Positions 1 through 64,000 of a stretch of DNA of 64,000 nucleotides are shown one piece after another; position 1 is the first letter of the stretch, and every line of letters starts with the position of its first letter. The translations under genes and the position numbers were made by a program. The DNA comes from Blastocatellia bacterium (lineage in GTDB: Bacteria > Acidobacteriota > Blastocatellia > HR10), in contig JANWYV010000033.1 in NCBI GenBank assembly GCA_025055075.1, positions 62,001 through 126,000 of the forward strand, in the 5' to 3' direction. The notes under the pieces are model-generated. The model worked only from the letters and a program-made list of their open reading frames with translations, was not told the origin of the DNA and did not search any database.

Positions 1-2530
1 GAGTCATAATGGGCTTCAGATAGAGCACTCCCGCTTCGATCGCCTCGATGTGCCCCAGCCATAGCTCTAAGGCCGTTCGATAAACGCCAGCGGACTCGCG
101 AGTCAGGGCCTCGAAGAAAAATCTCTCGGGGTCTATCGGACCTCGAACGAAGGCCTTGAACCGATCCGCGAAGGTGTGCGGTCGAGGAGGCGGGGGGAAT
201 TGCAAGCGTAAGCCCGAGAGGTTATGGCGCCGTAGAATTGCCTGGCGGAGATCCTCTTGGCTGGCCGTGCGGATATTGAGACGATGGGAGAAGCTGGCCC
301 CCAAATTGACGGCGGCGTCGAGGAACCGGAAGGCCATTTCATTGAGCGTGAGGATCCACAATGTGGATGAACATGTGGCGGCGATCACACGTTGTAAACC
401 TCGGATCGCGCCATAATATCCGACCTGTCGTAAGAACGTGCGTTCCAGCTCTTCCACGATCACCGCGCGCCGCGGCGCCGCCAGAGATTCTTCTAGCCGC
501 GAGACCTCGTCAGCGCCGACCAATCGGGCGAGGAACTCACGCATCTGTGACTCCGCCACGAGTCGGTCGCGAAATTCCCCTCGAACGATCTCCAGACCCG
601 CGAGCGATCGCCTGATGGCGCCATTGATCAAGCTCGTTTTCCCACTTCCGCGCTCGCCGACGACGAGGATGGCCACGGGCCGGCCCGCTTCCCAGAGCGC
701 TCGTGCTTCGGCGATGGCCGCCAGTTCTCGTTCGCGTCCGACGAGGAATTTCGGATCCTGCACCGGCTCGAGTCGAAAGAGGTGGCGGTAGAGTGCGGGG
801 AGGTCCCTGGCCTCCAGATCCAAGGTGAATTCCTCGGGCAAGAAAGGCCGGGTGACGACCTCGATTCGCCCCTTCGAAGGAGCGAGCTTCCATCCGATGG
901 CGATCAAGAACAGCATGATGAGTTGCTCGAGCGCGTTCATCAAGCGACGGAGCGATCGCTCGAGAGCGGCAAAGCCGCTGCGGCCGATGAGGACGATAGC
1001 TCGACGGAGTCCTTGCTGCGCGAGATAGGCCAAAACGCCGAGCCGATGATGGGTCAGAAGCGTCCGAGCTTCGAGGAACACCGCAGCCAGCGTTCGCATT
1101 AGTCGAACGCTCGCTGCGGCATGCTCATCCGATCGCTGACGGCGCCGGTACTCAAGCAACGATAACGCGTTCTGAAGCGCATCCCGGACGACCGGCGCAT
1201 CCTCGGCAAGCGCGGAGTCGGCCACTTCTAATCCGAAGCGCACCACCTCTTGCGCTCGCTCGAGTTGCTGGATGAGGTCGCGGTGCTTCGCCTCCACATC
1301 CCGGAGGACGATCCCGATCTCACGCCACCCTCGCCGTTGGAGAGCTTGATGGAAGATGTCGCGCGGGCGAAGTCGCTTCACTCGGGGACGCCGACGCGGC
1401 GAAGGAGAGAAGGAGGCCCAGATCTCATACGAGGAGGGGAGCGTCCTCAGCTCCGCGCTCAGTTCGGCGTCAAGCTCGGACAAGCGATGAGCTGCCGGGA
1501 TGACGTCCGTCCGCGGAGATGGGAAGTCGCCTCCCACTCTTCGCCCGATCCGTTGGTTGAGCCAACCGATCGCCTCGTCGAGTTCCGCCCTCAGGCCAGC
1601 ATGCTCGGCGACCAGGCTCTCCAGCACCTTTTGAAGGAGCTTCAGGAGCCGATCTTCCGCGCGTTCCAAGTTGCGCTCCAATCGGATCTCCATCTCCGCC
1701 GCCCTTATCTGAGCAGCCCAGTATGTTCGATGAGCGACCCCCGGGTCGTCCGTATCCGCCGATCTTCGCCGCCGATGCCAGATCGCCTCGCGGACAAGCC
1801 GTTTCGTGAGCCGGAGCGATAGCGTCTCGTCCCACGCTCGCCATGTTGAGAGGACCGTTCGTCCCCGACCGATCCGCTCCTGATGAGCGTTCCGTGTCCG
1901 TTGGAGCCGCATTTTCACCTCGTGGCTCGTCGGGGGATGGCCCGCGGCCGCTCCATCAATGGCTGCGCGCATCGTCTCCCACGGTTCTCTCAAAGCGCGC
2001 GCGATCTCGGCGAGCAGCAGGAAGTATCGCCCTTCGAGATCTAGCCGTCGGAGCCGCTGTCTTCGAAGCTCATCCGCGACGATGGCCCTCAGCGGCCATG
2101 GGCGTTGCGAGCGCCTGAACGCCATGAGTCGCTGCCACCACCTCTGCCGTCCTCCGGCCTGCAACACGCTGAGGACCTCTGCCGTCGTGGGGGAGATCGC
2201 TTCGGGCAAGGCCGCGATAGCGTCTTCCACCTCGCGCTCGTATCTCTCGATGGCCATCATGGCTCGCTGCGCCGGTCCCATCTGCTCCCACTGCGAACAT
2301 GGTTCGTGGAGGAGTTTTCGCGCGATCTCTCTGCGCTCGTCGCTCCACGCTTGGAGATCGCGAGGCTCATCGCGAGACGCCGCCAGCTCGTCGCTCTCAT
2401 GAAGTTGGCGTTCGAGGAGATCGTTGAGGTCTCGCCAACACCCTTCCAATTCGGCCATTGCGCGCGCATGCGCGCTCCTCAAGCGCTCACTCAGCCTGAG
2501 CCATTCGTGTGCGAGTGACGCCGCCGTCAT
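1..2530 (-). CDS. Large P-loop ATPase, function unknown (3' end outside window)
   Basis: Open minus-strand frame from an ATG at 2530 to the window edge, at least 843 codons with no stop. The start follows a GGAGG about ten bases upstream. The first ~550 residues are charged, largely helical and rich in E/R/Q, consistent with coiled coil. A short hydrophobic stretch (LIMLFLIAIGW) lies near residue 540. A Walker A motif GERGSGKT sits at residues 625-632, followed by an acidic Walker-B-like stretch (AVIVEELER) and a possible sensor segment (WILTLNEM), so the C-terminal part resembles an AAA+/STAND-type NTPase. I recognise no named family. It could be a membrane-anchored or stress-response ATPase. 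It is transcribed divergently from the amidohydrolase at 2637, with about 100 bp between them. The gene is incomplete here. Confidence 0.75.
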   Translation of the reverse strand, partial: MTAASLAHEWLRLSERLRSAHARAMAELEGCWRDLNDLLERQLHESDELAASRDEPRDLQAWSDERREIARKLLHEPCSQWEQMGPAQRAMMAIERYEREVEDAIAALPEAISPTTAEVLSVLQAGGRQRWWQRLMAFRRSQRPWPLRAIVADELRRQRLRRLDLEGRYFLLLAEIARALREPWETMRAAIDGAAAGHPPTSHEVKMRLQRTRNAHQERIGRGRTVLSTWRAWDETLSLRLTKRLVREAIWHRRRRSADTDDPGVAHRTYWAAQIRAAEMEIRLERNLERAEDRLLKLLQKVLESLVAEHAGLRAELDEAIGWLNQRIGRRVGGDFPSPRTDVIPAAHRLSELDAELSAELRTLPSSYEIWASFSPSPRRRPRVKRLRPRDIFHQALQRRGWREIGIVLRDVEAKHRDLIQQLERAQEVVRFGLEVADSALAEDAPVVRDALQNALSLLEYRRRQRSDEHAAASVRLMRTLAAVFLEARTLLTHHRLGVLAYLAQQGLRRAIVLIGRSGFAALERSLRRLMNALEQLIMLFLIAIGWKLAPSKGRIEVVTRPFLPEEFTLDLEARDLPALYRHLFRLEPVQDPKFLVGRERELAAIAEARALWEAGRPVAILVVGERGSGKTSLINGAIRRSLAGLEIVRGEFRDRLVAESQMREFLARLVGADEVSRLEESLAAPRRAVIVEELERTFLRQVGYYGAIRGLQRVIAATCSSTLWILTLNEMAFRFLDAAVNLGASFSHRLNIRTASQEDLRQAILRRHNLSGLRLQFPPPPRPHTFADRFKAFVRGPIDPERFFFEALTRESAGVYRTALELWLGHIEAIEAGVLYLKPIMT

Positions 2531-2571
2531 CCTCTCGCCTCCAGGAGGCAAGTTTCCCCATGACGCATATG

Positions 2572-2600
2572 TTGTCAAGCCGAAGGGCTCGCTTTATCAT
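2572..2600 (+). promoter_or_regulatory. Sigma-70-type promoter for the amidohydrolase gene
   Basis: TTGTCA (2572-2577), 17-bp spacer, TATCAT (2595-2600). The expected start of transcription near 2607 leaves a ~30-nt leader with a GGAGGG/AGGGGG ribosome site before the ATG at 2637. On the other strand the same -35 hexamer overlaps a perfect TTGACA pointing at the divergent ATPase gene, but its -10 is poor. Confidence 0.55.
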
Positions 2601-2636
2601 TGAACGCTCGCATCATCGGAAGCGGAGGGAAGGGGG

Positions 2637-4325
2637 ATGAGACAACCGTGGGGGATCATCCTCGTGAGTGCGATGCTCGTGTGGTCGTGTTCGCCGCGCG
2701 CGGAATATGACGTGGTGATCCGTGGGGGGACGATTTACGACGGCAGCGGCTCGCCACCTTTCGTTGGAGATGTCGCCATTCGAGGCGACACAATCGCCGC
2801 CATCGGAGCGTTGGGGAATGCGCGCGGGCGCATCGAGATCAACGCCGCGGGATTAGCGGTCGCTCCCGGCTTCATCAACATGCTGAGTTGGGCGACCGAA
2901 TCGCTCATCGCCGACGGTCGCTCGCAGAGCGACATCCGACAGGGAGTGACGCTGGAGGTCTTCGGCGAAGGATGGTCCATGGGGCCTCTGAATGAGCGGA
3001 TGAAGCGAGAGATGTTGGAACGACAGGGCGACATCAAATACGACATCCCGTGGACCACCCTCGGGGAATATCTCGAGTATCTCGTGCGGCGTGGCGTCTC
3101 CACGAATGTCGCGTCGTTTGTGGGCGCAACGACCATCCGCATTCATGTCCTCGGATATGAGAATCGGGCGCCGACACCAGAAGAGTTGGAACGCATGCGG
3201 CAGCTCGTTCGTCAAGCGATGGAGGAGGGGGCGCTCGGCGTGGGTTCCTCGCTCATCTACGCGCCCGCATTCTATGCGAGCACGGACGAGTTGATCGAGC
3301 TTTGCAAAGTGGCCGCTGAGTATGGCGGCATGTACATCTCCCACATTCGGAGCGAGGGGAATCGGTTGCTCGAAGCCATTGACGAACTGATTCGCATCGC
3401 GCGCGAGGCGAAGATCCCCGCGGAGATCTATCACCTGAAAGCGGCGGGGCGCGCCAATTGGCCGAAGCTCGAAGAGGCAATCCGCCGCATCGAAGCCGCG
3501 CGCGCCGAAGGCTTGCGCATCACGGCCAATATGTATCCCTACACGGCGGGGGCGACCGGATTGAACGCCGCGATGCCTCCTTGGGTCCAGGAGGGAGGGC
3601 ATCGCGCTTGGATCGAGCGATTGAAGAATCCGGCTATTCGCGAGCGCGTCAAGCGCGAGATGCGCACGCCGACCGATCGGTGGGAGAATCTCTATCTCAT
3701 GGCCGGTTCGCCGGAGAACGTCCTGCTCGTCGGTTTCAAGAATGACGCCTTGAAGCCGCTCACCGGCAAGACGCTCGCCGAAGTCGCTCGCCTGCGTGGG
3801 AAGTCCCCCGAGGACACGATCATTGACCTGGTGATCGAAGATGACAGCCGCGTGGATGCCGTCTACTTCCTCATGTCCGAGGAGAACGTGAGGCGGCAGA
3901 TCGCACTGCCTTGGATGAGCTTCGGCTCCGACGCCGAGTCGTTAGCTCCTGAGGGCGTCTTCCTCAAATCGAATCCACATCCGCGCGCCTATGGGACGTT
4001 CGCGCGCGTGCTCGGGCGCTATGTACGCGAGGAGAAGGTCATCTCGCTCGAAGAGGCCATTCGGCGTATGACCTCTCTACCGGCCGAGAATCTCAAGCTC
4101 GATCGGCGCGGGAGACTGAAAGTCGGATATTTCGCCGACGTGGTCGTCTTCGATCCGGCGAGGATTCAGGATCACGCGACGTATGAACGACCGCATCAAT
4201 ATGCGACCGGCGTGCTACACGTCTTTGTCAACGGGGTTCAGGTGCTCAAAGATGGCGAGCACACGGGCGCCAAGCCCGGACGCGTCGTGCGCGGTCCCGG
4301 ATACAGGAAGCGGAATGGCGGGTAG
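2637..4325 (+). CDS. N-acyl-D-amino-acid deacylase-type amidohydrolase, lacking HxH
   Basis: A 562-residue amidohydrolase-superfamily protein. The N-terminus has a hydrophobic segment ending in a lipobox-like VWSC (Cys18), so it is probably an envelope lipoprotein. It then shows the urease-type beta-sandwich start (VIRGGTIYDGSG, DTIAAIG), a D-aminoacylase-like barrel with YISHIRSEG near residue 232 and EIYHLKAAG near 263, a GSD motif near 430, and a C-terminal sandwich strand (GYFADVVVFD). D-aminoacylases hydrolyse N-acyl-D-amino acids to D-amino acid and carboxylate using one or two metals. Here the strand-1 motif normally PGFIDxHxH reads PGFINMLSW (77-85), so both histidine ligands and the aspartate are gone. 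The enzyme may use a single-metal site or act on another substrate. The ATG follows a strong purine-rich ribosome site. Confidence 0.85.
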   Translation: MRQPWGIILVSAMLVWSCSPRAEYDVVIRGGTIYDGSGSPPFVGDVAIRGDTIAAIGALGNARGRIEINAAGLAVAPGFINMLSWATESLIADGRSQSDIRQGVTLEVFGEGWSMGPLNERMKREMLERQGDIKYDIPWTTLGEYLEYLVRRGVSTNVASFVGATTIRIHVLGYENRAPTPEELERMRQLVRQAMEEGALGVGSSLIYAPAFYASTDELIELCKVAAEYGGMYISHIRSEGNRLLEAIDELIRIAREAKIPAEIYHLKAAGRANWPKLEEAIRRIEAARAEGLRITANMYPYTAGATGLNAAMPPWVQEGGHRAWIERLKNPAIRERVKREMRTPTDRWENLYLMAGSPENVLLVGFKNDALKPLTGKTLAEVARLRGKSPEDTIIDLVIEDDSRVDAVYFLMSEENVRRQIALPWMSFGSDAESLAPEGVFLKSNPHPRAYGTFARVLGRYVREEKVISLEEAIRRMTSLPAENLKLDRRGRLKVGYFADVVVFDPARIQDHATYERPHQYATGVLHVFVNGVQVLKDGEHTGAKPGRVVRGPGYRKRNGG

Positions 4326-4624
4326 CTCTTCACCCGCATATTGCCACCGAGACGAGCGGTCGAACCTCGTTTAAGATGAATGGAGCGAGACTGCTGATGG
4401 AGACGCACCATCGCGCGCGCTCGAGAGGAACTCTTCGTCATACGGATCGCTCGCTCGGCGGGCGCATAGGAAAATCGCAAAGAGGACATCGCTGCCGATT
4501 CCGGGGCCTTCTGTGCCCGATGGAAACTCGCGTACTTGCCGAGCGGCAGCCGATCTGCGCTCGAAACGCACTTCGATCACCAACGTCCGTGATAACGTTC
4601 GGAGGCCTGTAGGAAAGGCTCGTC
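4326..4624. other. Intergenic region between convergent genes
   Basis: About 300 bases between the 3' ends of the amidohydrolase (+) and trxB (-). Short frames exist on both strands, but none has a convincing ribosome site, family resemblance or protein-like composition. I see no strong hairpin with a T-run and no tRNA-like T-arm. Confidence 0.5.
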
Positions 4625-5620
4625 TCATGAGGACGAGGTCGCGTGTTCGGCCAGCCAGCGTTCGGCATCCATGGCGGCCATGCAACCGCTCCCAGCAGCC
4701 GTCACCGCCTGCCGATAGACGCGGTCTTGTACATCGCCGCAGGCGAAGACGCCGGGCACACTCGTCATCGTCGAGCCGGGACGCGTCCGAATGTAGCCGA
4801 GTTCGTCCATGTCGAGCCAGCCGCGAAAGATCTCCGTATTCGGCTTGTGACCGATCGCGATGAAGAGTCCCCGAACGGGAAGGATTTGCCGCTCGTCCGT
4901 CTTCACATTTCTGAGGAGCACGCCTTCGACTCGCCGTTCGCCGAGCACGTCCTCGACGACCGTGTTCCAGATGAAGGTGATCTTGGGATGCGCGAAGGCC
5001 CGCTCCTGCATGATCTTGGACGCACGCAATTGATCGCGCCGGTGGATGACGTGCACGCGCGTGGCGAAGCGCGTGAGAAAGAGGGCTTCCTCCATCGCCG
5101 TATCGCCCCCTCCAACGACGGCGACTTCGACGCCATTGAAGAACGCGCCATCGCAGGTCGCGCATGCAGAGACACCGCGTCCGATCAACCGTCGTTCGTT
5201 CTCCAAGCCGAGGTACTTGGCCGAAGCCCCCGTGGCAATGATCACCGCATCGGCGAGCACAGGGATGTATCCGTCCACGAGCAGTCGAAACGGACGCTGC
5301 GAGAAGTCCACCGCCGTGACTGTCCCCAATCGCACTTCAGCGCCAAAACGCACGGCCTGGGCCTCGAAGAGCCGCATCAATTCCGGACCCATGATGCCTT
5401 CGGGGAAGCCTGGATAATTCTCGACCAATGTCGTCGTCGTCAATTGCCCACCTGGCTCTGGGCCTTGGAAGACGAGCGGGCTCAATTTCGCCCGCGCGGC
5501 GTAGAGCGCGGCGGTGAGGCCTGCCGGTCCCGTTCCGATGATCACCACCTGACGATGTTCGGCACTGGAGAAATCTTTCCCCTCAAAGGCCGAAAGATCC
5601 GGATACCCCTCGCGCGTCAT
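4625..5620 (-). CDS. trxB: Thioredoxin reductase
   Basis: 331 residues, NADPH-dependent flavoprotein that reduces thioredoxin in the cytoplasm. The FAD-binding GTGPAG is at residues 29-34, the redox pair CATC is Cys153/Cys156 followed by DGAFF, the NADPH Rossmann motif [10 protein letters not shown] lies at about 170-179, and the C-terminal FAD motif [10 protein letters not shown] is present. About 23 residues precede the usual start of the family fold. The ATG follows a GGAGGAGGAG ribosome site. It lies downstream of the haem genes on the same strand but has its own promoter at 5682-5711. The C-terminus is slightly long and polar (AEHATSSS). Confidence 0.95.
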
Positions 5621-5681
5621 TCTCTCTCCTCCTCCGACTTCAAAAATCGCACGCGGTATTGGACGACATGCTCGATTGAGG

Positions 5682-5711
5682 AATGTACCGAAGTCGAGCG
5701 CGACCTTTCAA
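5682..5711 (-). promoter_or_regulatory. Sigma-70-type promoter for trxB
   Basis: Minus strand reads TTGAAA (5711-5706), 18-bp spacer, TACATT (5687-5682). It lies in the 110-bp gap between hemG and trxB, so trxB can be transcribed separately from the haem block. Confidence 0.45.
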
Positions 5712-5730
5712 GCTCGGCGCGCATCGGACG

Positions 5731-7104
5731 TCAGAGACGGGCATCATCTCGAAGGATCCGCTGAGCCATCTCATGGGCGCTCTTCAAACAATCGCCCACG
5801 GCGATCCCGCCCCGGTAATTCGCGCAGAAGTAGAGGCCTGCATGCTCTCGCTCGGCGCGTTCGAGCGTCGCGAGGATCTCGCCGTAGCCGAGTTCGTATT
5901 GCGGGATCGCTCGCTCCCAGCGAGAGACGTAAGCGAATTCGGGAGCGCCCCGGATGCGCAGGATCTCGCTGAGCTCTTCGGAGGTGAGTTCGATCAATTC
6001 CTCATCGCGGCGTCGGGCCAATTCGGGTTGGCGCATCCCTCCGACGAACGTCGTGAGTGCGACGCTTCCCCGGGGCGCTCGATCGGGGAAGATCGCGGAG
6101 TTCCAGATCGTCCCCAAGATACGCCGTCTCTCTTTTTCTGGAACGAGGAAGCCGAAGCCATCGAGCGATCGGCCTATCGCGACCTCTGGATATCCGAGGA
6201 TGACGGCGCTCACCGGGGGGTACACGATGCGACGAAGGGCGCGCGCGGCTTCCGGAGCGAAGGACTCGATGAGCGAAGCCGCCGCGTATGCGGGCGTCGC
6301 CAGGACGACCCGCTCGGCTCGGAGGACATCGCGGCGTCCGTCTCGCTCGAACGCGATCTCGAATCCTGCGCCGATTCGGCTGACGCTGAGGGCCCGCGTC
6401 GCGCACCAGACCGCCTCTCCGAGCGCTGCGGCGACAGCTCGAGGCAGCGTTCCCATTCCCTCCCGAAAGGAGAACATGCGCGCGGCGATCTTCGAGGATT
6501 CGGGGCGGCGACGCCGCTCTCGGGCCCCGCGCAAGAGTCCCAGAATCAAGCCCCCGTATCGTTCTTCAAGCGCATGGAGCCGCGGGAAGGCAAATCGCAC
6601 GCTCAACCGCTCGGGATCGCCGGCGTAGATGCCCGCGACGAACGGGTTGACGGCGTAGTCGAGGAACTCTTCCCCCACGCGCCGTCGCACGAAGTCGGCG
6701 ACCGATTCTTCGACCGCGGCGCGCCCGTGAAAAGGTTCGGCGAGCAGGCGCAGCTTCCCGCGCCAACTCCAGAGCCGACTTCGCAAAAATGCGAGCGGCG
6801 ACATCGGCAGCGGATGCAGCTCTCCTGCTCGGAAGATGTAGCGATTCTTCGCCGCCTCATTGGCGTACACGCGCTCTTGAACGAGGCCGAGGTCGGCGAT
6901 CAGTTCTTGAAAGAGCGGCGTCGTCTCCAATGCGCTATTGGGCCCGAGTTCGACCAAATAGCCGCCGATCCGTCGGCTTCGCATCGTCCCTCCTACGTCC
7001 TCTTCCGCTTCGAGGACGAGGGCTTGGATGCCCGCGCGCTTCAAGAAGAAGGCGACGCACAGCCCCGAGATGCCGGCTCCGATGATCGCGACCTTCGGAT
7101 TCAC
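5731..7104 (-). CDS. hemG: Protoporphyrinogen oxidase (HemG/HemY type)
   Basis: 457 residues; FAD-dependent oxygen-using oxidation of (copro/proto)porphyrinogen in late haem synthesis. The N-terminal dinucleotide motif GAGISG (9-14) with VLEAEEDVGG downstream, the substrate-domain features (VGEEFLDYAVNPFVAGIY) and the C-terminal FAD signature (GLYFCANYRGGIAVGDC) are typical of the HemY-like family. The start is GTG at 7104 and overlaps the hemH stop by four bases (GTGA), which implies translational coupling. Last gene of the hemD-E-N-H-G block. From sequence alone I cannot tell whether it prefers coproporphyrinogen or protoporphyrinogen. Confidence 0.92.
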   Translation of the reverse strand: MNPKVAIIGAGISGLCVAFFLKRAGIQALVLEAEEDVGGTMRSRRIGGYLVELGPNSALETTPLFQELIADLGLVQERVYANEAAKNRYIFRAGELHPLPMSPLAFLRSRLWSWRGKLRLLAEPFHGRAAVEESVADFVRRRVGEEFLDYAVNPFVAGIYAGDPERLSVRFAFPRLHALEERYGGLILGLLRGARERRRRPESSKIAARMFSFREGMGTLPRAVAAALGEAVWCATRALSVSRIGAGFEIAFERDGRRDVLRAERVVLATPAYAAASLIESFAPEAARALRRIVYPPVSAVILGYPEVAIGRSLDGFGFLVPEKERRRILGTIWNSAIFPDRAPRGSVALTTFVGGMRQPELARRRDEELIELTSEELSEILRIRGAPEFAYVSRWERAIPQYELGYGEILATLERAEREHAGLYFCANYRGGIAVGDCLKSAHEMAQRILRDDARL

Positions 7105-8099
7105 GTTCGAAGCGCCTCCAGGACGATTTGCTTCAACGCCTCGGCGAACATCTCCGAATCGTTCAGCGCTTCGACGAGGGCGAACGTGAGGATCCCGTGC
7201 TCGCGCGCGATCTCGCGCACTTGGTGCCCCAGCTCGTAGAGCGTCTCAATGTGATCGGAGACGAAGCTGATCGGGACGAGGACGAGATGGCGGATCCCAT
7301 CGCGAGCGAATTGCTTCACGACGTCAATGGTAGAAGGCTCGAGCCATCGAACCGGTCCGACCCGACTTTGGAAGGCGAGCATCGTGGACACGCGGGCATA
7401 GACATCGCGATATGCGCCCTGAGTGCGGAGATATGTCAGGACGGCTTCGACCGAACGCTTCGTCTCCTCCAAATACGGATCGCCATCCTCGATGAAGCGT
7501 ACGGGGAGACTGTGCGCGCTGAAGATCAACGCCCAAGCGCCGTCAGGGAGCGCATGGCGGCGGACGGTCTCCTCGATGCGCTCGGCGACGGCGCGCACAT
7601 AGAGCGGGTGATCGGGATAGCTCCGGATCGTGACGATCCGGATCGAAGGCGAGCCCAGCCGTCGCCACACGCGATGAAATTCGTTGAGACTGGAACCGGT
7701 CGTCGTGAAGGAGAATTGGGGATAGAGCGGCAGGAGCGTGAGCGTGCGAACGCCTTCCTCGAGGGCCGTCCGAACCGCTTCCTCGATGAATGGATGCCAG
7801 TAGCGCATGCCGATATAGACGCGACAATCCAAGTGCGCGCGCAACCGTTGCTCCAGAAGCGCCGCTTGGCGTTGCGTCCACATCAAGATGGGCGATCGCC
7901 CGCCGATGTGCGCATAATGGCGAGCGACGATGGGAGCGCGCGCTTTCGCGATCGCGCGCGCCAAGGGGCGCTGCCACAGCCGTCCCATCGGGATGCGGAA
8001 GATGTCCGGATCCGAGAAGAGGTTCCGCAGGAATGGTTCGACGGCTTGCTGCGAATCCGGCCCACCCAGATTCAAGAGCACGATGCCATGCTCGGGCAT
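7101..8099 (-). CDS. hemH: Ferrochelatase
   Basis: Inserts Fe(II) into protoporphyrin IX (or coproporphyrin III). About 332 residues, normal for the family. The GIVLLNLGGP start, PLYPQFSFTTTGSS (about 126-139) and FSAHSLP with the conserved metal-pocket histidine (about residue 196 from this start) are diagnostic. I use the ATG at 8099; a TTG two codons upstream (8105) is also possible, because GAGG lies only five bases before it. It follows hemN after a 13-base gap and overlaps the hemG start. Confidence 0.94.
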   Translation of the reverse strand: MPEHGIVLLNLGGPDSQQAVEPFLRNLFSDPDIFRIPMGRLWQRPLARAIAKARAPIVARHYAHIGGRSPILMWTQRQAALLEQRLRAHLDCRVYIGMRYWHPFIEEAVRTALEEGVRTLTLLPLYPQFSFTTTGSSLNEFHRVWRRLGSPSIRIVTIRSYPDHPLYVRAVAERIEETVRRHALPDGAWALIFSAHSLPVRFIEDGDPYLEETKRSVEAVLTYLRTQGAYRDVYARVSTMLAFQSRVGPVRWLEPSTIDVVKQFARDGIRHLVLVPISFVSDHIETLYELGHQVREIAREHGILTFALVEALNDSEMFAEALKQIVLEALRT

Positions 8100-8112
8100 A
8101 GGCAACAGTCCC

Positions 8113-9501
8113 TCACACCGTGCGCGAGAAGATCGGCCGCTCGCGCATCATGCGTTCCAGATGCGCATCGAAGCACATGGCGATATTGCGAATCACGAGC
8201 CGACCGAGGTCCGTGACGATGAGCTTCTCATCGGTGATCCGCAGCAGGCCATCCGCGACGAACTCCTCCAGCCGCGCGAGCGCGTCGGCGAAGTACTCAT
8301 CAAAGCGAACCCCGAATTGTTCCTCCACGTCTGCCTTGGTCAGCTCCATATCGCACATCAGTCGCATGATGACGTGGCGGCGCAGGACATCGTCATCTGT
8401 CAGGCGATAGCCGAGGGCCGTCGCCGGCGTGTCGGCCGCGATCCGGGTGTAGTACAACTTCAGCTCCTTGAAATTCTGCGCATAGATGCGGTCGAACTGA
8501 CTGATGGCCGACATGCCGAAGGCATACAGATCAGCGCCAGCGCGCGTCGAGTAGCCTTGGAAATTGCGGTAGAGCGTCTTCTCCCGCTGCGCGCGCGCCA
8601 ATTCATCCTCGGGCTTCGCGAAATGATCCATGCCGATGTAGACGTAGCCGGCTTGGCTCAACGTCTCGATCGTCAGCTTCAGCAAGCGTAACTTCGTCTC
8701 CGGCGCCGGGAGATCCTCCGGTCGGATCAACCGTTGGTGCGGCTTGAGCCACGGGACGTAGGCGAAATTGAAGACGGCGATCCGATCCGGCTCGAGCGCG
8801 ATCACTCGCTCCAACGTGCGCGCGAAGGAATCGAGCGTTTGAAACGGCAGGCCATAGATGAGGTCAATGTTGAGGCTCCGGAACCCCAATTCGCGCGCCC
8901 ACTCGATGGCGCGGCGCGTGAGCTCCTCCGGCTGAATGCGGTTGATGGCTTGCTGGACGACGGGATCGAAATCCTGCACGCCCAGGCTCACGCGATTGAA
9001 GCCGCTCTCGCGAAACGCCCTCATGTGTTCGAGGGTGAGCCCGCGCGGATCAATCTCTACACCGACTTCGGGATCATCCCCGAAGGGGAAACGTTCGGCG
9101 ATGAATCCCGCCAGCTCGCGAATCTCCTCAGGGGAGAGATAGGAGGGCGTTCCTCCTCCCCAATGCAATTGCGTGACCTTTCGCTCCGGCGCGATCCAGG
9201 CGCGCAGGAGAGCGATCTCTCGCTCCAGATGATCCAGGTACTTCCGAATCGTCTCCGGGCGATGCGTCACCAGCATCGTGCAGCCGCAGAAATAACAGAG
9301 CGTGTCGCAGAACGGGATGTGAAAATAGAGCGAGAGTTCAGCCCTCGGTCGGGCGGCATTGTTTTCGCGGATCGCCGCTTGAAAGTCCTCCGGCCCAAAT
9401 TCCGGCGTGAAGGCGGGCGCGGGCGGATAGCTCGTATATCGCGGTCCTGGCCGATCGTATTTTCGCAACAGATCTAGCTCGACGAATCCCAGACTCTTCA
9501 T
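8113..9501 (-). CDS. hemN: Oxygen-independent coproporphyrinogen III oxidase (radical SAM)
   Basis: About 462 residues. Decarboxylates coproporphyrinogen III to protoporphyrinogen IX without oxygen, using a [4Fe-4S]-SAM radical. The N-terminus carries the HemN-specific YDRPGPRYTSYPPA stretch, the CX3CX2C cluster motif (Cys65, Cys69, Cys72 in HIPFCDTLCYFC) and the GGGTPSYL SAM motif, so this is HemN proper rather than the chaperone HemW. The frame extends 20 codons further upstream into hemE, but the ATG at 9501 has AGAGGTG six bases before it and matches the family start. Its presence next to an oxygen-dependent HemG suggests haem synthesis under varying oxygen. Confidence 0.95.
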   Translation of the reverse strand: MKSLGFVELDLLRKYDRPGPRYTSYPPAPAFTPEFGPEDFQAAIRENNAARPRAELSLYFHIPFCDTLCYFCGCTMLVTHRPETIRKYLDHLEREIALLRAWIAPERKVTQLHWGGGTPSYLSPEEIRELAGFIAERFPFGDDPEVGVEIDPRGLTLEHMRAFRESGFNRVSLGVQDFDPVVQQAINRIQPEELTRRAIEWARELGFRSLNIDLIYGLPFQTLDSFARTLERVIALEPDRIAVFNFAYVPWLKPHQRLIRPEDLPAPETKLRLLKLTIETLSQAGYVYIGMDHFAKPEDELARAQREKTLYRNFQGYSTRAGADLYAFGMSAISQFDRIYAQNFKELKLYYTRIAADTPATALGYRLTDDDVLRRHVIMRLMCDMELTKADVEEQFGVRFDEYFADALARLEEFVADGLLRITDEKLIVTDLGRLVIRNIAMCFDAHLERMMRERPIFSRTV

Positions 9502-9532
9502 AGGCACACCTCTGAGTGAGAGCCGCGAAGCG

Positions 9533-10612
9533 TCACGACGGTGCGTCCTCGCGCTGAACATGATATTGTGGGCTCTCTCGCTTCACAGTGTCCACTAATC
9601 GGCGCACGTTCTCGACCGGCGTCTCCGGCAGGACCCCATGTCCGAGATTGAAGATGTGCCCGTCGCCGACGCCGAATCGCGCGAGGATCTTCCGCGCTTC
9701 TCGAACGACGACCTCCGGCGAGGCGAGCAAGACGATGGGATCGAGATTCCCCTGCAGGGCGACGCGATCCTTCACCACCCAACGCACGCGCGCCAAATCG
9801 CATGTCCAATCCACGCTGAGGACATCGGCTCCGGTCTCGGCGAGCGCTTCACTCCACGCGGCCGTCCCGCGCGAGAAGAGGAGCACGGGAACGCTTGGCG
9901 GTGCCGCGGCCTTGACGGCTTCGATGACCTGGCGGACGTAAGCGAGCGAAAACTCCGAGAAGCCGTCCGGATCGAGGATCCCGGCCCACGTGTCGAAGAG
10001 CTGCACGGCGTGCGCGCCCGCTTCGATTTGGGCGAGAAGGAAGCGGGCGACGGTGCGCGCGATCTTCTCAAGGAGCGCGTGGGCCGTGCGAGGATCTTCA
10101 TGAACGAACACACGCGCGCGGCGAAAGTCGCCTGTTCCGCTTCCCTCGACCATGTAGGCGAAGAGCGTCCATGGGGCTCCAGCGAAGCCAATGAGCGGCA
10201 CGCGCCCGCGCAATCGCTCCCGCGTCACGCGAATGGCGTTCAAGACGTAGCCCAACTTCTCCCGCGGGTCGGGGACCGTCAGACGCGCGACATCCGCAGC
10301 CGTGCGCACTGGATCCTCAAGGTGTGGTCCCACGCCTTCTTCGATTCGCAGCGTGAGCCCCATGGCTTCGGGGACGACGAGGATGTCCGAGAAGAGGATC
10401 GCCGCGTCAACATCGAGTTGCTCGACGGGCTGCACAGTGATCTCGGCCGCCAATTCCGGCGTGCGACAGAGCGTGAGGAAATCATAGCGTTCGCGCAGCG
10501 CCCGATAGGAGGGCAGGTAACGTCCCGCTTGCCGCATCAACCAGATCGGCGTGCGCTCGGTCGGCTCTCGTCGGCATGCCCTCAGGAAGAGGTCGTTCTC
10601 CAATGGTCTCAT
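9533..10612 (-). CDS. hemE: Uroporphyrinogen decarboxylase
   Basis: About 359 residues; converts uroporphyrinogen III to coproporphyrinogen III by four decarboxylations in the cytoplasm. The signature PIWLMRQAGRYLP is at residues 22-34, with the second signature region (FAGAPWTLFAYM) and the C-terminal GHGVLPETP. The frame is open 24 codons further upstream, but the ATG at 10612 follows AAGGAG and overlaps the hemD stop as ATGA, so it is the better start. Confidence 0.96.
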   Translation of the reverse strand: MRPLENDLFLRACRREPTERTPIWLMRQAGRYLPSYRALRERYDFLTLCRTPELAAEITVQPVEQLDVDAAILFSDILVVPEAMGLTLRIEEGVGPHLEDPVRTAADVARLTVPDPREKLGYVLNAIRVTRERLRGRVPLIGFAGAPWTLFAYMVEGSGTGDFRRARVFVHEDPRTAHALLEKIARTVARFLLAQIEAGAHAVQLFDTWAGILDPDGFSEFSLAYVRQVIEAVKAAAPPSVPVLLFSRGTAAWSEALAETGADVLSVDWTCDLARVRWVVKDRVALQGNLDPIVLLASPEVVVREARKILARFGVGDGHIFNLGHGVLPETPVENVRRLVDTVKRESPQYHVQREDAPS

Positions 10613-11430
10613 GCGCTCTCTCCTTGATGTCGCTGTTGCAGGATCGCGCGAGCGAGCGCTGCCGCCGAGCGCCCTTCGGGGCAAAGGTGCACGGGCAATC
10701 CCAGTGTTCGACAGGCGCGAGCTGTCGTTTCTCCGAGAACCGCGATCTTCGGCGGACGGTCGCTCGCTGCGTTTGAGAAGAGCGCGGGGAAATTCGGGAA
10801 GAAGTCCACGAAGTTCCGGACGCTCGAGGGACTGAAGAAGGTGACGACGTGAATCTCTCCGCGCTGAAGCGCCCTCCAGATGGCGCGCTGCGTCTCCGCC
10901 GGCGGGTTCGGTTTCACCGTCCGATACACCGTGACGGAATCCACGGAAAGGCCCGCCGCCTGCAATCGGCGCACCAATGTCTCTTCGGCCAAATCGCCCT
11001 TGGGAAACAGGAATCGGCGCGCATGGGTCGTGCGGACAGAGGCGATCGCTTCGGCCAAATGCGCCGCGTCGAAATCCTCCGGCAGCGCAGCGACGGAAAA
11101 TCCATGGGCGGCGAGCGCATGGGCCGTCTTCGGGCCGACGGCGTGGAAGGTCCGCGTTCGAAGACGCGCCAGATCGAAAAAACGCGCGCAGCGTTCCAAG
11201 AAGAAGCGCACGGCGTTCGGGCTCGTGAAGATCAGGTCCGTGTAGGCGTCAATCTGCTGCAGGCGGGCATCGCACGCTTCCCACGATTCCGGGGGAGCGA
11301 TCTCGATCGTCGGGAAGAAGAGCGGTTCCGCTCCGCCTTCTCGAAGGAGAGTCGCAAACTCTTGCGCGTGGTCCCGAGGTCGCGTGATGAGGACCGTGAG
11401 GGAAGGGCGCGTTGAGGATGCCGACGTCAT
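10609..11430 (-). CDS. hemD: Uroporphyrinogen-III synthase
   Basis: 273 residues. Closes hydroxymethylbilane to uroporphyrinogen III with inversion of ring D. The family is weakly conserved but recognisable here: VLITRPRDHAQEF at the N-terminus, PTIEIAPP, DLIFTSPNAVRFFLE, the inter-domain VGPKTAHAL, and TFFSPSSVRNF and LGETTARACRTLG in the second domain. It is first in the haem block, with a promoter just upstream at 11456-11485, and overlaps hemE by four bases. hemA, hemB, hemC and hemL are not in the window. Confidence 0.9.
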   Translation of the reverse strand: MTSASSTRPSLTVLITRPRDHAQEFATLLREGGAEPLFFPTIEIAPPESWEACDARLQQIDAYTDLIFTSPNAVRFFLERCARFFDLARLRTRTFHAVGPKTAHALAAHGFSVAALPEDFDAAHLAEAIASVRTTHARRFLFPKGDLAEETLVRRLQAAGLSVDSVTVYRTVKPNPPAETQRAIWRALQRGEIHVVTFFSPSSVRNFVDFFPNFPALFSNAASDRPPKIAVLGETTARACRTLGLPVHLCPEGRSAAALARAILQQRHQGESA

Positions 11431-11455
11431 CTCCCGCTCTCTCTCGAGAGTGGGA

Positions 11456-11485
11456 AGTCTAGATGGGCATGGCTCGCGACGTCAA
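11456..11485 (-). promoter_or_regulatory. Sigma-70-type promoter for the hemDENHG block
   Basis: Minus strand reads TTGACG (11485-11480), 18-bp spacer, TAGACT (11461-11456), 26 bases before the hemD ATG. It lies inside the first codons of the longest possible hflX frame on the other strand, which suggests that hflX may start further downstream. Confidence 0.5.
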
Positions 11486-13403
11486 GCCGATGGAGTTGCC
11501 GGCGGCGCGAGCTTTGATGAGGATTCATGCGGACGCGCTCACCGATGCGGCGCGTGAGCGCTTGCTCCGTGGACGTTCCGAGAGGGCGCGCCCTTCTCGC
11601 TCGCCCGAAGGCTTTCCGGAGTGGTACAATATCTCCCGCTTCGGGACGACGGAGGTCCCGAAGCGCGAACGGCCTCGCGAGGAGGTCGTCTCGCTCCGGA
11701 AGAATGCGCAGAGGAGGTCGCGACCTATCGGTACGATCTTCGGGCATACGCACGGCTTGAAGGCCAGTCATCGTCGGCGGTTAGAACGGCTCTATCACCG
11801 CCGTCTCCCCGCTGATCAAATCATCACGCCGGAGTTAGCGCGCGCGCTCGCTGAGCTGTCCCACGAGATGCATCGGCAGGTGGGAGTTCTTGTCGATCGT
11901 AAGGGGCGGATCGAATACGTCGTCGTGGGCGATGCGCGCCAGATCGTGTGGCCGGATCTGCGCCGCATACGGACGTCGAGCGGACGATTTTGCGGTCTCC
12001 GCTGCCTGCACACGCACCTTCATGGAGAGCCGTTCACGGAGGATGATTTGACGGATTTGGCCTTGTTGCGATTGGACGTGATGGCGATCGTGGAGGTGAC
12101 CGACAATGGGACGCCCGCGCGCGTGCACGTCGCGCATCTGATGCCGGCTCAACCGGGAGCACCTGATGGTGGGAGCGTCGCCTCCCGCTTTCAATTCCTC
12201 GAGCCTAAGCCTCCTGGTCAGCTCGGAGTGAATTTCTTGGAACTGATCGAATCGCTGGAAGAAGAGCTGGCGCGGAATCGGCGTCTGGCGCATCCACAGG
12301 ATGAGCGCGATCGCGCGCTCCTGGTGGGAGTGACGACGGGTTCGCTCGCCGATGCGGAGGAGTCGCTCGAGGAGCTACGGCTGTTGAGCGAGTCGGCGGG
12401 AGTGATCGTCTTGGACGCCTTCGTGCAGCGGCGCAAGGAGTACGATCCGAAGTTCCTCATCGGAAAGGGGAAGTTGCGGGAGATTCTCATTCGCGCTTTG
12501 CAGCTCGGCGCGGATATGATCGTCTTCGATCAGAATCTGACGCCAGGACAGGTCCGAGCGATCACCGCTGCGACGGATTTGAAGATCCTCGATCGCACGC
12601 AACTGATCCTCGATATCTTCGCGCAGCGAGCTCACTCGCGCGAGGGGAAACTGCAGGTGGAGTTAGCGCAGCTCCGATACTTGTTGCCACGTTTGACCGA
12701 TGCCGATACGGGACTCTCGCGGTTGACTGGTGGCATCGGGGGACGCGGGCCCGGGGAGACGAAGTTGGAGATGGATCGGCGGCGCATTCGCGATCGCATT
12801 CGGCATTTGGAGGAGCAGATCGAGGCCCTGCGCACGGATCGAGAGCAGCGGCGCCAACGTCGGCGACGGGCGCAGATCCCCATCGTCTCCATCGTCGGCT
12901 ACACGAACGCCGGGAAATCCACGCTCCTGAACACACTGACGCGGTCGTGTGTGCTCGCCGAAGAACGGATGTTCGCGACGCTCGATCCGACAAGTCGCCG
13001 CCTCCGATTGCCGAATGGAGAAGAGATCATCCTCTCGGACACCGTCGGCTTCATTCGCCGCATGCCGCCGGACGTGATTCGCGCTTTTCGAGCGACGCTG
13101 GAGGAGATCGCCGATTCGGACTTGCTCATCCATCTGGTGGACGCAAGCAGCCCCTATCTGGAGCAACACATCGAGACGGTTGAGCGCACGCTCCGAGAGT
13201 TGAACCTTGCGAACATCCCGCGCTTGCTCGTCTTCAACAAGAGCGATCTGGTGGCGCCGGAGATCATGGGCAATCTCTGCCGCAGTTATGGCGCGCTGGC
13301 GATCTCCGCACTGCGGGCGGAGACGCTCGGAGAATTGCTCCAGCGTATCGCGGAAGAGTTGGGGCGATCTGTCGAGAGGCCTTTAGCGGGCATGCGCACA
13401 TGA
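11463..13403 (+). CDS. hflX: GTPase HflX, ribosome-splitting factor
   Basis: Up to 646 residues. HflX binds the large ribosomal subunit and splits stalled or hibernating ribosomes. The glycine-rich RLTGGIGGRGPGETKLE region, the G1 loop GYTNAGKS (479-486), DTVGFIRRMP (G3) and NKSD (G4) are all present. An N-terminal ~200-residue domain (GTIFGHTHGLK, LHTHLHGEPFTEDDL) extends the usual ~400-residue core and is seen in a subset of HflX proteins. The first ~85 codons look less protein-like. A TACAAT -10-like element lies at about 11625, so the true start may be downstream. The stop overlaps the pgpH start (ATGA). Confidence 0.9.
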   Translation: MGMARDVKPMELPAARALMRIHADALTDAARERLLRGRSERARPSRSPEGFPEWYNISRFGTTEVPKRERPREEVVSLRKNAQRRSRPIGTIFGHTHGLKASHRRRLERLYHRRLPADQIITPELARALAELSHEMHRQVGVLVDRKGRIEYVVVGDARQIVWPDLRRIRTSSGRFCGLRCLHTHLHGEPFTEDDLTDLALLRLDVMAIVEVTDNGTPARVHVAHLMPAQPGAPDGGSVASRFQFLEPKPPGQLGVNFLELIESLEEELARNRRLAHPQDERDRALLVGVTTGSLADAEESLEELRLLSESAGVIVLDAFVQRRKEYDPKFLIGKGKLREILIRALQLGADMIVFDQNLTPGQVRAITAATDLKILDRTQLILDIFAQRAHSREGKLQVELAQLRYLLPRLTDADTGLSRLTGGIGGRGPGETKLEMDRRRIRDRIRHLEEQIEALRTDREQRRQRRRRAQIPIVSIVGYTNAGKSTLLNTLTRSCVLAEERMFATLDPTSRRLRLPNGEEIILSDTVGFIRRMPPDVIRAFRATLEEIADSDLLIHLVDASSPYLEQHIETVERTLRELNLANIPRLLVFNKSDLVAPEIMGNLCRSYGALAISALRAETLGELLQRIAEELGRSVERPLAGMRT

Positions 13404-15907
13404 GGGGACTGCGGGAGAAGATCGAAGCGTTCATCGCGCACTGGGGAGAGCGAGTGGCTGCACGCTTGTCCCCACGCGCGCTCTTTTGGGTATGCGCGCT
13501 TCCGTTGTCGCTGTTGACGGCCGGGCTCGTGGCGCGATTCCCGCTCATGTCGCTTCCCGATTATCGCGTAGGGGACGTGCTTCGGACGGACGTGATCGCG
13601 CCGACGGAATTGGTCGTCGTGGATCCGGAGCGCACGGCGCGCCTGCGGGAGGAGGAAGCGCGAAAGATTCCTCCCGTCTTTCGGTTTTATCCAGATCGCG
13701 CGGAGGACGCCCGTTCGGCCTTGCGGGAATATTTCGCGCTGGGGCGCCAGCAGTTCATCGAGCGAATGGAGGCGGTTTTCGGCAAGCGCGCCCTCACCCG
13801 CGAGGAATGGCGACGTCCTCGCGTGCGCGCGCGTGTGGAGAGGGAGGTTTTGGCCCCGCTGCGCGCGCAACGCGTTCCTTTCCCCTTGACGGAAGAGATC
13901 GTCCAGGCGTGGGCGCTCGGCCAGAGTGGAGAGTCGGTGCTCGCCCGCTTGGAAGCCGCGCTCTCCGGGATCATGAGCCGATATATTCGCCCAGATGGCG
14001 AGGTGCGCGAGCTGACGGAGAATCTGACCGGCGAGGTACGCATCGTCCCGGCTCGGGTGGAATCGGTAGAGGGAGTGGAGCATCTGGAGGGACAGCCGCG
14101 CGTGCGGGCGAGTGAGATCCTCTCGCTCACGCAGGCGCGCGAAGCGCTTCGTCGCAGTCTGAGCGAATCCGATGCCCAGCAGTACGGGGCATGGCTCGCC
14201 GAGATCGTGCGCGTGAATTGTCTGTTGGCGGAAGACCTCACGGCCCGATGGCGGCGTCAGGCGACCGAGCATTTGGTGGCGACGGTGCGCTATGCGCCGC
14301 GTCAGTTGATCGCGGCTCGGGGACAGGTGGTCACTCCGCAGATTCACGCGGCGCTCGAAGCCCTACGGAAGCAAGAGGCCGATATGCGCCCGGGACGGCG
14401 CATGCTCGGACTCTTCGCCTTCTCCCTGGTGCTGTACTACGCGTTGTGGCGATTCGCCCTGCGCACGCGCGTCTATTACCTCACGTCGTTCAAGATCTTT
14501 CTGCTGGCGGCGCTCTCGGTCTTCGCGCAACTCTTCATCGTGCGCGCGGGCATGGCCATTGCCAGCGGCGTGGCCTATCGGTTGGGAGCGTTCGATTCCC
14601 CGGAGGGGTATCAGTTCGCCATCCCGTATGCCGCGGCGGCTCTGGTCGTCGCCCTGTTGCTGGAGTCGCGCATCGCGCTCCTGGTGGGGATGCTGGTCTC
14701 GCTGCTCACGGGCGTTTTGGCCCGGGATCTCTCGCCGCTCCTCTACGCGCTGATCGGGAATATTGTGGCCGTCTATGGTGTCGGACGGTATCAGCGGCGG
14801 GACACGATCACGCGGGCAGGGGCGATCATCGGACTCGTCAACATCGGCGCCACGATCGTCATCCTCTTAAGCCGCGGTGAAAGTTTGGTCTTCGGCCCCG
14901 TTCTTTGGAATGCCTTCTGCGGCTTGCTCGGCGGCGTGTTGACAGCAGCGTTGGCGGCCTTCGCTCTGCCGATCAACGAGTCGCTCTTTGGGATCGTCAC
15001 GGATGTGAAACTGCTGGAATTGTCGAATGTGGAGCTGCCGTTGCTCAAACGCCTGGCGATCGAAGCGCCGGGGACATATCATCACTCGCTCATCGTCGCG
15101 ACCTTGGCTGAGGAAGCGGCCAAAGCCATCGGCGCCCATGCGCTGTTGGTGCGCGTCGGATCGTACTATCACGACGTGGGAAAGTTGGCCGATCCGAGCC
15201 TCTACATTGAGAATCAAACGGGAGGGAGCAATCCACACGACCATTGGCCGCCGGAGGAGAGCGCGCGTCGAATTGTTCAGCATGTCGTGGAAGGCATTCG
15301 CTTGGCCGAAGCGCATGGGTTACCGCGGCAGATCGTGGACCTCATCCCGCAGCATCATGGGACCCGGCGGCTGCACTACTTCTACGCGAAAGCACTCGAG
15401 CACGCGGCGCGAACGGGAGTGCCCGTGGACGAACGGTGCTTTCGCTATCCGGGACCAAAGCCCCAAACGATCGAAGCCGCCATTGTGATGATGTGCGACA
15501 GTTCGGAGGCAGCCGTCCGCTCGCTTCGGCAGCCAACCCCGGAGAAGATTCGACGCTTGGTGCGCCGGATCATCGAGGACATGGTGACCGATGGTCAATT
15601 CGACCAGTGCCATCTCCGCATGCGCGATCTCACGCGCATTCGGGAGACGATCGTGCAGACGCTCCAGACGATCTATCACACGCGCGTCCCCTATCCCGGC
15701 TTCCGAGAAGAGGAGTTGGGGGCCGTCGAAGCGAACTATGAGACCGTCTCCAGCTTCGATCTGCCCCAAGAGGCAGCGCCCGCGGCGCCGCCAGCGGAAT
15801 CCGCGGCCGAATGCGCGGCATTCTCCGAAGGGCGCGTCATGACCAGCGAAGCCGAAGAGCTTGCTCACGGTCAGAGCTCCCCCTCTTCGGCGAGTCGTTC
15901 CTCTTGA
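13400..15907 (+). CDS. pgpH: 7TM-HD phosphohydrolase (PgpH/YqfF family)
   Basis: 835 residues. Family members are membrane phosphodiesterases that hydrolyse cyclic di-AMP. Order: one N-terminal membrane segment (about 25-50), an extracytoplasmic 7TMR-HDED domain (about 60-320), a block of seven membrane helices (about 330-530), then a cytoplasmic HD domain with TYHHSLIVATLA and the metal-binding HDVGK (His591-Asp592). It ends in an Ala/Ser/Glu-rich tail. The start overlaps the hflX stop by four bases, so the two are co-translated. No DacA-type cyclase is in the window, so the c-di-AMP substrate is inferred from family only. Confidence 0.9.
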   Translation: MRGLREKIEAFIAHWGERVAARLSPRALFWVCALPLSLLTAGLVARFPLMSLPDYRVGDVLRTDVIAPTELVVVDPERTARLREEEARKIPPVFRFYPDRAEDARSALREYFALGRQQFIERMEAVFGKRALTREEWRRPRVRARVEREVLAPLRAQRVPFPLTEEIVQAWALGQSGESVLARLEAALSGIMSRYIRPDGEVRELTENLTGEVRIVPARVESVEGVEHLEGQPRVRASEILSLTQAREALRRSLSESDAQQYGAWLAEIVRVNCLLAEDLTARWRRQATEHLVATVRYAPRQLIAARGQVVTPQIHAALEALRKQEADMRPGRRMLGLFAFSLVLYYALWRFALRTRVYYLTSFKIFLLAALSVFAQLFIVRAGMAIASGVAYRLGAFDSPEGYQFAIPYAAAALVVALLLESRIALLVGMLVSLLTGVLARDLSPLLYALIGNIVAVYGVGRYQRRDTITRAGAIIGLVNIGATIVILLSRGESLVFGPVLWNAFCGLLGGVLTAALAAFALPINESLFGIVTDVKLLELSNVELPLLKRLAIEAPGTYHHSLIVATLAEEAAKAIGAHALLVRVGSYYHDVGKLADPSLYIENQTGGSNPHDHWPPEESARRIVQHVVEGIRLAEAHGLPRQIVDLIPQHHGTRRLHYFYAKALEHAARTGVPVDERCFRYPGPKPQTIEAAIVMMCDSSEAAVRSLRQPTPEKIRRLVRRIIEDMVTDGQFDQCHLRMRDLTRIRETIVQTLQTIYHTRVPYPGFREEELGAVEANYETVSSFDLPQEAAPAAPPAESAAECAAFSEGRVMTSEAEELAHGQSSPSSASRSS

Positions 15908-15984
15908 ACCCCTATGCGCTCGGAGAGACGAAATCCGCTCTCCCCTCATCTTGAGAACTGATGATCGCGAGCGAGGCAGAGAAC

Positions 15985-17415
15985 ATGCGGCGGGTGAAGA
16001 TTGTCGCGACCGTGGGGCCGGCCTCACGCGCGCGTTCGACGCTTGCAGCGCTCATCGAAGCGGGCGCGGACGTCGTGCGGGTGAACATGTCACATGGGAC
16101 CTATGAAGAACACGCCGAGGTCATCGCTCAGGTGCGCGAGCTGTCCGAGCGTTTCCGAAAGGCGATCGCCGTCTTGATGGATTTAGCCGGGCCGAAGCTG
16201 CGAATCGGCGATTTGAAAGACGGGCAACCGGTCGAGTTGCGCACAGGCGCGCGCGTGCGTCTGGTGGCCGAGGAGATCATCGGGGATGCGACGCGCTTTT
16301 CGACGAACTATCCGGCTCTGATCCAGGAGGCTTCCGTCGGGGATCGCATCTTGCTCGACGATGGGGCGCTCGAGTTGGTGGTCGAGGAGAAGGAGACAGA
16401 CGCACTCGTCTGTCGCGTCGTGCATGGCGGATGGTTAGGGCCGCGGAAGGGCCTGAATCTGCCGGGCGTCACATTGTCCCTCTCGGCGCTGACGGAGAAG
16501 GATCGGCGCGATCTCCAATTCGGGATCGAGCAGGAAGTGGATTACATCGGCCTCTCATTTGTCCGTTCGGCGGCCGATTGTCAGGTCGCACGGCGGCTGA
16601 TCGAGGAAGCGGGAGCGCGCATTCCCGTGATCGCCAAGATCGAGAAGGCGGAAGCCGTCCGCCGCTTGGACGAGATCCTTCAGGCGGCCGATGGGCTCAT
16701 GGTCGCTCGAGGCGATCTCGGGGTCGAGACGGCGGTCGAGAGCGTCCCCGTCCTCCAAAAGGAGATCATCGCGCGGGCGAATCAAGCGGGAAAGGTCGTG
16801 ATCACGGCGACGCAAATGCTGCAATCCATGATTGAGAATCCGCGTCCTACGCGCGCGGAAGCCTCCGACGTGGCGAACGCAGTCTTGGACGGAACGGACG
16901 CCGTCATGCTCTCTGGAGAGACGGCCATCGGACGATTCCCCGTCGAGGCTGTGCGCACAATGGATCGCATCATCCGCGCCGCCGAAGCCTCTCCGCTCGC
17001 CCGCTCGCGCCTGCGGGAGGCCGTCAGCCGTCGGCCCTCGGGATCTTACGGACGCGCCATTGCGGAAGCGGCGGCCTTCGCTGCCGAAGAGGTAAAGGCT
17101 CGCTTGATTGTCGTCTTCACCGAAGGGGGAAACATGCCACGCCATCTGGCCGCGCTGCGCCCGCCGCAGCGTATGATTGCGCTCACGCCATCGCCGACGA
17201 CCTATCGGCAATTGGCCGTCGTTTGGGGCGTCGAGCCGCGTCTCTTCCCATTCCCCTCTCGTTCCGAGGATGTCCTCTCCCAATGCGATCGGCTTCTCTT
17301 AGATGAGGGCCTAGCGCGCCCTGGGGAGGTGATCGTCCTCATGGCCGGAACCCTTCGCGGGTTTGGCTTCTCCGACATGATGAAGCTCCATCGCGTCGGA
17401 GAGCCATTCTTGTGA
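15985..17415 (+). CDS. pyk: Pyruvate kinase
   Basis: About 476 residues; last step of glycolysis, phosphoenolpyruvate + ADP to pyruvate + [16 protein letters not shown] at the start, VNMSHGT, the catalytic [33 protein letters not shown] and the C-terminal regulatory domain are all intact. I chose the ATG at 15985, which has GAGG eight bases upstream and gives the usual family start; an in-frame ATG at 15961 would add eight residues and lacks a ribosome site. It follows pgpH on the same strand after a short gap and converges on the ArsA-like gene with eight bases between stops. Confidence 0.96.
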
Positions 17416-17423
17416 GAGCGCGC

Positions 17424-18623
17424 TCAGGATTCCTGTGCTTCCGCGAATTCGATGATCAGGGAGTCGCCTTTGTACGACGCCGATCGGATGCGGCTTTTGA
17501 GGAGCTTGTGAGGGAGAAGGATGTGGCGTTTGAAGCTGCCGATGCGGATGATCAGCTCATCGGCGTCGCGATAGAGATCAATGTGCTCGCGACTGGCGAA
17601 GGGGAGCTTGAGTTGGAGAAAATATCGCCCGTCCTCGAAATGATACTGATACGGCTTCTCCGCGTAGAGCACGAGCGTCGGATCTTGCGAGCCGTACAGT
17701 TCCAGCGCGAGTCGCCGCAAGCGCTCTAAGCCCACGATCTCGCTCTCGAAAAGCGGCGCCTTCAGGATCGGGATGGGAGCGAAGTACTCTTCGATCTGCT
17801 CCACGTACCCCATTTGCGTCTTCAGCCAATTCGCGAAGTGAGCATCCATGACGTGCGGAGGGATGAGCTTATTGACGATCACAGCATCCACAGCGATCTC
17901 GTAAAGACAGAGGTACATGAAGGCCCGTTGCGTCTCGCGCACGACCATCTTCTCCGCGTTGGTGACCAAGCGGGCCGTCGTGACCTGATGATCGAGGAGA
18001 TACTTGTCCACGCCCTTGAGGCGTTGATAGAGGCGTTCGATGGCAGCATAGTAGCTATCGTCCGGCAGGGGAATCGGGGCAAATGGCTTCGCCATCGGCC
18101 GCACGACCCGCATCACCGTGCGCTCCAGGTGGAAGATCTTATCCATGAACCATTCGAGCGCTGAGGGCAAACTGATGAAGCGCAGCGACTCGCCCGTCGG
18201 CGCGCAATCCAAGATGATGACATCGTATCTCCGTTCCTCAAGATACTGGTTGATGTAGAGCAAGCCGACGATCTCCTCCATGCCGGGGAGGATGGCCATC
18301 TCTTCAGCGACGAGGTCACCCATGCCGGCCGCACTGAAGACGGCAGCCAAGTACTTGTAGACCTCGCTCCACCATCGCTCCAGCTCCTCCTGCACGTCAA
18401 TTTCTTGGATGTCGAGACGATCGGTGATGCGAACGGGACGACCCTTGTTCTTCTCGTGTAGACCGACGGGCAGGTCAAAAGCATCCGAGAGACTGTGCGC
18501 AATATCGAGCGAGAGGACGATCGTTCGATAGCCGAGTTCGGCCGCGCGCACTCCGGTGGCCGCAGCGACCGACGTCTTGCCCACGCCCCCTTTGCCGGAG
18601 AAGAGTAGAATCCGTGGTTTCAT
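17424..18623 (-). CDS. ArsA/Get3-type ATPase with C-terminal HSP20-like domain
   Basis: About 399 residues. One deviant Walker A motif GKGGVGKT (10-17) with the P-loop lysine pair, the switch-I-like LSLDIAHSLSDAF, and the A-loop IILDCAPTGESLRF mark the ArsA_ATPase family. A single ATPase unit resembles eukaryotic/archaeal Get3 rather than the duplicated arsenite pump ArsA. The last ~90 residues (YHFEDGRYFLQLKLPF onwards) are an alpha-crystallin/HSP20-like fold found in several bacterial ArsA homologues. There is no ars gene nearby, so arsenic transport is unlikely; client-protein targeting or chaperoning is possible. The ATG at 18623 has GGAG eight bases before it. Confidence 0.88.
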   Translation of the reverse strand: MKPRILLFSGKGGVGKTSVAAATGVRAAELGYRTIVLSLDIAHSLSDAFDLPVGLHEKNKGRPVRITDRLDIQEIDVQEELERWWSEVYKYLAAVFSAAGMGDLVAEEMAILPGMEEIVGLLYINQYLEERRYDVIILDCAPTGESLRFISLPSALEWFMDKIFHLERTVMRVVRPMAKPFAPIPLPDDSYYAAIERLYQRLKGVDKYLLDHQVTTARLVTNAEKMVVRETQRAFMYLCLYEIAVDAVIVNKLIPPHVMDAHFANWLKTQMGYVEQIEEYFAPIPILKAPLFESEIVGLERLRRLALELYGSQDPTLVLYAEKPYQYHFEDGRYFLQLKLPFASREHIDLYRDADELIIRIGSFKRHILLPHKLLKSRIRSASYKGDSLIIEFAEAQES

Positions 18624-18641
18624 GATCAACTCCGCCAGGAG

Positions 18642-18671
18642 ATTATGGCAGAGGGACGCGTCGTTCAGCAA
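18642..18671 (-). promoter_or_regulatory. Possible promoter for the ArsA-like gene
   Basis: Minus strand reads TTGCTG (18671-18666), 18-bp spacer, CATAAT (18647-18642), preceded by a TG that would make an extended -10. The implied leader is only about 10-15 bases before the ATG at 18623. Confidence 0.35.
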
Positions 18672-18855
18672 ATGAAACTTCAGGGCGAGGAAAGCTCTGG
18701 ATGCGACCCGTGACTTCGGCTCATCGCGCTTCCCCGCTTGGTCCTCCTACGGTTCGCGGTCTTCTTGAGAAAGCGGATGGTGTCCCGGCGTAGGGCGGTT
18801 CGCGCCCCTCCGCTTCCCATAAGGGATCCTCATCAATCCCATAAAATCTTCCAGT

Positions 18856-18884
18856 TTGACTTCCTGCGGGAACGGACATATCCT
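18856..18884 (+). promoter_or_regulatory. Sigma-70-type promoter for the TonB-dependent receptor
   Basis: TTGACT (18856-18861), 17-bp spacer, TATCCT (18879-18884). Transcription would start near 18891, 28 bases before the ATG, and the AGGAGG ribosome site is within the leader. The remaining ~180 bases between here and the ArsA-like gene show no gene. Confidence 0.5.
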
Positions 18885-18918
18885 TCTGGCCGCGATCACT
18901 TGATCAGGAGGGGACGCT

Positions 18919-21900
18919 ATGAGCACACAGCGTGTTTTTCGTTTCGTTCCTCTGTTCATTCTCTTGTGCCCCCTTTTCCTCTTCCGTCCCGCTATAGGGC
19001 AGACCACGGTGGCCTCTTTGACGGGCATCGTCACGGATGCGAGGGGGGCTGTCGTTCCGGGCGTCACGATCGCGGTAAAGAACGTGCGGACGAACGAGAC
19101 GCGGACGGCGACCACGGATGAGAATGGGCTTTACCGCGTCCTCAATCTGCTGCCGGGGGAATACACTCTCCGGGCAGAGGGCGTGGGATTTCGGCCGTTC
19201 GTTCAAAGTGGGATCGTCTTGGAAGTCGCGCAGGCGGCTCGTTTGGACATCGTGCTGCAGCCCGGAGAGGTGAGAGAGGAAGTCGTCGTCATTGGGCAGG
19301 TCCCGCTGGTGAACACGGAGAATGCGAATATCGGGGCGGTGATCAATCGGCGTGAGGTGTTGGAGTTGCCGCTTAACGGCCGACAGTATTTACAACTGGC
19401 GTATTTGGTGCCGGGGGCAGCTCCTTCGGTCAAGGCGCATGTGACGCTACGGGGATCTGGACCGAACAACATCGGGTTGCAATTGAGCGGAGGTCGGGCG
19501 AGCAACAACAGCTACCTGATTGATGGCGTGGAATCCTCCGGATTTCGGTTTCGGAACACGAGCTTGCAACCTTCGATCGAGATGGTGCAGGAGTTCAAGG
19601 TGCAGACCTCGCCCTACGATCCGCAGTACGGGTATTTCTCCAATGGACAGGTGAACGTGGCGACGAAATCGGGCACCAATGAATTTCATGGGAACGTGTT
19701 CGAGTTCATTCGGAACGATGTGTTGGACGCACGAAACTTCTTTGACTTCCAGGAGCCACCACCTTTCCGACGGAACCAATTTGGGTGGACGCTAGGAGGG
19801 CCGATCCGAAGGGATCGAACGTTCTTCTTCTCCAGCATGGAGTGGCTCCGGTTTCGGCGAGGGGTGACGGCGACGGCGCAGGTGCCCACGGCGGCCGAGC
19901 GCGCAGGCGATTTCTCGGCGGATCCTCGACCCGTGATAGATCCCCAGACCGGGCGGCCCTTCCCGGGGAATCGGATCCCTTCGGATCGAATTCATCCGAT
20001 CTCTCGGGCGTTGATCGCCTTGTATCCGCTGCCGAATGCGCCCTTCCAGCGGCCGAACTTCGTCAACTTTCAGAGTCGGCGGCTCGATGGCGATCTATTC
20101 AACATCCGCGTGGATCATAACGTCTCGGATCGGTGGCGTTTGTTCGCTCGATACACCTGGTCCGATACGGACGATTTCACGCCGAGTGCGATCCCGCGTT
20201 TTGGGCTCTTCAACGAGCTGGCGGTTCAGAACGTGGCGGTGGTGAACACGTACACGTTTCGTCCCACGCTGATTGCCGAGGTGCGCTTGGGGTATAACCG
20301 AGAGCGCGCTTTGAACACGTCCGAGCAGGTGGGGAAGTTTCGAGGGACGCAGCAATTGGGCATTCGGGGGCTGCTGCCGTTGCCGCCCGAACTGGACGGC
20401 TATCCGAGCATCAGCATCAGCGGCTTCGCCACACTCGGCGATCTCTCCTTCGCGCCCGAACAGCGCGTGGAGAATTCCGAGCAGATCGTCGTCAACGTCA
20501 CGGCGATCCGAGGCAAGCATACGTTTCGCGCCGGACTCGACATTCGCCCGCTCCAGTTCAATAACGTGAGCGTGCTCGCCTTCAATCGTGGGGTTTTCAC
20601 CTTCACGAATTTCCTGACGGGCGCTTCGACAGGGTTGCCGGAGTTCCTACTCGGTCTTCCTCAGGTGGCGCAGAGAACGCGAGGCGTTCCTCGGGCGGAT
20701 GCGCGTTCGACGCTCTTTGCCTTCTACTTCGGGGACGACTACAAGGTGACCCCGCGCTTCACGATGAATTATGGGATTCGCTATGAGCTGTATCAGCCGT
20801 TCGTAGACAAGCAGAATCGCATGAGCGTGTTCGTTCCTGATGGCTATCTCGATCCACCGCGGCCTGGTCAAATCTTGATCGCCGGAGATCCGAACAACGG
20901 CTTTCGCGGTCGGCGGAACCGCTCGCTCTATCCCTACACGACGCGAAATTGGGGCCCGCGCTTGGGGTTGACGTTCGATCTGACGGGAAAGGGGAAGACG
21001 GTGCTGCGGACGGGATATGGGATCTACTACAATCTCGCCCTGTGGAACGGCATCTTTCTCGCTTGGAATAACATCCCGTTCCGGGTGGACGAGACCTTCC
21101 GGGCGAATCCGGCCGTGGGACTCCTGCTCTCGTTTGAGGCGCCGTTTCCGGAGGGACGAGTTGTGGGCGTCCCAGGCGGGCGGAATCTCGCTGTTGATTT
21201 CAAAGATGGGTACGTCCAGCAGTGGAGCTTGGGGATTCAGCATCAGTTCTTCTCGGATCTGATGATGGATCTCAGCTATGTGGGGAGCAAGGGGACCAAT
21301 CTCGACAACATCAAGTGGGTGAATCAGGGAGCAGTGCCGGGGACACCGAAGGCACCGTATTTCCGACCGTTCCCGAACTGGGGGACGTTCCTGACGACGT
21401 TCAGCCACGCTAACTCCAGCTACAATGCCCTGCAGCTTTTCGTGCAGAAGCGTCTTTCTCGAGGGCTGTTGCTCATGGGGAGCTACACCTATTCGCATTC
21501 GATTGACAATTCGCCTGGAGCTGTGGGAGGCGCGAGCGAGCAGTTCTTCCCGCAGGATCCGCGCAATCTTCGGGCCGAGCGGGCGCATTCGGATTACGAT
21601 CAGCGGCATCGGGCGACCTTCACCGGCATCTACGAGCTGCCTTTCGGGCCTGGGCGGAAATACCTCGCGAATGTCTCGGGATTTCTTGGCAAGCTCATTG
21701 GCGGATGGCAAGTGGGAGGGATTTGGACGTTGGCGAGCGGGACGCCGTGGACACCGCGGGTCTCCGGAGATCGGAGCCTGACGGGTGGGCTGACGGATCG
21801 CCCGAATCGGATTCGCGATGGGAACCTGCCTCCAGGTCAGCGACGACGCGAGCGATGGTTCGATACGGAGGCGTTCGTGATCCCTCCGGTCGGGGAGTTC

Positions 21901-22140
21901 GGGAATTCAGGGCGGAACGTGATCATCGGTCCCGGATACAACAACTTCGATTTCTCCCTGATCAAGAAGACGACGATCACGGAGACGGTGTACGTGGAAT
22001 TTCGCGCGGAATTCTTCAACGCCTTCAACCGGACGAACTTCGGTGGACCGAACATCACCGTCGGAACGCCCCTCTTTGGCGTGATCACCTCCGCCTTCGA
22101 TCCGCGGATCCTGCAGTTCGGATTGAAGGTCTTCTTCTGA
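18919..22140 (+). CDS. TonB-dependent receptor with carboxypeptidase-regulatory domain
   Basis: 1073-residue outer-membrane protein. Signal peptide (hydrophobic about 8-25, cleavage after AIGQ), then a carboxypeptidase-regulatory-like domain (about 31-115: LTGIVTDARGAVVPGVTI, GLYRVLNLLPGEYTL), a plug-like region (LNGRQYLQLAYLVPGA, NNSYLIDGVESSGF), and a long beta-barrel ending in LQFGLKVFF with C-terminal Phe. This Oar-like architecture is common in Acidobacteriota. Substrates are usually large or scarce nutrients, but none can be read from the sequence. No SusD, TonB or ExbBD gene is adjacent. Strong AGGAGG ribosome site; own promoter and a hairpin after the stop suggest a single-gene transcript. 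Confidence 0.93.
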   Translation: MSTQRVFRFVPLFILLCPLFLFRPAIGQTTVASLTGIVTDARGAVVPGVTIAVKNVRTNETRTATTDENGLYRVLNLLPGEYTLRAEGVGFRPFVQSGIVLEVAQAARLDIVLQPGEVREEVVVIGQVPLVNTENANIGAVINRREVLELPLNGRQYLQLAYLVPGAAPSVKAHVTLRGSGPNNIGLQLSGGRASNNSYLIDGVESSGFRFRNTSLQPSIEMVQEFKVQTSPYDPQYGYFSNGQVNVATKSGTNEFHGNVFEFIRNDVLDARNFFDFQEPPPFRRNQFGWTLGGPIRRDRTFFFSSMEWLRFRRGVTATAQVPTAAERAGDFSADPRPVIDPQTGRPFPGNRIPSDRIHPISRALIALYPLPNAPFQRPNFVNFQSRRLDGDLFNIRVDHNVSDRWRLFARYTWSDTDDFTPSAIPRFGLFNELAVQNVAVVNTYTFRPTLIAEVRLGYNRERALNTSEQVGKFRGTQQLGIRGLLPLPPELDGYPSISISGFATLGDLSFAPEQRVENSEQIVVNVTAIRGKHTFRAGLDIRPLQFNNVSVLAFNRGVFTFTNFLTGASTGLPEFLLGLPQVAQRTRGVPRADARSTLFAFYFGDDYKVTPRFTMNYGIRYELYQPFVDKQNRMSVFVPDGYLDPPRPGQILIAGDPNNGFRGRRNRSLYPYTTRNWGPRLGLTFDLTGKGKTVLRTGYGIYYNLALWNGIFLAWNNIPFRVDETFRANPAVGLLLSFEAPFPEGRVVGVPGGRNLAVDFKDGYVQQWSLGIQHQFFSDLMMDLSYVGSKGTNLDNIKWVNQGAVPGTPKAPYFRPFPNWGTFLTTFSHANSSYNALQLFVQKRLSRGLLLMGSYTYSHSIDNSPGAVGGASEQFFPQDPRNLRAERAHSDYDQRHRATFTGIYELPFGPGRKYLANVSGFLGKLIGGWQVGGIWTLASGTPWTPRVSGDRSLTGGLTDRPNRIRDGNLPPGQRRRERWFDTEAFVIPPVGEFGNSGRNVIIGPGYNNFDFSLIKKTTITETVYVEFRAEFFNAFNRTNFGGPNITVGTPLFGVITSAFDPRILQFGLKVFF

Positions 22141-22153
22141 TTTGAGGAAACCA

Positions 22154-22182
22154 GGGGGATCTCGCGGCTGCCGAGATCCCCC
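22154..22182 (+). terminator. Hairpin after the TonB-dependent receptor gene
   Basis: A perfect 11-bp stem: left arm 22154-22164 (GGGGGATCTCG), 7-base loop, right arm 22172-22182 (CGAGATCCCCC). It starts 13 bases after the stop. There is no T-run behind it, so it may work as a weak or Rho-assisted terminator or as an mRNA 3'-end stabiliser. Confidence 0.65.
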
Positions 22183-22494
22183 CACACTTCAGACGAGTTG
22201 CGGAGTTTCAGGCTGGTTCCCATCGCCATCTTTGCAACGCTTCCTGGAGAGAGCTGATCTTATCTTGCTTCCCAAGAGGCCTTCGCTCACGAGCGCAGGG
22301 GGCGTCTGGATAGCGGACGACTTCAGATCGAATGTGATTTGCAAGGAGGAGTCGAGCTCGAGGACATTGCGGCGGAGGAAAATTTCTTCTCGCGAAGCGA
22401 ACGCGCGTTCGCGGAAAAGCGTCGTATGTTGGTGCTTGCGGCGCGGCCATCCGTTGGCGTTGCGCTCCGAAGGGGGAGGCCGTAGACTGATGCC
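22183..22494. other. Intergenic region with a perfect 16-bp palindrome
   Basis: About 310 bases between the hairpin and the btpA-like gene. It contains a perfect 16-bp palindrome, 22397-22412 (GCGAACGC followed by its reverse complement), about 85 bases before the gene, and an isolated ribosome-site-like AAGGAGGAG near 22341 with no good frame behind it. I see no promoter with both boxes well matched and no RNA gene. Confidence 0.45.
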
Positions 22495-23310
22495 GTGCAG
22501 ATGTTGAGGCACATCTTTGATGTCGAGAAGCCCATCATTGGCATGCTGCATGTGCCGGCCTTGCCGGGGGCTCCGGGATTCGATGGCGATTGGACGGGCG
22601 TGCGCACGCGTGTTCTGGCCGATGCGGAAGCGTTGGCCAAGGGCGGCGTGGATGGGTTCCTGTTGGAGAACTTCGGCGACGCGCCATATTATCCCCGTCG
22701 CGTTCCTCCGCATACGGTGGCTTTTTTGACCGTGCTCGGTCATGACGTCAAGCGCGCGTTTGCCAAGCCGCTCGGCATTAATGTCCTGCGCAACGATGGA
22801 CGTAGCGCGCTGGCTATCGCGACGGCCATCGGTGCGGAGTTCATTCGGGTCAACGTCTACCTCGGGGTGCGCGTGACAGATCAAGGAGTGATCGAGGGGA
22901 TGGCACACCTTCTGCTTCGCGATCGGCAGATGCTCGCAAGCCCGGTGAAAGTCTTCGCCGACGTCGCCGTGAAGCATTCGGCGCCGCTTGCGCCGCGCGA
23001 TCTCTCGGAAGAGGTCTTGGAAGTGATCGAGCGGGGGCGAGCCGACGCTATCATCCTCTCCGGAGCGATGACGGGGCGGGAGACGCCGCTTGAAAGCCTT
23101 CGCGTGGCGAAAGCCGTTGCGCGCGAGATGCCCGTGCTCGTCGGCAGTGGGGTGACGGCGGAGAATGTGGAACGCTTGCTGCGGGAGGCCGATGGGGCGA
23201 TCGTGGGCACGTTTTTCAAGCAAGACGGAGTTGTGCATCGCCCCGTGGACGAGGAGCGCGTGCGAGCGTTCATGCATCGTGTTCGCCGTCTGCGGCAGGA
23301 ATGGACGTGA
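22495..23310 (+). CDS. BtpA/SgcQ family protein
   Basis: 271 residues, predicted (beta/alpha)8 barrel. KPIIGMLHVPALPGAPG at the start, DGFLLENFGDAPY, GINVLRNDGRSALAIA, FIRVNVYLGVRVTDQG and the phosphate-site-like DGAIVGTFFK are characteristic of the BtpA family. In cyanobacteria BtpA affects photosystem I; in other bacteria the role is unknown and may involve a phosphorylated metabolite. The start must be GTG 22495 or ATG 22501, because a stop lies in frame just upstream. The GGAGG at 22475-22479 is far from both. It converges on the unknown gene at 23314 with three bases between stops. Confidence 0.85.
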   Translation: MQMLRHIFDVEKPIIGMLHVPALPGAPGFDGDWTGVRTRVLADAEALAKGGVDGFLLENFGDAPYYPRRVPPHTVAFLTVLGHDVKRAFAKPLGINVLRNDGRSALAIATAIGAEFIRVNVYLGVRVTDQGVIEGMAHLLLRDRQMLASPVKVFADVAVKHSAPLAPRDLSEEVLEVIERGRADAIILSGAMTGRETPLESLRVAKAVAREMPVLVGSGVTAENVERLLREADGAIVGTFFKQDGVVHRPVDEERVRAFMHRVRRLRQEWT

Positions 23311-23313
23311 GGG

Positions 23314-23718
23314 CTACCGGAGCTGTTGGTTCCACCGCTGGCGCAGCGTGTCGTGAATCTCCTCGTAGGTTTTCCCCTCATGCCATGCTCGAGCGATGGC
23401 GGGTTGAAAGACACGCTCGTAGAAATCGCGCCCCATGCGTTGGACGACCTCCTTCTCGAATTCCTCCGCTGAGGCGAGCTTGTGCCACCAGGGGATCGTA
23501 ATCTGTTCAGGCCGTGCGAGCGTTCGCGCTTGGCGCTTGAGCTCGGCCAGTTCCCTCGGCTTATACCCATGCAGCTTGCGCGCCGCGACGACCTTGGCGA
23601 CAGCGAGCCCATAGGTGCGCGCCTCCGGCTCCGGCAGCCGCAATAGCGTCACGGCCTTCAGCCGATTCCATTCGGCGAAGATATCGAAGCGGCGGATTTC
23701 CGCTCGCGGCACGATCAT
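23314..23718 (-). CDS. Conserved-looking small protein, unknown function
   Basis: 134 residues, basic and probably helical, without signal peptide, membrane segment or cysteines. I recognise no domain. The ATG at 23718 has a strong GGAGG eight bases upstream, and TACAAT lies on the same strand just before it, so it looks like a real gene. The frame stays open far upstream across the opposite strand of the cystathionine beta-synthase gene, but that part is antisense shadow. Notable runs are EARTYGLAVAKVVAARKLHGY and a C-terminal YEEIHDTLRQRW. It is divergent from the cystathionine beta-synthase gene with 129 bases between starts. Confidence 0.7.
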   Translation of the reverse strand: MIVPRAEIRRFDIFAEWNRLKAVTLLRLPEPEARTYGLAVAKVVAARKLHGYKPRELAELKRQARTLARPEQITIPWWHKLASAEEFEKEVVQRMGRDFYERVFQPAIARAWHEGKTYEEIHDTLRQRWNQQLR

Positions 23719-23783
23719 GGTTGTTCCTCCCGAATCCGTATTGTAGGCCTGCGTGCCCACTGGGGAGAAATCCGCAGGCGCGC

Positions 23784-23812
23784 GTGAAAGCCGACCGGAA
23801 TCCGGGTAAAAT
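23784..23812 (+). promoter_or_regulatory. Possible promoter for the cystathionine beta-synthase gene
   Basis: GTGAAA (23784-23789), 17-bp spacer, TAAAAT (23807-23812), about 35 bases before the ATG. The -10 is good, the -35 moderate. Confidence 0.35.
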
Positions 23813-23847
23813 AACGCGGCGAATTTGGCAAGACTCGGAGGGGGCAT

Positions 23848-25209
23848 ATGGAGTACAAGGAGAATATCCTGCAGCTCATCGGTCGAACGCCGCTGGTGAA
23901 GCTCAACAAAGTGACCCGGGGGATCGAGGCGACCGTCCTCGCCAAGCTCGAGTCCATGAATCCCGGAGGGAGTGTGAAAGACCGCATCGGGATCGCCATG
24001 ATCGAGCAGGCGGAGCGAGAAGGTCGGCTGAAGCCGGGGGGGGTCATCGTCGAACCGACGAGCGGCAATACGGGGATCGGCTTGGCCTTGGCCTGCGCGG
24101 TGAAAGGCTATAAGGCGATCTTCGTGATGACCGATAAGGCGAGTCAGGAGAAGGTTCGGTATTTGAAGGCCTTGGGGGCTGAGGTCGTCATCGTCCCGGT
24201 CACAGCCAAACCTGATTCTCCCGATCATTACGTGAATACCGCCAAGCGAATTGCGCGTGAGACGCCAGGAGCCATCATGCTCAATCAGTACGAGAATCCG
24301 GCGAATCCCGAAGCCCACTATCGCACGACGGGTCCGGAGATCTGGGAGCAGACCGAAGGGCGAATCACTCACTTCGTCGCGGGCATTGGAACTGGAGGGA
24401 CGATCAGCGGTGTCGGACGATATCTCAAGGAGAAGAATCCGCGCATCCAGGTCATCGGGGCCGATCCCTATGGCTCGGTCTTCAAGGCCTATAAGGAGAC
24501 CGGGCAGCTCATGGAGGCAACGCCTTATCTGGTCGAGGGGATCGGTCAGGAGACGATCCCGGCCAATGTCCACATGAAGTACATTGATGAGATCATCAAC
24601 GTCACCGATCGCGACTCGTTCAACATGGCGCGGCGATTGGCACGGGAGGAAGGGATCTTCGCTGGCGGGAGCACCGGGACGATCGCATATGCAGCCCTCA
24701 AGGTCGCTGAACGGCTGACGCGTGAGCATGTCGTCGTCTTCATCGTCTGCGACACAGGCGAGCGCTACCTGTCCAAGTTCTACTCGGACGAATGGATGAA
24801 GGAGAAGCGACTGTTGGGCTTCGAGCGGCTGACCTTGGGGACGCTCCTCCAAATGAAGGACACGAGCATGGTACCGCCACTTGTGGCTGTTGCGCCTTGG
24901 GACCGTGTGGCCGAGGCCTTGCATAAGATGAATCAATATGGGCTCTCGCAACTGCCCGTGCTCGAAGGGGGACGTTCGGTCGGCAGCGTGCGCGAGGGGC
25001 GGCTCATGGCCAAGCTCCTCAAAAATCGCGACCTGTTGCAGGCGCCCGTGAGCGAGGTCATGGAGGCTCCGTTCCCGGTCGTGAGCGAGACTGTCGAAGT
25101 CGAGACGGCTGTGAAATATCTCAAGCATTCCCCAGCCATCCTCGTCGAGGAGTATGGACGAATTGTGGGGATTGTGACCCGATACGATGTGCTCGATCTC
25201 CCATCCTAA
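23848..25209 (+). CDS. Cystathionine beta-synthase with C-terminal CBS domain pair
   Basis: 453 residues; PLP enzyme condensing serine (or O-acetylserine) with homocysteine to cystathionine. [15 protein letters not shown]-type start (residues 8-21), the Schiff-base lysine Lys44 in NPGGSVKDR, the PLP phosphate/substrate loop TSGNTG (71-76), [15 protein letters not shown] and VEGIGQE are CBS-like rather than plain cysteine synthase. Residues ~335-450 form two CBS repeats, probably an adenosyl-ligand sensor. Cysteine synthase activity cannot be excluded. GGAGGGGG precedes the ATG. Confidence 0.9.
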
Positions 25210-25232
25210 GAAAGGCCTTTCCCAGCGCCTTC

Positions 25233-25262
25233 TTGACAATCGGGGAGTGCGCCGTGTACCTT
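25233..25262 (+). promoter_or_regulatory. Sigma-70-type promoter for rpmE-prfA
   Basis: Consensus TTGACA (25233-25238), 18-bp spacer, TACCTT (25257-25262). It starts a leader of about 32 bases before the rpmE GTG. Confidence 0.5.
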
Positions 25263-25300
25263 TCCTCTCCTGGAAAGATCGCGAGAAAGAGGGGGAAGCC

Positions 25301-25522
25301 GTGAAGAAAGGCATTCATCCAGAGTACGTGGAAGCGATCGTCACGTGCGCTTGTGGCGAGACCTGGCGCACGCGCTCGACCAAACGGGAGATCCATCTGG
25401 AGGTCTGCTCGGCGTGTCATCCCTTCTTCACGGGGAGGCAGAAGTACGTGGACACGGCGGGCCGAGTTGAGCGCTTCCAGAAGAAGTACGGGGCGCGACA
25501 GGCTGGCGAAAGCAAAGGGTAA
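25301..25522 (+). CDS. rpmE: 50S ribosomal protein L31, zinc-binding form
   Basis: 73 residues. [19 protein letters not shown] at the start is typical of L31. The four zinc-ligand cysteines (Cys16, Cys18, Cys36, Cys39) are present, so this is the C+ form. [19 protein letters not shown] is the conserved C-terminal part. The start is GTG at 25301 with GAGGGGGAA upstream; longer versions of the frame add non-family sequence that overlaps the promoter. The usual partner prfA follows. Confidence 0.93.
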
Positions 25523-25618
25523 CGGCATCGGCGCTACCAGTAGGGCCACAGCGTGCGCGCGGCAGAGAGGGCGAGCCGTTGTGGCCCTCGATGTTTCTCT
25601 CTCAGGAGGACATCCGCG

Positions 25619-26701
25619 ATGGAGCTATTGGAGAAGCTCAGAGAGGTCGTCGCGCGATACGAGGAACTTGGGCGGCAGCTCGTGGAACCGGAAGTGCTCT
25701 CGGATTCGGAGCGATATGTGAAGCTGCTCAAGCAGCAGCGGGAATTAGAGCCGATCGTTGAGAAATATCGGGAGTACGAACGGCTGCGCCGGGAACTGGA
25801 ACAAGCGCGCGCGTTGCTCGAGGAAGAAACTGAGGGGGAGCTACGCGAGCTGGCGCGCGCTGAGGTGCGAGCGCTGGAGGAGAAGCTGCCTCAGTGCGAG
25901 CAGGAGTTGAAACTCCTCCTTCTGCCCAAGGATCCGAACGATGAACGGAATGTCATCCTGGAGGTTCGTGCCGGGACCGGAGGTGCGGAAGCGACGCTCT
26001 TCGCGGCCGATCTCTTGCGCATGTATACGCGCTATGCCGAACGCCAAGGATGGCGCGTCCAACTGCTCGATGTCTCCGAATCAGACATCGGCGGGGTCAA
26101 AGAGGCGATCCTCTTGATCGAGGGGAAGGGGGCGTACTCCCGATTGAAATTTGAGTCCGGCGTACATCGCGTGCAACGCGTCCCGATCACGGAGGCGAGC
26201 GGTCGCATCCACACGTCGGCGGCCACGGTGGCCGTCCTTCCCGAAGCCGAGGAAGTGGAGGTGCGGATTGATCCGAAGGACCTGCGGATTGATACCTTCT
26301 GCTCGTCGGGGCATGGTGGGCAATCGGTCAACACGACCTATTCGGCGGTGCGGATCACGCATCTGCCGACGGGACTCGTCGTGACCTGTCAGGATGAGCG
26401 CTCGCAGATCAAAAACCGCGAACGCGCTATGCGCGTGCTTCGTTCGCGGTTGCTGGAGTTGGAGCGGCGGAAGCACCAGGAAGCGATCTCGCTTGAGCGT
26501 CGCCAGCAGGTCAAAAGCGGCGATCGGAGTGAGAAGATCCGCACGTACAACTTCAAGGAGAACCGAGTGACGGATCACCGCATCGGCCTCACCCTCTACA
26601 AGCTCGACCTCATCCTGGATGGGGAGTTGGACGAGCTGATCGAAGCGCTCATCACCCATCATCAAGCGGAGCGGTTGAAAGAACAGGTCGTCGCCGCATG
26701 A
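25619..26701 (+). CDS. prfA: Peptide chain release factor 1
   Basis: 360 residues; recognises UAA and UAG and triggers peptidyl-tRNA hydrolysis. The codon-reading tripeptide is P-I-T (189-191), the RF1 form PxT rather than RF2 SPF, and the catalytic GGQ is 233-235. The context is SSGHGGQ where most RF1 proteins have SSGAGGQ. The ATG at 25619 follows AGGAGG; 22 extra codons upstream are not family-like. PrmC, the GGQ methyltransferase often encoded next, is not adjacent. Confidence 0.96.
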
Positions 26702-26725
26702 GCGGCGCCCGCCTCGTCTTCCTCC

Positions 26726-28251
<1,526 letters not shown>

Positions 28252-28272
28252 AGGTGGGAACTGTCTGGCAGG

Positions 28273-29172
28273 GTGTCCCCTCCAACGCGCGCGGTTCTCA
28301 TCACGAATCCAGCGGCTGGGCGTCAGCGGACAGCGCACGAGCAGATCGCGCGCTTTCAGCAGATGCTCGCCGAGCGAGGGATTCATCTGGATGTCGTGGC
28401 GACGTCCGGCCCTGGCGAAGCCACGCATCTTGCCCGTCAAGCCGTCGAGGCCGGGGCGGATTATCTCATCGTTCGCGGCGGCGATGGGACGGTGAATGAA
28501 GCGTTGCAGGGGATCATCGGCGCTCCCATCGCCCTAGCGATCTGGCCGGCTGGGACGGCGAATGTCTTGGCCGAGGTGCTCGGGATCCCGCGCCGCGTGT
28601 CCGATCTCGCTCGCATGATCGCTGAACCCCACGCTTGCGAGGTGAGCGTCGGTCGGGCTAATGGCCGATATTTCGTGCTAATGGTCGGGATCGGACTCGA
28701 CGCCTCGATCGTGCGGGAAGTGAACCTCGGATTGAAGCGCCATCTGGGGATCCTCGCTTACTGGCTCGCCGGATTGAAGCATCTCTTCACGTGGAAAGCT
28801 CCGGTCTTCACCCTCGAATTGGAAGAGCAGCGCATTCGCGCGACGTTCGCGACCATCGCCAATGTGCCGAGCTATGGCGGAGGGATTCGCATGGCGCCAG
28901 GGGCGCGCCCTGAGACGGAGGAATTTCGCGTCTGCGCGATCACAACCCGATGGAAGCTGCTTTATCTGCTCTTCTATCTCCCGCTGGCATTCCTCGGATG
29001 GCACGTCCATCAACCCGGCGTCCTTTATGTGAGCGCGCGGCGCGGGCGCGCCTATTCCGATTCGGGAGAGGAGATCTTCTTCCAAGTGGACGGTGAATTG
29101 GCCGGGAAGCTACCGGTGGAATTCGAGATCATCCCGCGAGCGCTCCGCATTCTTGTTCCCCGAAGGTCGTGA
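28273..29172 (+). CDS. YegS/DgkB-type lipid kinase
   Basis: About 299 residues, diacylglycerol kinase catalytic domain. ITNPAAGRQ near the start, the nucleotide-binding GGDGTVNEAL from residue 69, PAGTANVLAEVLG and the C-terminal DGE-type motif (QVDGELAGKLPVEFEI) match the YegS/BmrU/DgkB lipid-kinase family, which phosphorylates diacylglycerol or a related lipid at the membrane. The exact lipid is not deducible. The start is GTG at 28273, 21 bases after guaB. Confidence 0.85.
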   Translation: MSPPTRAVLITNPAAGRQRTAHEQIARFQQMLAERGIHLDVVATSGPGEATHLARQAVEAGADYLIVRGGDGTVNEALQGIIGAPIALAIWPAGTANVLAEVLGIPRRVSDLARMIAEPHACEVSVGRANGRYFVLMVGIGLDASIVREVNLGLKRHLGILAYWLAGLKHLFTWKAPVFTLELEEQRIRATFATIANVPSYGGGIRMAPGARPETEEFRVCAITTRWKLLYLLFYLPLAFLGWHVHQPGVLYVSARRGRAYSDSGEEIFFQVDGELAGKLPVEFEIIPRALRILVPRRS

Positions 29173-29192
29173 GGATGCTAAAATAATCCCTT

Positions 29193-30476
29193 GTGATGGT
29201 CGGTCGGAATGCGCCGTTGGTCAGCCTCTTTCTCCTTGGCGCGCTCATTGGTTCGGAAGGGGCTTGGATCGCGATTGGGAAGGAGCGCGCGCTCGCCGTC
29301 CAGTTGATGAGGGCTGCGCAGCAGGCGCGCTCTCACCCTCAATCCATGGATCAAACGGCGCCGTCGTCGGAAGCCTTCGAAGCACTGCGCCGGGTGGGAT
29401 TCGAAGCCTTCTACAATCTCGATTACGAGGAAGCGCGGAGATCCTTCGAGCGTCTAGCCGCGGATTTCCCCGAGCATCCGGCGGGTCCGCTCTATCTGGC
29501 CACGCATGCGTGGATTGATTGGCTCAATCGCACGCGACGGCTGCAAGCGGGCATCTACATCAACCCAGCGTTCTACGCGCAATCGGAAGCGCGGGTGAGC
29601 GAGGAGGAACAGCAGCGGTTTCGCGCGTACATCGAGCAGGCGATTGAGCGGGCCGAAGCGCGCCTTCGGGCGAATGAGGATGACGTCGAGGCGCGATATT
29701 TCCTGGGCGCGGCGTATGCGTTATTGGCCGGATACGAGGCGACGGTTCTGCGAAAATTCTTCTCGGCCCTGCGCAATGGCTTTCGCGCGGTGAAGGAGCA
29801 TCGCGAGGTCTTGAGCCGCGATCCCCAGTTCGCCGATGCCAAGCTGACGGTCGGTCTGTACGAATACATCGTGGGGAGCTTGCCCTTAGCCGTCAAAATC
29901 CTCGTCGCCCTGGGAGGGATTCGCGGTAGTCGCGAGCGGGGCATCGAGCTGTTGGAGGAAGCCGTGCGGTCGGGCCGATATGTGGCCGATGACGCGCGCA
30001 CCCTCTTGATCGCCGTGTATTATCGCGAAGGGCGATTCTCGGACGCCCTCCGTCTGCTCGATGAGTTGATCGCGCGATACCCCCGCAATTATCTCTTCGG
30101 ATTGGAGCGAGCGAATCTCCTCATGCGGATCGGCGAGCGAGCCGAGGCTGTCCGCGCGTTCGAGGAGCTGCTCGCGCAGCCGACCTATCGGGAGACGCAG
30201 GATCTGATCCGCTATCAGTACGCGGAAGCCCTCTTTCAGAGCGGATATAAGCAGGCGGCACTGCATCATTTTCGCCGCGTGGTGGCCATGGACGAAGCCC
30301 ACGCGGACTTGAAGACGCTGGCTCATCTGCGCATCGGTCAGATCCTCGATTTGCGCGGCGAGCGCCGCGCGGCGCAAGCTCAGTATCGGCTCGTCCTCCA
30401 GCGGGAGGATGTGCTCGACGCTCACGAGCAAGCGCGCCGCTACCTCCGCAAGCCATACTCGGAGTCCTCTCGATGA
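29193..30476 (+). CDS. Tetratricopeptide repeat protein, probably membrane-anchored
   Basis: 427 residues. An N-terminal hydrophobic segment (about 8-27) looks like a signal anchor. The rest is helical with TPR-like units (FEAFYNLDYEEARRSFERLAADFPEHP, YREGRFSDALRLLDELIARYP, a C-terminal pair around ALHHFRRVVAMDEAHA). No catalytic motif. The role is likely protein-protein contact in the periplasm, unknown partner. The start is GTG 29193 or the adjacent ATG 29196. TAAAAT lies ~10 bases upstream, so transcription could start very near the start codon. Confidence 0.8.
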   Translation: MMVGRNAPLVSLFLLGALIGSEGAWIAIGKERALAVQLMRAAQQARSHPQSMDQTAPSSEAFEALRRVGFEAFYNLDYEEARRSFERLAADFPEHPAGPLYLATHAWIDWLNRTRRLQAGIYINPAFYAQSEARVSEEEQQRFRAYIEQAIERAEARLRANEDDVEARYFLGAAYALLAGYEATVLRKFFSALRNGFRAVKEHREVLSRDPQFADAKLTVGLYEYIVGSLPLAVKILVALGGIRGSRERGIELLEEAVRSGRYVADDARTLLIAVYYREGRFSDALRLLDELIARYPRNYLFGLERANLLMRIGERAEAVRAFEELLAQPTYRETQDLIRYQYAEALFQSGYKQAALHHFRRVVAMDEAHADLKTLAHLRIGQILDLRGERRAAQAQYRLVLQREDVLDAHEQARRYLRKPYSESSR

Positions 30477-30523
30477 GCGGCTCTCTTTGATGCCGCCAGT
30501 GTCCCCCCCTCTGAGAAAAGCTT

Positions 30524-30553
30524 TTGCATCGGCGATGGCGGATCGTGTATATT
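30524..30553 (+). promoter_or_regulatory. Sigma-70-type promoter for the AlbA_2 gene
   Basis: TTGCAT (30524-30529), 18-bp spacer, TATATT (30548-30553), giving a leader of about 80 bases before the ATG at 30643. GAGGG lies seven bases before the ATG. Confidence 0.45.
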
Positions 30554-30642
30554 CTCCCTGTGCGAACGGCTCGGACATTCCACCGGGGGCTCCCTCAAGC
30601 GCAAGGCGCGCGAGGGCGAGTCTCCAGGCGTGAGGGCGGCTC

Positions 30643-31929
30643 ATGGGCAGGAAGCGATTCCGCAACCGGCATGTTCCGAGTTCCACGCGCTCCTTCTTCG
30701 CGCAACAGTATTTTGAGGAGCATGTGTTGCTCGATCGGACGGAGCTGCTCAATCTCATTCAGGGCGGGGAGGACAGCTACGTCGAATTCAAGGTCCGTCT
30801 GAACAATCCCGAGAAACTCGCGGCCGAGATCGTCGCGCTCGCCAATTCGGGAGGTGGATTCATCATCATCGGAGTCAACGACAATCGGCGCGTCGAAGGG
30901 GTGGACGATCCCGAATGGGTGGAGCAACAACTCATTGACGTTTGCCGGCGGCTCGTCATCCCCCCGATTCGTCCGCAGATCAACAAGATCGCCTTCGATA
31001 ACGGCAAACGCATCGTCGCTCTGGAAGTCACGGGTGTGCATCGGCCCTATCGGACGTTCGATCATCGGTGCTACGTGCGCGTGGGTTCGACGAAGCGGGA
31101 AGCGACGGCCGAAGAGATCGCCGAGATGTATGATCCCCGTCACTCCTACGGATTCGAGCTGCTTCCCATCGTGACGGCGACGCTGGACGATATTGATGAG
31201 GCGATCTTCTGGAGCTACGTGCGCGAATTGCGTGGGGGAGATTTGAGCGAGTTCGAAGAGCACGGATATCCGGTGGACGAGGTCATGGTCCATTATCTGC
31301 AACTGGCCGTCGAAATGGACCGGGAGAATGTCCCGACGCTAGCCGGTCTCCTGCTCTTCGGGAAGGACGAGAAGGTGGCCGAGCACTTGCCGCGCAGCGG
31401 CCTGGTGGCGACGCGCTTCAGCGGCGTGGAGATCACCGATCCCATCGTCGAGCGGGAGGAGATCGTGGGGAATCTGGCGAGCATCTACGAGCGGGCGCTG
31501 CGATTCCTCACTCGCTACACGGATCTGCTCGCGGAACGCCCCTTGCGCCGATGGTCGGGGACGTCGCCCGTTGCCCCTCGGGCGAGTTATCCCCGCGCGG
31601 CCGTGCTCGAAGCGTTGACCAATGCCCTTGTGCATCGCGACTACAGCGCGCGCGATCAAGTGACGCGATTGCTCATCTTCGATGACCGCATCGAGCTGAT
31701 CAATCCCATGCGCACTGGCGGTGTGGCGCTCGATCCCATTTGTTACGGCGTCGTTAGCGCCCCACATCCTCGCCTGAAGGCGATCTTCAAAAGCCCCTAT
31801 TACGGCATGGAGACGGTGACCGGAGGCGTCCCCATGCTGCTCGCTGTCGCCCAACGGTTCTCGGGGATTCGCCCCGAGATCAAGTTGGTCAACGATGAGT
31901 TCCGATTGAAGCTCTATGGCCTTCGGTGA
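30643..31929 (+). CDS. AlbA_2/Schlafen-like ATP-binding regulator
   Basis: 428 residues. An N-terminal AlbA_2 domain (about 30-150) has SYVEFK (45-50), the glycine-rich ALANSGGGFIIIGV (66-78) and YVRVGSTKREAT. It is followed by a linker and a C-terminal HATPase_c_4-type domain with EALTNALVHRDYS (about 325-337) and ELINP. Proteins of this architecture are annotated as predicted transcriptional regulators or Schlafen-like ATPases; nucleic-acid binding is likely, target unknown. A basic N-terminus (GRKRFRNRH) precedes the domain. It has its own promoter. Confidence 0.82.
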   Translation: MGRKRFRNRHVPSSTRSFFAQQYFEEHVLLDRTELLNLIQGGEDSYVEFKVRLNNPEKLAAEIVALANSGGGFIIIGVNDNRRVEGVDDPEWVEQQLIDVCRRLVIPPIRPQINKIAFDNGKRIVALEVTGVHRPYRTFDHRCYVRVGSTKREATAEEIAEMYDPRHSYGFELLPIVTATLDDIDEAIFWSYVRELRGGDLSEFEEHGYPVDEVMVHYLQLAVEMDRENVPTLAGLLLFGKDEKVAEHLPRSGLVATRFSGVEITDPIVEREEIVGNLASIYERALRFLTRYTDLLAERPLRRWSGTSPVAPRASYPRAAVLEALTNALVHRDYSARDQVTRLLIFDDRIELINPMRTGGVALDPICYGVVSAPHPRLKAIFKSPYYGMETVTGGVPMLLAVAQRFSGIRPEIKLVNDEFRLKLYGLR

Positions 31930-31994
31930 ATGAGGAGGCATAAGGGCCATTCCGAAGGGCAACAGCTTTTCGAGGCTCTCGAAAGGAGGACGGG

Positions 31995-32639
31995 ATGAAT
32001 CGAAGGATCCTCGGCCGAGGCATTGTTCTGAGCGCGCTTCTGCTGGTGACCGTGGTGAGCTTCGGCGGTCAGCGCGCGCTCATCCCTTCGGGCACCGAAC
32101 TAGTGGCGGAGCTGGAGGAGGATTTGGACACGCGCCTGATCGGCGAAGAAGGGCGGTTCGCGTTGCGTCTGGCGCATGCGCTCGTCGTCGGGGGGAAGGA
32201 AATCCTCCCTCGCGGCGCGCGCATCATCGGCGTGGCGCGAGCCGAACAAGATGAGGACGGGAACTTCTCGACGCTCGTTGTGCGCTTTCAAGAAATCTCC
32301 TTGGGCGCGCGCGCGCTTCCGATCGCCCTGCGAGTGAAAGCGCTGGAGCCACCGCCGCCCCCAAAGGAGATGGTCCCGGGGGAGACGACAACAGGGGAGC
32401 CGCGTCGCGGGCCGCGCATCGAGGTCTCTGGTGGGATCAGCATCCGCCGAATCCCGGATCCGGGGATTCCCGAAGGCAAGCCGTCCAAACGCGGGCTGCG
32501 GCGCGAGAGCGTCGAGTTGATGAAAGTCTCGACGCGAGAATCCGGAGTCACGGAGATCACGCTCCCAGGCGAAGACATCTCGTTGCGTCCAGGGACGCGC
32601 TTCCGTCTCATCGTGAGCCAAGACGTGGAGATTCGCTGA
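31995..32639 (+). CDS. Secreted protein of unknown function
   Basis: 214 residues with an N-terminal signal peptide (hydrophobic ~9-23, cleavage about SFGG). The mature part starts LIPSGTELVAELEEDLDTRL and continues with GKEILPRGARIIGVARA, a pattern seen in periplasmic beta-rich proteins distantly like the VirB10/TrbI C-domain. A proline-rich linker (PPPPPKE) sits mid-protein. It ends with GTRFRLIVSQDVEI. Function unknown. AGGAGG precedes the ATG. It is followed by the NAD-synthesis pair after 14 bases. Confidence 0.75.
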   Translation: MNRRILGRGIVLSALLLVTVVSFGGQRALIPSGTELVAELEEDLDTRLIGEEGRFALRLAHALVVGGKEILPRGARIIGVARAEQDEDGNFSTLVVRFQEISLGARALPIALRVKALEPPPPPKEMVPGETTTGEPRRGPRIEVSGGISIRRIPDPGIPEGKPSKRGLRRESVELMKVSTRESGVTEITLPGEDISLRPGTRFRLIVSQDVEIR

Positions 32640-32653
32640 GGAGTGACGAGCGC

Positions 32654-33538
32654 ATGCGGTTCACGATCGCGTTGGCGCAGATTCGACCCGCCCTGGGCGA
32701 CATCCCGCGAAATCTCGCGCAGCATCTGGAAGTGATCGCGCAGGCTGCTGAGCGAGGAGCAGATCTGGTCGTCTTCCCGGAGCTGTCCCTCACGGGCTAC
32801 TATCTGGAGGATTTGGTCCCCGAGGTCGCCCTGGAACTGACGCGTTCGGAAGTTGTGGCCGCGCTGCGAGAAGCGAGCGCGACGCACCGCGTGGACATCG
32901 CGTTTGGCGGCGTCGAGGTCTCGGAAGATTTTCGGTTCTTCAATGCTGCCGTGTACGTGAGCCGCGGGGAGATCGTTCACGTCCACCGCAAGCTCTATCT
33001 GCCGACCTACGGGATGTTCGACGAAGGCCGTTATTTGGCGCCCGGCGATGTCTTGCGGGCCTTCGACACGCGGTTCGGACGCTTCGGGATGCTGATCTGC
33101 GAAGACATGTGGCATCCCTCATCGGTGTATCTGCTCGCGCAGGACGGCGCGCAGATTCTCCTCTGCCTCTCGGCTAGTCCTGGACGCGGCGTGCGCGGCG
33201 AGACGAAACTCGGCAGCGTCGAGGCATGGGAGACGATCACCCGCGGGGCCGCGCAGGCGTATATGATCTACGTCGTCTACGTGAACCGCGTGGGATTCGA
33301 GGACGGCGCCATGTTCGCCGGAGGATCGGTGATCGTGGATCCATTCGGGCGTCTCGTGGTGAGCGCCCCCATGCTGGATGAAGCCGTGCTCGTGGGTGAG
33401 GTGGAGTTGGAGGAGATTCGGCGAGCGCGCACCTTTTACCCTCTCTTGCGCGATGAGCGGTTGGATTTGGTCTTGCGCGAATTGCGGCGCATTTACGCTC
33501 GGCGTTACCATCTCTCGCCCTATGATGAAAGCGTCTGA
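32654..33538 (+). CDS. Nitrilase-superfamily amidase, NAD synthetase partner
   Basis: 294 residues, carbon-nitrogen hydrolase fold. The catalytic triad is complete: Glu43 (FPELSLTGY), Lys113 (HRKLYLPTYG) and Cys149 (LICEDMWHP). The sequence resembles the glutaminase domain normally fused to glutamine-dependent NadE, and the next gene is a short NadE, so it probably supplies ammonia from glutamine for NAD synthesis. The stop overlaps the nadE start. GAGGAG lies upstream of the ATG. Confidence 0.88.
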   Translation: MRFTIALAQIRPALGDIPRNLAQHLEVIAQAAERGADLVVFPELSLTGYYLEDLVPEVALELTRSEVVAALREASATHRVDIAFGGVEVSEDFRFFNAAVYVSRGEIVHVHRKLYLPTYGMFDEGRYLAPGDVLRAFDTRFGRFGMLICEDMWHPSSVYLLAQDGAQILLCLSASPGRGVRGETKLGSVEAWETITRGAAQAYMIYVVYVNRVGFEDGAMFAGGSVIVDPFGRLVVSAPMLDEAVLVGEVELEEIRRARTFYPLLRDERLDLVLRELRRIYARRYHLSPYDESV

Positions 33539-34373
33539 TGTCAGATCGCAGCAGGCGTTTGGAGCGTTCAATCCCGCGCTCGCGGCGGAGCTGCTCGTGC
33601 GTTTCATTCGCGAGGAGGTGACGAAAGTCGGATTCGAGCGCGGCGTGCTCGGTCTTTCTGGAGGCTTGGATTCTGCAGTCGTTGCCCATCTGACGGCGCG
33701 CGCGCTTGGACCGGAGAATACCTATGGCGTGCTGATGCCCTATCGGACGAGCGATCCGACGAGCGTGACGGACGCGGAGTTGGTCGCCGATCAGTTGGGG
33801 ATTCGAACGCTTCTTGTCGAGATCACGCCCATGGTGGACGCCTATTTCGAGCGCTTCCCGGACGCCGATCGCGTCCGGCGCGGGAATGTCATGGCGCGCA
33901 TGCGCATGCTGATCCTGTACGATCTCTCGGCGGCGCTGCGCGCGCTCGTCATCGGCACGAGCAATAAGACGGAGCTGCTGGTCGGCTACGGGACGATCTA
34001 CGGCGATATGGCGGCGGCGATGTGGCCGCTCGGCGATCTCTACAAGACCGAAGTGCGACAGCTCGCCGAATATTTGGGCGTTCCCGAACGCCTTCGGCAA
34101 AAGGCGCCGACGGCTGATCTCTGGGTCGGACAGTCGGACGAGGAAGAGTTGGGGATCACCTACGACGTGCTCGATGCTCTTCTGGTTGAACTCGTGGATC
34201 GGCGCCAAACGGTGGAAGCGCTCGTGCAAAAGGGTTACGATGAGGCGCTCTTGCGGCGGGTCGTCGAGATGGTGCGCCGCTCTCACTTCAAACGGCGAAC
34301 GCCCCTCTGCCCGAAGATCTCCTCGCGCTCCATCGGGCACGATTTCCGATATAAGCGCGACTGGGGGAGTTGA
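33522..34373 (+). CDS. nadE: NAD+ synthetase, synthetase-only form
   Basis: About 283 residues; converts deamido-NAD to NAD with ATP and ammonia. The PP-loop SGGLDSA is at 46-52, and GTSNKTELLVGYGT, GDMAAAMWPLGDLYKTEVR and KAPTADLW are intact. The start ATG-ATG at 33522/33525 overlaps the preceding amidase gene by 14-17 bases in another frame. The two domains usually occur as one protein of ~550-680 residues; here both halves keep all motifs, so this is a split enzyme rather than a decayed fusion. Confidence 0.92.
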   Translation: MMKASDVRSQQAFGAFNPALAAELLVRFIREEVTKVGFERGVLGLSGGLDSAVVAHLTARALGPENTYGVLMPYRTSDPTSVTDAELVADQLGIRTLLVEITPMVDAYFERFPDADRVRRGNVMARMRMLILYDLSAALRALVIGTSNKTELLVGYGTIYGDMAAAMWPLGDLYKTEVRQLAEYLGVPERLRQKAPTADLWVGQSDEEELGITYDVLDALLVELVDRRQTVEALVQKGYDEALLRRVVEMVRRSHFKRRTPLCPKISSRSIGHDFRYKRDWGS

Positions 34374-34397
34374 ATCTGGCGGATTTTTCCTCGCGCC

Positions 34398-35006
34398 TCA
34401 GCAGCCTTGTCCTTCCGCGTGAGTGAGCCAACGAAGCAGGAAATCGCGGAGCTGCCGAAAAGCGTGACCGCGATGGCTCACGGCGGATTTCTCAGCGCGA
34501 GTCAATTCGGCGAAGGTCTTCCCCAAAGGGGGGTACTCGAAGACGGGATCGAAGCCGAAACCATTTGATCCCGCGGGCTCCGAGCGAATTCTCCCGCGCA
34601 CTTCTCCCGCAAATGTGCGCTCCAATTGCGGGCCGACAAGCGCCGCCACGCAGACGAAGCGCGCCATCCGCCGCTCTTCGGGAACATCGCGCAGCTCCGC
34701 GAGCAATCGCGCGATGCGCTCGGCGTCGCTGCGTCCATATCGAGCGGAGAAGAGGCCAGGAGCGCCTCCTAGGGCTTCGACCTCAAGTCCGGAATCTTCC
34801 GCTACTGTGAGCAATCCCGTTCGCTCGTGAAAAAAGCGCGCTTTCAAAAGCGCGTTCTCCTCGAACGTCGTGCCGGATTCCTCAACCTCGGGCAGTTGAG
34901 GGAAAGCCTCCAACCCGATGAGATCCAGAGGGAGATCGGCGAGCAGCTCGCGAATCTCCGCCCACTTCCCGCGATTCCGCGTCGCGATGAGTAACGCCTG
35001 GCGCAT
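34398..35006 (-). CDS. rdgB: XTP/dITP diphosphatase (RdgB/HAM1)
   Basis: About 202 residues; hydrolyses dITP, ITP and XTP to monophosphates and keeps them out of DNA and RNA. IATRNRGKWAEI at the start, the SGTTFEENALLKA and AEDSGLEVEAL motifs, GAPGLFSARYG, and SNGFGFDPVFEYP are diagnostic. I chose the ATG at 35006; a GTG three codons upstream (35015) is possible, and neither has a clear ribosome site. It follows the EF-G-like gene after 67 bases and is probably in the same transcript. It converges on nadE. Confidence 0.93.
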   Translation of the reverse strand: MRQALLIATRNRGKWAEIRELLADLPLDLIGLEAFPQLPEVEESGTTFEENALLKARFFHERTGLLTVAEDSGLEVEALGGAPGLFSARYGRSDAERIARLLAELRDVPEERRMARFVCVAALVGPQLERTFAGEVRGRIRSEPAGSNGFGFDPVFEYPPLGKTFAELTRAEKSAVSHRGHAFRQLRDFLLRWLTHAEGQGC

Positions 35007-35073
35007 GCGAGTCACGTGAGGAAGAGAAGGCCATCGGATAATCTTCGGTCTCGAAGATGCCGGCCCTTGCTGA

Positions 35074-37179
35074 TCATTCCTCTTCCGCCTTGATCCGTCC
35101 CTCAGCGCGAGCTTCGGCGATGATCTTCTGGGCGATATGCGGAGGCACTTCGTCGTAATGCGACAGCTCCATCGTATAGGTGCCGCGCGCTCCCGTGAGC
35201 GAATTGAGCGTGGATTGATAGGTCAGCATCTCGGCCAAGGGGACTTGCGCTCGAATGACCTGTTGTTTGCCGCGCGCTTCCATACCTAAGATGCGGCCGC
35301 GGCGGGCATTCAGGTCCCCGATGACATCGCCAGCGCACTCTTGTGGGACGACGACCTCCACATGCATGATGGGCTCCAGCAGCACGGGATTGGCCTTCTC
35401 CATGGCGATGCGAAAGGCCTTGATCCCCGCGAGCTTGAAGGACAATTCGTCGGAATCCACCGGATGCGTTTGCCCGTCAATCAATTCGACGCGGAAATCC
35501 ACGACGGGATAGCCGGCCAGCGGTCCGTTCTGCGCAGCTTCGAGAATGCCCTTCTCGACGGCCGGGCGGAACTGCTGCGGGATCACGCCCCCGAAGATCT
35601 TATCCACGAACTCGAAACCCGCACCGCGAGGCAGCGGCTCGAAGATGCAGACGCAATCGCCAAACTGCCCGCGCCCACCCGTTTGCTTCTTGTGCCGACC
35701 GTGTGCCTCGACGCGGTTTTTGAACGTCTCGCGATAGGGGACCTTCGGGAGCTTCAGATTCACATCCACGCCATAGCGTTTCTTGAGTCGAGCGACGACG
35801 GTCTCAATGTGTAGTTGTCCAGTCCCCGACAGGAGAAAATCTTTCGTCTGCGGATCTCGTTCAAAGCGCAGAGCGAGATCTTCTTCGAGCAGCCGATGCA
35901 GCGCCGCCGAGAGCTTATCCTCATCTGCCCGCGACTTCGGCTCGATGGCGAAAGCAATGGCCGGCTGCGGGAATGGGGTTGGTTCATAAACGATCGGCGC
36001 CGCTTTGTCCGCGAACGTGTCGTTCGTCTGCGTCTCGCGGAGTTTTGTGACGGCCCCGATGTCCCCAGCGTGCAATTCCGGGACCTTCTCCAAGTGCTTC
36101 CCTTGGACGACGTGGAGCGGGCCGAGCCGCTCTTGGACGCCCTTGGTGATGTTGTACGCCGTCATGTCCGAGCGCAAGATGCCCGAATAGACCTTGAAAA
36201 GCGTGATCCGTCCGGCGAAGGGATCGGCGATCGTTTTGAAGACGAAGGCGGAATAGGGGGCATCATCCGAGATCAGACGCTCGATCACCGGCGCATCGGC
36301 TTCAACGCCCGCGCGCCCGCGGACGATGCGAACGTCCGTCGGCGCTGGCGCATATCGCACGAGGGCATCCAGAAGGGGTTGAATGCCGATGTTCAAATAG
36401 GCCGAGGCAGCGAAGACGGGGAAGAGACGCTTCTCCAAGATGGCCTTTCGGATGCCCACGAGTAAGTCCTCATCCGAGAGCGTCCCCTCGGCGAAGAATT
36501 TCTCCAGCAGCTCGTCGGAGCTTTCGGCCACCATCTCGATGATGGCCTCGCGGCGCGCTTCGATCTGATCGCTCAGCTCCGCCGGAGGATCCATCTCCGT
36601 GAATTTCCCACTCGCATCGTTCTGGAAGCGATAGGCGCGGCGCGTGATCACATCCACGACGCCAGAGAAGTCGCGCTCCTTCCCAATAGGGATTTGAAAA
36701 GGAATGGCCGCGCGACCGAATGCTTCCACGATTCCCTCCAAAGTGGCCTCGAAGTCCGCGCGCTCCCGATCCATCTTATTGATGAGGAGGATGCGCGGCG
36801 TACCGAACTCCTCCGCGTAGCTCCAGGCCTTCTCGGTCTGCACTTGCACGCCCTCGACAGCGTCCACCACGACCAAGGCCACATCGGCCACGCGCACGGC
36901 GCCGCGCGCATCATGGATGAACGTTTGATAGCCGGGCGTATCCAGGAGGTTGATTTTCGTCCCCTTCCACTCCAGATGGGCGAGCGCCGTATGCATGGTG
37001 ATCTTGCGTTCGATCTCGTCCTCATCGTAATCGGTCACCGTCGTGCCCTCGTCCACGCGCCCCAGTCGGGGAGTAGCGCCCGCATCGAAGAGCATGGCGG
37101 AGACGAGCGAGGTCTTCCCAGCATCCCCATGTCCGACGACGGCGACGTTTCGGATCTCCGAGCCCGTGTATGTCTTCAT
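35074..37179 (-). CDS. Elongation factor G-like translational GTPase
   Basis: 701 residues with EF-G domain order. G1 is GHGDAGKT (16-23), followed by an ITMHTALA switch region, DTPGYQTFIHD (G3) and NKMDRERADF (G4), then the domain II-V parts (FAIEPKSRADEDKLSAAL, GRGQFGDCVCIFEPL, YDEVPPHIAQKII). The G1 loop is GHGDAGKTS where the main EF-G has GHIDAGKTT, and the gene is away from the str operon. It is therefore probably the second, EF-G2-type copy, whose role (translocation, ribosome recycling or other) is unclear. Confidence 0.85.
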   Translation of the reverse strand: MKTYTGSEIRNVAVVGHGDAGKTSLVSAMLFDAGATPRLGRVDEGTTVTDYDEDEIERKITMHTALAHLEWKGTKINLLDTPGYQTFIHDARGAVRVADVALVVVDAVEGVQVQTEKAWSYAEEFGTPRILLINKMDRERADFEATLEGIVEAFGRAAIPFQIPIGKERDFSGVVDVITRRAYRFQNDASGKFTEMDPPAELSDQIEARREAIIEMVAESSDELLEKFFAEGTLSDEDLLVGIRKAILEKRLFPVFAASAYLNIGIQPLLDALVRYAPAPTDVRIVRGRAGVEADAPVIERLISDDAPYSAFVFKTIADPFAGRITLFKVYSGILRSDMTAYNITKGVQERLGPLHVVQGKHLEKVPELHAGDIGAVTKLRETQTNDTFADKAAPIVYEPTPFPQPAIAFAIEPKSRADEDKLSAALHRLLEEDLALRFERDPQTKDFLLSGTGQLHIETVVARLKKRYGVDVNLKLPKVPYRETFKNRVEAHGRHKKQTGGRGQFGDCVCIFEPLPRGAGFEFVDKIFGGVIPQQFRPAVEKGILEAAQNGPLAGYPVVDFRVELIDGQTHPVDSDELSFKLAGIKAFRIAMEKANPVLLEPIMHVEVVVPQECAGDVIGDLNARRGRILGMEARGKQQVIRAQVPLAEMLTYQSTLNSLTGARGTYTMELSHYDEVPPHIAQKIIAEARAEGRIKAEEE

Positions 37180-37229
37180 CGGTTACCCCTCTCCCTCGAC
37201 GCGAGATTCTCTTGCGAAGTGGTAAATTT

Positions 37230-37258
37230 AGCATACCCGACGATTCGCGCAAGATCAA
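37230..37258 (-). promoter_or_regulatory. Sigma-70-type promoter for the EF-G-like gene
   Basis: Minus strand reads TTGATC (37258-37253), 17-bp spacer, TATGCT (37235-37230). A second reading (TTGCGC-16-TAAATT) overlaps it. It is back-to-back with the ROK gene promoter about 50 bases away. Confidence 0.4.
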
Positions 37259-37308
37259 AAGCACGAGGGCGCGCGGGACCTATGGGAGGAGGTCCGAAAG
37301 GAGAGGTT

Positions 37309-37338
37309 TTGACGCCCCCTCATTCGATCTGCTATAGT
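37309..37338 (+). promoter_or_regulatory. Sigma-70-type promoter for ROK-lepA
   Basis: TTGACG (37309-37314), 18-bp spacer, TATAGT (37333-37338). The leader is about 20 bases with AAGG just before the ATG at 37365. Confidence 0.6.
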
Positions 37339-37364
37339 AGCGAAAACCAGAGTGAGAAGGCGCT

Positions 37365-38330
37365 ATGGACCAGGGAACCATCTACATGGGGATCGACGTT
37401 AGCGCGACGACCGTTAAAGCGGCGCTCGTCAACGCCGATGGGGAGATTTACGAGATCACTCAGGAAGCCATCGGCGATGATCCGGACGCCGTCCTGGATG
37501 GCATCTGCCGATCCATCGAGCGCCTGCGAGAACGCGCGAACGAGCGCCACTGGTCCATTCGGTGCGTTGGTGTGGGCCTCCCCGGCTTGGTGAACGCGCA
37601 GACGCAACGCGTGGAGGCGGCGCCGAATCTCCCCGCGCTCGTGAAACTGAACGTCGCAGAAGCCGTCGCCGAGAAGGTACGCTGCCCCGTGCTCATCGAG
37701 AACGATGCGAACATGGCCGCCTATGGCGAATTCGTTTGCGGAGCGGCTCGCGGTCGAGCCCATGTGATCTACATCGCCATAGGGACCGGCATCGGCGCTG
37801 GGCTCATCTACGAGGGCCGACTCTATCGCGGGGCGTTGGGATTTGCCGGCGAATTCGGGCATACGACCGTAGATCCCGACGGATTGCCGTGTCGTTGTGG
37901 GAATCGCGGATGCTTGGAGACGATCGCCTCCGGCCCTAATATCGTTCGGCGCGCGCGCGAACGGCTCTTTCGCGATCGCAGCTCGTCGCTCTCGCGGCTG
38001 GCCGTGCCGGGCAAGGGAGAGCTGACGCCCGAGCGCATCGCTGCCGAAGCCCTCAACGGCGATGATTTCTCGCTGATGATCCTGGAACAGACGGGGAAGT
38101 GGATCGGGATCGCCGTGGCCAATGTCCTCAATCTGCTCAATCTCGACATGGTCGTGCTCGGCGGCGGCGTCATGGTCGCTGGCGAATTGCTCTTGAATCC
38201 CATCATCGCCGAAGTCAAACGACGTGCGTTCACGGCCATGGTCGCGCATTGCGACATCGTCGCATCCCTGCTTGGTGGACAGGCGGGCGTCATCGGAAGC
38301 GCCATGCTCGCACGCGATACGTTCCGATAG
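37365..38330 (+). CDS. ROK-family sugar kinase (glucokinase-like)
   Basis: 321 residues. The phosphate-binding start YMGIDVSATTVKAALV, IENDANMAAYGE (111-122) with the catalytic Asp114, GTGIGAG, and the zinc motif CRCGNRGCLE (Cys176, Cys178, Cys183; His166 upstream) define the ROK family. No DNA-binding N-terminal domain is present, so it is an enzyme rather than a repressor. Glucose is the commonest substrate, but N-acetyl sugars are possible. It is followed by lepA after 6 bases. Confidence 0.88.
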   Translation: MDQGTIYMGIDVSATTVKAALVNADGEIYEITQEAIGDDPDAVLDGICRSIERLRERANERHWSIRCVGVGLPGLVNAQTQRVEAAPNLPALVKLNVAEAVAEKVRCPVLIENDANMAAYGEFVCGAARGRAHVIYIAIGTGIGAGLIYEGRLYRGALGFAGEFGHTTVDPDGLPCRCGNRGCLETIASGPNIVRRARERLFRDRSSSLSRLAVPGKGELTPERIAAEALNGDDFSLMILEQTGKWIGIAVANVLNLLNLDMVVLGGGVMVAGELLLNPIIAEVKRRAFTAMVAHCDIVASLLGGQAGVIGSAMLARDTFR

Positions 38331-38336
38331 TCGGAG

Positions 38337-40154
<1,818 letters not shown>

Positions 40155-40157
40155 CCG

Positions 40158-42725
40158 TTACGCCGGGGATCGAGCTTCGAGGGCCCGTTTCAGTTCGTAG
40201 AGCATCGTCAGGGCTTCGATCGGCGTGAGAGCATTCGGATCCAAATGCTTCAAGCGCTCGGCGATCTCCCGAAGCGCGGAGGCGTGATAGTCGGCCGACA
40301 TTTCAGCGACCCGACGCGGATTCGACGCCTCGTATTCGGCGAGCAACTCTTCGGCTCGATGCACGACCGGGCGAGGTAATCCAGCCAGCCGAGCGACCTG
40401 CACGCCGTAGCTTCGTGTCGCCCGCCCGGGCACGACGCGGTGCAGGAAGCGGAGCTGTCCGTTCTCTTCGACCACCAGGATGTGCACGTTCTTCACCCGC
40501 GGCAAAATCTCCTCCAGCTCCGTCAGTTCGTGGAAGTGCGTGGCGAAGAGCGTCCGCGCGCGCACGCGCGGATGATTGTGAAGGTATTCGATCACGGCGC
40601 GCGCTAAGGCCATGCCGTCGTATGTACTCGTCCCTCGCCCGATCTCATCGAAGAGGATGAGCGAGCGCGGCGTCGCGTGGTGCAAGATCGCCGCCGTCTC
40701 CATCATCTCGACGAAGAAACTCGAGCGGCCTTGGCTGATGTAATCCTCCGAGCCGAACCGATAGAAGAGGCGATCGGTCACGCCGATGATGGCGTCGTCG
40801 GCGGGGACGAAGCTGCCGATCTGAGCCAGCAGCACGATGAGGGCGACTTGGCGGAGATAGGTGGACTTGCCGGAGAGATTCGGGCCCGTGAGAATGAGGA
40901 TTTGCGCGTCTTCGGCCGAGAGGGTCGTATCGTTCGGAACGAACTGTCCAGCGGGCAGAGTGCGCTCGACGACCGGATGCCGTCCTCCGCGAATGACGAT
41001 TCGCGGTTCGAGGACGAGCTGCGGACGCACGTATCCGTAGGCGGCAGCAGCTTCGGCCAACGTCGCCAGCACGTCCAGTTCGCCGAGCGCGCGGGCCGTT
41101 CGCAAGATGTCCGCGCGCCGTTCCGCCACACGCGCGCAGAGCTGTCGGAAGAGGCTCGTTTCGAGTTCCCGAATGCGTTCCTCCGCGTGAGCCACGACTG
41201 TCTCGTGCTCCTTCAGTTCGAGCGTGAAGAATCGTTCGGCTCCGGTCAATGTCTGCTTGCGAATGTACTCCGGCGGAACCAGATGCAGATTGGGCTTGGT
41301 GACCTCGATGTAGTAGCCGAAGACCTTGTTGTATCCGACCTTGAGCGAACGAATGCCCGTGCGGGCGCGCTCGCGAGCTTCGAGATCGGCGAGATAGGCC
41401 TTTCCGTTTTTGAGGAGGGCGCGCAGTTGGTCCAATTCCTCGGAGAATCCCGCTCGGATGACGCCTCCTTGTTCGATCGAGGGAGGAGGATCTTCGACGA
41501 GGGCCTCTGCGATGAGTTGGGCAATCTCATCCAGAGGGAGAACATCGGCGAGCCAGGGACGCAGCGGCGATGGTGAGTCGGCAAAGAGCGCGCGCAGAGC
41601 GGAGATCGTGCGCGCACTGCGACCGAGAGCGATGACCTCGCGTGGCGTGGCCGATCCGCTCGCGATCCGTCCGATCACTCGTTCCACATCGGTCAGTTGC
41701 CCAAGCTGCGCCCGGAATTCCCGACGAATGGTCGCGTGTTCGAGGAACCAGTGGACCGCCTCCTGACGCGCATGCAACGCCGCGAGGTCCACAAGCGGAT
41801 ACCGCAACCACTGCTTCAGCCGACGGCTCCCCATCGGCGTGAGCGTGCGATCCAGGACGCCGAGCAACGATCCTTCCGTCGTCCCAGCGCGGCTGTGAAA
41901 GATCTCCAAGTGGGCGATCGTGTGCGGATCCATCACCATGAAGGCATCCAGAGCGTACGTGCTCACCCGATCGAGCTGTTCGACCAAACGGGGTTGCGTT
42001 CGCCGAAGATAGTGCACGATAGCGCCAGCCGCGCGAAGCGCCAGCGGAGGCATCCCAGGCGGGATCGCGCCGAGTTGCTCGCTGAGCGCATGACGACTGG
42101 CATCCGCGGCGAACGCCTCATCCTCTAGCGGTGTGACCGTGGCCGCGCGTCCGAGCGTGAAGGCGGGGATCTTCGCTCCCTCCGTCTGCGCGACGCTTTG
42201 CGGGACGAGGACTTCGGTCGGCCCCAGGCGCGTCAGCTCCTCCCAGATCTGTTCGCGAGCGGCTTCGGTCGCCATGAATTCCCCGGTCGTGACCTCGACA
42301 ATGGCTAATCCCGCGCGCTCACCTTCGGCGCAGAAGCTCGCCAAGTAATTGCTCGCGCGTTCCTCTAGCAACGCCGGTTCGGTGAGCGTCCCCGGCGTCA
42401 CCACGCGCGTGACGTCGCGATGGATGAGTCGCCGACCCGGCGGCGTCAGTTGCTCGCAGATGGCGACCTTATACCCCTTCTGAATCAGCTTTCCCAAGTG
42501 ATGCGTGAGCGAGGTGACGGGAATCCCTGCCAGCGGCACGCGCAGGGTCTTGCCCATGTATTTCGTCGTCAGCACGAGCCCCAGCTCGCGCGCGAGCGTG
42601 ACGGCATCTTCATCGAACGCCTCGAAGAAATCGCCCACCTGAAAGAGGACGAGCATATCTGGATAGCGGCGTTTGATCTCCAGATACTGTCGGCGCAGAG
42701 GCGGCGTCAGGTGAGGATCCCGCAT
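40158..42725 (-). CDS. mutS: DNA mismatch repair protein MutS
   Basis: 855 residues. The mismatch-reading Phe-x-Glu motif is Phe33-Phe34-Glu35 in VGDFFEAF. Connector, lever and clamp domains follow, and the ATPase has TGPNLSGKSTYLRQ near residue 610, IFDEIGRGT-type Walker B (LILFDEIGRGTSTYDG) and FATHFHEL. This is the repair MutS, not MutS2. It is last in the ytxH-ileS-lspA-lgt run, and its start lies inside the 3' end of the preceding gene (19-base overlap). MutL is not in the window. Confidence 0.96.
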   Translation of the reverse strand: MRDPHLTPPLRRQYLEIKRRYPDMLVLFQVGDFFEAFDEDAVTLARELGLVLTTKYMGKTLRVPLAGIPVTSLTHHLGKLIQKGYKVAICEQLTPPGRRLIHRDVTRVVTPGTLTEPALLEERASNYLASFCAEGERAGLAIVEVTTGEFMATEAAREQIWEELTRLGPTEVLVPQSVAQTEGAKIPAFTLGRAATVTPLEDEAFAADASRHALSEQLGAIPPGMPPLALRAAGAIVHYLRRTQPRLVEQLDRVSTYALDAFMVMDPHTIAHLEIFHSRAGTTEGSLLGVLDRTLTPMGSRRLKQWLRYPLVDLAALHARQEAVHWFLEHATIRREFRAQLGQLTDVERVIGRIASGSATPREVIALGRSARTISALRALFADSPSPLRPWLADVLPLDEIAQLIAEALVEDPPPSIEQGGVIRAGFSEELDQLRALLKNGKAYLADLEARERARTGIRSLKVGYNKVFGYYIEVTKPNLHLVPPEYIRKQTLTGAERFFTLELKEHETVVAHAEERIRELETSLFRQLCARVAERRADILRTARALGELDVLATLAEAAAAYGYVRPQLVLEPRIVIRGGRHPVVERTLPAGQFVPNDTTLSAEDAQILILTGPNLSGKSTYLRQVALIVLLAQIGSFVPADDAIIGVTDRLFYRFGSEDYISQGRSSFFVEMMETAAILHHATPRSLILFDEIGRGTSTYDGMALARAVIEYLHNHPRVRARTLFATHFHELTELEEILPRVKNVHILVVEENGQLRFLHRVVPGRATRSYGVQVARLAGLPRPVVHRAEELLAEYEASNPRRVAEMSADYHASALREIAERLKHLDPNALTPIEALTMLYELKRALEARSPA

Positions 42726-43411
42726 AGCATGTCGTGGACGGACGTGAGCGCGCGATGCAAGCGCCGGACATCCTCAGCGCCCAGCACGACCGTCACATCA
42801 CCGATCTCATGGAAGGAGCCGGAGAGATAAGGCCGCAACCATTCGCGCGCGCGGCGCTCGTCTCGCGCGTCTGAGACGACGAGCACGGGTTTCGAGCGCT
42901 GCGTGTCATAGGCGTGTTTGAGCTTAGCGAGAGCGCTCTCCAATTTCCCGTGCACCTGAACCTCGAACACATGGCTCAAGCGCGGGGACAAGGGGCTGTC
43001 CTTCCACACGACGTCATAGCGCTCGTGCTCTCGCTCGGCATGTTTGCCGAGCAGGCGTCCGATCTCGACGAGCATCGTCTGCAACTCCTCGTGCGAGAGC
43101 GCGCGTCGAGGAGACTCCATCGGAGTCGGCTCTGGGAGCATCTTCTCTGATTCGGCGCGTTGACGACCCCGTTCGGTGAGCCTCCACCATCCCGCTTCCC
43201 GCCGAAGTTCGCCCTTCTTCACCAAGCGAGCTCCAGCCCGCTGCACCAGCGCCCGCCATCGCACCGAGGCGTAATCCCGCTCTTTCTCGTCCAGATGAGG
43301 GAAATACGCCAGAAGTCGCTGATAAAGGACGCGGAGCCGCTCTTGGCCACCCAGCGCCAATAACTCTTGTAGGATCGGTCCTTCCAACCGAGCGCTCTCC
43401 GGCAATGCCAT
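42707..43411 (-). CDS. Winged-helix plus PD-(D/E)XK-like protein overlapping mutS
   Basis: About 234 residues. Residues 1-85 look like an Mrr-type winged helix (VRWRALVQRAGARLVKKGEL, WWRLTERGRQ). Residues 105-234 contain Asp133 in YDVVW, then FEVQ (149-152) and a following helix KLESALAKLKHAYD, the spacing of a PD-(D/E)XK nuclease core with Gln in place of Lys. I know no name for it. The start ATG 43411 has GAGG nine bases upstream, while a TTG five codons earlier is less likely. The gene overlaps mutS by 19 bases, so coupled translation and a DNA-repair link are plausible. Nuclease activity is inference. Confidence 0.72.
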   Translation of the reverse strand: MALPESARLEGPILQELLALGGQERLRVLYQRLLAYFPHLDEKERDYASVRWRALVQRAGARLVKKGELRREAGWWRLTERGRQRAESEKMLPEPTPMESPRRALSHEELQTMLVEIGRLLGKHAEREHERYDVVWKDSPLSPRLSHVFEVQVHGKLESALAKLKHAYDTQRSKPVLVVSDARDERRAREWLRPYLSGSFHEIGDVTVVLGAEDVRRLHRALTSVHDMLCGILT

Positions 43412-43462
43412 AGCTCGCGGCCTCAAGAAGTGGGAATGTTATAGCACACGTCACCTTGATCC

Positions 43463-44290
43463 TCAATTTCCGCGTGGGGAGGATGAGCGTTCACCTTCGG
43501 TTGAGGGCGCCGCTTCGGGCCGATGGGCCGAGAGTCGAATGTAAAAAAAGAGCGCAGTCGCCATCAAGCCGACGGAGAGGAATTGCGAGGTCGAGAGCGA
43601 CCCCACCCATCCGCGCCAATCATCGCGCCAGAATTCGATGATCAACCGCACTGCGCCGTAGAGGAACATGTAGGCGAGGATCAATTGGCCGGGAAAGGCG
43701 CGACGCCGTCGCAACCACAAGAGGAACAGAAAGAGCGCGAAAGCCGCTGTCGCTTCATAGAGCTGCGTGGGATGCAAGCGCACTCCTATCGGAGTGCCGA
43801 CGAAGTGATGGGCGACCTCTGGAAATTCCACCCCCCACCAAGCTGAGGTTGGTTTTCCCCAGCAGCAGCCGGCGGAGAAACATCCCAGCCGTCCGATCCC
43901 AAGCCCCAGTGCGACGCTCGGGGCGAACGCATCGGCCGTCCGCCACCACGGGAGTTGATACCGCCGGGCGAGCCAGAGGGCTACGGCCAATCCCCCGAGA
44001 AATCCGCCTAGGTACACGCCCCCCGAGCGCAAAAGATCGAAGGAGAAGATCAGCCGCCACTTGTCTTCATGGAGATTCCACTCGGTGATGATCATCAGCA
44101 CGCGCGCGCCGATCAAGCCGCCTAACAGTGCGCCGATCCCGAAGTTGAAGAGATGCGCCCGATTCAGGCCATCGGCTTCGCCCAGCCGCAGCACCAGCCA
44201 CAAGCCGAGGAGGAAGGCGAGAGCTTGAAAGACGCCATAGGTATAGATCGGGACGTTCACATACGGCAGGCGAAAGAGTTCCGGATGCAT
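43463..44290 (-). CDS. lgt: Prolipoprotein diacylglyceryl transferase
   Basis: 275 residues, about seven membrane helices. Transfers diacylglycerol to the lipobox cysteine of prolipoproteins in the inner membrane, the first step of lipoprotein maturation. YGVFQALAFLLGLWL, LLGGLIGARVLMI, the GRLGCFSAGCCWGKPT loop and RLHPTQLYEA are family marks. It is directly downstream of lspA (12 bases), so the first two lipoprotein-processing steps are encoded together. Confidence 0.95.
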   Translation of the reverse strand: MHPELFRLPYVNVPIYTYGVFQALAFLLGLWLVLRLGEADGLNRAHLFNFGIGALLGGLIGARVLMIITEWNLHEDKWRLIFSFDLLRSGGVYLGGFLGGLAVALWLARRYQLPWWRTADAFAPSVALGLGIGRLGCFSAGCCWGKPTSAWWGVEFPEVAHHFVGTPIGVRLHPTQLYEATAAFALFLFLLWLRRRRAFPGQLILAYMFLYGAVRLIIEFWRDDWRGWVGSLSTSQFLSVGLMATALFFYIRLSAHRPEAAPSTEGERSSSPRGN

Positions 44291-44302
44291 CGTCGCCCGC
44301 TC

Positions 44303-44806
44303 CTACGAGGGCCCTCTATTGGCCTGGAGGTGTCGGCGCGTCTCTGATGAGGGACGCAGGGCATCGGCCAACAGCAGCAGCGCGCCCGTCGTGATGACCA
44401 CATCGGCGAGGTTGAACGTCGGCCATCGGTAGCGACCGATGAAGAGATCGAGGAAATCTACGACAGCGCCGCGCAAGAGCCGATCCGTGAGATTCCCGAG
44501 CACTCCTCCGAGCACGAGCGCCAGTCCCCACTGCGTCATCCGCTCTTGAACGGGCGTGCGCACAGCGTAGAGCGCGATGCCCAAGGCCGCCACCAACGAG
44601 ATGAGCGAGAGGATCCACCGCCCGTCCGGACCCGCATCGGCGAAGAGGCCCCACGCGATCCCAGCGTTCTCGACGTAGGTCAAGTGCAGCAGACCAGGGA
44701 TGACGGGAAGACTCGGCTCATGCTTGAGTCCCGTCGCCAGATGTTTCGTGTACTGGTCGGCGGCATAAATCGCCAATGCCAGGGCGAAATAGTGCGGCTT
44801 TCTCAT
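44303..44806 (-). CDS. lspA: Lipoprotein signal peptidase (signal peptidase II)
   Basis: 167 residues, four membrane helices; aspartic protease that cuts diacylated prolipoproteins. Conserved AIYAADQYTK near the start, GNLTDR (104-109), and the catalytic pair Asp117 (VVDFLD) and Asp135 (FNLAD). The longer frame upstream lies inside ileS and is not family-like. The ATG at 44806 overlaps the ileS stop as ATGA. Confidence 0.95.
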   Translation of the reverse strand: MRKPHYFALALAIYAADQYTKHLATGLKHEPSLPVIPGLLHLTYVENAGIAWGLFADAGPDGRWILSLISLVAALGIALYAVRTPVQERMTQWGLALVLGGVLGNLTDRLLRGAVVDFLDLFIGRYRWPTFNLADVVITTGALLLLADALRPSSETRRHLQANRGPS

Positions 44807-47613
44807 CGCGTGCGCACTTCGTCCCATTCGGCTTCCAGCTCCTCCAATACGGCCACGCAACGCGCGCACACGGTCGGATAGCGGGCGTTCGCGCCGACGG
44901 TCGTCGCGTAGTTCCAACAGCGCTCGCATTTCTGGCCATCGGCCCGCGTGACCGCGACGGTGAGCCCATCCCCCTCGCCTTTGTGCAACTCGACCTGCGA
45001 GACGATGAAGACGGCGCGCAACTGTTCGCCGAAACTCGACAGGAAATCGTAGAGATCGTCGCCAGCCGTGAGCGTCACTTTCGCTTCGAGCGATGCGCCG
45101 ATGAGCTTCTCGACGCGCTTCTCCTCCAGGGCCTTCAGCACGCGGTCGCGCACATCGAGCAGCCGGTGCCACCGCGCCAGTAGCTCCGCTTCGCCCGGTC
45201 GCTCTTCGACGCGCGGGAATTCAGCCATGTGGACCGAAGGCAACTCGCGGTTCGCCGATCCCGGCATCACCTCCCAGATCTCATCAGCCGTGAAGACGAG
45301 GATGGGCGCGATCAAGCGCGTGAGGGCGTCCAGAAGGCGAAACAGCGCCGTCTGCGCACTGCGCCGCCCGCGGGATTTCGGCGCGAAGGTGTAGAGCCGA
45401 TCCTTCAGGATGTCGAAATAGATCGCCGACAGTTCCGAAGTGCAGAAGGCGTAGATCGCATGATAGGCGAGGTGGAATTCATAGGCCTCGTATGCGGCGA
45501 GGACCTTTCGGATGAGCTGGTTCAACTCCGCCAGAATCCACCGATCCAGCTCTTCCATCTCGTCGTAGGGGACGGCGTCCGTCGCCGGGTCGAAATCGTA
45601 GAGGTTATTCACCAAGTAGCACGCCGTGTTGCGGATCTTCCGATAGGCCTCGATGAGGCGATGGAGGATCTCCTCCGAGATGCGGACGTCCTCGTGATAG
45701 TCGGAGGAGGCGACCCAAAGGCGCAGGATCTCAGCGCCACTTCGAGCGATGACCTCCTGCGGCTCGATCACATTCCCTTTGGATTTGGACATCTTTTGCC
45801 CTTCGGCGTCCACCGTCCATCCCGAGGTGATGACCGTGCGATAGGGGGGAGCGCCCTTCACCTCCAGGGCCACGAGGAGCGAAGAGTTGAACCAGCCGCG
45901 GAATTGATCTCCACCTTCCAGGTAAATGTCGGCTGGCCACGGCAGCCCTCGTCGGTCGAGGACCGCCAGATGGCTCGTCCCCGAATCGAGCCAGACATCG
46001 AGGATGTCCGTCTCCTTTCGGAACGTCGTCCCTCCGCATTGCGAGCAGCGTGTGCCCTCCGGGAGGAAATATTCGGGTTCGCGCTCGTACCACACATCGG
46101 CGCCTTCGCGCTCGAAGATGCTGGCGACGCGCTCGATAAGCTGCGGATCGGCCAAGATGGCCTCGCACGTCTGGCAGTAGAAGACCGTGATCGGCACTCC
46201 CCAGGCGCGCTGCCGCGAGATGCACCAGTCCGGGCGCGTGCGGACAGCGTTGCGCATCCGCTCCAACCCCCAGCGGGGGATCCAGCTGACGCGCTCGATG
46301 GCTTCGAGCGCGCGCTGCCGCAGCCCCGTCTTCTCCATCGAGATGAACCACTGCGGCGTCGCGCGAAAGATGACGGGATTATGACATCGCCAACAGTGCG
46401 GATACGCGTGCACGATCTCTTCAGCAGCGAGCAGCATCCCCACTTCGCGTAAGTGCGCAACGATCGGTCCATTCGCTTCGAAGACCTGCATCCCGGCGAA
46501 GTATTCGACATCGGCGGTGAATCGGCCCTGCGCGTCCACGGGCGAATAGATCGGAAGTCCGTATCGCTGGCCGATCACGTAGTCCTCGTAGCCGTGCCCG
46601 GGCGCCGTATGCACGCATCCAGTCCCAGCCTCCAACGTGACATGTTCACCGAGCATGAGCAACGATTGGCGCGCCAGGAATGGATGGCGCGCCTGGAGCC
46701 GATCCAGCTTCCATCCCTTCACGACGGTGAGCACGCGCGACTCGCGCCATCCGAGCTTCTCCGCAACTCGGGGGAGCAATTCCGTCGCGACGATATAGAC
46801 GTCGTCGCCCACCTCGACGGCGCTGTAGTCGAAGCCCGGGTTGAAGGCGATTCCCAGGTTTGCTGGCAAGGTCCATGGCGTCGTCGTCCAGATGACGATC
46901 GAGACGCGTTTACCCGCGAGCGCCGGATCAATCCGGGCCGGGTCCGAATCCAGCGGGAATTTCACGTAGATCGAAGGACTGGTGTGCTCCTCATACTCGA
47001 TCTCGGCTTCCGCCAAGGCCGTTTGACAATGAATGCACCAATGGACCGCGCGCAGACCTTTGTAGACGCTCCCTCGCTCGATGAACTTTCCGAGCACGCG
47101 CACGATGTCCGCTTGATAGCGCGGGTCCATCGTGTAGTACGGATGTTCGAAATCGCCGAAGACGCCCAGGCGTTGGAACTCCTCCGACTGCGCTCGCATG
47201 TAATACTCCGCCAGTTGCCGCGCTTCGCGTCGGATCTCCACGATGGACAACTCGGCCTTGCGCCGTCCGAGCTTCTCGTCCACCTGAATTTCGATCGGCA
47301 GGCCGTGGCAATCCCATCCCGGGATGAAGGGGCATTGATACCCCATCATCGTGCGCGTCTTCACGATCAAATCCTTCAGGATCTTGTTCAGCGCGTGTCC
47401 AATGTGGATGTGGCCGTTGGCGTAGGGAGGACCATCGTGCAAGATGAAGAGCGGGCGATCTCGTCGCGACTCCAAGATGCGTTCGTATAAACGCATCTCC
47501 TTCCACCGGCGCAAGCGCGCCGGCTCCGACTCCACGAGGTTCGCCTTCATCGGCAGGATTCTCTTCGGGAGGTTCACCGTTTGCTTCACGTCCAGTGGTG
47601 CTCGTGCCGTCAT
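44803..47613 (-). CDS. ileS: Isoleucyl-tRNA synthetase
   Basis: 936 residues, class I. The HIGH motif is in GHIHIGH (67-73), KMSKS is near residue 615 (GQKMSKSKGN), the editing domain is present between them, and a C-terminal zinc finger (CERCWNYA then CARC) ends the protein, the bacterial IleS1 type. The ATG overlaps the stop of the preceding coiled-coil gene by four bases. The ileS-lspA order is widespread in bacteria. Confidence 0.97.
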   Translation of the reverse strand: MTARAPLDVKQTVNLPKRILPMKANLVESEPARLRRWKEMRLYERILESRRDRPLFILHDGPPYANGHIHIGHALNKILKDLIVKTRTMMGYQCPFIPGWDCHGLPIEIQVDEKLGRRKAELSIVEIRREARQLAEYYMRAQSEEFQRLGVFGDFEHPYYTMDPRYQADIVRVLGKFIERGSVYKGLRAVHWCIHCQTALAEAEIEYEEHTSPSIYVKFPLDSDPARIDPALAGKRVSIVIWTTTPWTLPANLGIAFNPGFDYSAVEVGDDVYIVATELLPRVAEKLGWRESRVLTVVKGWKLDRLQARHPFLARQSLLMLGEHVTLEAGTGCVHTAPGHGYEDYVIGQRYGLPIYSPVDAQGRFTADVEYFAGMQVFEANGPIVAHLREVGMLLAAEEIVHAYPHCWRCHNPVIFRATPQWFISMEKTGLRQRALEAIERVSWIPRWGLERMRNAVRTRPDWCISRQRAWGVPITVFYCQTCEAILADPQLIERVASIFEREGADVWYEREPEYFLPEGTRCSQCGGTTFRKETDILDVWLDSGTSHLAVLDRRGLPWPADIYLEGGDQFRGWFNSSLLVALEVKGAPPYRTVITSGWTVDAEGQKMSKSKGNVIEPQEVIARSGAEILRLWVASSDYHEDVRISEEILHRLIEAYRKIRNTACYLVNNLYDFDPATDAVPYDEMEELDRWILAELNQLIRKVLAAYEAYEFHLAYHAIYAFCTSELSAIYFDILKDRLYTFAPKSRGRRSAQTALFRLLDALTRLIAPILVFTADEIWEVMPGSANRELPSVHMAEFPRVEERPGEAELLARWHRLLDVRDRVLKALEEKRVEKLIGASLEAKVTLTAGDDLYDFLSSFGEQLRAVFIVSQVELHKGEGDGLTVAVTRADGQKCERCWNYATTVGANARYPTVCARCVAVLEELEAEWDEVRTR

Positions 47614-48143
47614 CCGATGAACAACTCCTCGTCTTGATACACTCGATCCACGGATTTCCGGCGGCCGGCAAAGAGCACGCCAGCAGCGCGCCGAATGGCC
47701 GTCGTCAGATAATGAATCTCTCGGACGGGTTCCAGGATCTGTCGCTGAATGATAGCCGTCGTCTCATCCACGCGCTCGGTCGTGCGCGTGACCAGGTCAT
47801 CGAGCTGCTCGACCTTGTTGCGCAGAACGAGGACTGTGTCGCGCAGTAGCCCGCGCACTTCGAGCGCTTGCCGATGGATCATGTCCGTCAGCTCCTCGGT
47901 CGTCGTCGCGATAGCGCGCACGACAGGGCGCGCCTCTCCGACGAGTGCGGCGATCGCGCCACGTGCATCCCCCAAGACCCCTCGAGCCTCATCGAGCAGG
48001 GTATTCAACCGTTCATTCATCCGCTGCGAATTCAGCATCAAGGCCTTGAGGTTCTCATTGATGCGCCAGAGGAAGACGATATTGAGAGCGAAGACGACAA
48101 GGACAGCAATAGCGATCACCCACTCAAAGACGACATGTCCCAC
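47610..48143 (-). CDS. Membrane-anchored coiled-coil protein (DUF948-like)
   Basis: 177 residues. One N-terminal membrane helix (about 7-27, VIAIAVLVVFALNIVFLW) followed by a long heptad-rich helix (about 30-150) with many Glu/Arg/Thr, and a short basic tail. This layout matches the DUF948/YtxG group, often encoded beside a YtxH protein as here. Biochemical function unknown; a stress-related envelope role is assumed for the family. Confidence 0.78.
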   Translation of the reverse strand: MGHVVFEWVIAIAVLVVFALNIVFLWRINENLKALMLNSQRMNERLNTLLDEARGVLGDARGAIAALVGEARPVVRAIATTTEELTDMIHRQALEVRGLLRDTVLVLRNKVEQLDDLVTRTTERVDETTAIIQRQILEPVREIHYLTTAIRRAAGVLFAGRRKSVDRVYQDEELFIG

Positions 48144-48167
48144 GGCTCGCTTCTCCTTTACGGGGGC

Positions 48168-48506
48168 TCATCCTTCGGCTTCCGCTTTCCGCTTCTCCTC
48201 GCGATAAGCTTGTCGGCCGGCTTCGATGGCCGCCGAGAGGCGCTCTCGCGTTTCAGCCACGCGCTCCTTAGCTTCTTCAGCGAGCGCCGCCGCTTTCTCG
48301 CGCCCAGTCTCGACCAATTCCTTCGCCCGCTCGCGCGCCGTCTCGTAGGCCTCGCTCGCCTTCTCCAAGCCGCGCCGAGTCTTCTCAGCGATGTCCTCGC
48401 GCAATTCTCGCCCGGACTTCGGAGCGAAGAGTAGAGCAACAACAGCTCCCAAGCCGAATCCGATCAAAAAATAGGTCAATCGGCTCGCTCCATTATTTTC
48501 CGCCAT
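48168..48506 (-). CDS. YtxH domain protein
   Basis: 112 residues. The N-terminal YFLIGFGLGAVVALLFAPKSG (about 12-32) is the YtxH signature, a membrane helix ending in APKSGRELRE. A Lys/Glu/Ala-rich amphipathic coiled coil follows. The family is linked to general stress in Firmicutes but its function is not defined. It is first gene of a seven-gene run ending at mutS, with a good promoter and an AGGAGG site. Confidence 0.85.
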   Translation of the reverse strand: MAENNGASRLTYFLIGFGLGAVVALLFAPKSGRELREDIAEKTRRGLEKASEAYETARERAKELVETGREKAAALAEEAKERVAETRERLSAAIEAGRQAYREEKRKAEAEG

Positions 48507-48910
48507 AGTGCCCTCCTCGCAAATTGAGCGTTCACCCGTTCAGTTTACTCGGCCTTTGGGAAATCCGTCAATGAAGCGCCGACTCTTCGTTGGCGCGACT
48601 CACTTCTCATCTCGTCTAAGTGAAATCACGGTGGCCAAGATGAGAGCGAAAGCCGGGGAACTCGCGACCGACAGAGGACCACCGACTGAAGTTATCGCTT
48701 GGGGCGAGCAGGAGAAGGCACAGCGCGAGGGTACTGATTGACACGAGCCGATGCGAGCTGCCGCGGGAAGCGCTCCACTGCCTCCTCCGAGAGGCGTCCC
48801 CATGCACGCTCGCTCATGAGTCCGAGTCTCCAAAAGAAGCTCGCCGCCCTATCTCCGCAAAAGAGGGCGTTCATCCGGCCGGAAGAGCCGTTCGGTGTTC
48901 ATCATCGGCG
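48507..48910. other. Intergenic region between gltX and ytxH
   Basis: About 400 bases downstream of gltX. It contains the ytxH promoter. The rest has no intact gene, but on the minus strand two neighbouring frames between ~48830 and 48600 each encode a short hydrophobic segment (ISTLALCLLLLAPS, then PAFALILATVISL), which could be remains of a small membrane protein broken by a frameshift. No tRNA or terminator hairpin seen. Confidence 0.4.
48542..48571 (-). promoter_or_regulatory. Sigma-70-type promoter for the ytxH-ileS-lspA-lgt-mutS run
   Basis: Minus strand reads TTGACG (48571-48566), 18-bp spacer, TAAACT (48547-48542), 36 bases before the ytxH ATG. It is the only well-matched promoter I see ahead of the seven genes, which have gaps of at most ~50 bases or overlaps. 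Confidence 0.55.
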
Positions 48911-50431
48911 TCAGCGCGATGGCGATTCTGCTCGCGCGCGCTCGGCCCACATCAGGAACGTTCGAAGCCGTTCCCGCACCGAGGGGATCGGATGCGGCAG
49001 GGGGAGCATCGAACCGATCTCGTAGATTGGGACGAGCTTGTCCAGCTCCGGTCCTGAGGGACGACCCGTGAGCGCGATCCGAATAGGGTGGAAGAGGGCA
49101 CGCCCCTTGCGCCCTGTCTGTTCGCGGACACGAGCGGCCGCCGCGCGAAAGGTCTCGGCCGTGATTTCGGGGACCTCAGCCAATTCCTGATCCAATCGGG
49201 CGAGGACGTCGAGGGCGCTCGGATCCTCTATGACTTCGCGAACTTCCGGATATGCGAGCGCGGCCGAGAGATCATAGTCGAAGATGATTCGCGTCTCCTC
49301 GACGATCTGCGAGAGGTGATCCAGATGAGTGAGCACGGCATCCACGACGCGGCGAAGCCATTCGCGAGTCGGCGCATCTACGGACGCGGGGATACGCCCC
49401 ACCTCCTGTAAATACGGCAGGACAGCCGTCACCAGCTCATCGAGCGGCTTGGCCTTCAGATACGCGCGGTTCATCCACTTGAGCTTCTGCAGATCGAAGA
49501 TCGCCGGCGCCTTGGAGACGTTCTCCAAAGCGAACAACTGCAGAAGCTGCTCGCGTGAGAGGATCTCGCCCACCTCTTGTGGAGGTGCCCAACCGAGCAG
49601 GGCGAGAAAGTTGAACAGGGCTTCGGACAGGTACCCGTGTTCGCGGAACTCGCGAAGGGCCGTCGCGCCATGTCGCTTGGAGAGCTTCGTTCCGTCTGCC
49701 CCGAGGATCGTCGAGAGGTGCGCGAAGACCGGAGGCGTTGCTCCTAAGGCCTCATAGAGCAGAAGCTGCCGCGGAGTATTCGGCAGATGCCCATCACCGC
49801 GGATCACATGAGTGATGCGCATGAGCAGATCGTCCACGACGACGGCGAAATTGTAAACGGGCCAGCCGTCGGATTTCAGGATGACGAAGTCGCCGATGAC
49901 CTCAGCCTCCCATCGCACAGAGCCGCGCACCACATCCTCCCAGACGATGGGCCCCGAGCGCACGCGGAAACGCAGGGTATGCGGTTCCCCAGCTTCCGCT
50001 CGTTCGCGCGCCTCCGAATCGGAGAGCGCGCGACACCGTCCCCCGTAACGATACGGACGGTTCTCCGCGCGCGCGCGTTCGCGCTCCCGTTCCAGCTCCT
50101 CCTCCGTGCAGAAGCACCGATAGGCCCATCCCGCATCTAGCAGCCGCTCGGCGTATTCCCGATAGAGCGTCAGGCGTTCGCTCTGCCGATACGGACCGAA
50201 ATCTCCACCGACATCGGGGCCCTCGTCCCAATCGAGGCCAAGCCAGCGCAAATCTTCCAGAATGTGCGCTTCGTACTCTCGGCGCGAGCGCTCCACATCC
50301 GTGTCCTCGATGCGCAGGACGAAGCGGCCGCCGTGCTGTCGCGCGAAGAGCCAATTGTAGAGCGCCGTTCGCACGTTCCCGACATGAAGCTCTCCCGTCG
50401 GACTCGGCGCGAAGCGTACTCGTACAGTCAT
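48911..50431 (-). CDS. gltX: Glutamyl-tRNA synthetase
   Basis: 506 residues, class I. FAPSPTGELHVGN (HIGH equivalent) at the start, IEDTDVERSRREY, YNFAVVVDD, IRGDGHLPNTPRQ and KLSKRHG (KMSKS equivalent), followed by the anticodon-binding helical domain. HIRGDGHL in place of the usual HVIRGEDHL is a small variation. The ATG at 50431 has AGAGGAAA nine bases before it; 39 extra upstream codons are not family-like. Whether it is discriminating or also charges tRNA-Gln cannot be read from the sequence. Confidence 0.95.
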   Translation of the reverse strand: MTVRVRFAPSPTGELHVGNVRTALYNWLFARQHGGRFVLRIEDTDVERSRREYEAHILEDLRWLGLDWDEGPDVGGDFGPYRQSERLTLYREYAERLLDAGWAYRCFCTEEELERERERARAENRPYRYGGRCRALSDSEARERAEAGEPHTLRFRVRSGPIVWEDVVRGSVRWEAEVIGDFVILKSDGWPVYNFAVVVDDLLMRITHVIRGDGHLPNTPRQLLLYEALGATPPVFAHLSTILGADGTKLSKRHGATALREFREHGYLSEALFNFLALLGWAPPQEVGEILSREQLLQLFALENVSKAPAIFDLQKLKWMNRAYLKAKPLDELVTAVLPYLQEVGRIPASVDAPTREWLRRVVDAVLTHLDHLSQIVEETRIIFDYDLSAALAYPEVREVIEDPSALDVLARLDQELAEVPEITAETFRAAAARVREQTGRKGRALFHPIRIALTGRPSGPELDKLVPIYEIGSMLPLPHPIPSVRERLRTFLMWAERARAESPSR

Positions 50432-50500
50432 CACCGCTTTCCTCTCCCCATTCCCGCTCTCGCGAGCGGCGCGCGAATTTCGTCTTCGGCCCTCGGGCTT

Positions 50501-50529
50501 ATTATAGTCGGAGGGGGCCTTGAATCGAA
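50501..50529 (-). promoter_or_regulatory. Possible promoter for gltX
   Basis: Minus strand reads TTCGAT (50529-50524), 17-bp spacer, perfect TATAAT (50506-50501), 70 bases before the gltX ATG. The -35 is weak. The -10 core also reads TATAGT on the plus strand, toward the NrdD-like gene. Confidence 0.45.
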
Positions 50530-50596
50530 GAGGGTTTTGAGATAGCATGGACGGCCACAGGGGGGAAGGGCGATCTTCCGCTGGTGGGGATGGATT

Positions 50597-52678
50597 ATGG
50601 CAGGGGACGTGGCGTGGTCACAAGAAGAAGCAGGATCGGATTCACAGCTGTACGTTCGCCGCTCCGATGAGCAACTCGCGCGCTTTGATCCTCAGCAGAT
50701 CGTGGAGGCGTTGGTTCGGGAAGCGCACGTGGATGTCGAGCTGGCGACGAAGATCAGCCTGGAGGTCAAAGAGGCGATCACGCACGCGGGCATCCGCACG
50801 CTCAACTCTTCACTCATCCGCGAGCTGGTGAACGTGAAACTCTTGGAGTACGGCCTGGAGGCCGCATATCGCGCGCATTCGCGACTCGGGGTTCCGCTCT
50901 ACGACGCCGATCGGATCATTCGGCAGAGTGCACGGGAGCAAGATGCCCCGCCGCATGGGCCGGAAGGCACGAGCCTCGTTCTCGCGGAAGCCATCAAGCG
51001 AGAATATGCGATTCGAGAGGTCTTCTCCGAAGCGGTCGCGGAGGCCCATCTGGCCGGAGCGATTCATATTCAAGGTCTGGGGATGGTGGATCGCCCCTAC
51101 GCTTTGGCCAGCTCCGTGGATTATCTCAAACGCTATGGGATCGTGTTGCCGCACGGGTTCGCGAGCGCGCGACCGGCGCGGCATCCCGAGGTCTTGCTCG
51201 CGCATGTGGTGAAATTCTCGGCGGCGCTCCATGGCTATTTGGCCGGGCCGGTCGTCTGGGATAGCCTCAATGTAGCGCTCGCACCGTATTTGGTGGGCGC
51301 TGAGGATCGCGATCTCCGCCAATTGGCGCAAGCGCTCATGTTCGAACTCTCGGCTCCGGCCGTCGCGCGAGGGGGGCAAGTCGTCGCGTGCGATGTGCAT
51401 CTGGATTGGGAGGTGCCGGCATATCTGGCATCTCGTCCAGCGCTCGGGCCTCAAGGTGAAGAGACGGGCGAACCCTATGCGGCATATGGGGAAGTGGCGC
51501 GCCGATTTTTACGCCAATTGCTGGAGGTCTATCGAGAGGGGGACGCCGAAGGGCGGCCTTTCCTCACCCCACGTCTCGTCCTGCATCTGACGGATCGGTT
51601 CGCAACGATCGAAGGTTATCGCGAGTTCCTCGAGCTCTTGTGCGATGTCCTCGTACATCGCGGCGGCGTGCGCCTGGTCTTCGATCGGGATGAGACACGA
51701 AGCTTCTTCTTGCGATTCGGCGTTCCTTTCGAGGTTGGCCATGAGCGTGCCGAGACCTGGCGATGGCGCACAGCTGTGCTGCAAGCGATCGCCGTGAACC
51801 TCCCCCGCATCGGGTATCACACCGAGGGCGACGTGCCCGCCTTCTTCGAACAGCTCACCCACGTGATGGAGTTGGCCGCGCAGGCGCATTTGGAGAAGCG
51901 CATCTTCTTGGAGAAGCTGATGGCGCTTGGGGAATCGGGGCCACTCGCTCTACTGGCCTTGCGCCGCTCGGAGATGGCGTTCCTCAAGCTCGCGTGGACA
52001 ACGCATCTCCTCTGTCCCTTCGGGCTGGACGAGGCGGTGTGGATGCTCACGGGCAAGCATCTGCACGAGTCCGATCAGGCCGTGGAGATGGCCTTGCGGA
52101 TTACGTCCCACTTGATGCGAGAAGCTGAGCGTCTGAGTGCGAAGCATAAGGTTCGGTTCATCGTGGCCGATTCGACGGACGAAGTCGCTGCTGCCCGACT
52201 GGCGCGCCTGGATTTGAGATCTCCGTTCGCCGCGCGTGCTGCTGCGACGGTCTCCGGGGATGTGGAGCGGAATGAGGTGTACTACAGTCGGCCCTTCAAG
52301 GTGCTCCCCCAGGCTGCCGTGCGCGCTCTCGAACGCGTGCGCATCGAAGGGTTGCTTCATGACCTCGGGCCGTTCGGCGTCACGACGCCAATCTGGCTGG
52401 GAGAAAAGGCGACGGCAGCAGAGCCGCTGGCAGCACTCATCTCACGCGGATTCTTCCAAACGCATTCCGCGGGCATTCTGCTGGCGCCGGAATTCACGCT
52501 CTGCATGGAGTGCGGGCGATACGCGCGCGGCCTCCACAAGCAATGTCCGTATTGTTACAGTTCGCGACTCGACGGATTGGCGCTCGGCACATATGCCTTC
52601 GGTCGCCTCTCGACGTGGAATCGTGGCCTTCTGGCTGAATGGCGGCATCGCTATCGCGTGGATGAGGACCTGGGGTGA
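50597..52678 (+). CDS. NrdD-like protein with ATP-cone, glycyl-radical motif altered
   Basis: 693 residues. An ATP-cone (about 18-105, VRRSDEQLARFDPQQIVEAL) precedes a barrel that aligns with class III ribonucleotide reductase: SLNVALAPYL, ARGGQVVACDVHLDWEVP, AVNLPRIGY, GLDEAVWMLTGKHLHES, and a C-terminal zinc site CMEC...CPYC (Cys636/639/650/653). The normal glycyl-radical RVxGY segment is replaced by YAFGRLSTWN, and the MCCRL-type cysteine motif before NLPRI is absent (it reads ETWRWRTAVLQ). No NrdG activase is adjacent. It may be a divergent enzyme or a non-catalytic nucleotide sensor. ATG at 50597, weak GGGGAT site. Confidence 0.75.
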   Translation: MAGDVAWSQEEAGSDSQLYVRRSDEQLARFDPQQIVEALVREAHVDVELATKISLEVKEAITHAGIRTLNSSLIRELVNVKLLEYGLEAAYRAHSRLGVPLYDADRIIRQSAREQDAPPHGPEGTSLVLAEAIKREYAIREVFSEAVAEAHLAGAIHIQGLGMVDRPYALASSVDYLKRYGIVLPHGFASARPARHPEVLLAHVVKFSAALHGYLAGPVVWDSLNVALAPYLVGAEDRDLRQLAQALMFELSAPAVARGGQVVACDVHLDWEVPAYLASRPALGPQGEETGEPYAAYGEVARRFLRQLLEVYREGDAEGRPFLTPRLVLHLTDRFATIEGYREFLELLCDVLVHRGGVRLVFDRDETRSFFLRFGVPFEVGHERAETWRWRTAVLQAIAVNLPRIGYHTEGDVPAFFEQLTHVMELAAQAHLEKRIFLEKLMALGESGPLALLALRRSEMAFLKLAWTTHLLCPFGLDEAVWMLTGKHLHESDQAVEMALRITSHLMREAERLSAKHKVRFIVADSTDEVAAARLARLDLRSPFAARAAATVSGDVERNEVYYSRPFKVLPQAAVRALERVRIEGLLHDLGPFGVTTPIWLGEKATAAEPLAALISRGFFQTHSAGILLAPEFTLCMECGRYARGLHKQCPYCYSSRLDGLALGTYAFGRLSTWNRGLLAEWRHRYRVDEDLG

Positions 52679-52686
52679 ACAGAGGC

Positions 52687-53181
52687 TCACCGATGAGAGG
52701 CCGAAGTCTTCTCTCCCCATCTGAGGACGCGCACCTTCACCCGTCGCACGCCGAAGGCTCGCGCTTCTTGCACTGTGGGCATCCAAATGTCGAGCATGCG
52801 TCCACGGATGCTCAATCCTGTGTCGAGCACCGTGTAGATCCCCGAATAGGGGCCGGCCGAGAGATGAACGATCGAGCCGATCGGCAGGATCTTGGGATCA
52901 GCGGCGACAATTCCTTTACGGACGGGTTCTCCTGAAGCCGTCTTTCCAGGCAGCGAATACGCCGTCGCGAGAAACGTGAGCGCCGGAAGACGCTCGATAT
53001 CCTGTCGGAGTACGTCCTCTTCCGACGGAGTCGTCACGGAGACGTTCGGAGTCGCCTCTTCCTCTCTCAACGCCCGGGCGGAAAAATAAGCGTGCGTGGA
53101 GACCATGGCGAGGAGCAGCCAGAGGAGTAGCGATGTGCTCATCCAGCCGCGCGCGGTTCCGCAAGCGCGACTTCGGCTCAT
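52687..53181 (-). CDS. 3D-domain protein, signal-anchored cell-wall hydrolase-like
   Basis: 164 residues. A membrane/signal segment (about 14-33, STSLLLWLLLAMVST) is followed after a linker by a 3D domain (about 70-160) named for three conserved aspartates: here AADPKILP, VLDTG and MLDIWMP. The fold is a double-psi barrel related to RlpA and MltA, so it probably binds or cuts peptidoglycan in the periplasm. The ATG at 53181 has AGGAGG six bases upstream; 23 codons further 5' are not needed. It converges on the NrdD-like gene with eight bases between stops. Confidence 0.82.
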   Translation of the reverse strand: MSRSRACGTARGWMSTSLLLWLLLAMVSTHAYFSARALREEEATPNVSVTTPSEEDVLRQDIERLPALTFLATAYSLPGKTASGEPVRKGIVAADPKILPIGSIVHLSAGPYSGIYTVLDTGLSIRGRMLDIWMPTVQEARAFGVRRVKVRVLRWGEKTSASHR

Positions 53182-53259
53182 CGGTCCACCTCCTGTCGCT
53201 GATCTCGCACGCACGAATTCCCCCTCGTCCGGCTCAGTCACAATCCACATGTGATTCCC

Positions 53260-55308
53260 TCACCGCGAGAAGATTCCGGAGCCAAGAATGGGGGCGATGA
53301 CGAGGCTCACCACGGACATGAGCTTGATGAGGATGTTCATCGAAGGACCAGCCGTGTCCTTAAACGGATCGCCCACGGTGTCGCCCACGACGGCCGCCTT
53401 ATGCGCGTCGCTCCCTTTCCCACCGAATTCGCCCTTCTCAATATGTTTCTTGGCGTTGTCCCACGCTCCCCCAGCGTTTGCCATGAGTAGGGCGAGCATC
53501 ACGCCGCTCACGGTCGCACCAGCCAACATCCCGCCCAGCGCCTCTTTTCCGAAGATGAGCCCCACGAAGACAGGGGTCAGAACGGCCACCAAACCGGGCG
53601 TGATCATCTCCCTCAATGCTGCAATCGTGGAGATGTCAATGCAGCGGGCCGTGTCAGGCTTGGCGCGTCCTTCCATGAGCCCTTTGATCTCGCGGAACTG
53701 GCGACGCACTTCTTCCACCATCTTGAAGGCCGCGCGGCCCACCGAGGCCATCGTCGAAGCGGCGATGAAGAAGGGCATGGTGCCTCCGATGAAAAGGCCG
53801 ATGACGACATAGGGGCTCGTCAGATCGATCGTGGGAATCCTGGCCGCACTCTTATAGGCTGAGAAGAGTGCCAACGCCGTCAGCGCCGCGGACCCAATAG
53901 CGAATCCCTTGCCGACAGCCGCCGTTGTATTGCCCAGCGCATCCAAGCCATCGGTGATCCGGCGCACATCCGGGCCCAAGCGGCTCATCTCCGAGATCCC
54001 TCCTGCGTTATCCGCGATCGGTCCGTACGCGTCCACGGACATCACCAAGCCGATCGTCGCTAACATGCCGACGGCCGAGATGCCAATGCCGTAGAGCCCC
54101 GCGACCGTGTAGGAGAGCAGAACGGCGAGGCAGATCCCCAGAACGGGCAGGACCGTAGATTTCATTCCGACCGCGAGGCCCGTGATAATATTCGTCGCCG
54201 CACCCGTTGTCGCCGCGCGAGCGATTTCGAGAATCGGCTTCTTCGCCGTGTAATATTCGGTGATGTATCCGATGAGCAAACCCACCAGAGTCCCGCTAGC
54301 GAGCGCCCAGAAGGGACCGTAATAGACGGGGCTTTCCGGCAGGTCCAGATCGAGTGCGACGACAGCCGCCAGCGCTCCCGCGAGCATCAAAAGCGCTGCC
54401 AATGCTGTCGCCGTCCGCAGCACAGTGGCGGGATCGGCTTTCTTCAACAAACGCACCAACAGCACGCTGAGCAGCGAACTCACAGTTCCAATCGCTGCCA
54501 CGAGAAGCGGCAACACCATCCACGGTAGCCGATCTCCTGGCAGTGGGATCGTCGCCGCGATCGTGATCGTCGCGATGATCGAGCCGACGTAGGACTCGAA
54601 GAGGTCGGCACCCATGCCCGCCACGTCTCCCACGTTATCTCCTACATTGTCGGCGATCGTGGCCGGATTGCGCGGATCATCTTCGGGGATGCCGGCTTCG
54701 ACTTTCCCCACCAGATCCGCTCCTACATCAGCCGTCTTCGTGTAAATGCCGCCGCCGACGCGAGCAAAGAGGGCGATGGAGCTCGCGCCCATGGCGAAAC
54801 CGCTGATGATCATCGCCGTCTTATCGGGGGGGAAGCCGAGAAGCTGCGTGTACACGTAAAGAAGAAGGCCTACTCCCACTAACCCAAGGCTCGCCACCGA
54901 CATCCCCATGACGGCGCCTCCGCTGAAGGCCACCATCAGTGCAGCGCGTTGACCAACCCGGCGAGCTGCTTCGGCCGTGCGCACGTTCGCTCGCGTGGCC
55001 GCTTTCATGCCGAAGAATCCGGCTAAGAGCGAGCAGAGCGCTCCGAAGACGAACGAGAGCGCCGTCTTATTTCCTTCCGGGAGTCCAAAGAAGATCGCCG
55101 TCGCCACCACGAGGATGAAGATCGAGAGGATCTTGTACTCTCGCTTCAGGAAGACCATCGCCCCTTCGTGGATGGCGTTGGAGATTTCGATCATCACACC
55201 CTCTCCGGCCGGCTGCCGAACGACCTGCATATACGTGAGCGCCGCGAAGCCCAATCCCATCAGCCCTAAAAGGGCCGCGATGATCATTATGCCTGTTGCC
55301 TCGAACAT
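53260..55308 (-). CDS. hppA: Membrane-bound pyrophosphatase, K+-dependent type
   Basis: 682 residues, about 16 membrane helices. Couples pyrophosphate hydrolysis to outward H+ or Na+ pumping. The substrate loops [20 protein letters not shown] and [20 protein letters not shown] are intact. The segment [15 protein letters not shown] has Ala where K+-independent pumps have Lys, so this is the K+-requiring class, which includes Na+ pumps. The ATG at 55308 matches the family start; the frame continues upstream but is not conserved. PPi energetics fit with the pyruvate kinase and synthetases of a possibly energy-limited host, though that is inference. Confidence 0.95.
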
Positions 55309-55345
55309 AGGACCGCCCGACCTCCCCCCATGAATTGGTCGTGAA

Positions 55346-55374
55346 AGGCTAGCACACCCGCCCGATCTTTTCAA
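55346..55374 (-). promoter_or_regulatory. Sigma-70-type promoter for hppA
   Basis: Minus strand reads TTGAAA (55374-55369), 17-bp spacer, TAGCCT (55351-55346), with TG one base before the -10 (extended -10). The leader is about 30 bases with GGGAGG before the ATG at 55308. Confidence 0.45.
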
Positions 55375-55800
55375 GACCGACGTAAGCGCTCCAGATCTCA
55401 GCAAAAGAGGCGCACGAGAGAAGGCGAAAAAATCGTAGTGCGCTTCGTTCGAAAGATTCAACGAGGGTTGAAACCGTTTGATGCGCCAGATGCTCAGCCG
55501 ATCGAACTTCAAATCCGATCTCACCGCAGCCGGGATTCGCCGAGAGAGGTGACCTCCTTTGAGGCGCTGTAGTTCGACATTCCGTCCTCTCGCTCAGCGG
55601 AAGACTTCGCCTTTCCACGGAGAGACGGCTGAGATGCGATGGAGAAATGGCGAAGGTCAATGCATCAAGCCGCGCGGGGATGAGCGACAGTAAGCGAATC
55701 TGTTCGAATCAAAACGGAGCCGATGAGGCCGGCCATCGCGACCGCGGCGAAAGGCATGCTGTGAGAGCGCTCGCTCCACTTCAAGAAGTCCTGACGCCCA
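55375..55800. other. Intergenic region upstream of hppA
   Basis: About 425 bases between the hppA promoter and the sfsA stop. Short frames exist on both strands without ribosome sites or recognisable products. A GTTCGAATC near 55709 resembles a tRNA T-loop, but its flanks do not pair. I see no gene here. Confidence 0.45.
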
Positions 55801-56511
55801 TCAGCAGAGGCAGGAGGGGATCTCGACAGGGATGGCGCTTTCTATCGTGATGCGGCGAAGGGTGAGTGAGCAGAGATAAGCCCAGAACTTCACGCCGGCC
55901 CGCTGAGCTTCTCGCCCAGCTTCAGCGAAATCCGGATCCGCATGCGCATCGAGCCGCAGAAGACGCGCGTCATCCCGCTGGACGAACCAAATCACAGCGG
56001 CGTGCATCCCGTGCCGCGCCGCGCGCGCGAGCGCGCGCAAGTGACGCGCGCCTCGAGCCGTCGGAGCGTCTGGGAAGAGCGCGATGCCTCTTTCCACTCG
56101 ATTGCAAGATTTCGTCTCCACAAACCAAAAGCCATCGGCCGCCCGTACGCGGAAGTCTATGCGTTCTCCCCCCAACTGGATTTCTCGCTCCCAAGAGCGC
56201 ACCCCCTCTATTGGCGGGAGGCCTCCGGCGCGAAGGACCGCCTCCCACAGGCGATTCGGTATATGACTGTCCACCCCCACCCATCGGCCCTGATGTCGGA
56301 CGAGCAGCACGGTCCCCCATGTCTTACCGCGTTCCGTCGGATGAATGCGCACCGAGGCGCCGGGAACTAAAAGCTCCTTCATGCGACCGGAGTTCGGAAG
56401 ATGCGCATATCGAATCGAGTCCCCGACGATGACTTCGACAGCGAAACGATTCACGCGTCGCACGACGCGACCCGGAAGAAGCGGTTGAGGGAGCGGCAGG
56501 CCAATGCGCAT
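55801..56511 (-). CDS. sfsA: SfsA family protein
   Basis: 236 residues. An N-terminal OB-like domain (LPQPLLPGRVVRRVNRFAVEV, LPNSGRMKELL) and a C-terminal PD-(D/E)XK-like fold (ERIDFRVRA, FVETKSCN, LFPDAPTARGARHL) define SfsA. It was named for stimulating maltose use in E. coli; the nuclease-like core suggests nucleic-acid binding but the role is unsettled. I use ATG 56511 with GAGGG seven bases before; GTG 56514 is the alternative. The C-terminus ends with an unusual hydrophobic tail (PVEIPSCLC). Confidence 0.9.
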   Translation of the reverse strand: MRIGLPLPQPLLPGRVVRRVNRFAVEVIVGDSIRYAHLPNSGRMKELLVPGASVRIHPTERGKTWGTVLLVRHQGRWVGVDSHIPNRLWEAVLRAGGLPPIEGVRSWEREIQLGGERIDFRVRAADGFWFVETKSCNRVERGIALFPDAPTARGARHLRALARAARHGMHAAVIWFVQRDDARLLRLDAHADPDFAEAGREAQRAGVKFWAYLCSLTLRRITIESAIPVEIPSCLC

Positions 56512-56905
56512 CACCCATCCCTCGGGCGAAAAGAATCGGCCCCGGAAGCTCCTCCCGTTGAGAGATAGGGCTTCGCTTCGTCAGAGAAAATCAACCCCGA
56601 AGCAAATGCTCGCTCCATTGGGCTACCTGATCTGCGCGCGGCAGCTTCCGTCACGCCTTTTCTCGCAAAGCGCACGACCCGCTAGTATACGCCACTTCGA
56701 ATCGGTTCATCTATGGGTTGTTCGGGAGAACGAGAAGTGAGAGCAAAAGCTCGCGACGGGGGAATTGTCGGGCGATCCCCTCCAGACCTTCGGCGAACGC
56801 CTCGTTCCCAAAGGCGAGCGAATCCTCGACAGTCAAGGCTTCCTCGCGTATCCTTTTCCACTTCTCAAACGGGCGTTTGTCAAAAGCATCGTCGAGGGAA
56901 AGAGC
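56512..56905. other. Intergenic region between sfsA and the FeS oxidoreductase
   Basis: About 390 bases between divergent genes. The palindromic GTATAC near 56685 gives a -10-like TAGTAT on the plus strand and TATACT on the minus strand, but neither has a good -35. The oxidoreductase frame is open upstream to 56765 without membrane or family sequence. No RNA gene seen. Confidence 0.4.
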
Positions 56906-58915
56906 ATGCCAACACGCGAGGTCTATTGGAACATTGACCATGTTTGGGTGATGTATGCTTTACTTGTCCCGACCTTGGTGATCTTCGGCTACGGCATTTA
57001 CCGCCGGTACCAACTGTGGCGAAGAGGGCGACCATATGCGTTCCGATGGGGAGAGGTGCTTCCGCGCGCGAAGGTCGTCGTCCTGGAGGTGTTGGCGCAT
57101 CAGCGCATGCTTCGAGAGACTTACTCTGGATTCTTTCACTTCCTTCTCTTCGCCGGATTTCTCGTCCTTTTCGTGGGCACGCTCGTCGTGATGATTCATG
57201 AGGATTTCAAGATTCGGATCATGCAGGGCGCCTTTTATCTCTATTTTCAATCGGTTGCTCTCGACGTATTCGGGGCGTTGGCCATTTTCGGCCTGGTGAT
57301 GCTCGCCGTGAAGCGCTATCTCGTTCGATCACCCCGATTGCACGTCAATGTCCCCGAGCGCGCTAATGCGCTGCGACAGCGACCTTGGGAGGATGCCGGC
57401 CTCTTCGCCCTTGTCTTCAGCATTTTGGTCACCGGCTTTCTCATCGAAGGATTACGAATCGCGGCCACTGACGATCCGTGGGGGCATTGGTCGCCTATCG
57501 GCTGGCTCTTGGCTGAATGGTTCGAGGCTCAGTGGGACGTCGGGACGATGCGGAGTGCTCATCGGTTCCTCTGGTGGCTCCATCTGGTGCTTTCCTTCGG
57601 ATTCATCGCGTGGTTGCCGTATACGAAGCTCCTGCATGTTTTCACTGCCGTGGCGAACATCTTTCTCCGTCCCATCGAGCCCGCTGGCGCGCGCCTCAAG
57701 CCACTCGACGTCGAAGCGTCCGAAGTGCTGGGCATCAATCGCATCGAGGATTTCACTTGGAAGGACTTGCTCGACTTGGACGCTTGCACCGCGTGCGGGC
57801 GGTGTCAGCAGGAATGTCCGGCCACCGCGACGGAAAAGCCACTTTCTCCGAAAACACTTATTCTCGATCTCCGGGAGGCCTTATCGACATCAGGGAAGGA
57901 GAGCGTTCCCCTCATTGGGCGGTTCGTCCGGGAGGAAACGCTTTGGTCGTGCACGACGTGCATGGCCTGTATGCAGGCCTGCCCCGTCTTCATCGAGCAT
58001 GTGCCGAAGATCGTGAATCTGCGACGGTATCTCGTCATGGAGGAGGCTCGCGTGCCAGAGCTGATGGCCGAAGCACTTCGATCGCTCGAGGACCGGGGCC
58101 ATCCCTTCCGAGGGACGACGCTCTCGCGCACCGACTGGTGTCGCGATCTCATGGTGCCGCATGTTCGAGAGGCCGATTCGATAGACTTCTTGCTCTGGAT
58201 CGGATGTGCCTCGGCGCTCAACGAACGCAATCAACGGGTCGTTCGGGCTCTCGTCCGCGTACTGCGAGAGGCTGGTCTGCGTTTTGCTGTCCTCGGCGCG
58301 GAAGAGCGGTGCACTGGTGATCCGGCCCGTCGGATCGGAAACGAATATCTCTTCGAGCAATTCGCGCGCGAGAATATTCAACGCCTGGAGAAGTATGACG
58401 TTCGCAAGATCGTGACCGTGTGTCCACATTGTTTCAATTGTCTCGCGCATGAATATCCTCAGTTCGGGGGAAATTACGAGGTGCTTCACCATAGCCAACT
58501 TTTGGCCGATCTCGTGAGAAGGGGACGCTTGCGTCCCTGGCAGTTCTCGGCTCAGACAGTGACGTATCATGATCCCTGCTACCTCGGGCGATACAATGGC
58601 ATCTACGAGGCTCCGCGGGATGTCGTTCAAGCGTGTGCGCACGAGCTGCGAGAGATGTCGCGTTGCCGGGATCGCGCTTTCTGTTGCGGCGCCGGGGGCG
58701 GACTGATGTGGATGGAGGAGTTGGGACGGCGCATCAATCACGAACGGGCGGCGCACGTTCTCGCGACGCAGGCTGAGGTCGTCGCCGTCTCCTGTCCCTT
58801 TTGCTTGATCATGCTGGAGGACGGAGTCAAAGCGAAGGCCGAGGGGCGAGCGATCGAGACTCTCGACATCGCCGAGCTTCTGGAGCGCGCCTTAGGTAAG
58901 GGCGAGGAGCATTAG
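56906..58915 (+). CDS. Membrane FeS oxidoreductase, ETF:quinone-type (HdrD/NarI-like)
   Basis: About 669 residues. An N-terminal cytochrome-b-like part with ~6 membrane helices (NarI/DUF3483-like, to ~275) is followed by two 4Fe-4S motifs, CTACGRCQQECP (from Cys294) and CTTCMACMQACP (from Cys349), and two CCG domains of the heterodisulfide-reductase D type (CTGDPARR...CPHCFNCL, and YHDPCYLGRYNG...FCCGAGGG...CPFC). Proteins of this layout pass electrons from electron-transfer flavoprotein to menaquinone during acyl-CoA oxidation in several anaerobes. No etfAB is in the window, but a CoA operon follows, which supports that role. The ATG at 56906 gives the family start, with GAGGG upstream. Confidence 0.85.
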   Translation: MPTREVYWNIDHVWVMYALLVPTLVIFGYGIYRRYQLWRRGRPYAFRWGEVLPRAKVVVLEVLAHQRMLRETYSGFFHFLLFAGFLVLFVGTLVVMIHEDFKIRIMQGAFYLYFQSVALDVFGALAIFGLVMLAVKRYLVRSPRLHVNVPERANALRQRPWEDAGLFALVFSILVTGFLIEGLRIAATDDPWGHWSPIGWLLAEWFEAQWDVGTMRSAHRFLWWLHLVLSFGFIAWLPYTKLLHVFTAVANIFLRPIEPAGARLKPLDVEASEVLGINRIEDFTWKDLLDLDACTACGRCQQECPATATEKPLSPKTLILDLREALSTSGKESVPLIGRFVREETLWSCTTCMACMQACPVFIEHVPKIVNLRRYLVMEEARVPELMAEALRSLEDRGHPFRGTTLSRTDWCRDLMVPHVREADSIDFLLWIGCASALNERNQRVVRALVRVLREAGLRFAVLGAEERCTGDPARRIGNEYLFEQFARENIQRLEKYDVRKIVTVCPHCFNCLAHEYPQFGGNYEVLHHSQLLADLVRRGRLRPWQFSAQTVTYHDPCYLGRYNGIYEAPRDVVQACAHELREMSRCRDRAFCCGAGGGLMWMEELGRRINHERAAHVLATQAEVVAVSCPFCLIMLEDGVKAKAEGRAIETLDIAELLERALGKGEEH

Positions 58916-59029
58916 CCCGAGTCGCTGCGAGAGCCCTCGGTAGGGGGACGCCCTATATCCCAAGACATGCGGTGGGGGCAATGCGGATTTCCTCGATGGT
59001 CTCCCCGAAATGGGCGGGGAAAAGGGGAC

Positions 59030-59058
59030 TTGACTCGATGGGCGAGGTGTGGTAATTT
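59030..59058 (+). promoter_or_regulatory. Sigma-70-type promoter for the CoA operon
   Basis: TTGACT (59030-59035), 17-bp spacer, TAATTT (59053-59058). The -10 lies within a short palindrome (GGTAATTTACC, 59051-59061), and the start point falls in the inverted repeat at 59061-59074. The rest of 58916-59290 shows no gene. Confidence 0.55.
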
Positions 59059-59060
59059 AC

Positions 59061-59074
59061 CAAACGGTTGTTTG
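59061..59074. promoter_or_regulatory. Candidate repressor operator (inverted repeat)
   Basis: Perfect half-sites CAAAC (59061-59065) and GTTTG (59070-59074) separated by four bases, immediately after the -10 box. Size, symmetry and position suit a TetR-family repressor that responds to an acyl-CoA. No regulator gene lies in the visible part, so the binding protein is unknown. Confidence 0.4.
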
Positions 59075-59290
59075 ATGACGGATGTGGGAGCTCGTAGCGC
59101 GAGGTTGGCCTTGAGGAGCGAGGGGGGCAGCCTCTGGGCAGCGTTCGAGCGGATGTGAAAGGGTTCGGAAAATCGAAGGATGCGTCCGGCTGGTCCTGTC
59201 TCGAGGACTGGGATGGCGGTAGCCTGTCAGGCCCTCGCGGGTATTTTCTTCGAATCGGCTGACCAATCCAACGCGTTTGAAGAAAGCAAC

Positions 59291-59863
59291 GTGTCAGGAT
59301 CCTCATCGACCTGTATCTCTGTGAAGGCTGTGGATCATATCGCCATCGCCGTGTGGTCCATTGAGGAAGCGCTCGTCCTGTTCCAAGATGTTCTCGGCGG
59401 CGAGTTCCTCATGGGCGGAGATGATGAGAGGTTGGGCATCCGGACCGTCCAACTGCGCCTTCCGCCGGGTGTGAAGATCGAATTGTTACAGCCGATCCGT
59501 GACGATTCCTTCCTTCATCGCTTCTTGCGGCACCGGGGACCAGGCGTCCATCATCTCACGATCATCGTTTCTGATCTCGAAGCTGCTCTGGAGCAGTTCC
59601 GCGCTCTTGGATTTGAAACGATTGGCACTGATCTTTCCTCCCCGACGTGGCGGGAGACATTCCTTCGACCGAAATCCACTTTTGGGGTTCTCTTGCAGGT
59701 CGTGGACACGACGCTTCGCTGGGACCAGCCTATTGAGGGTATCACGCTCGAGGACGTGCTGAGGGGGCACGTCCAATGGTGGGAGGATCGACCCAGACTT
59801 CGATCACCTGCCGATCTCAGGAAAGAGGATGGAGAAAATGGGGGGCCTTCGGAAAACTCTTGA
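59291..59863 (+). CDS. VOC-fold protein, methylmalonyl-CoA epimerase-like
   Basis: About 190 residues. Two beta-alpha-beta-beta-beta units of the vicinal-oxygen-chelate fold: VDHIAIAV with His16, VKIELLQP with Glu64, GVHHLTIIV with His88, and FGVLLQVV with Gln136. Methylmalonyl-CoA epimerases use His/Gln/His/Glu, so the Gln and Glu appear exchanged here. The longest frame begins at 59180, but the family sequence starts near the GTG at 59291; the extra 37 residues look non-coding. The C-terminal 40 residues beyond the fold are polar. First gene of the CoA operon; epimerase activity is uncertain. Confidence 0.75.
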   Translation: MSGSSSTCISVKAVDHIAIAVWSIEEALVLFQDVLGGEFLMGGDDERLGIRTVQLRLPPGVKIELLQPIRDDSFLHRFLRHRGPGVHHLTIIVSDLEAALEQFRALGFETIGTDLSSPTWRETFLRPKSTFGVLLQVVDTTLRWDQPIEGITLEDVLRGHVQWWEDRPRLRSPADLRKEDGENGGPSENS

Positions 59864-59883
59864 TGAGAAAGGGGGCGAGAGCT

Positions 59884-61077
59884 ATGTCCGTTCGAAAGAT
59901 TGAGATGGTCGGTGTTCCGAACTCGTATTGGTCAGCCATCGACAATTTGATGGCACAGGAAATGGGGGAGGGAACGTTCCGCAATACTGTCGTTGTGCTT
60001 CGCTTCAGCCAGGAACGTCCCTCCTTGAGTATTGGAGTGAACGACGACGGGGATCGAATAGACGCGCGGCGCGTCCGCGAGCGCGGACACGTTCCGTTTC
60101 GCCATCTTTGCTGCGGAGGAGGAGCAGGTGCCTTTACGGAAGGCTTGCCCTTGATCCTCTACTACTATCGGAGGCCCTACGAGAAACCCACTGTCACACT
60201 TCTCTCTCAGTCCGATTTGAATGGCCGGGCGAATGCAGCAGCTCTTCGTCGGCTGGGCTTCACGGCCGAATATCGTGCCATCGGAGATACGGAGATTCTG
60301 CTCGGGGAAGCGCGATACAAGGTCGTCGCCAGTTACGCGGGAAACTACGCTTTGCCCGACTATTGGTCCGCATGCAGCTCGATCATCTGGGACCCGCTGC
60401 CTCCGGAGACAGCTCGCGCGTATGTTGAATGCCTGCATCACTATCCGGAGAAATTCGAAGATAAAGAGACCAAGACACCACAGGCGCGCATGAAACCGCT
60501 GCGGGAGATTGCCGAACAGCAAGGGATGACGCTTCGGCTCGAAGAAGTCATCGAGGCGGTGATCGAGGAGAATGTGAGGGCGCTCATGGGAGAGGAAAGG
60601 ATCGTCTCCGAGGCGTGGGCGGAGGAGGAGGCGGCTGAGCTGGCGCGGACCGTGTCTTTCTTCGAGAGCGAGACGTGGATCAAGCGGCTCTCGACAAAGC
60701 GGATGTGCATGGAAGCGCCTTCGGGGAGCCGATTGGGCAAAGCAGCGTATAAGGCGCGCAAGTTGATCGTCACCAGCCTCCTTGTCAATAAGCAGGGGGA
60801 CATTGAAGACTGCTTGATTATGGGGGATTTTTACTGGAGGCCGCAGGCGACGCTCTTCTCGCCGGGCGCGCTGGAGTATTTTCGCAAGGCCTTGCAGGGG
60901 ATCACCGTGAGCGACGAAGAGGAGATTCGGCGGGCAGTGGAAGGCATCTTCTCTCGACCGGATTTCGAGATGCCTTTGATCCAACCCGAGGACATCGTTC
61001 GGGCAATTCAAAAAGCGAGGGAGCGGCTCATCCCCGTCGAAGCATATGAAGAACCGCTCCGCACTCAGGCGGGATAA
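59884..61077 (+). CDS. Lipoate-protein ligase A-like protein
   Basis: About 397 residues. A biotin/lipoate-ligase catalytic domain: LRFSQERPSLSIGVND, the glycine loop HLCCGGGAGAF in place of the usual RRxSGGGAV, DLNGRANAAALRRLGF, and ARYKVVASYAGN with the lysine that corresponds to the lipoyl-AMP lysine. A C-terminal accessory domain follows (about 280-395; KLIVTSLLVNKQGDIEDCLIMGDFYW). Whether it attaches lipoate, octanoate or another acyl group is unknown. AAAGGGGG precedes the ATG at 59884. No lipoyl-domain protein is nearby. Confidence 0.78.
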   Translation: MSVRKIEMVGVPNSYWSAIDNLMAQEMGEGTFRNTVVVLRFSQERPSLSIGVNDDGDRIDARRVRERGHVPFRHLCCGGGAGAFTEGLPLILYYYRRPYEKPTVTLLSQSDLNGRANAAALRRLGFTAEYRAIGDTEILLGEARYKVVASYAGNYALPDYWSACSSIIWDPLPPETARAYVECLHHYPEKFEDKETKTPQARMKPLREIAEQQGMTLRLEEVIEAVIEENVRALMGEERIVSEAWAEEEAAELARTVSFFESETWIKRLSTKRMCMEAPSGSRLGKAAYKARKLIVTSLLVNKQGDIEDCLIMGDFYWRPQATLFSPGALEYFRKALQGITVSDEEEIRRAVEGIFSRPDFEMPLIQPEDIVRAIQKARERLIPVEAYEEPLRTQAG

Positions 61078-61092
61078 GAAGAGGGAGGAGAC

Positions 61093-62376
61093 ATGATCGA
61101 GGCTTATTGGGACGCTCGCTTAGAGACGATGCCGCGCGAGGAATTGAGTCGCTGGCAATGGGAGCGCTTGCGCCAGCAACTCGCCTACGCGTACGAGAAT
61201 TCGGCGTACTATCGGAGCGCGTTCGAGGCGGCCGGGGTTCGACCTGAGGCGATCGCCAGTTTGGAAGAGTTCACAACGGCGGTGCCGTGCCTGACTAAGC
61301 TGCAAATTATTGAGGATCAACGCGAGCATCCGCCATTTGGGCGGCTACTGGCCGTCGCGCCAGAAACGCTGGTCCGCATCTACTGGTCGCCCGGACCAGA
61401 ATTGATCATCTTTACGTCGGAGGACTACGCCTATGTGGTGGATCTCGCCGCCAAGGCGTTCTTCACCTGTGGTGTCCGTCCACAAGATATCGTGAACGTA
61501 ACGTGCACGTATCACTGGGTCATTGCTGGGACAGTCGTTGACGAAGCGTTTCGGAAGATCGGATGCGCGGTGATTCCTGGGGGGGCTGGACAGAGCCGAA
61601 TGCATGTGGACGTCATGCGGGCGACGCGGACGACCGTGCTTTTCGCTTTCTTTACTTTTGCTGAGGAATTGGGCAAGGTCGCCATGGAGATGGGGATCGA
61701 TCCCGCACGCGATCTCTCACTCCGGTTAGCCATCGTAACTGGGGAGTTGCGGGCACGGACATTACGTCAAGAGCTGGAGCGAACCTTTGGCTTCCGGACG
61801 CGTGAGATCTACGGGACGAGCGAAGTCCCATTTGTGGCCGCCGAATGCTCGGAAGACGGTGGTATGCACCTGGATCCTCGCTTCATCGTCGAGGTCCTCG
61901 ATCCGCAGACGCAGCAGCCGGTCTCTGAAGGGGAGAGCGGAGAGTTAGTAATCACCGATTTGATGAAACGAGCTCAACCGAGTATCCGATACCGGACGGG
62001 TGACATCACTGAAGGGCTCGATAGCACGCCCTGTCCGTGCGGGCGAACGACGCCTCGGATGAGACCGATCCTCGGCCGGGTTGGGCAAATTCCTCGCGTG
62101 AAAGGGCTCTTCATCGTCCCACGGGAGGTGGAAGAGGTCATCGGTCGGCATCCCGAGCTCGGGCGATTTCAACTCGTCGTAGACCGCCCGGAGATTCGGG
62201 ATCGGCTCACGGTGAAAATTGAATTGAAGGGCGCGGCCGATGAGTCGAACTTGAGGGAGGTGCTCGCCCAAGAGCTGAAGGAGAAGATCCGCATGACTCC
62301 CGATGAGATCGTCTTCGTCCCCGAAGGATCTTTTCCCCCCGACGCGCCGGTCGTCGAAGACCTTCGGCGGGTGTGA
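61093..62376 (+). CDS. PaaK-like adenylate-forming protein, P-loop altered
   Basis: 427 residues resembling phenylacetate-CoA ligase. The N-terminal ENSAYYRSAFEAAGV, mid-domain REIYGTSEVP, SIRYRTGDIT and CPCGRTTPRM, and the C-terminal GRVGQIPRVKGLFIVPREVEEVI are family features. The phosphate loop, normally SSGTTGKP, reads YWSPGPEL (97-104), and the C-terminal end reads PDAPVVEDLRRV without the usual Lys. ATP-dependent ligation is therefore doubtful; it may bind an acyl-CoA or act in a subgroup with other chemistry. GGGAGGAG precedes the ATG, 15 bases after the ligase-like gene. Confidence 0.8.
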   Translation: MIEAYWDARLETMPREELSRWQWERLRQQLAYAYENSAYYRSAFEAAGVRPEAIASLEEFTTAVPCLTKLQIIEDQREHPPFGRLLAVAPETLVRIYWSPGPELIIFTSEDYAYVVDLAAKAFFTCGVRPQDIVNVTCTYHWVIAGTVVDEAFRKIGCAVIPGGAGQSRMHVDVMRATRTTVLFAFFTFAEELGKVAMEMGIDPARDLSLRLAIVTGELRARTLRQELERTFGFRTREIYGTSEVPFVAAECSEDGGMHLDPRFIVEVLDPQTQQPVSEGESGELVITDLMKRAQPSIRYRTGDITEGLDSTPCPCGRTTPRMRPILGRVGQIPRVKGLFIVPREVEEVIGRHPELGRFQLVVDRPEIRDRLTVKIELKGAADESNLREVLAQELKEKIRMTPDEIVFVPEGSFPPDAPVVEDLRRV

Positions 62377-62392
62377 ATGAACGGGTGAGGCT

Positions 62393-62953
62393 ATGAGTGA
62401 GAAATCATCACCTTCCGCGCGGCCGATTTGGTGGAGCCGACAGTACATCGAACCGTTCACGCTCACCGATGAAGAAGCGTGGCAGCTCATCACTTCTCCC
62501 CCTTGGCGCTGCGTGATCGCTTGGGTCACCCGAGACGGTCAACCGGTAGTTGCTCCGATGGCGTATCAAGTCCTCGATGGGAAGATCATGCTCACGACCA
62601 CGAAGCAGCGGGATAAGGTAAAAGCCTTCCGGAAGAATCCCGCGATTTCCCTCTGCTTCCAAGATGAAAAAGGTTCAAAACATGTGACTGTGCGCGGTCG
62701 TGTGGAATTCTCCGATGACCCGACGCTCGTCCGCCGGTGGATCGCTGCGTACGTGGAGAGTTATGGGCAGCAGATGAGCGCGGAAGAGAGGCAACTCGAG
62801 GTGGCTCGGTATGACAGCCCAGATCGGCTCATCCTCATTATTCATGTGGAGAAGATGCGAACTTTCGACCGGGAGAAGATGACTCGCGCTGAGAGGGAAG
62901 GCCTCGACGTGTGGGGTGCAGCGACGCCTTCAGGTGAAGGAGAGCACTCATGA
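62393..62953 (+). CDS. Pyridoxamine 5'-phosphate oxidase-like flavin-binding protein
   Basis: 186 residues with the split-barrel FMN/F420-binding fold: CVIAWVTRDGQPVVAPMAYQVLDGKIMLTT-type strands, KVKAFRKNPAISLCFQD, and VTVRGRVEF. The N-terminus (about 1-30) is an extra polar/aromatic segment. Such proteins can be flavin reductases, haem-degrading or F420 enzymes; the substrate is unknown. Its stop overlaps the start of the CoA-transferase gene (ATGA). Confidence 0.75.
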   Translation: MSEKSSPSARPIWWSRQYIEPFTLTDEEAWQLITSPPWRCVIAWVTRDGQPVVAPMAYQVLDGKIMLTTTKQRDKVKAFRKNPAISLCFQDEKGSKHVTVRGRVEFSDDPTLVRRWIAAYVESYGQQMSAEERQLEVARYDSPDRLILIIHVEKMRTFDREKMTRAEREGLDVWGAATPSGEGEHS

Positions 62954-63846
62954 TGGGGAAAAAGGCGAAAAAAGTCGTGTCTCTGGCCGAAGCGGCGTCC
63001 CTCGTGCGGGATGGAGATATTGTGGCGTTGCAAGGCATGGGGACACAGATGAGTCCGCTTGCGCTAGTGCGTGAGCTGATCCGAGCGGGCAAGCGCGATC
63101 TCACGATCGTGATGATCGTCGGGGGGATTGGGCTGGACTGGCTCATCGCGGCCGGATGCGTGCGACGCGTCATCGCCATCATCGTCAATCTCGACGAATT
63201 CGGTATGGCTCACGCTTTCCGCCGAGCCGTGGAAGCCGGCGCGGTCGTCATGGAGGAATACAGCGAGCATCAGCTCTTGTCGCGCCTTTTGGCGGGCGCC
63301 TATGGGCTCCCCTTTCTCGTCACGCGCTCTGGACTCGGCACGGACTTACTGGCGTTGCATCCGGAGACGACGCGAATCCTCACTTGCCCGTTCACCGGGC
63401 AAGAGGTTGTCGCTTGTCGGGCCCTGGAACCGGACGTCGCCATTCTCCACGCGCATCGCGCGGACATCTACGGCAACATCCAGTTCTTCCCCAAGCCCAT
63501 CTGGCTTGATGCAGATGTCTTCCCGCGTGCCGCGAGGCGCGTCATCGTCACCGTCGAAGAGATCGTCGAGAACGAAGAGATCCGGCGAACGCCCCTTCAC
63601 ACGGGCATTCCCTATTTCAAGGTGGATGCTGTCGTCGAGGTCCCGTATGGGGCTCATCCGTGTTCTCTTTATCCCTTGTACGCCTTCGATCGAGCGATTT
63701 TCCAGGAATACGCGACCGCCTCGCGCACGATCGAAGGGACGCGGGCCTTTCTCGAGAAATACATCTACGGGCCAGCCTCCCACCAAGAGTATCTGCAGCG
63801 GATTGGAGGAGCGGAAGCGCTTTTGCGCATCCGGAGATGGGAGTGA
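62950..63846 (+). CDS. CoA-transferase family I, subunit A (GctA/IpdA-like)
   Basis: 298 residues. SLVRDGDIVALQGMGTQMSPLALVRELI is the start of the glutaconate/3-oxoacid CoA-transferase alpha fold, continued by LTIVMIVGGIGLDWLIAAG, FLVTRSGLGTDLL and RRVIVTVEEIVENEEI. The C-terminal stretch (VDAVVEVPYGAHPCSLYPLYAFD) is closest in memory to the IpdA group, which includes ring-opening CoA hydrolases of steroid breakdown, so the reaction may not be CoA transfer. It pairs with the next gene. Start overlaps the flavin protein stop. Confidence 0.85.
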   Translation: MMGKKAKKVVSLAEAASLVRDGDIVALQGMGTQMSPLALVRELIRAGKRDLTIVMIVGGIGLDWLIAAGCVRRVIAIIVNLDEFGMAHAFRRAVEAGAVVMEEYSEHQLLSRLLAGAYGLPFLVTRSGLGTDLLALHPETTRILTCPFTGQEVVACRALEPDVAILHAHRADIYGNIQFFPKPIWLDADVFPRAARRVIVTVEEIVENEEIRRTPLHTGIPYFKVDAVVEVPYGAHPCSLYPLYAFDRAIFQEYATASRTIEGTRAFLEKYIYGPASHQEYLQRIGGAEALLRIRRWE

Positions 63847-63849
63847 TGT

Positions 63850-64000
63850 ATGGCCGAGATCGCACGCGACTACACAATTGATGAGCTGATGGTCGTCACA
63901 CTGGCTCGGCAGTTTCGGAACGAGGACATCGTTCTCAACGGGACGGTCTCCTTCATTCCGGTCGCCGCGATTCTGCTCGCACGGGCCACGCATGCGCCGG
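63850..64000 (+). CDS. CoA-transferase family I, subunit B (5' part, runs off window)
   Basis: 50 codons visible from the ATG at 63850: the start reads AEIARDYTIDELMVVTLARQ, then NEDIVLNGTVSFIPVAAILLARATHAP. This matches the N-terminus of the beta subunit of GctB/IpdB-type enzymes. The catalytic Glu region is beyond the window. Three bases after the subunit A stop, same strand. Confidence 0.75.
   Translation, partial: MAEIARDYTIDELMVVTLARQFRNEDIVLNGTVSFIPVAAILLARATHAP

Follow-up and report, generated by a model that had tools for sequence, protein, structure and literature searches.

The product of an intact reading frame in a Blastocatellia bacterium (693 amino acids, hereafter X; positions 50597–52678, forward strand, of the window, the whole 64,000-nucleotide stretch analysed here) has the fold of the class III ribonucleotide reductase (RNR) NrdD. 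Its catalytic residues have been lost while selection on it has persisted, as is characteristic of a pseudoenzyme. We conclude that X is probably a conserved pseudoenzyme that descends from a class III RNR with an ATP-cone and most likely serves as a non-catalytic, ligand-binding regulator or scaffold. This reading draws its support from the loss of the catalytic residues, from the continued selection, and from the failure of any candidate activase to score over its cut-off. X has almost certainly taken on another job than RNR chemistry.

The frame contains no internal stop, and X is the only NRDD protein in the source genome (3.0 Mb, 98.8% complete). The Pfam NRDD family aligns to residues 120–685 (3.2e-70; 50954..52651, +), which the AlphaFold2 model likewise shows as the barrel and C-terminal domain, while the match to the Pfam ATP-cone is marginal (residues 19–94; 50651..50878, +; 6.3e-6, 27.1 bits against a cut-off of 25.8). 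X misses the cut-off of the NCBIfam NrdD equivalog TIGR02487, at 207.8 bits against 326.35. The model (mean pLDDT 87, pTM 0.84) superposes on the NrdD structure 4u3e with a VIA Z of 36 (rmsd 3.1 over 549 residues), and its top Foldseek matches are all NrdD; glycyl-radical enzymes such as PFL match at Z ~22, below the NrdD structures. Both the NRDD domain and the RNR/GRE barrel fold that mark a class III RNR are therefore present, by Pfam and in the predicted structure, respectively. Shared with the class III enzymes of P. copri (8p23), phage T4 (1h7b) and T. maritima (4coj), and with 4u3e, are the ten-stranded barrel, the C-terminal zinc domain, the N-terminal ATP-cone and an active-site Asn on the sixth strand. 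This residue, Asn401 (51797..51799, +; equivalent to P. copri Asn435), is invariant in X, in the short relatives described below and in catalytic NrdDs. The zinc site (Cys636, Cys639, Cys650 and Cys653, CxxC...CxxC; 52502..52555, +) is invariant in the short relatives as well as in X, where it is complete in 27/27 aligned members. An ATP-cone, a barrel and a zinc site had been proposed in a sequence-only reading of this DNA, and Pfam, the model and the alignment bear out all three; the comparison with NrdD structures which that reading had called for gives an NrdD fold, and by sequence alignment other residues stand at the radical Cys and Gly positions.

An obligatory thiyl radical is what defines an RNR. 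We read the residue losses in X from an alignment with the enzyme of Methanomethylovorans hollandica, with catalytic NrdDs from X's own phylum and with 27 Blastocatellia sequences that are 45–87% identical to window X. First, the first-strand redox cysteine, present in all catalytic NrdDs compared, is Ala169 in X (51101..51103, +) and Cys in 0/27 orthologues, the column being Ala, Ser, Thr or Leu in most of them. Second, the finger-loop Cys-Cys of the (M)CCR motif is replaced by Phe371-Leu372 within FFLR (370–373; 51704..51715, +), with no Cys in 27/27, so that both catalytic cysteine sites are absent throughout and the MCCRL segment is missing just as had been claimed. Third, the former glycyl-radical loop ALGTYAFGRLSTW (662–674; 52580..52618, +) carries Leu663 for the Arg and Tyr666 for the glycyl Gly of RVxGY. 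The Gly is gone in 24/27 members, and the three that have one never have it within RVxGY. The sequence-only reading was right that RVxGY is altered; it gave the segment as YAFGRLSTWN, which needs a small correction to LALGTYAFGRLSTWN. Its suggestion that Gly669 could still be a radical site does not hold, as this residue lies three positions past the radical position, in a column that is Ser in 15/27 and Gly in 10/27. Nor is changed chemistry through Gly669 supported, because the only cysteines invariant among the 27 aligned sequences are those of the zinc site, which leaves none to carry a thiyl radical. X has three non-zinc cysteines (265, 349 and 473), none of them invariant in the family; as alternative conserved cysteines, Cys265 was rejected with Cys in just 22/27, and Cys473 for not being invariant.

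These losses are family-wide and are no isolated mutation; being common to all orthologues, they exclude chance or sequencing error. They argue strongly that X would form neither a glycyl nor a thiyl radical and would not reduce nucleotides. That X has remained a glycyl-radical RNR whose residues are displaced appears extremely improbable to us and is largely contradicted, although the predicted NrdD fold and zinc domain would accommodate it and there is a precedent in T. maritima NrdD, an active enzyme in whose crystal structure the SCCR loop is displaced (PMC4493059). T. maritima NrdD, however, keeps both SCCR and Gly621, whereas in the X family all 27 members lack a CC pair, none of the non-zinc cysteines is invariant, and Gly is not conserved at the radical column. 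An activase is also lacking: NrdG did not score over the curated cut-off in the source genome or in any of the 118 class genomes (0/118).

The elements that hold the substrate have changed as well. In P. copri NrdD these comprise the NxN flap and the HxHD triphosphate motif (PMC11226230). The flap position in X (residues 113–117; 50933..50947, +) reads Arg-Glu-Gln-Asp-Ala, the motif being lost, and the HxHD position (157–160; 51065..51076, +) reads HIQG, a degeneration seen across the family, with most of the motif gone in 27 orthologues. In the ATP-cone the lid KRDG has become RSDE (22–25), and the equivalents of the P. copri lid residues Lys7 and Arg8 are Arg22, which is variable, and Ser23. 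The lid is also altered, however, in the catalytic archaeal NrdD of M. hollandica (RTTDG). This enzyme (WP_015313753.1, locus L106), from outside the phylum, was the longest catalytic match in a plasmid collection, at 25% identity over 97% of X. It resembles X in its cone (VRTTDG, LIREMVN...RIGTP) and in its ARGGQ and HES motifs, and has the same residue as X at 55 of the 119 positions that are near-invariant in the X family (27 aligned). In contrast to X, where none of these is intact, it has FCQDW, QCC, NENAN, HIHD and RVTGY. The same unusual cone in an enzyme with an intact active site implies that some of the change in the cone came before catalysis was lost. X had earlier been suggested to be a pseudoenzyme that senses ATP/dATP; the first part is supported by the retained fold and zinc site, the lost catalytic residues and the selection, while sensing through the cone is plausible, as judged from a cone whose fold is present and whose lid is changed.

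We scanned 297 genomes of the phylum; X orthologues, 46–60% identical, turned up in the same class. Another 23 loci came from a scan of GTDB species genomes and belong to Blastocatellia and acidobacterial metagenome-assembled genomes, Chloracidobacterium among them, and to bacteria HR08 and HR10. Among the 118 Blastocatellia genomes, NRDD occurs in 34, always in exactly one copy without internal stops. The carriers belong to six families (designated f1, f2, f3, f5, f6 and f7), and NRDD was not found in genomes of f4 or f8. Close viral or plasmid members were not found in searches of plasmid and viral sequences. The dN/dS ratio is 0.07–0.12 (Nei-Gojobori, 11 pairs including short relatives), from which we deduce strong purifying selection. 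A functionless, decaying relic of an anaerobic ancestor would account for the lost active site, but it would not be kept as uninterrupted single copies in six families at a dN/dS of ~0.1; the selection on X contradicts this explanation, to which we give almost no credence.

The source genome makes its dNTPs by other means, namely with two class II RNRs (NrdJ; L002, 924 aa, and L003, 593 aa). The genome-wide search for other RNRs that had been recommended gave these two and no second NrdD; a class I small subunit was not found in this genome, and the only NrdG-like sequence there was a partial match inside a 733-aa frame, which extends the earlier remark that no nrdG lies nearby to the whole genome at the profile cut-off. 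NrdG matches below the cut-off do exist elsewhere in the class, mostly in genomes without X. The NrdD-less f4 genomes encode up to several NrdG-like radical-SAM proteins (~85–121 bits against a cut-off of 126.1; L108–L111 and others), which amount to orphan activase-like proteins with no matching NrdD. NrdG-like proteins below the cut-off accompany X in two genomes, G415 (f7, up to 124 bits) and G399 (f3).

Neither NrdJ of the source genome has an ATP-cone, and apart from one sub-cut-off match the only cones encoded there are those of X and of a separate NrdR-like protein. X might, on this evidence, control the cell's RNR directly, for example by providing an ATP-cone in trans to cone-less class II enzymes. 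We consider such control improbable. X occurs with class II RNRs only in f1–f3, but in f5 it coexists with a class I RNR that bears a cone of its own, and many f4 genomes without class I RNR also lack X; simple cone supply in trans is contradicted by this co-occurrence across families. Moreover, no RNR gene adjoins X in the neighbourhoods read, and X does not appear to belong to an NrdR regulon, as none of 20 X genes tested has an NrdR box upstream (best sites 6–8 mismatches, window X 8, at shuffle level). An NrdR-box-like site, CCACAATATCTTGTGA, lies within ~250 bases upstream of the nrdJ of L002 (1054), with 3 mismatches where the best of 100 shuffles gave 4; the second nrdJ (L003) has no such site upstream.

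In two genera of the Acidobacteriota family f20, a shortened relative of ~590 aa is the last gene of an hrcA-grpE-dnaK-dnaJ-X operon, with a 4-base overlap onto the dnaJ stop (L045:8484-10304; L046:8486-10255; L047:8687-10450). It keeps the zinc site and a cone-like N-terminus, part of the barrel is deleted, and all radical residues are gone. The modified cone and linker (LIRELVN.KLIEY...RLG) are common to the short relatives and X. A model of the short relative was poor (pLDDT 51) and its fold was not used. As a sign of heat control we considered CIRCE upstream of the operon, where the canonical site went unmatched at up to 3 mismatches. The f20 genomes have further, more ordinary NrdD matches besides the short relative. 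Outside the class, a protein of family f71 (L044:7857-9989; also L143) is an NrdD relative 29% identical to X (L044); the L044 protein lacks the cysteines and the glycine, and its cone region is barely recognisable. A tree places X, the short relatives and the f71 protein together and apart from catalytic NrdDs with 99% SH-aLRT support, subject to long-branch warnings. Closer catalytic relatives probably exist in other phyla, and the losses may have occurred once or several times.

Gene neighbourhoods differ between lineages, and none of the neighbours is common to all of them, so that no pathway can be pinned down for X. In f1, gltX lies upstream on the other strand and a membrane pyrophosphatase gene downstream (6/6 loci); in the window these are 48911..50548 (−), divergent from X, and 53260..55524 (−), a pyrophosphatase-like gene named by inspection of its sequence. 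Neither arrangement is conserved beyond f1. gltX had been put forward as a conserved neighbour worth following; confined to one family, it offers no general clue and was rejected as a functional partner. The gltX frame as listed starts at 50548 (in window 50430–50597), and GltX itself (MTVRVRFAPSP...) starts further inside it, so the gltX–X gap would be longer than the listed 48 bases. In f7 and matching loci, thiD directly precedes X on the same strand in 10/10 cases, in four of which the called frames overlap by 4 bases, and carB follows X in 6 of the 10. In three loci of another group, purN lies upstream on the other strand. Linkage with dnaJ in f20 and with thiD in f7 and its matching loci suggests that the protein works in general metabolism or stress, and not in supplying dNTPs.

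The main rival to the pseudoenzyme reading, which we regard as unlikely though worth weighing, is that the barrel has been turned into a new, non-radical enzyme with His268, Asp270, His330, Asp363, Asn401 and the E433-K434-R435...E439 helix as its active site. In its favour, ~28 polar positions are invariant in X and different in Methanomethylovorans NrdD (among them His268, Trp271, His330, Glu433 and His505), on predicted barrel strands His268 stands in place of Thr/Gln and His330 in place of Asn/Ser, and one family couples X to the metabolic genes thiD and carB. So many new polar invariants, some of them on barrel strands, exceed the needs of a scaffold and could form a new active site. On the other hand, no neighbour points to a substrate, and the short relatives lack the segment with His268 and do not keep His330, yet are still strongly selected, which favours a non-catalytic common role.

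For such a non-catalytic role we propose that X, retained vertically, would fold like NrdD and probably dimerise in the same manner, its zinc site being structural. The remodelled barrel and ATP-cone may bind a ligand, probably a nucleotide, and X may then work as a regulator or scaffold by contacting other proteins. Nucleotide binding by X is putative, given that the lid of the cone and the motif for the substrate phosphate have both diverged. More broadly, and tentatively, X may represent a new functional class of RNR-fold protein in Acidobacteriota: either it would depend on a ligand, use no radical and link nucleotide state with proteostasis (dnaK-dnaJ-X) or with cofactor/pyrimidine metabolism (thiD-X-carB), or else its NrdD barrel would house a new, non-radical enzyme.

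Among the closest known systems is class III NrdD, from which X differs in lacking the finger-loop and first-strand cysteines, the glycyl Gly, the NxN flap and NrdG, and in its degenerate HxHD. NrdR, the ATP-cone repressor of RNR genes (PMC9110341, PMC12176259), likewise pairs an ATP-cone with a zinc module within a single protein, whereas X contains the full RNR barrel and its zinc domain is C-terminal. Loss of reductase activity has been described in the betaherpesvirus R1 (large-subunit) homologues UL45/M45, which are used for protein contacts (PMC5469499); unlike X, these are class I and viral, have different partners, and are pseudoenzymes of separate origin. For three Chloracidobacterium species, Table 1 of PMC12816986 records an 'NrdD-like paralog (Class III)' with 'no NrdG', without analysis of its active site, family or function. 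Since Chloracidobacterium loci carry X family members, this paralog is very probably one of them. We found no class III or bacterial family of RNR pseudoenzymes described in the openly searchable, non-subscription literature. If X is a pseudoenzyme, it would be the first described for an RNR in bacteria and in class III, within the literature searchable here. It provides a natural test of what an ATP-cone, a barrel and a zinc domain are capable of without the chemistry, and it means that NrdD annotations in genomes with X, and the anaerobic dNTP synthesis deduced from them, are wrong.
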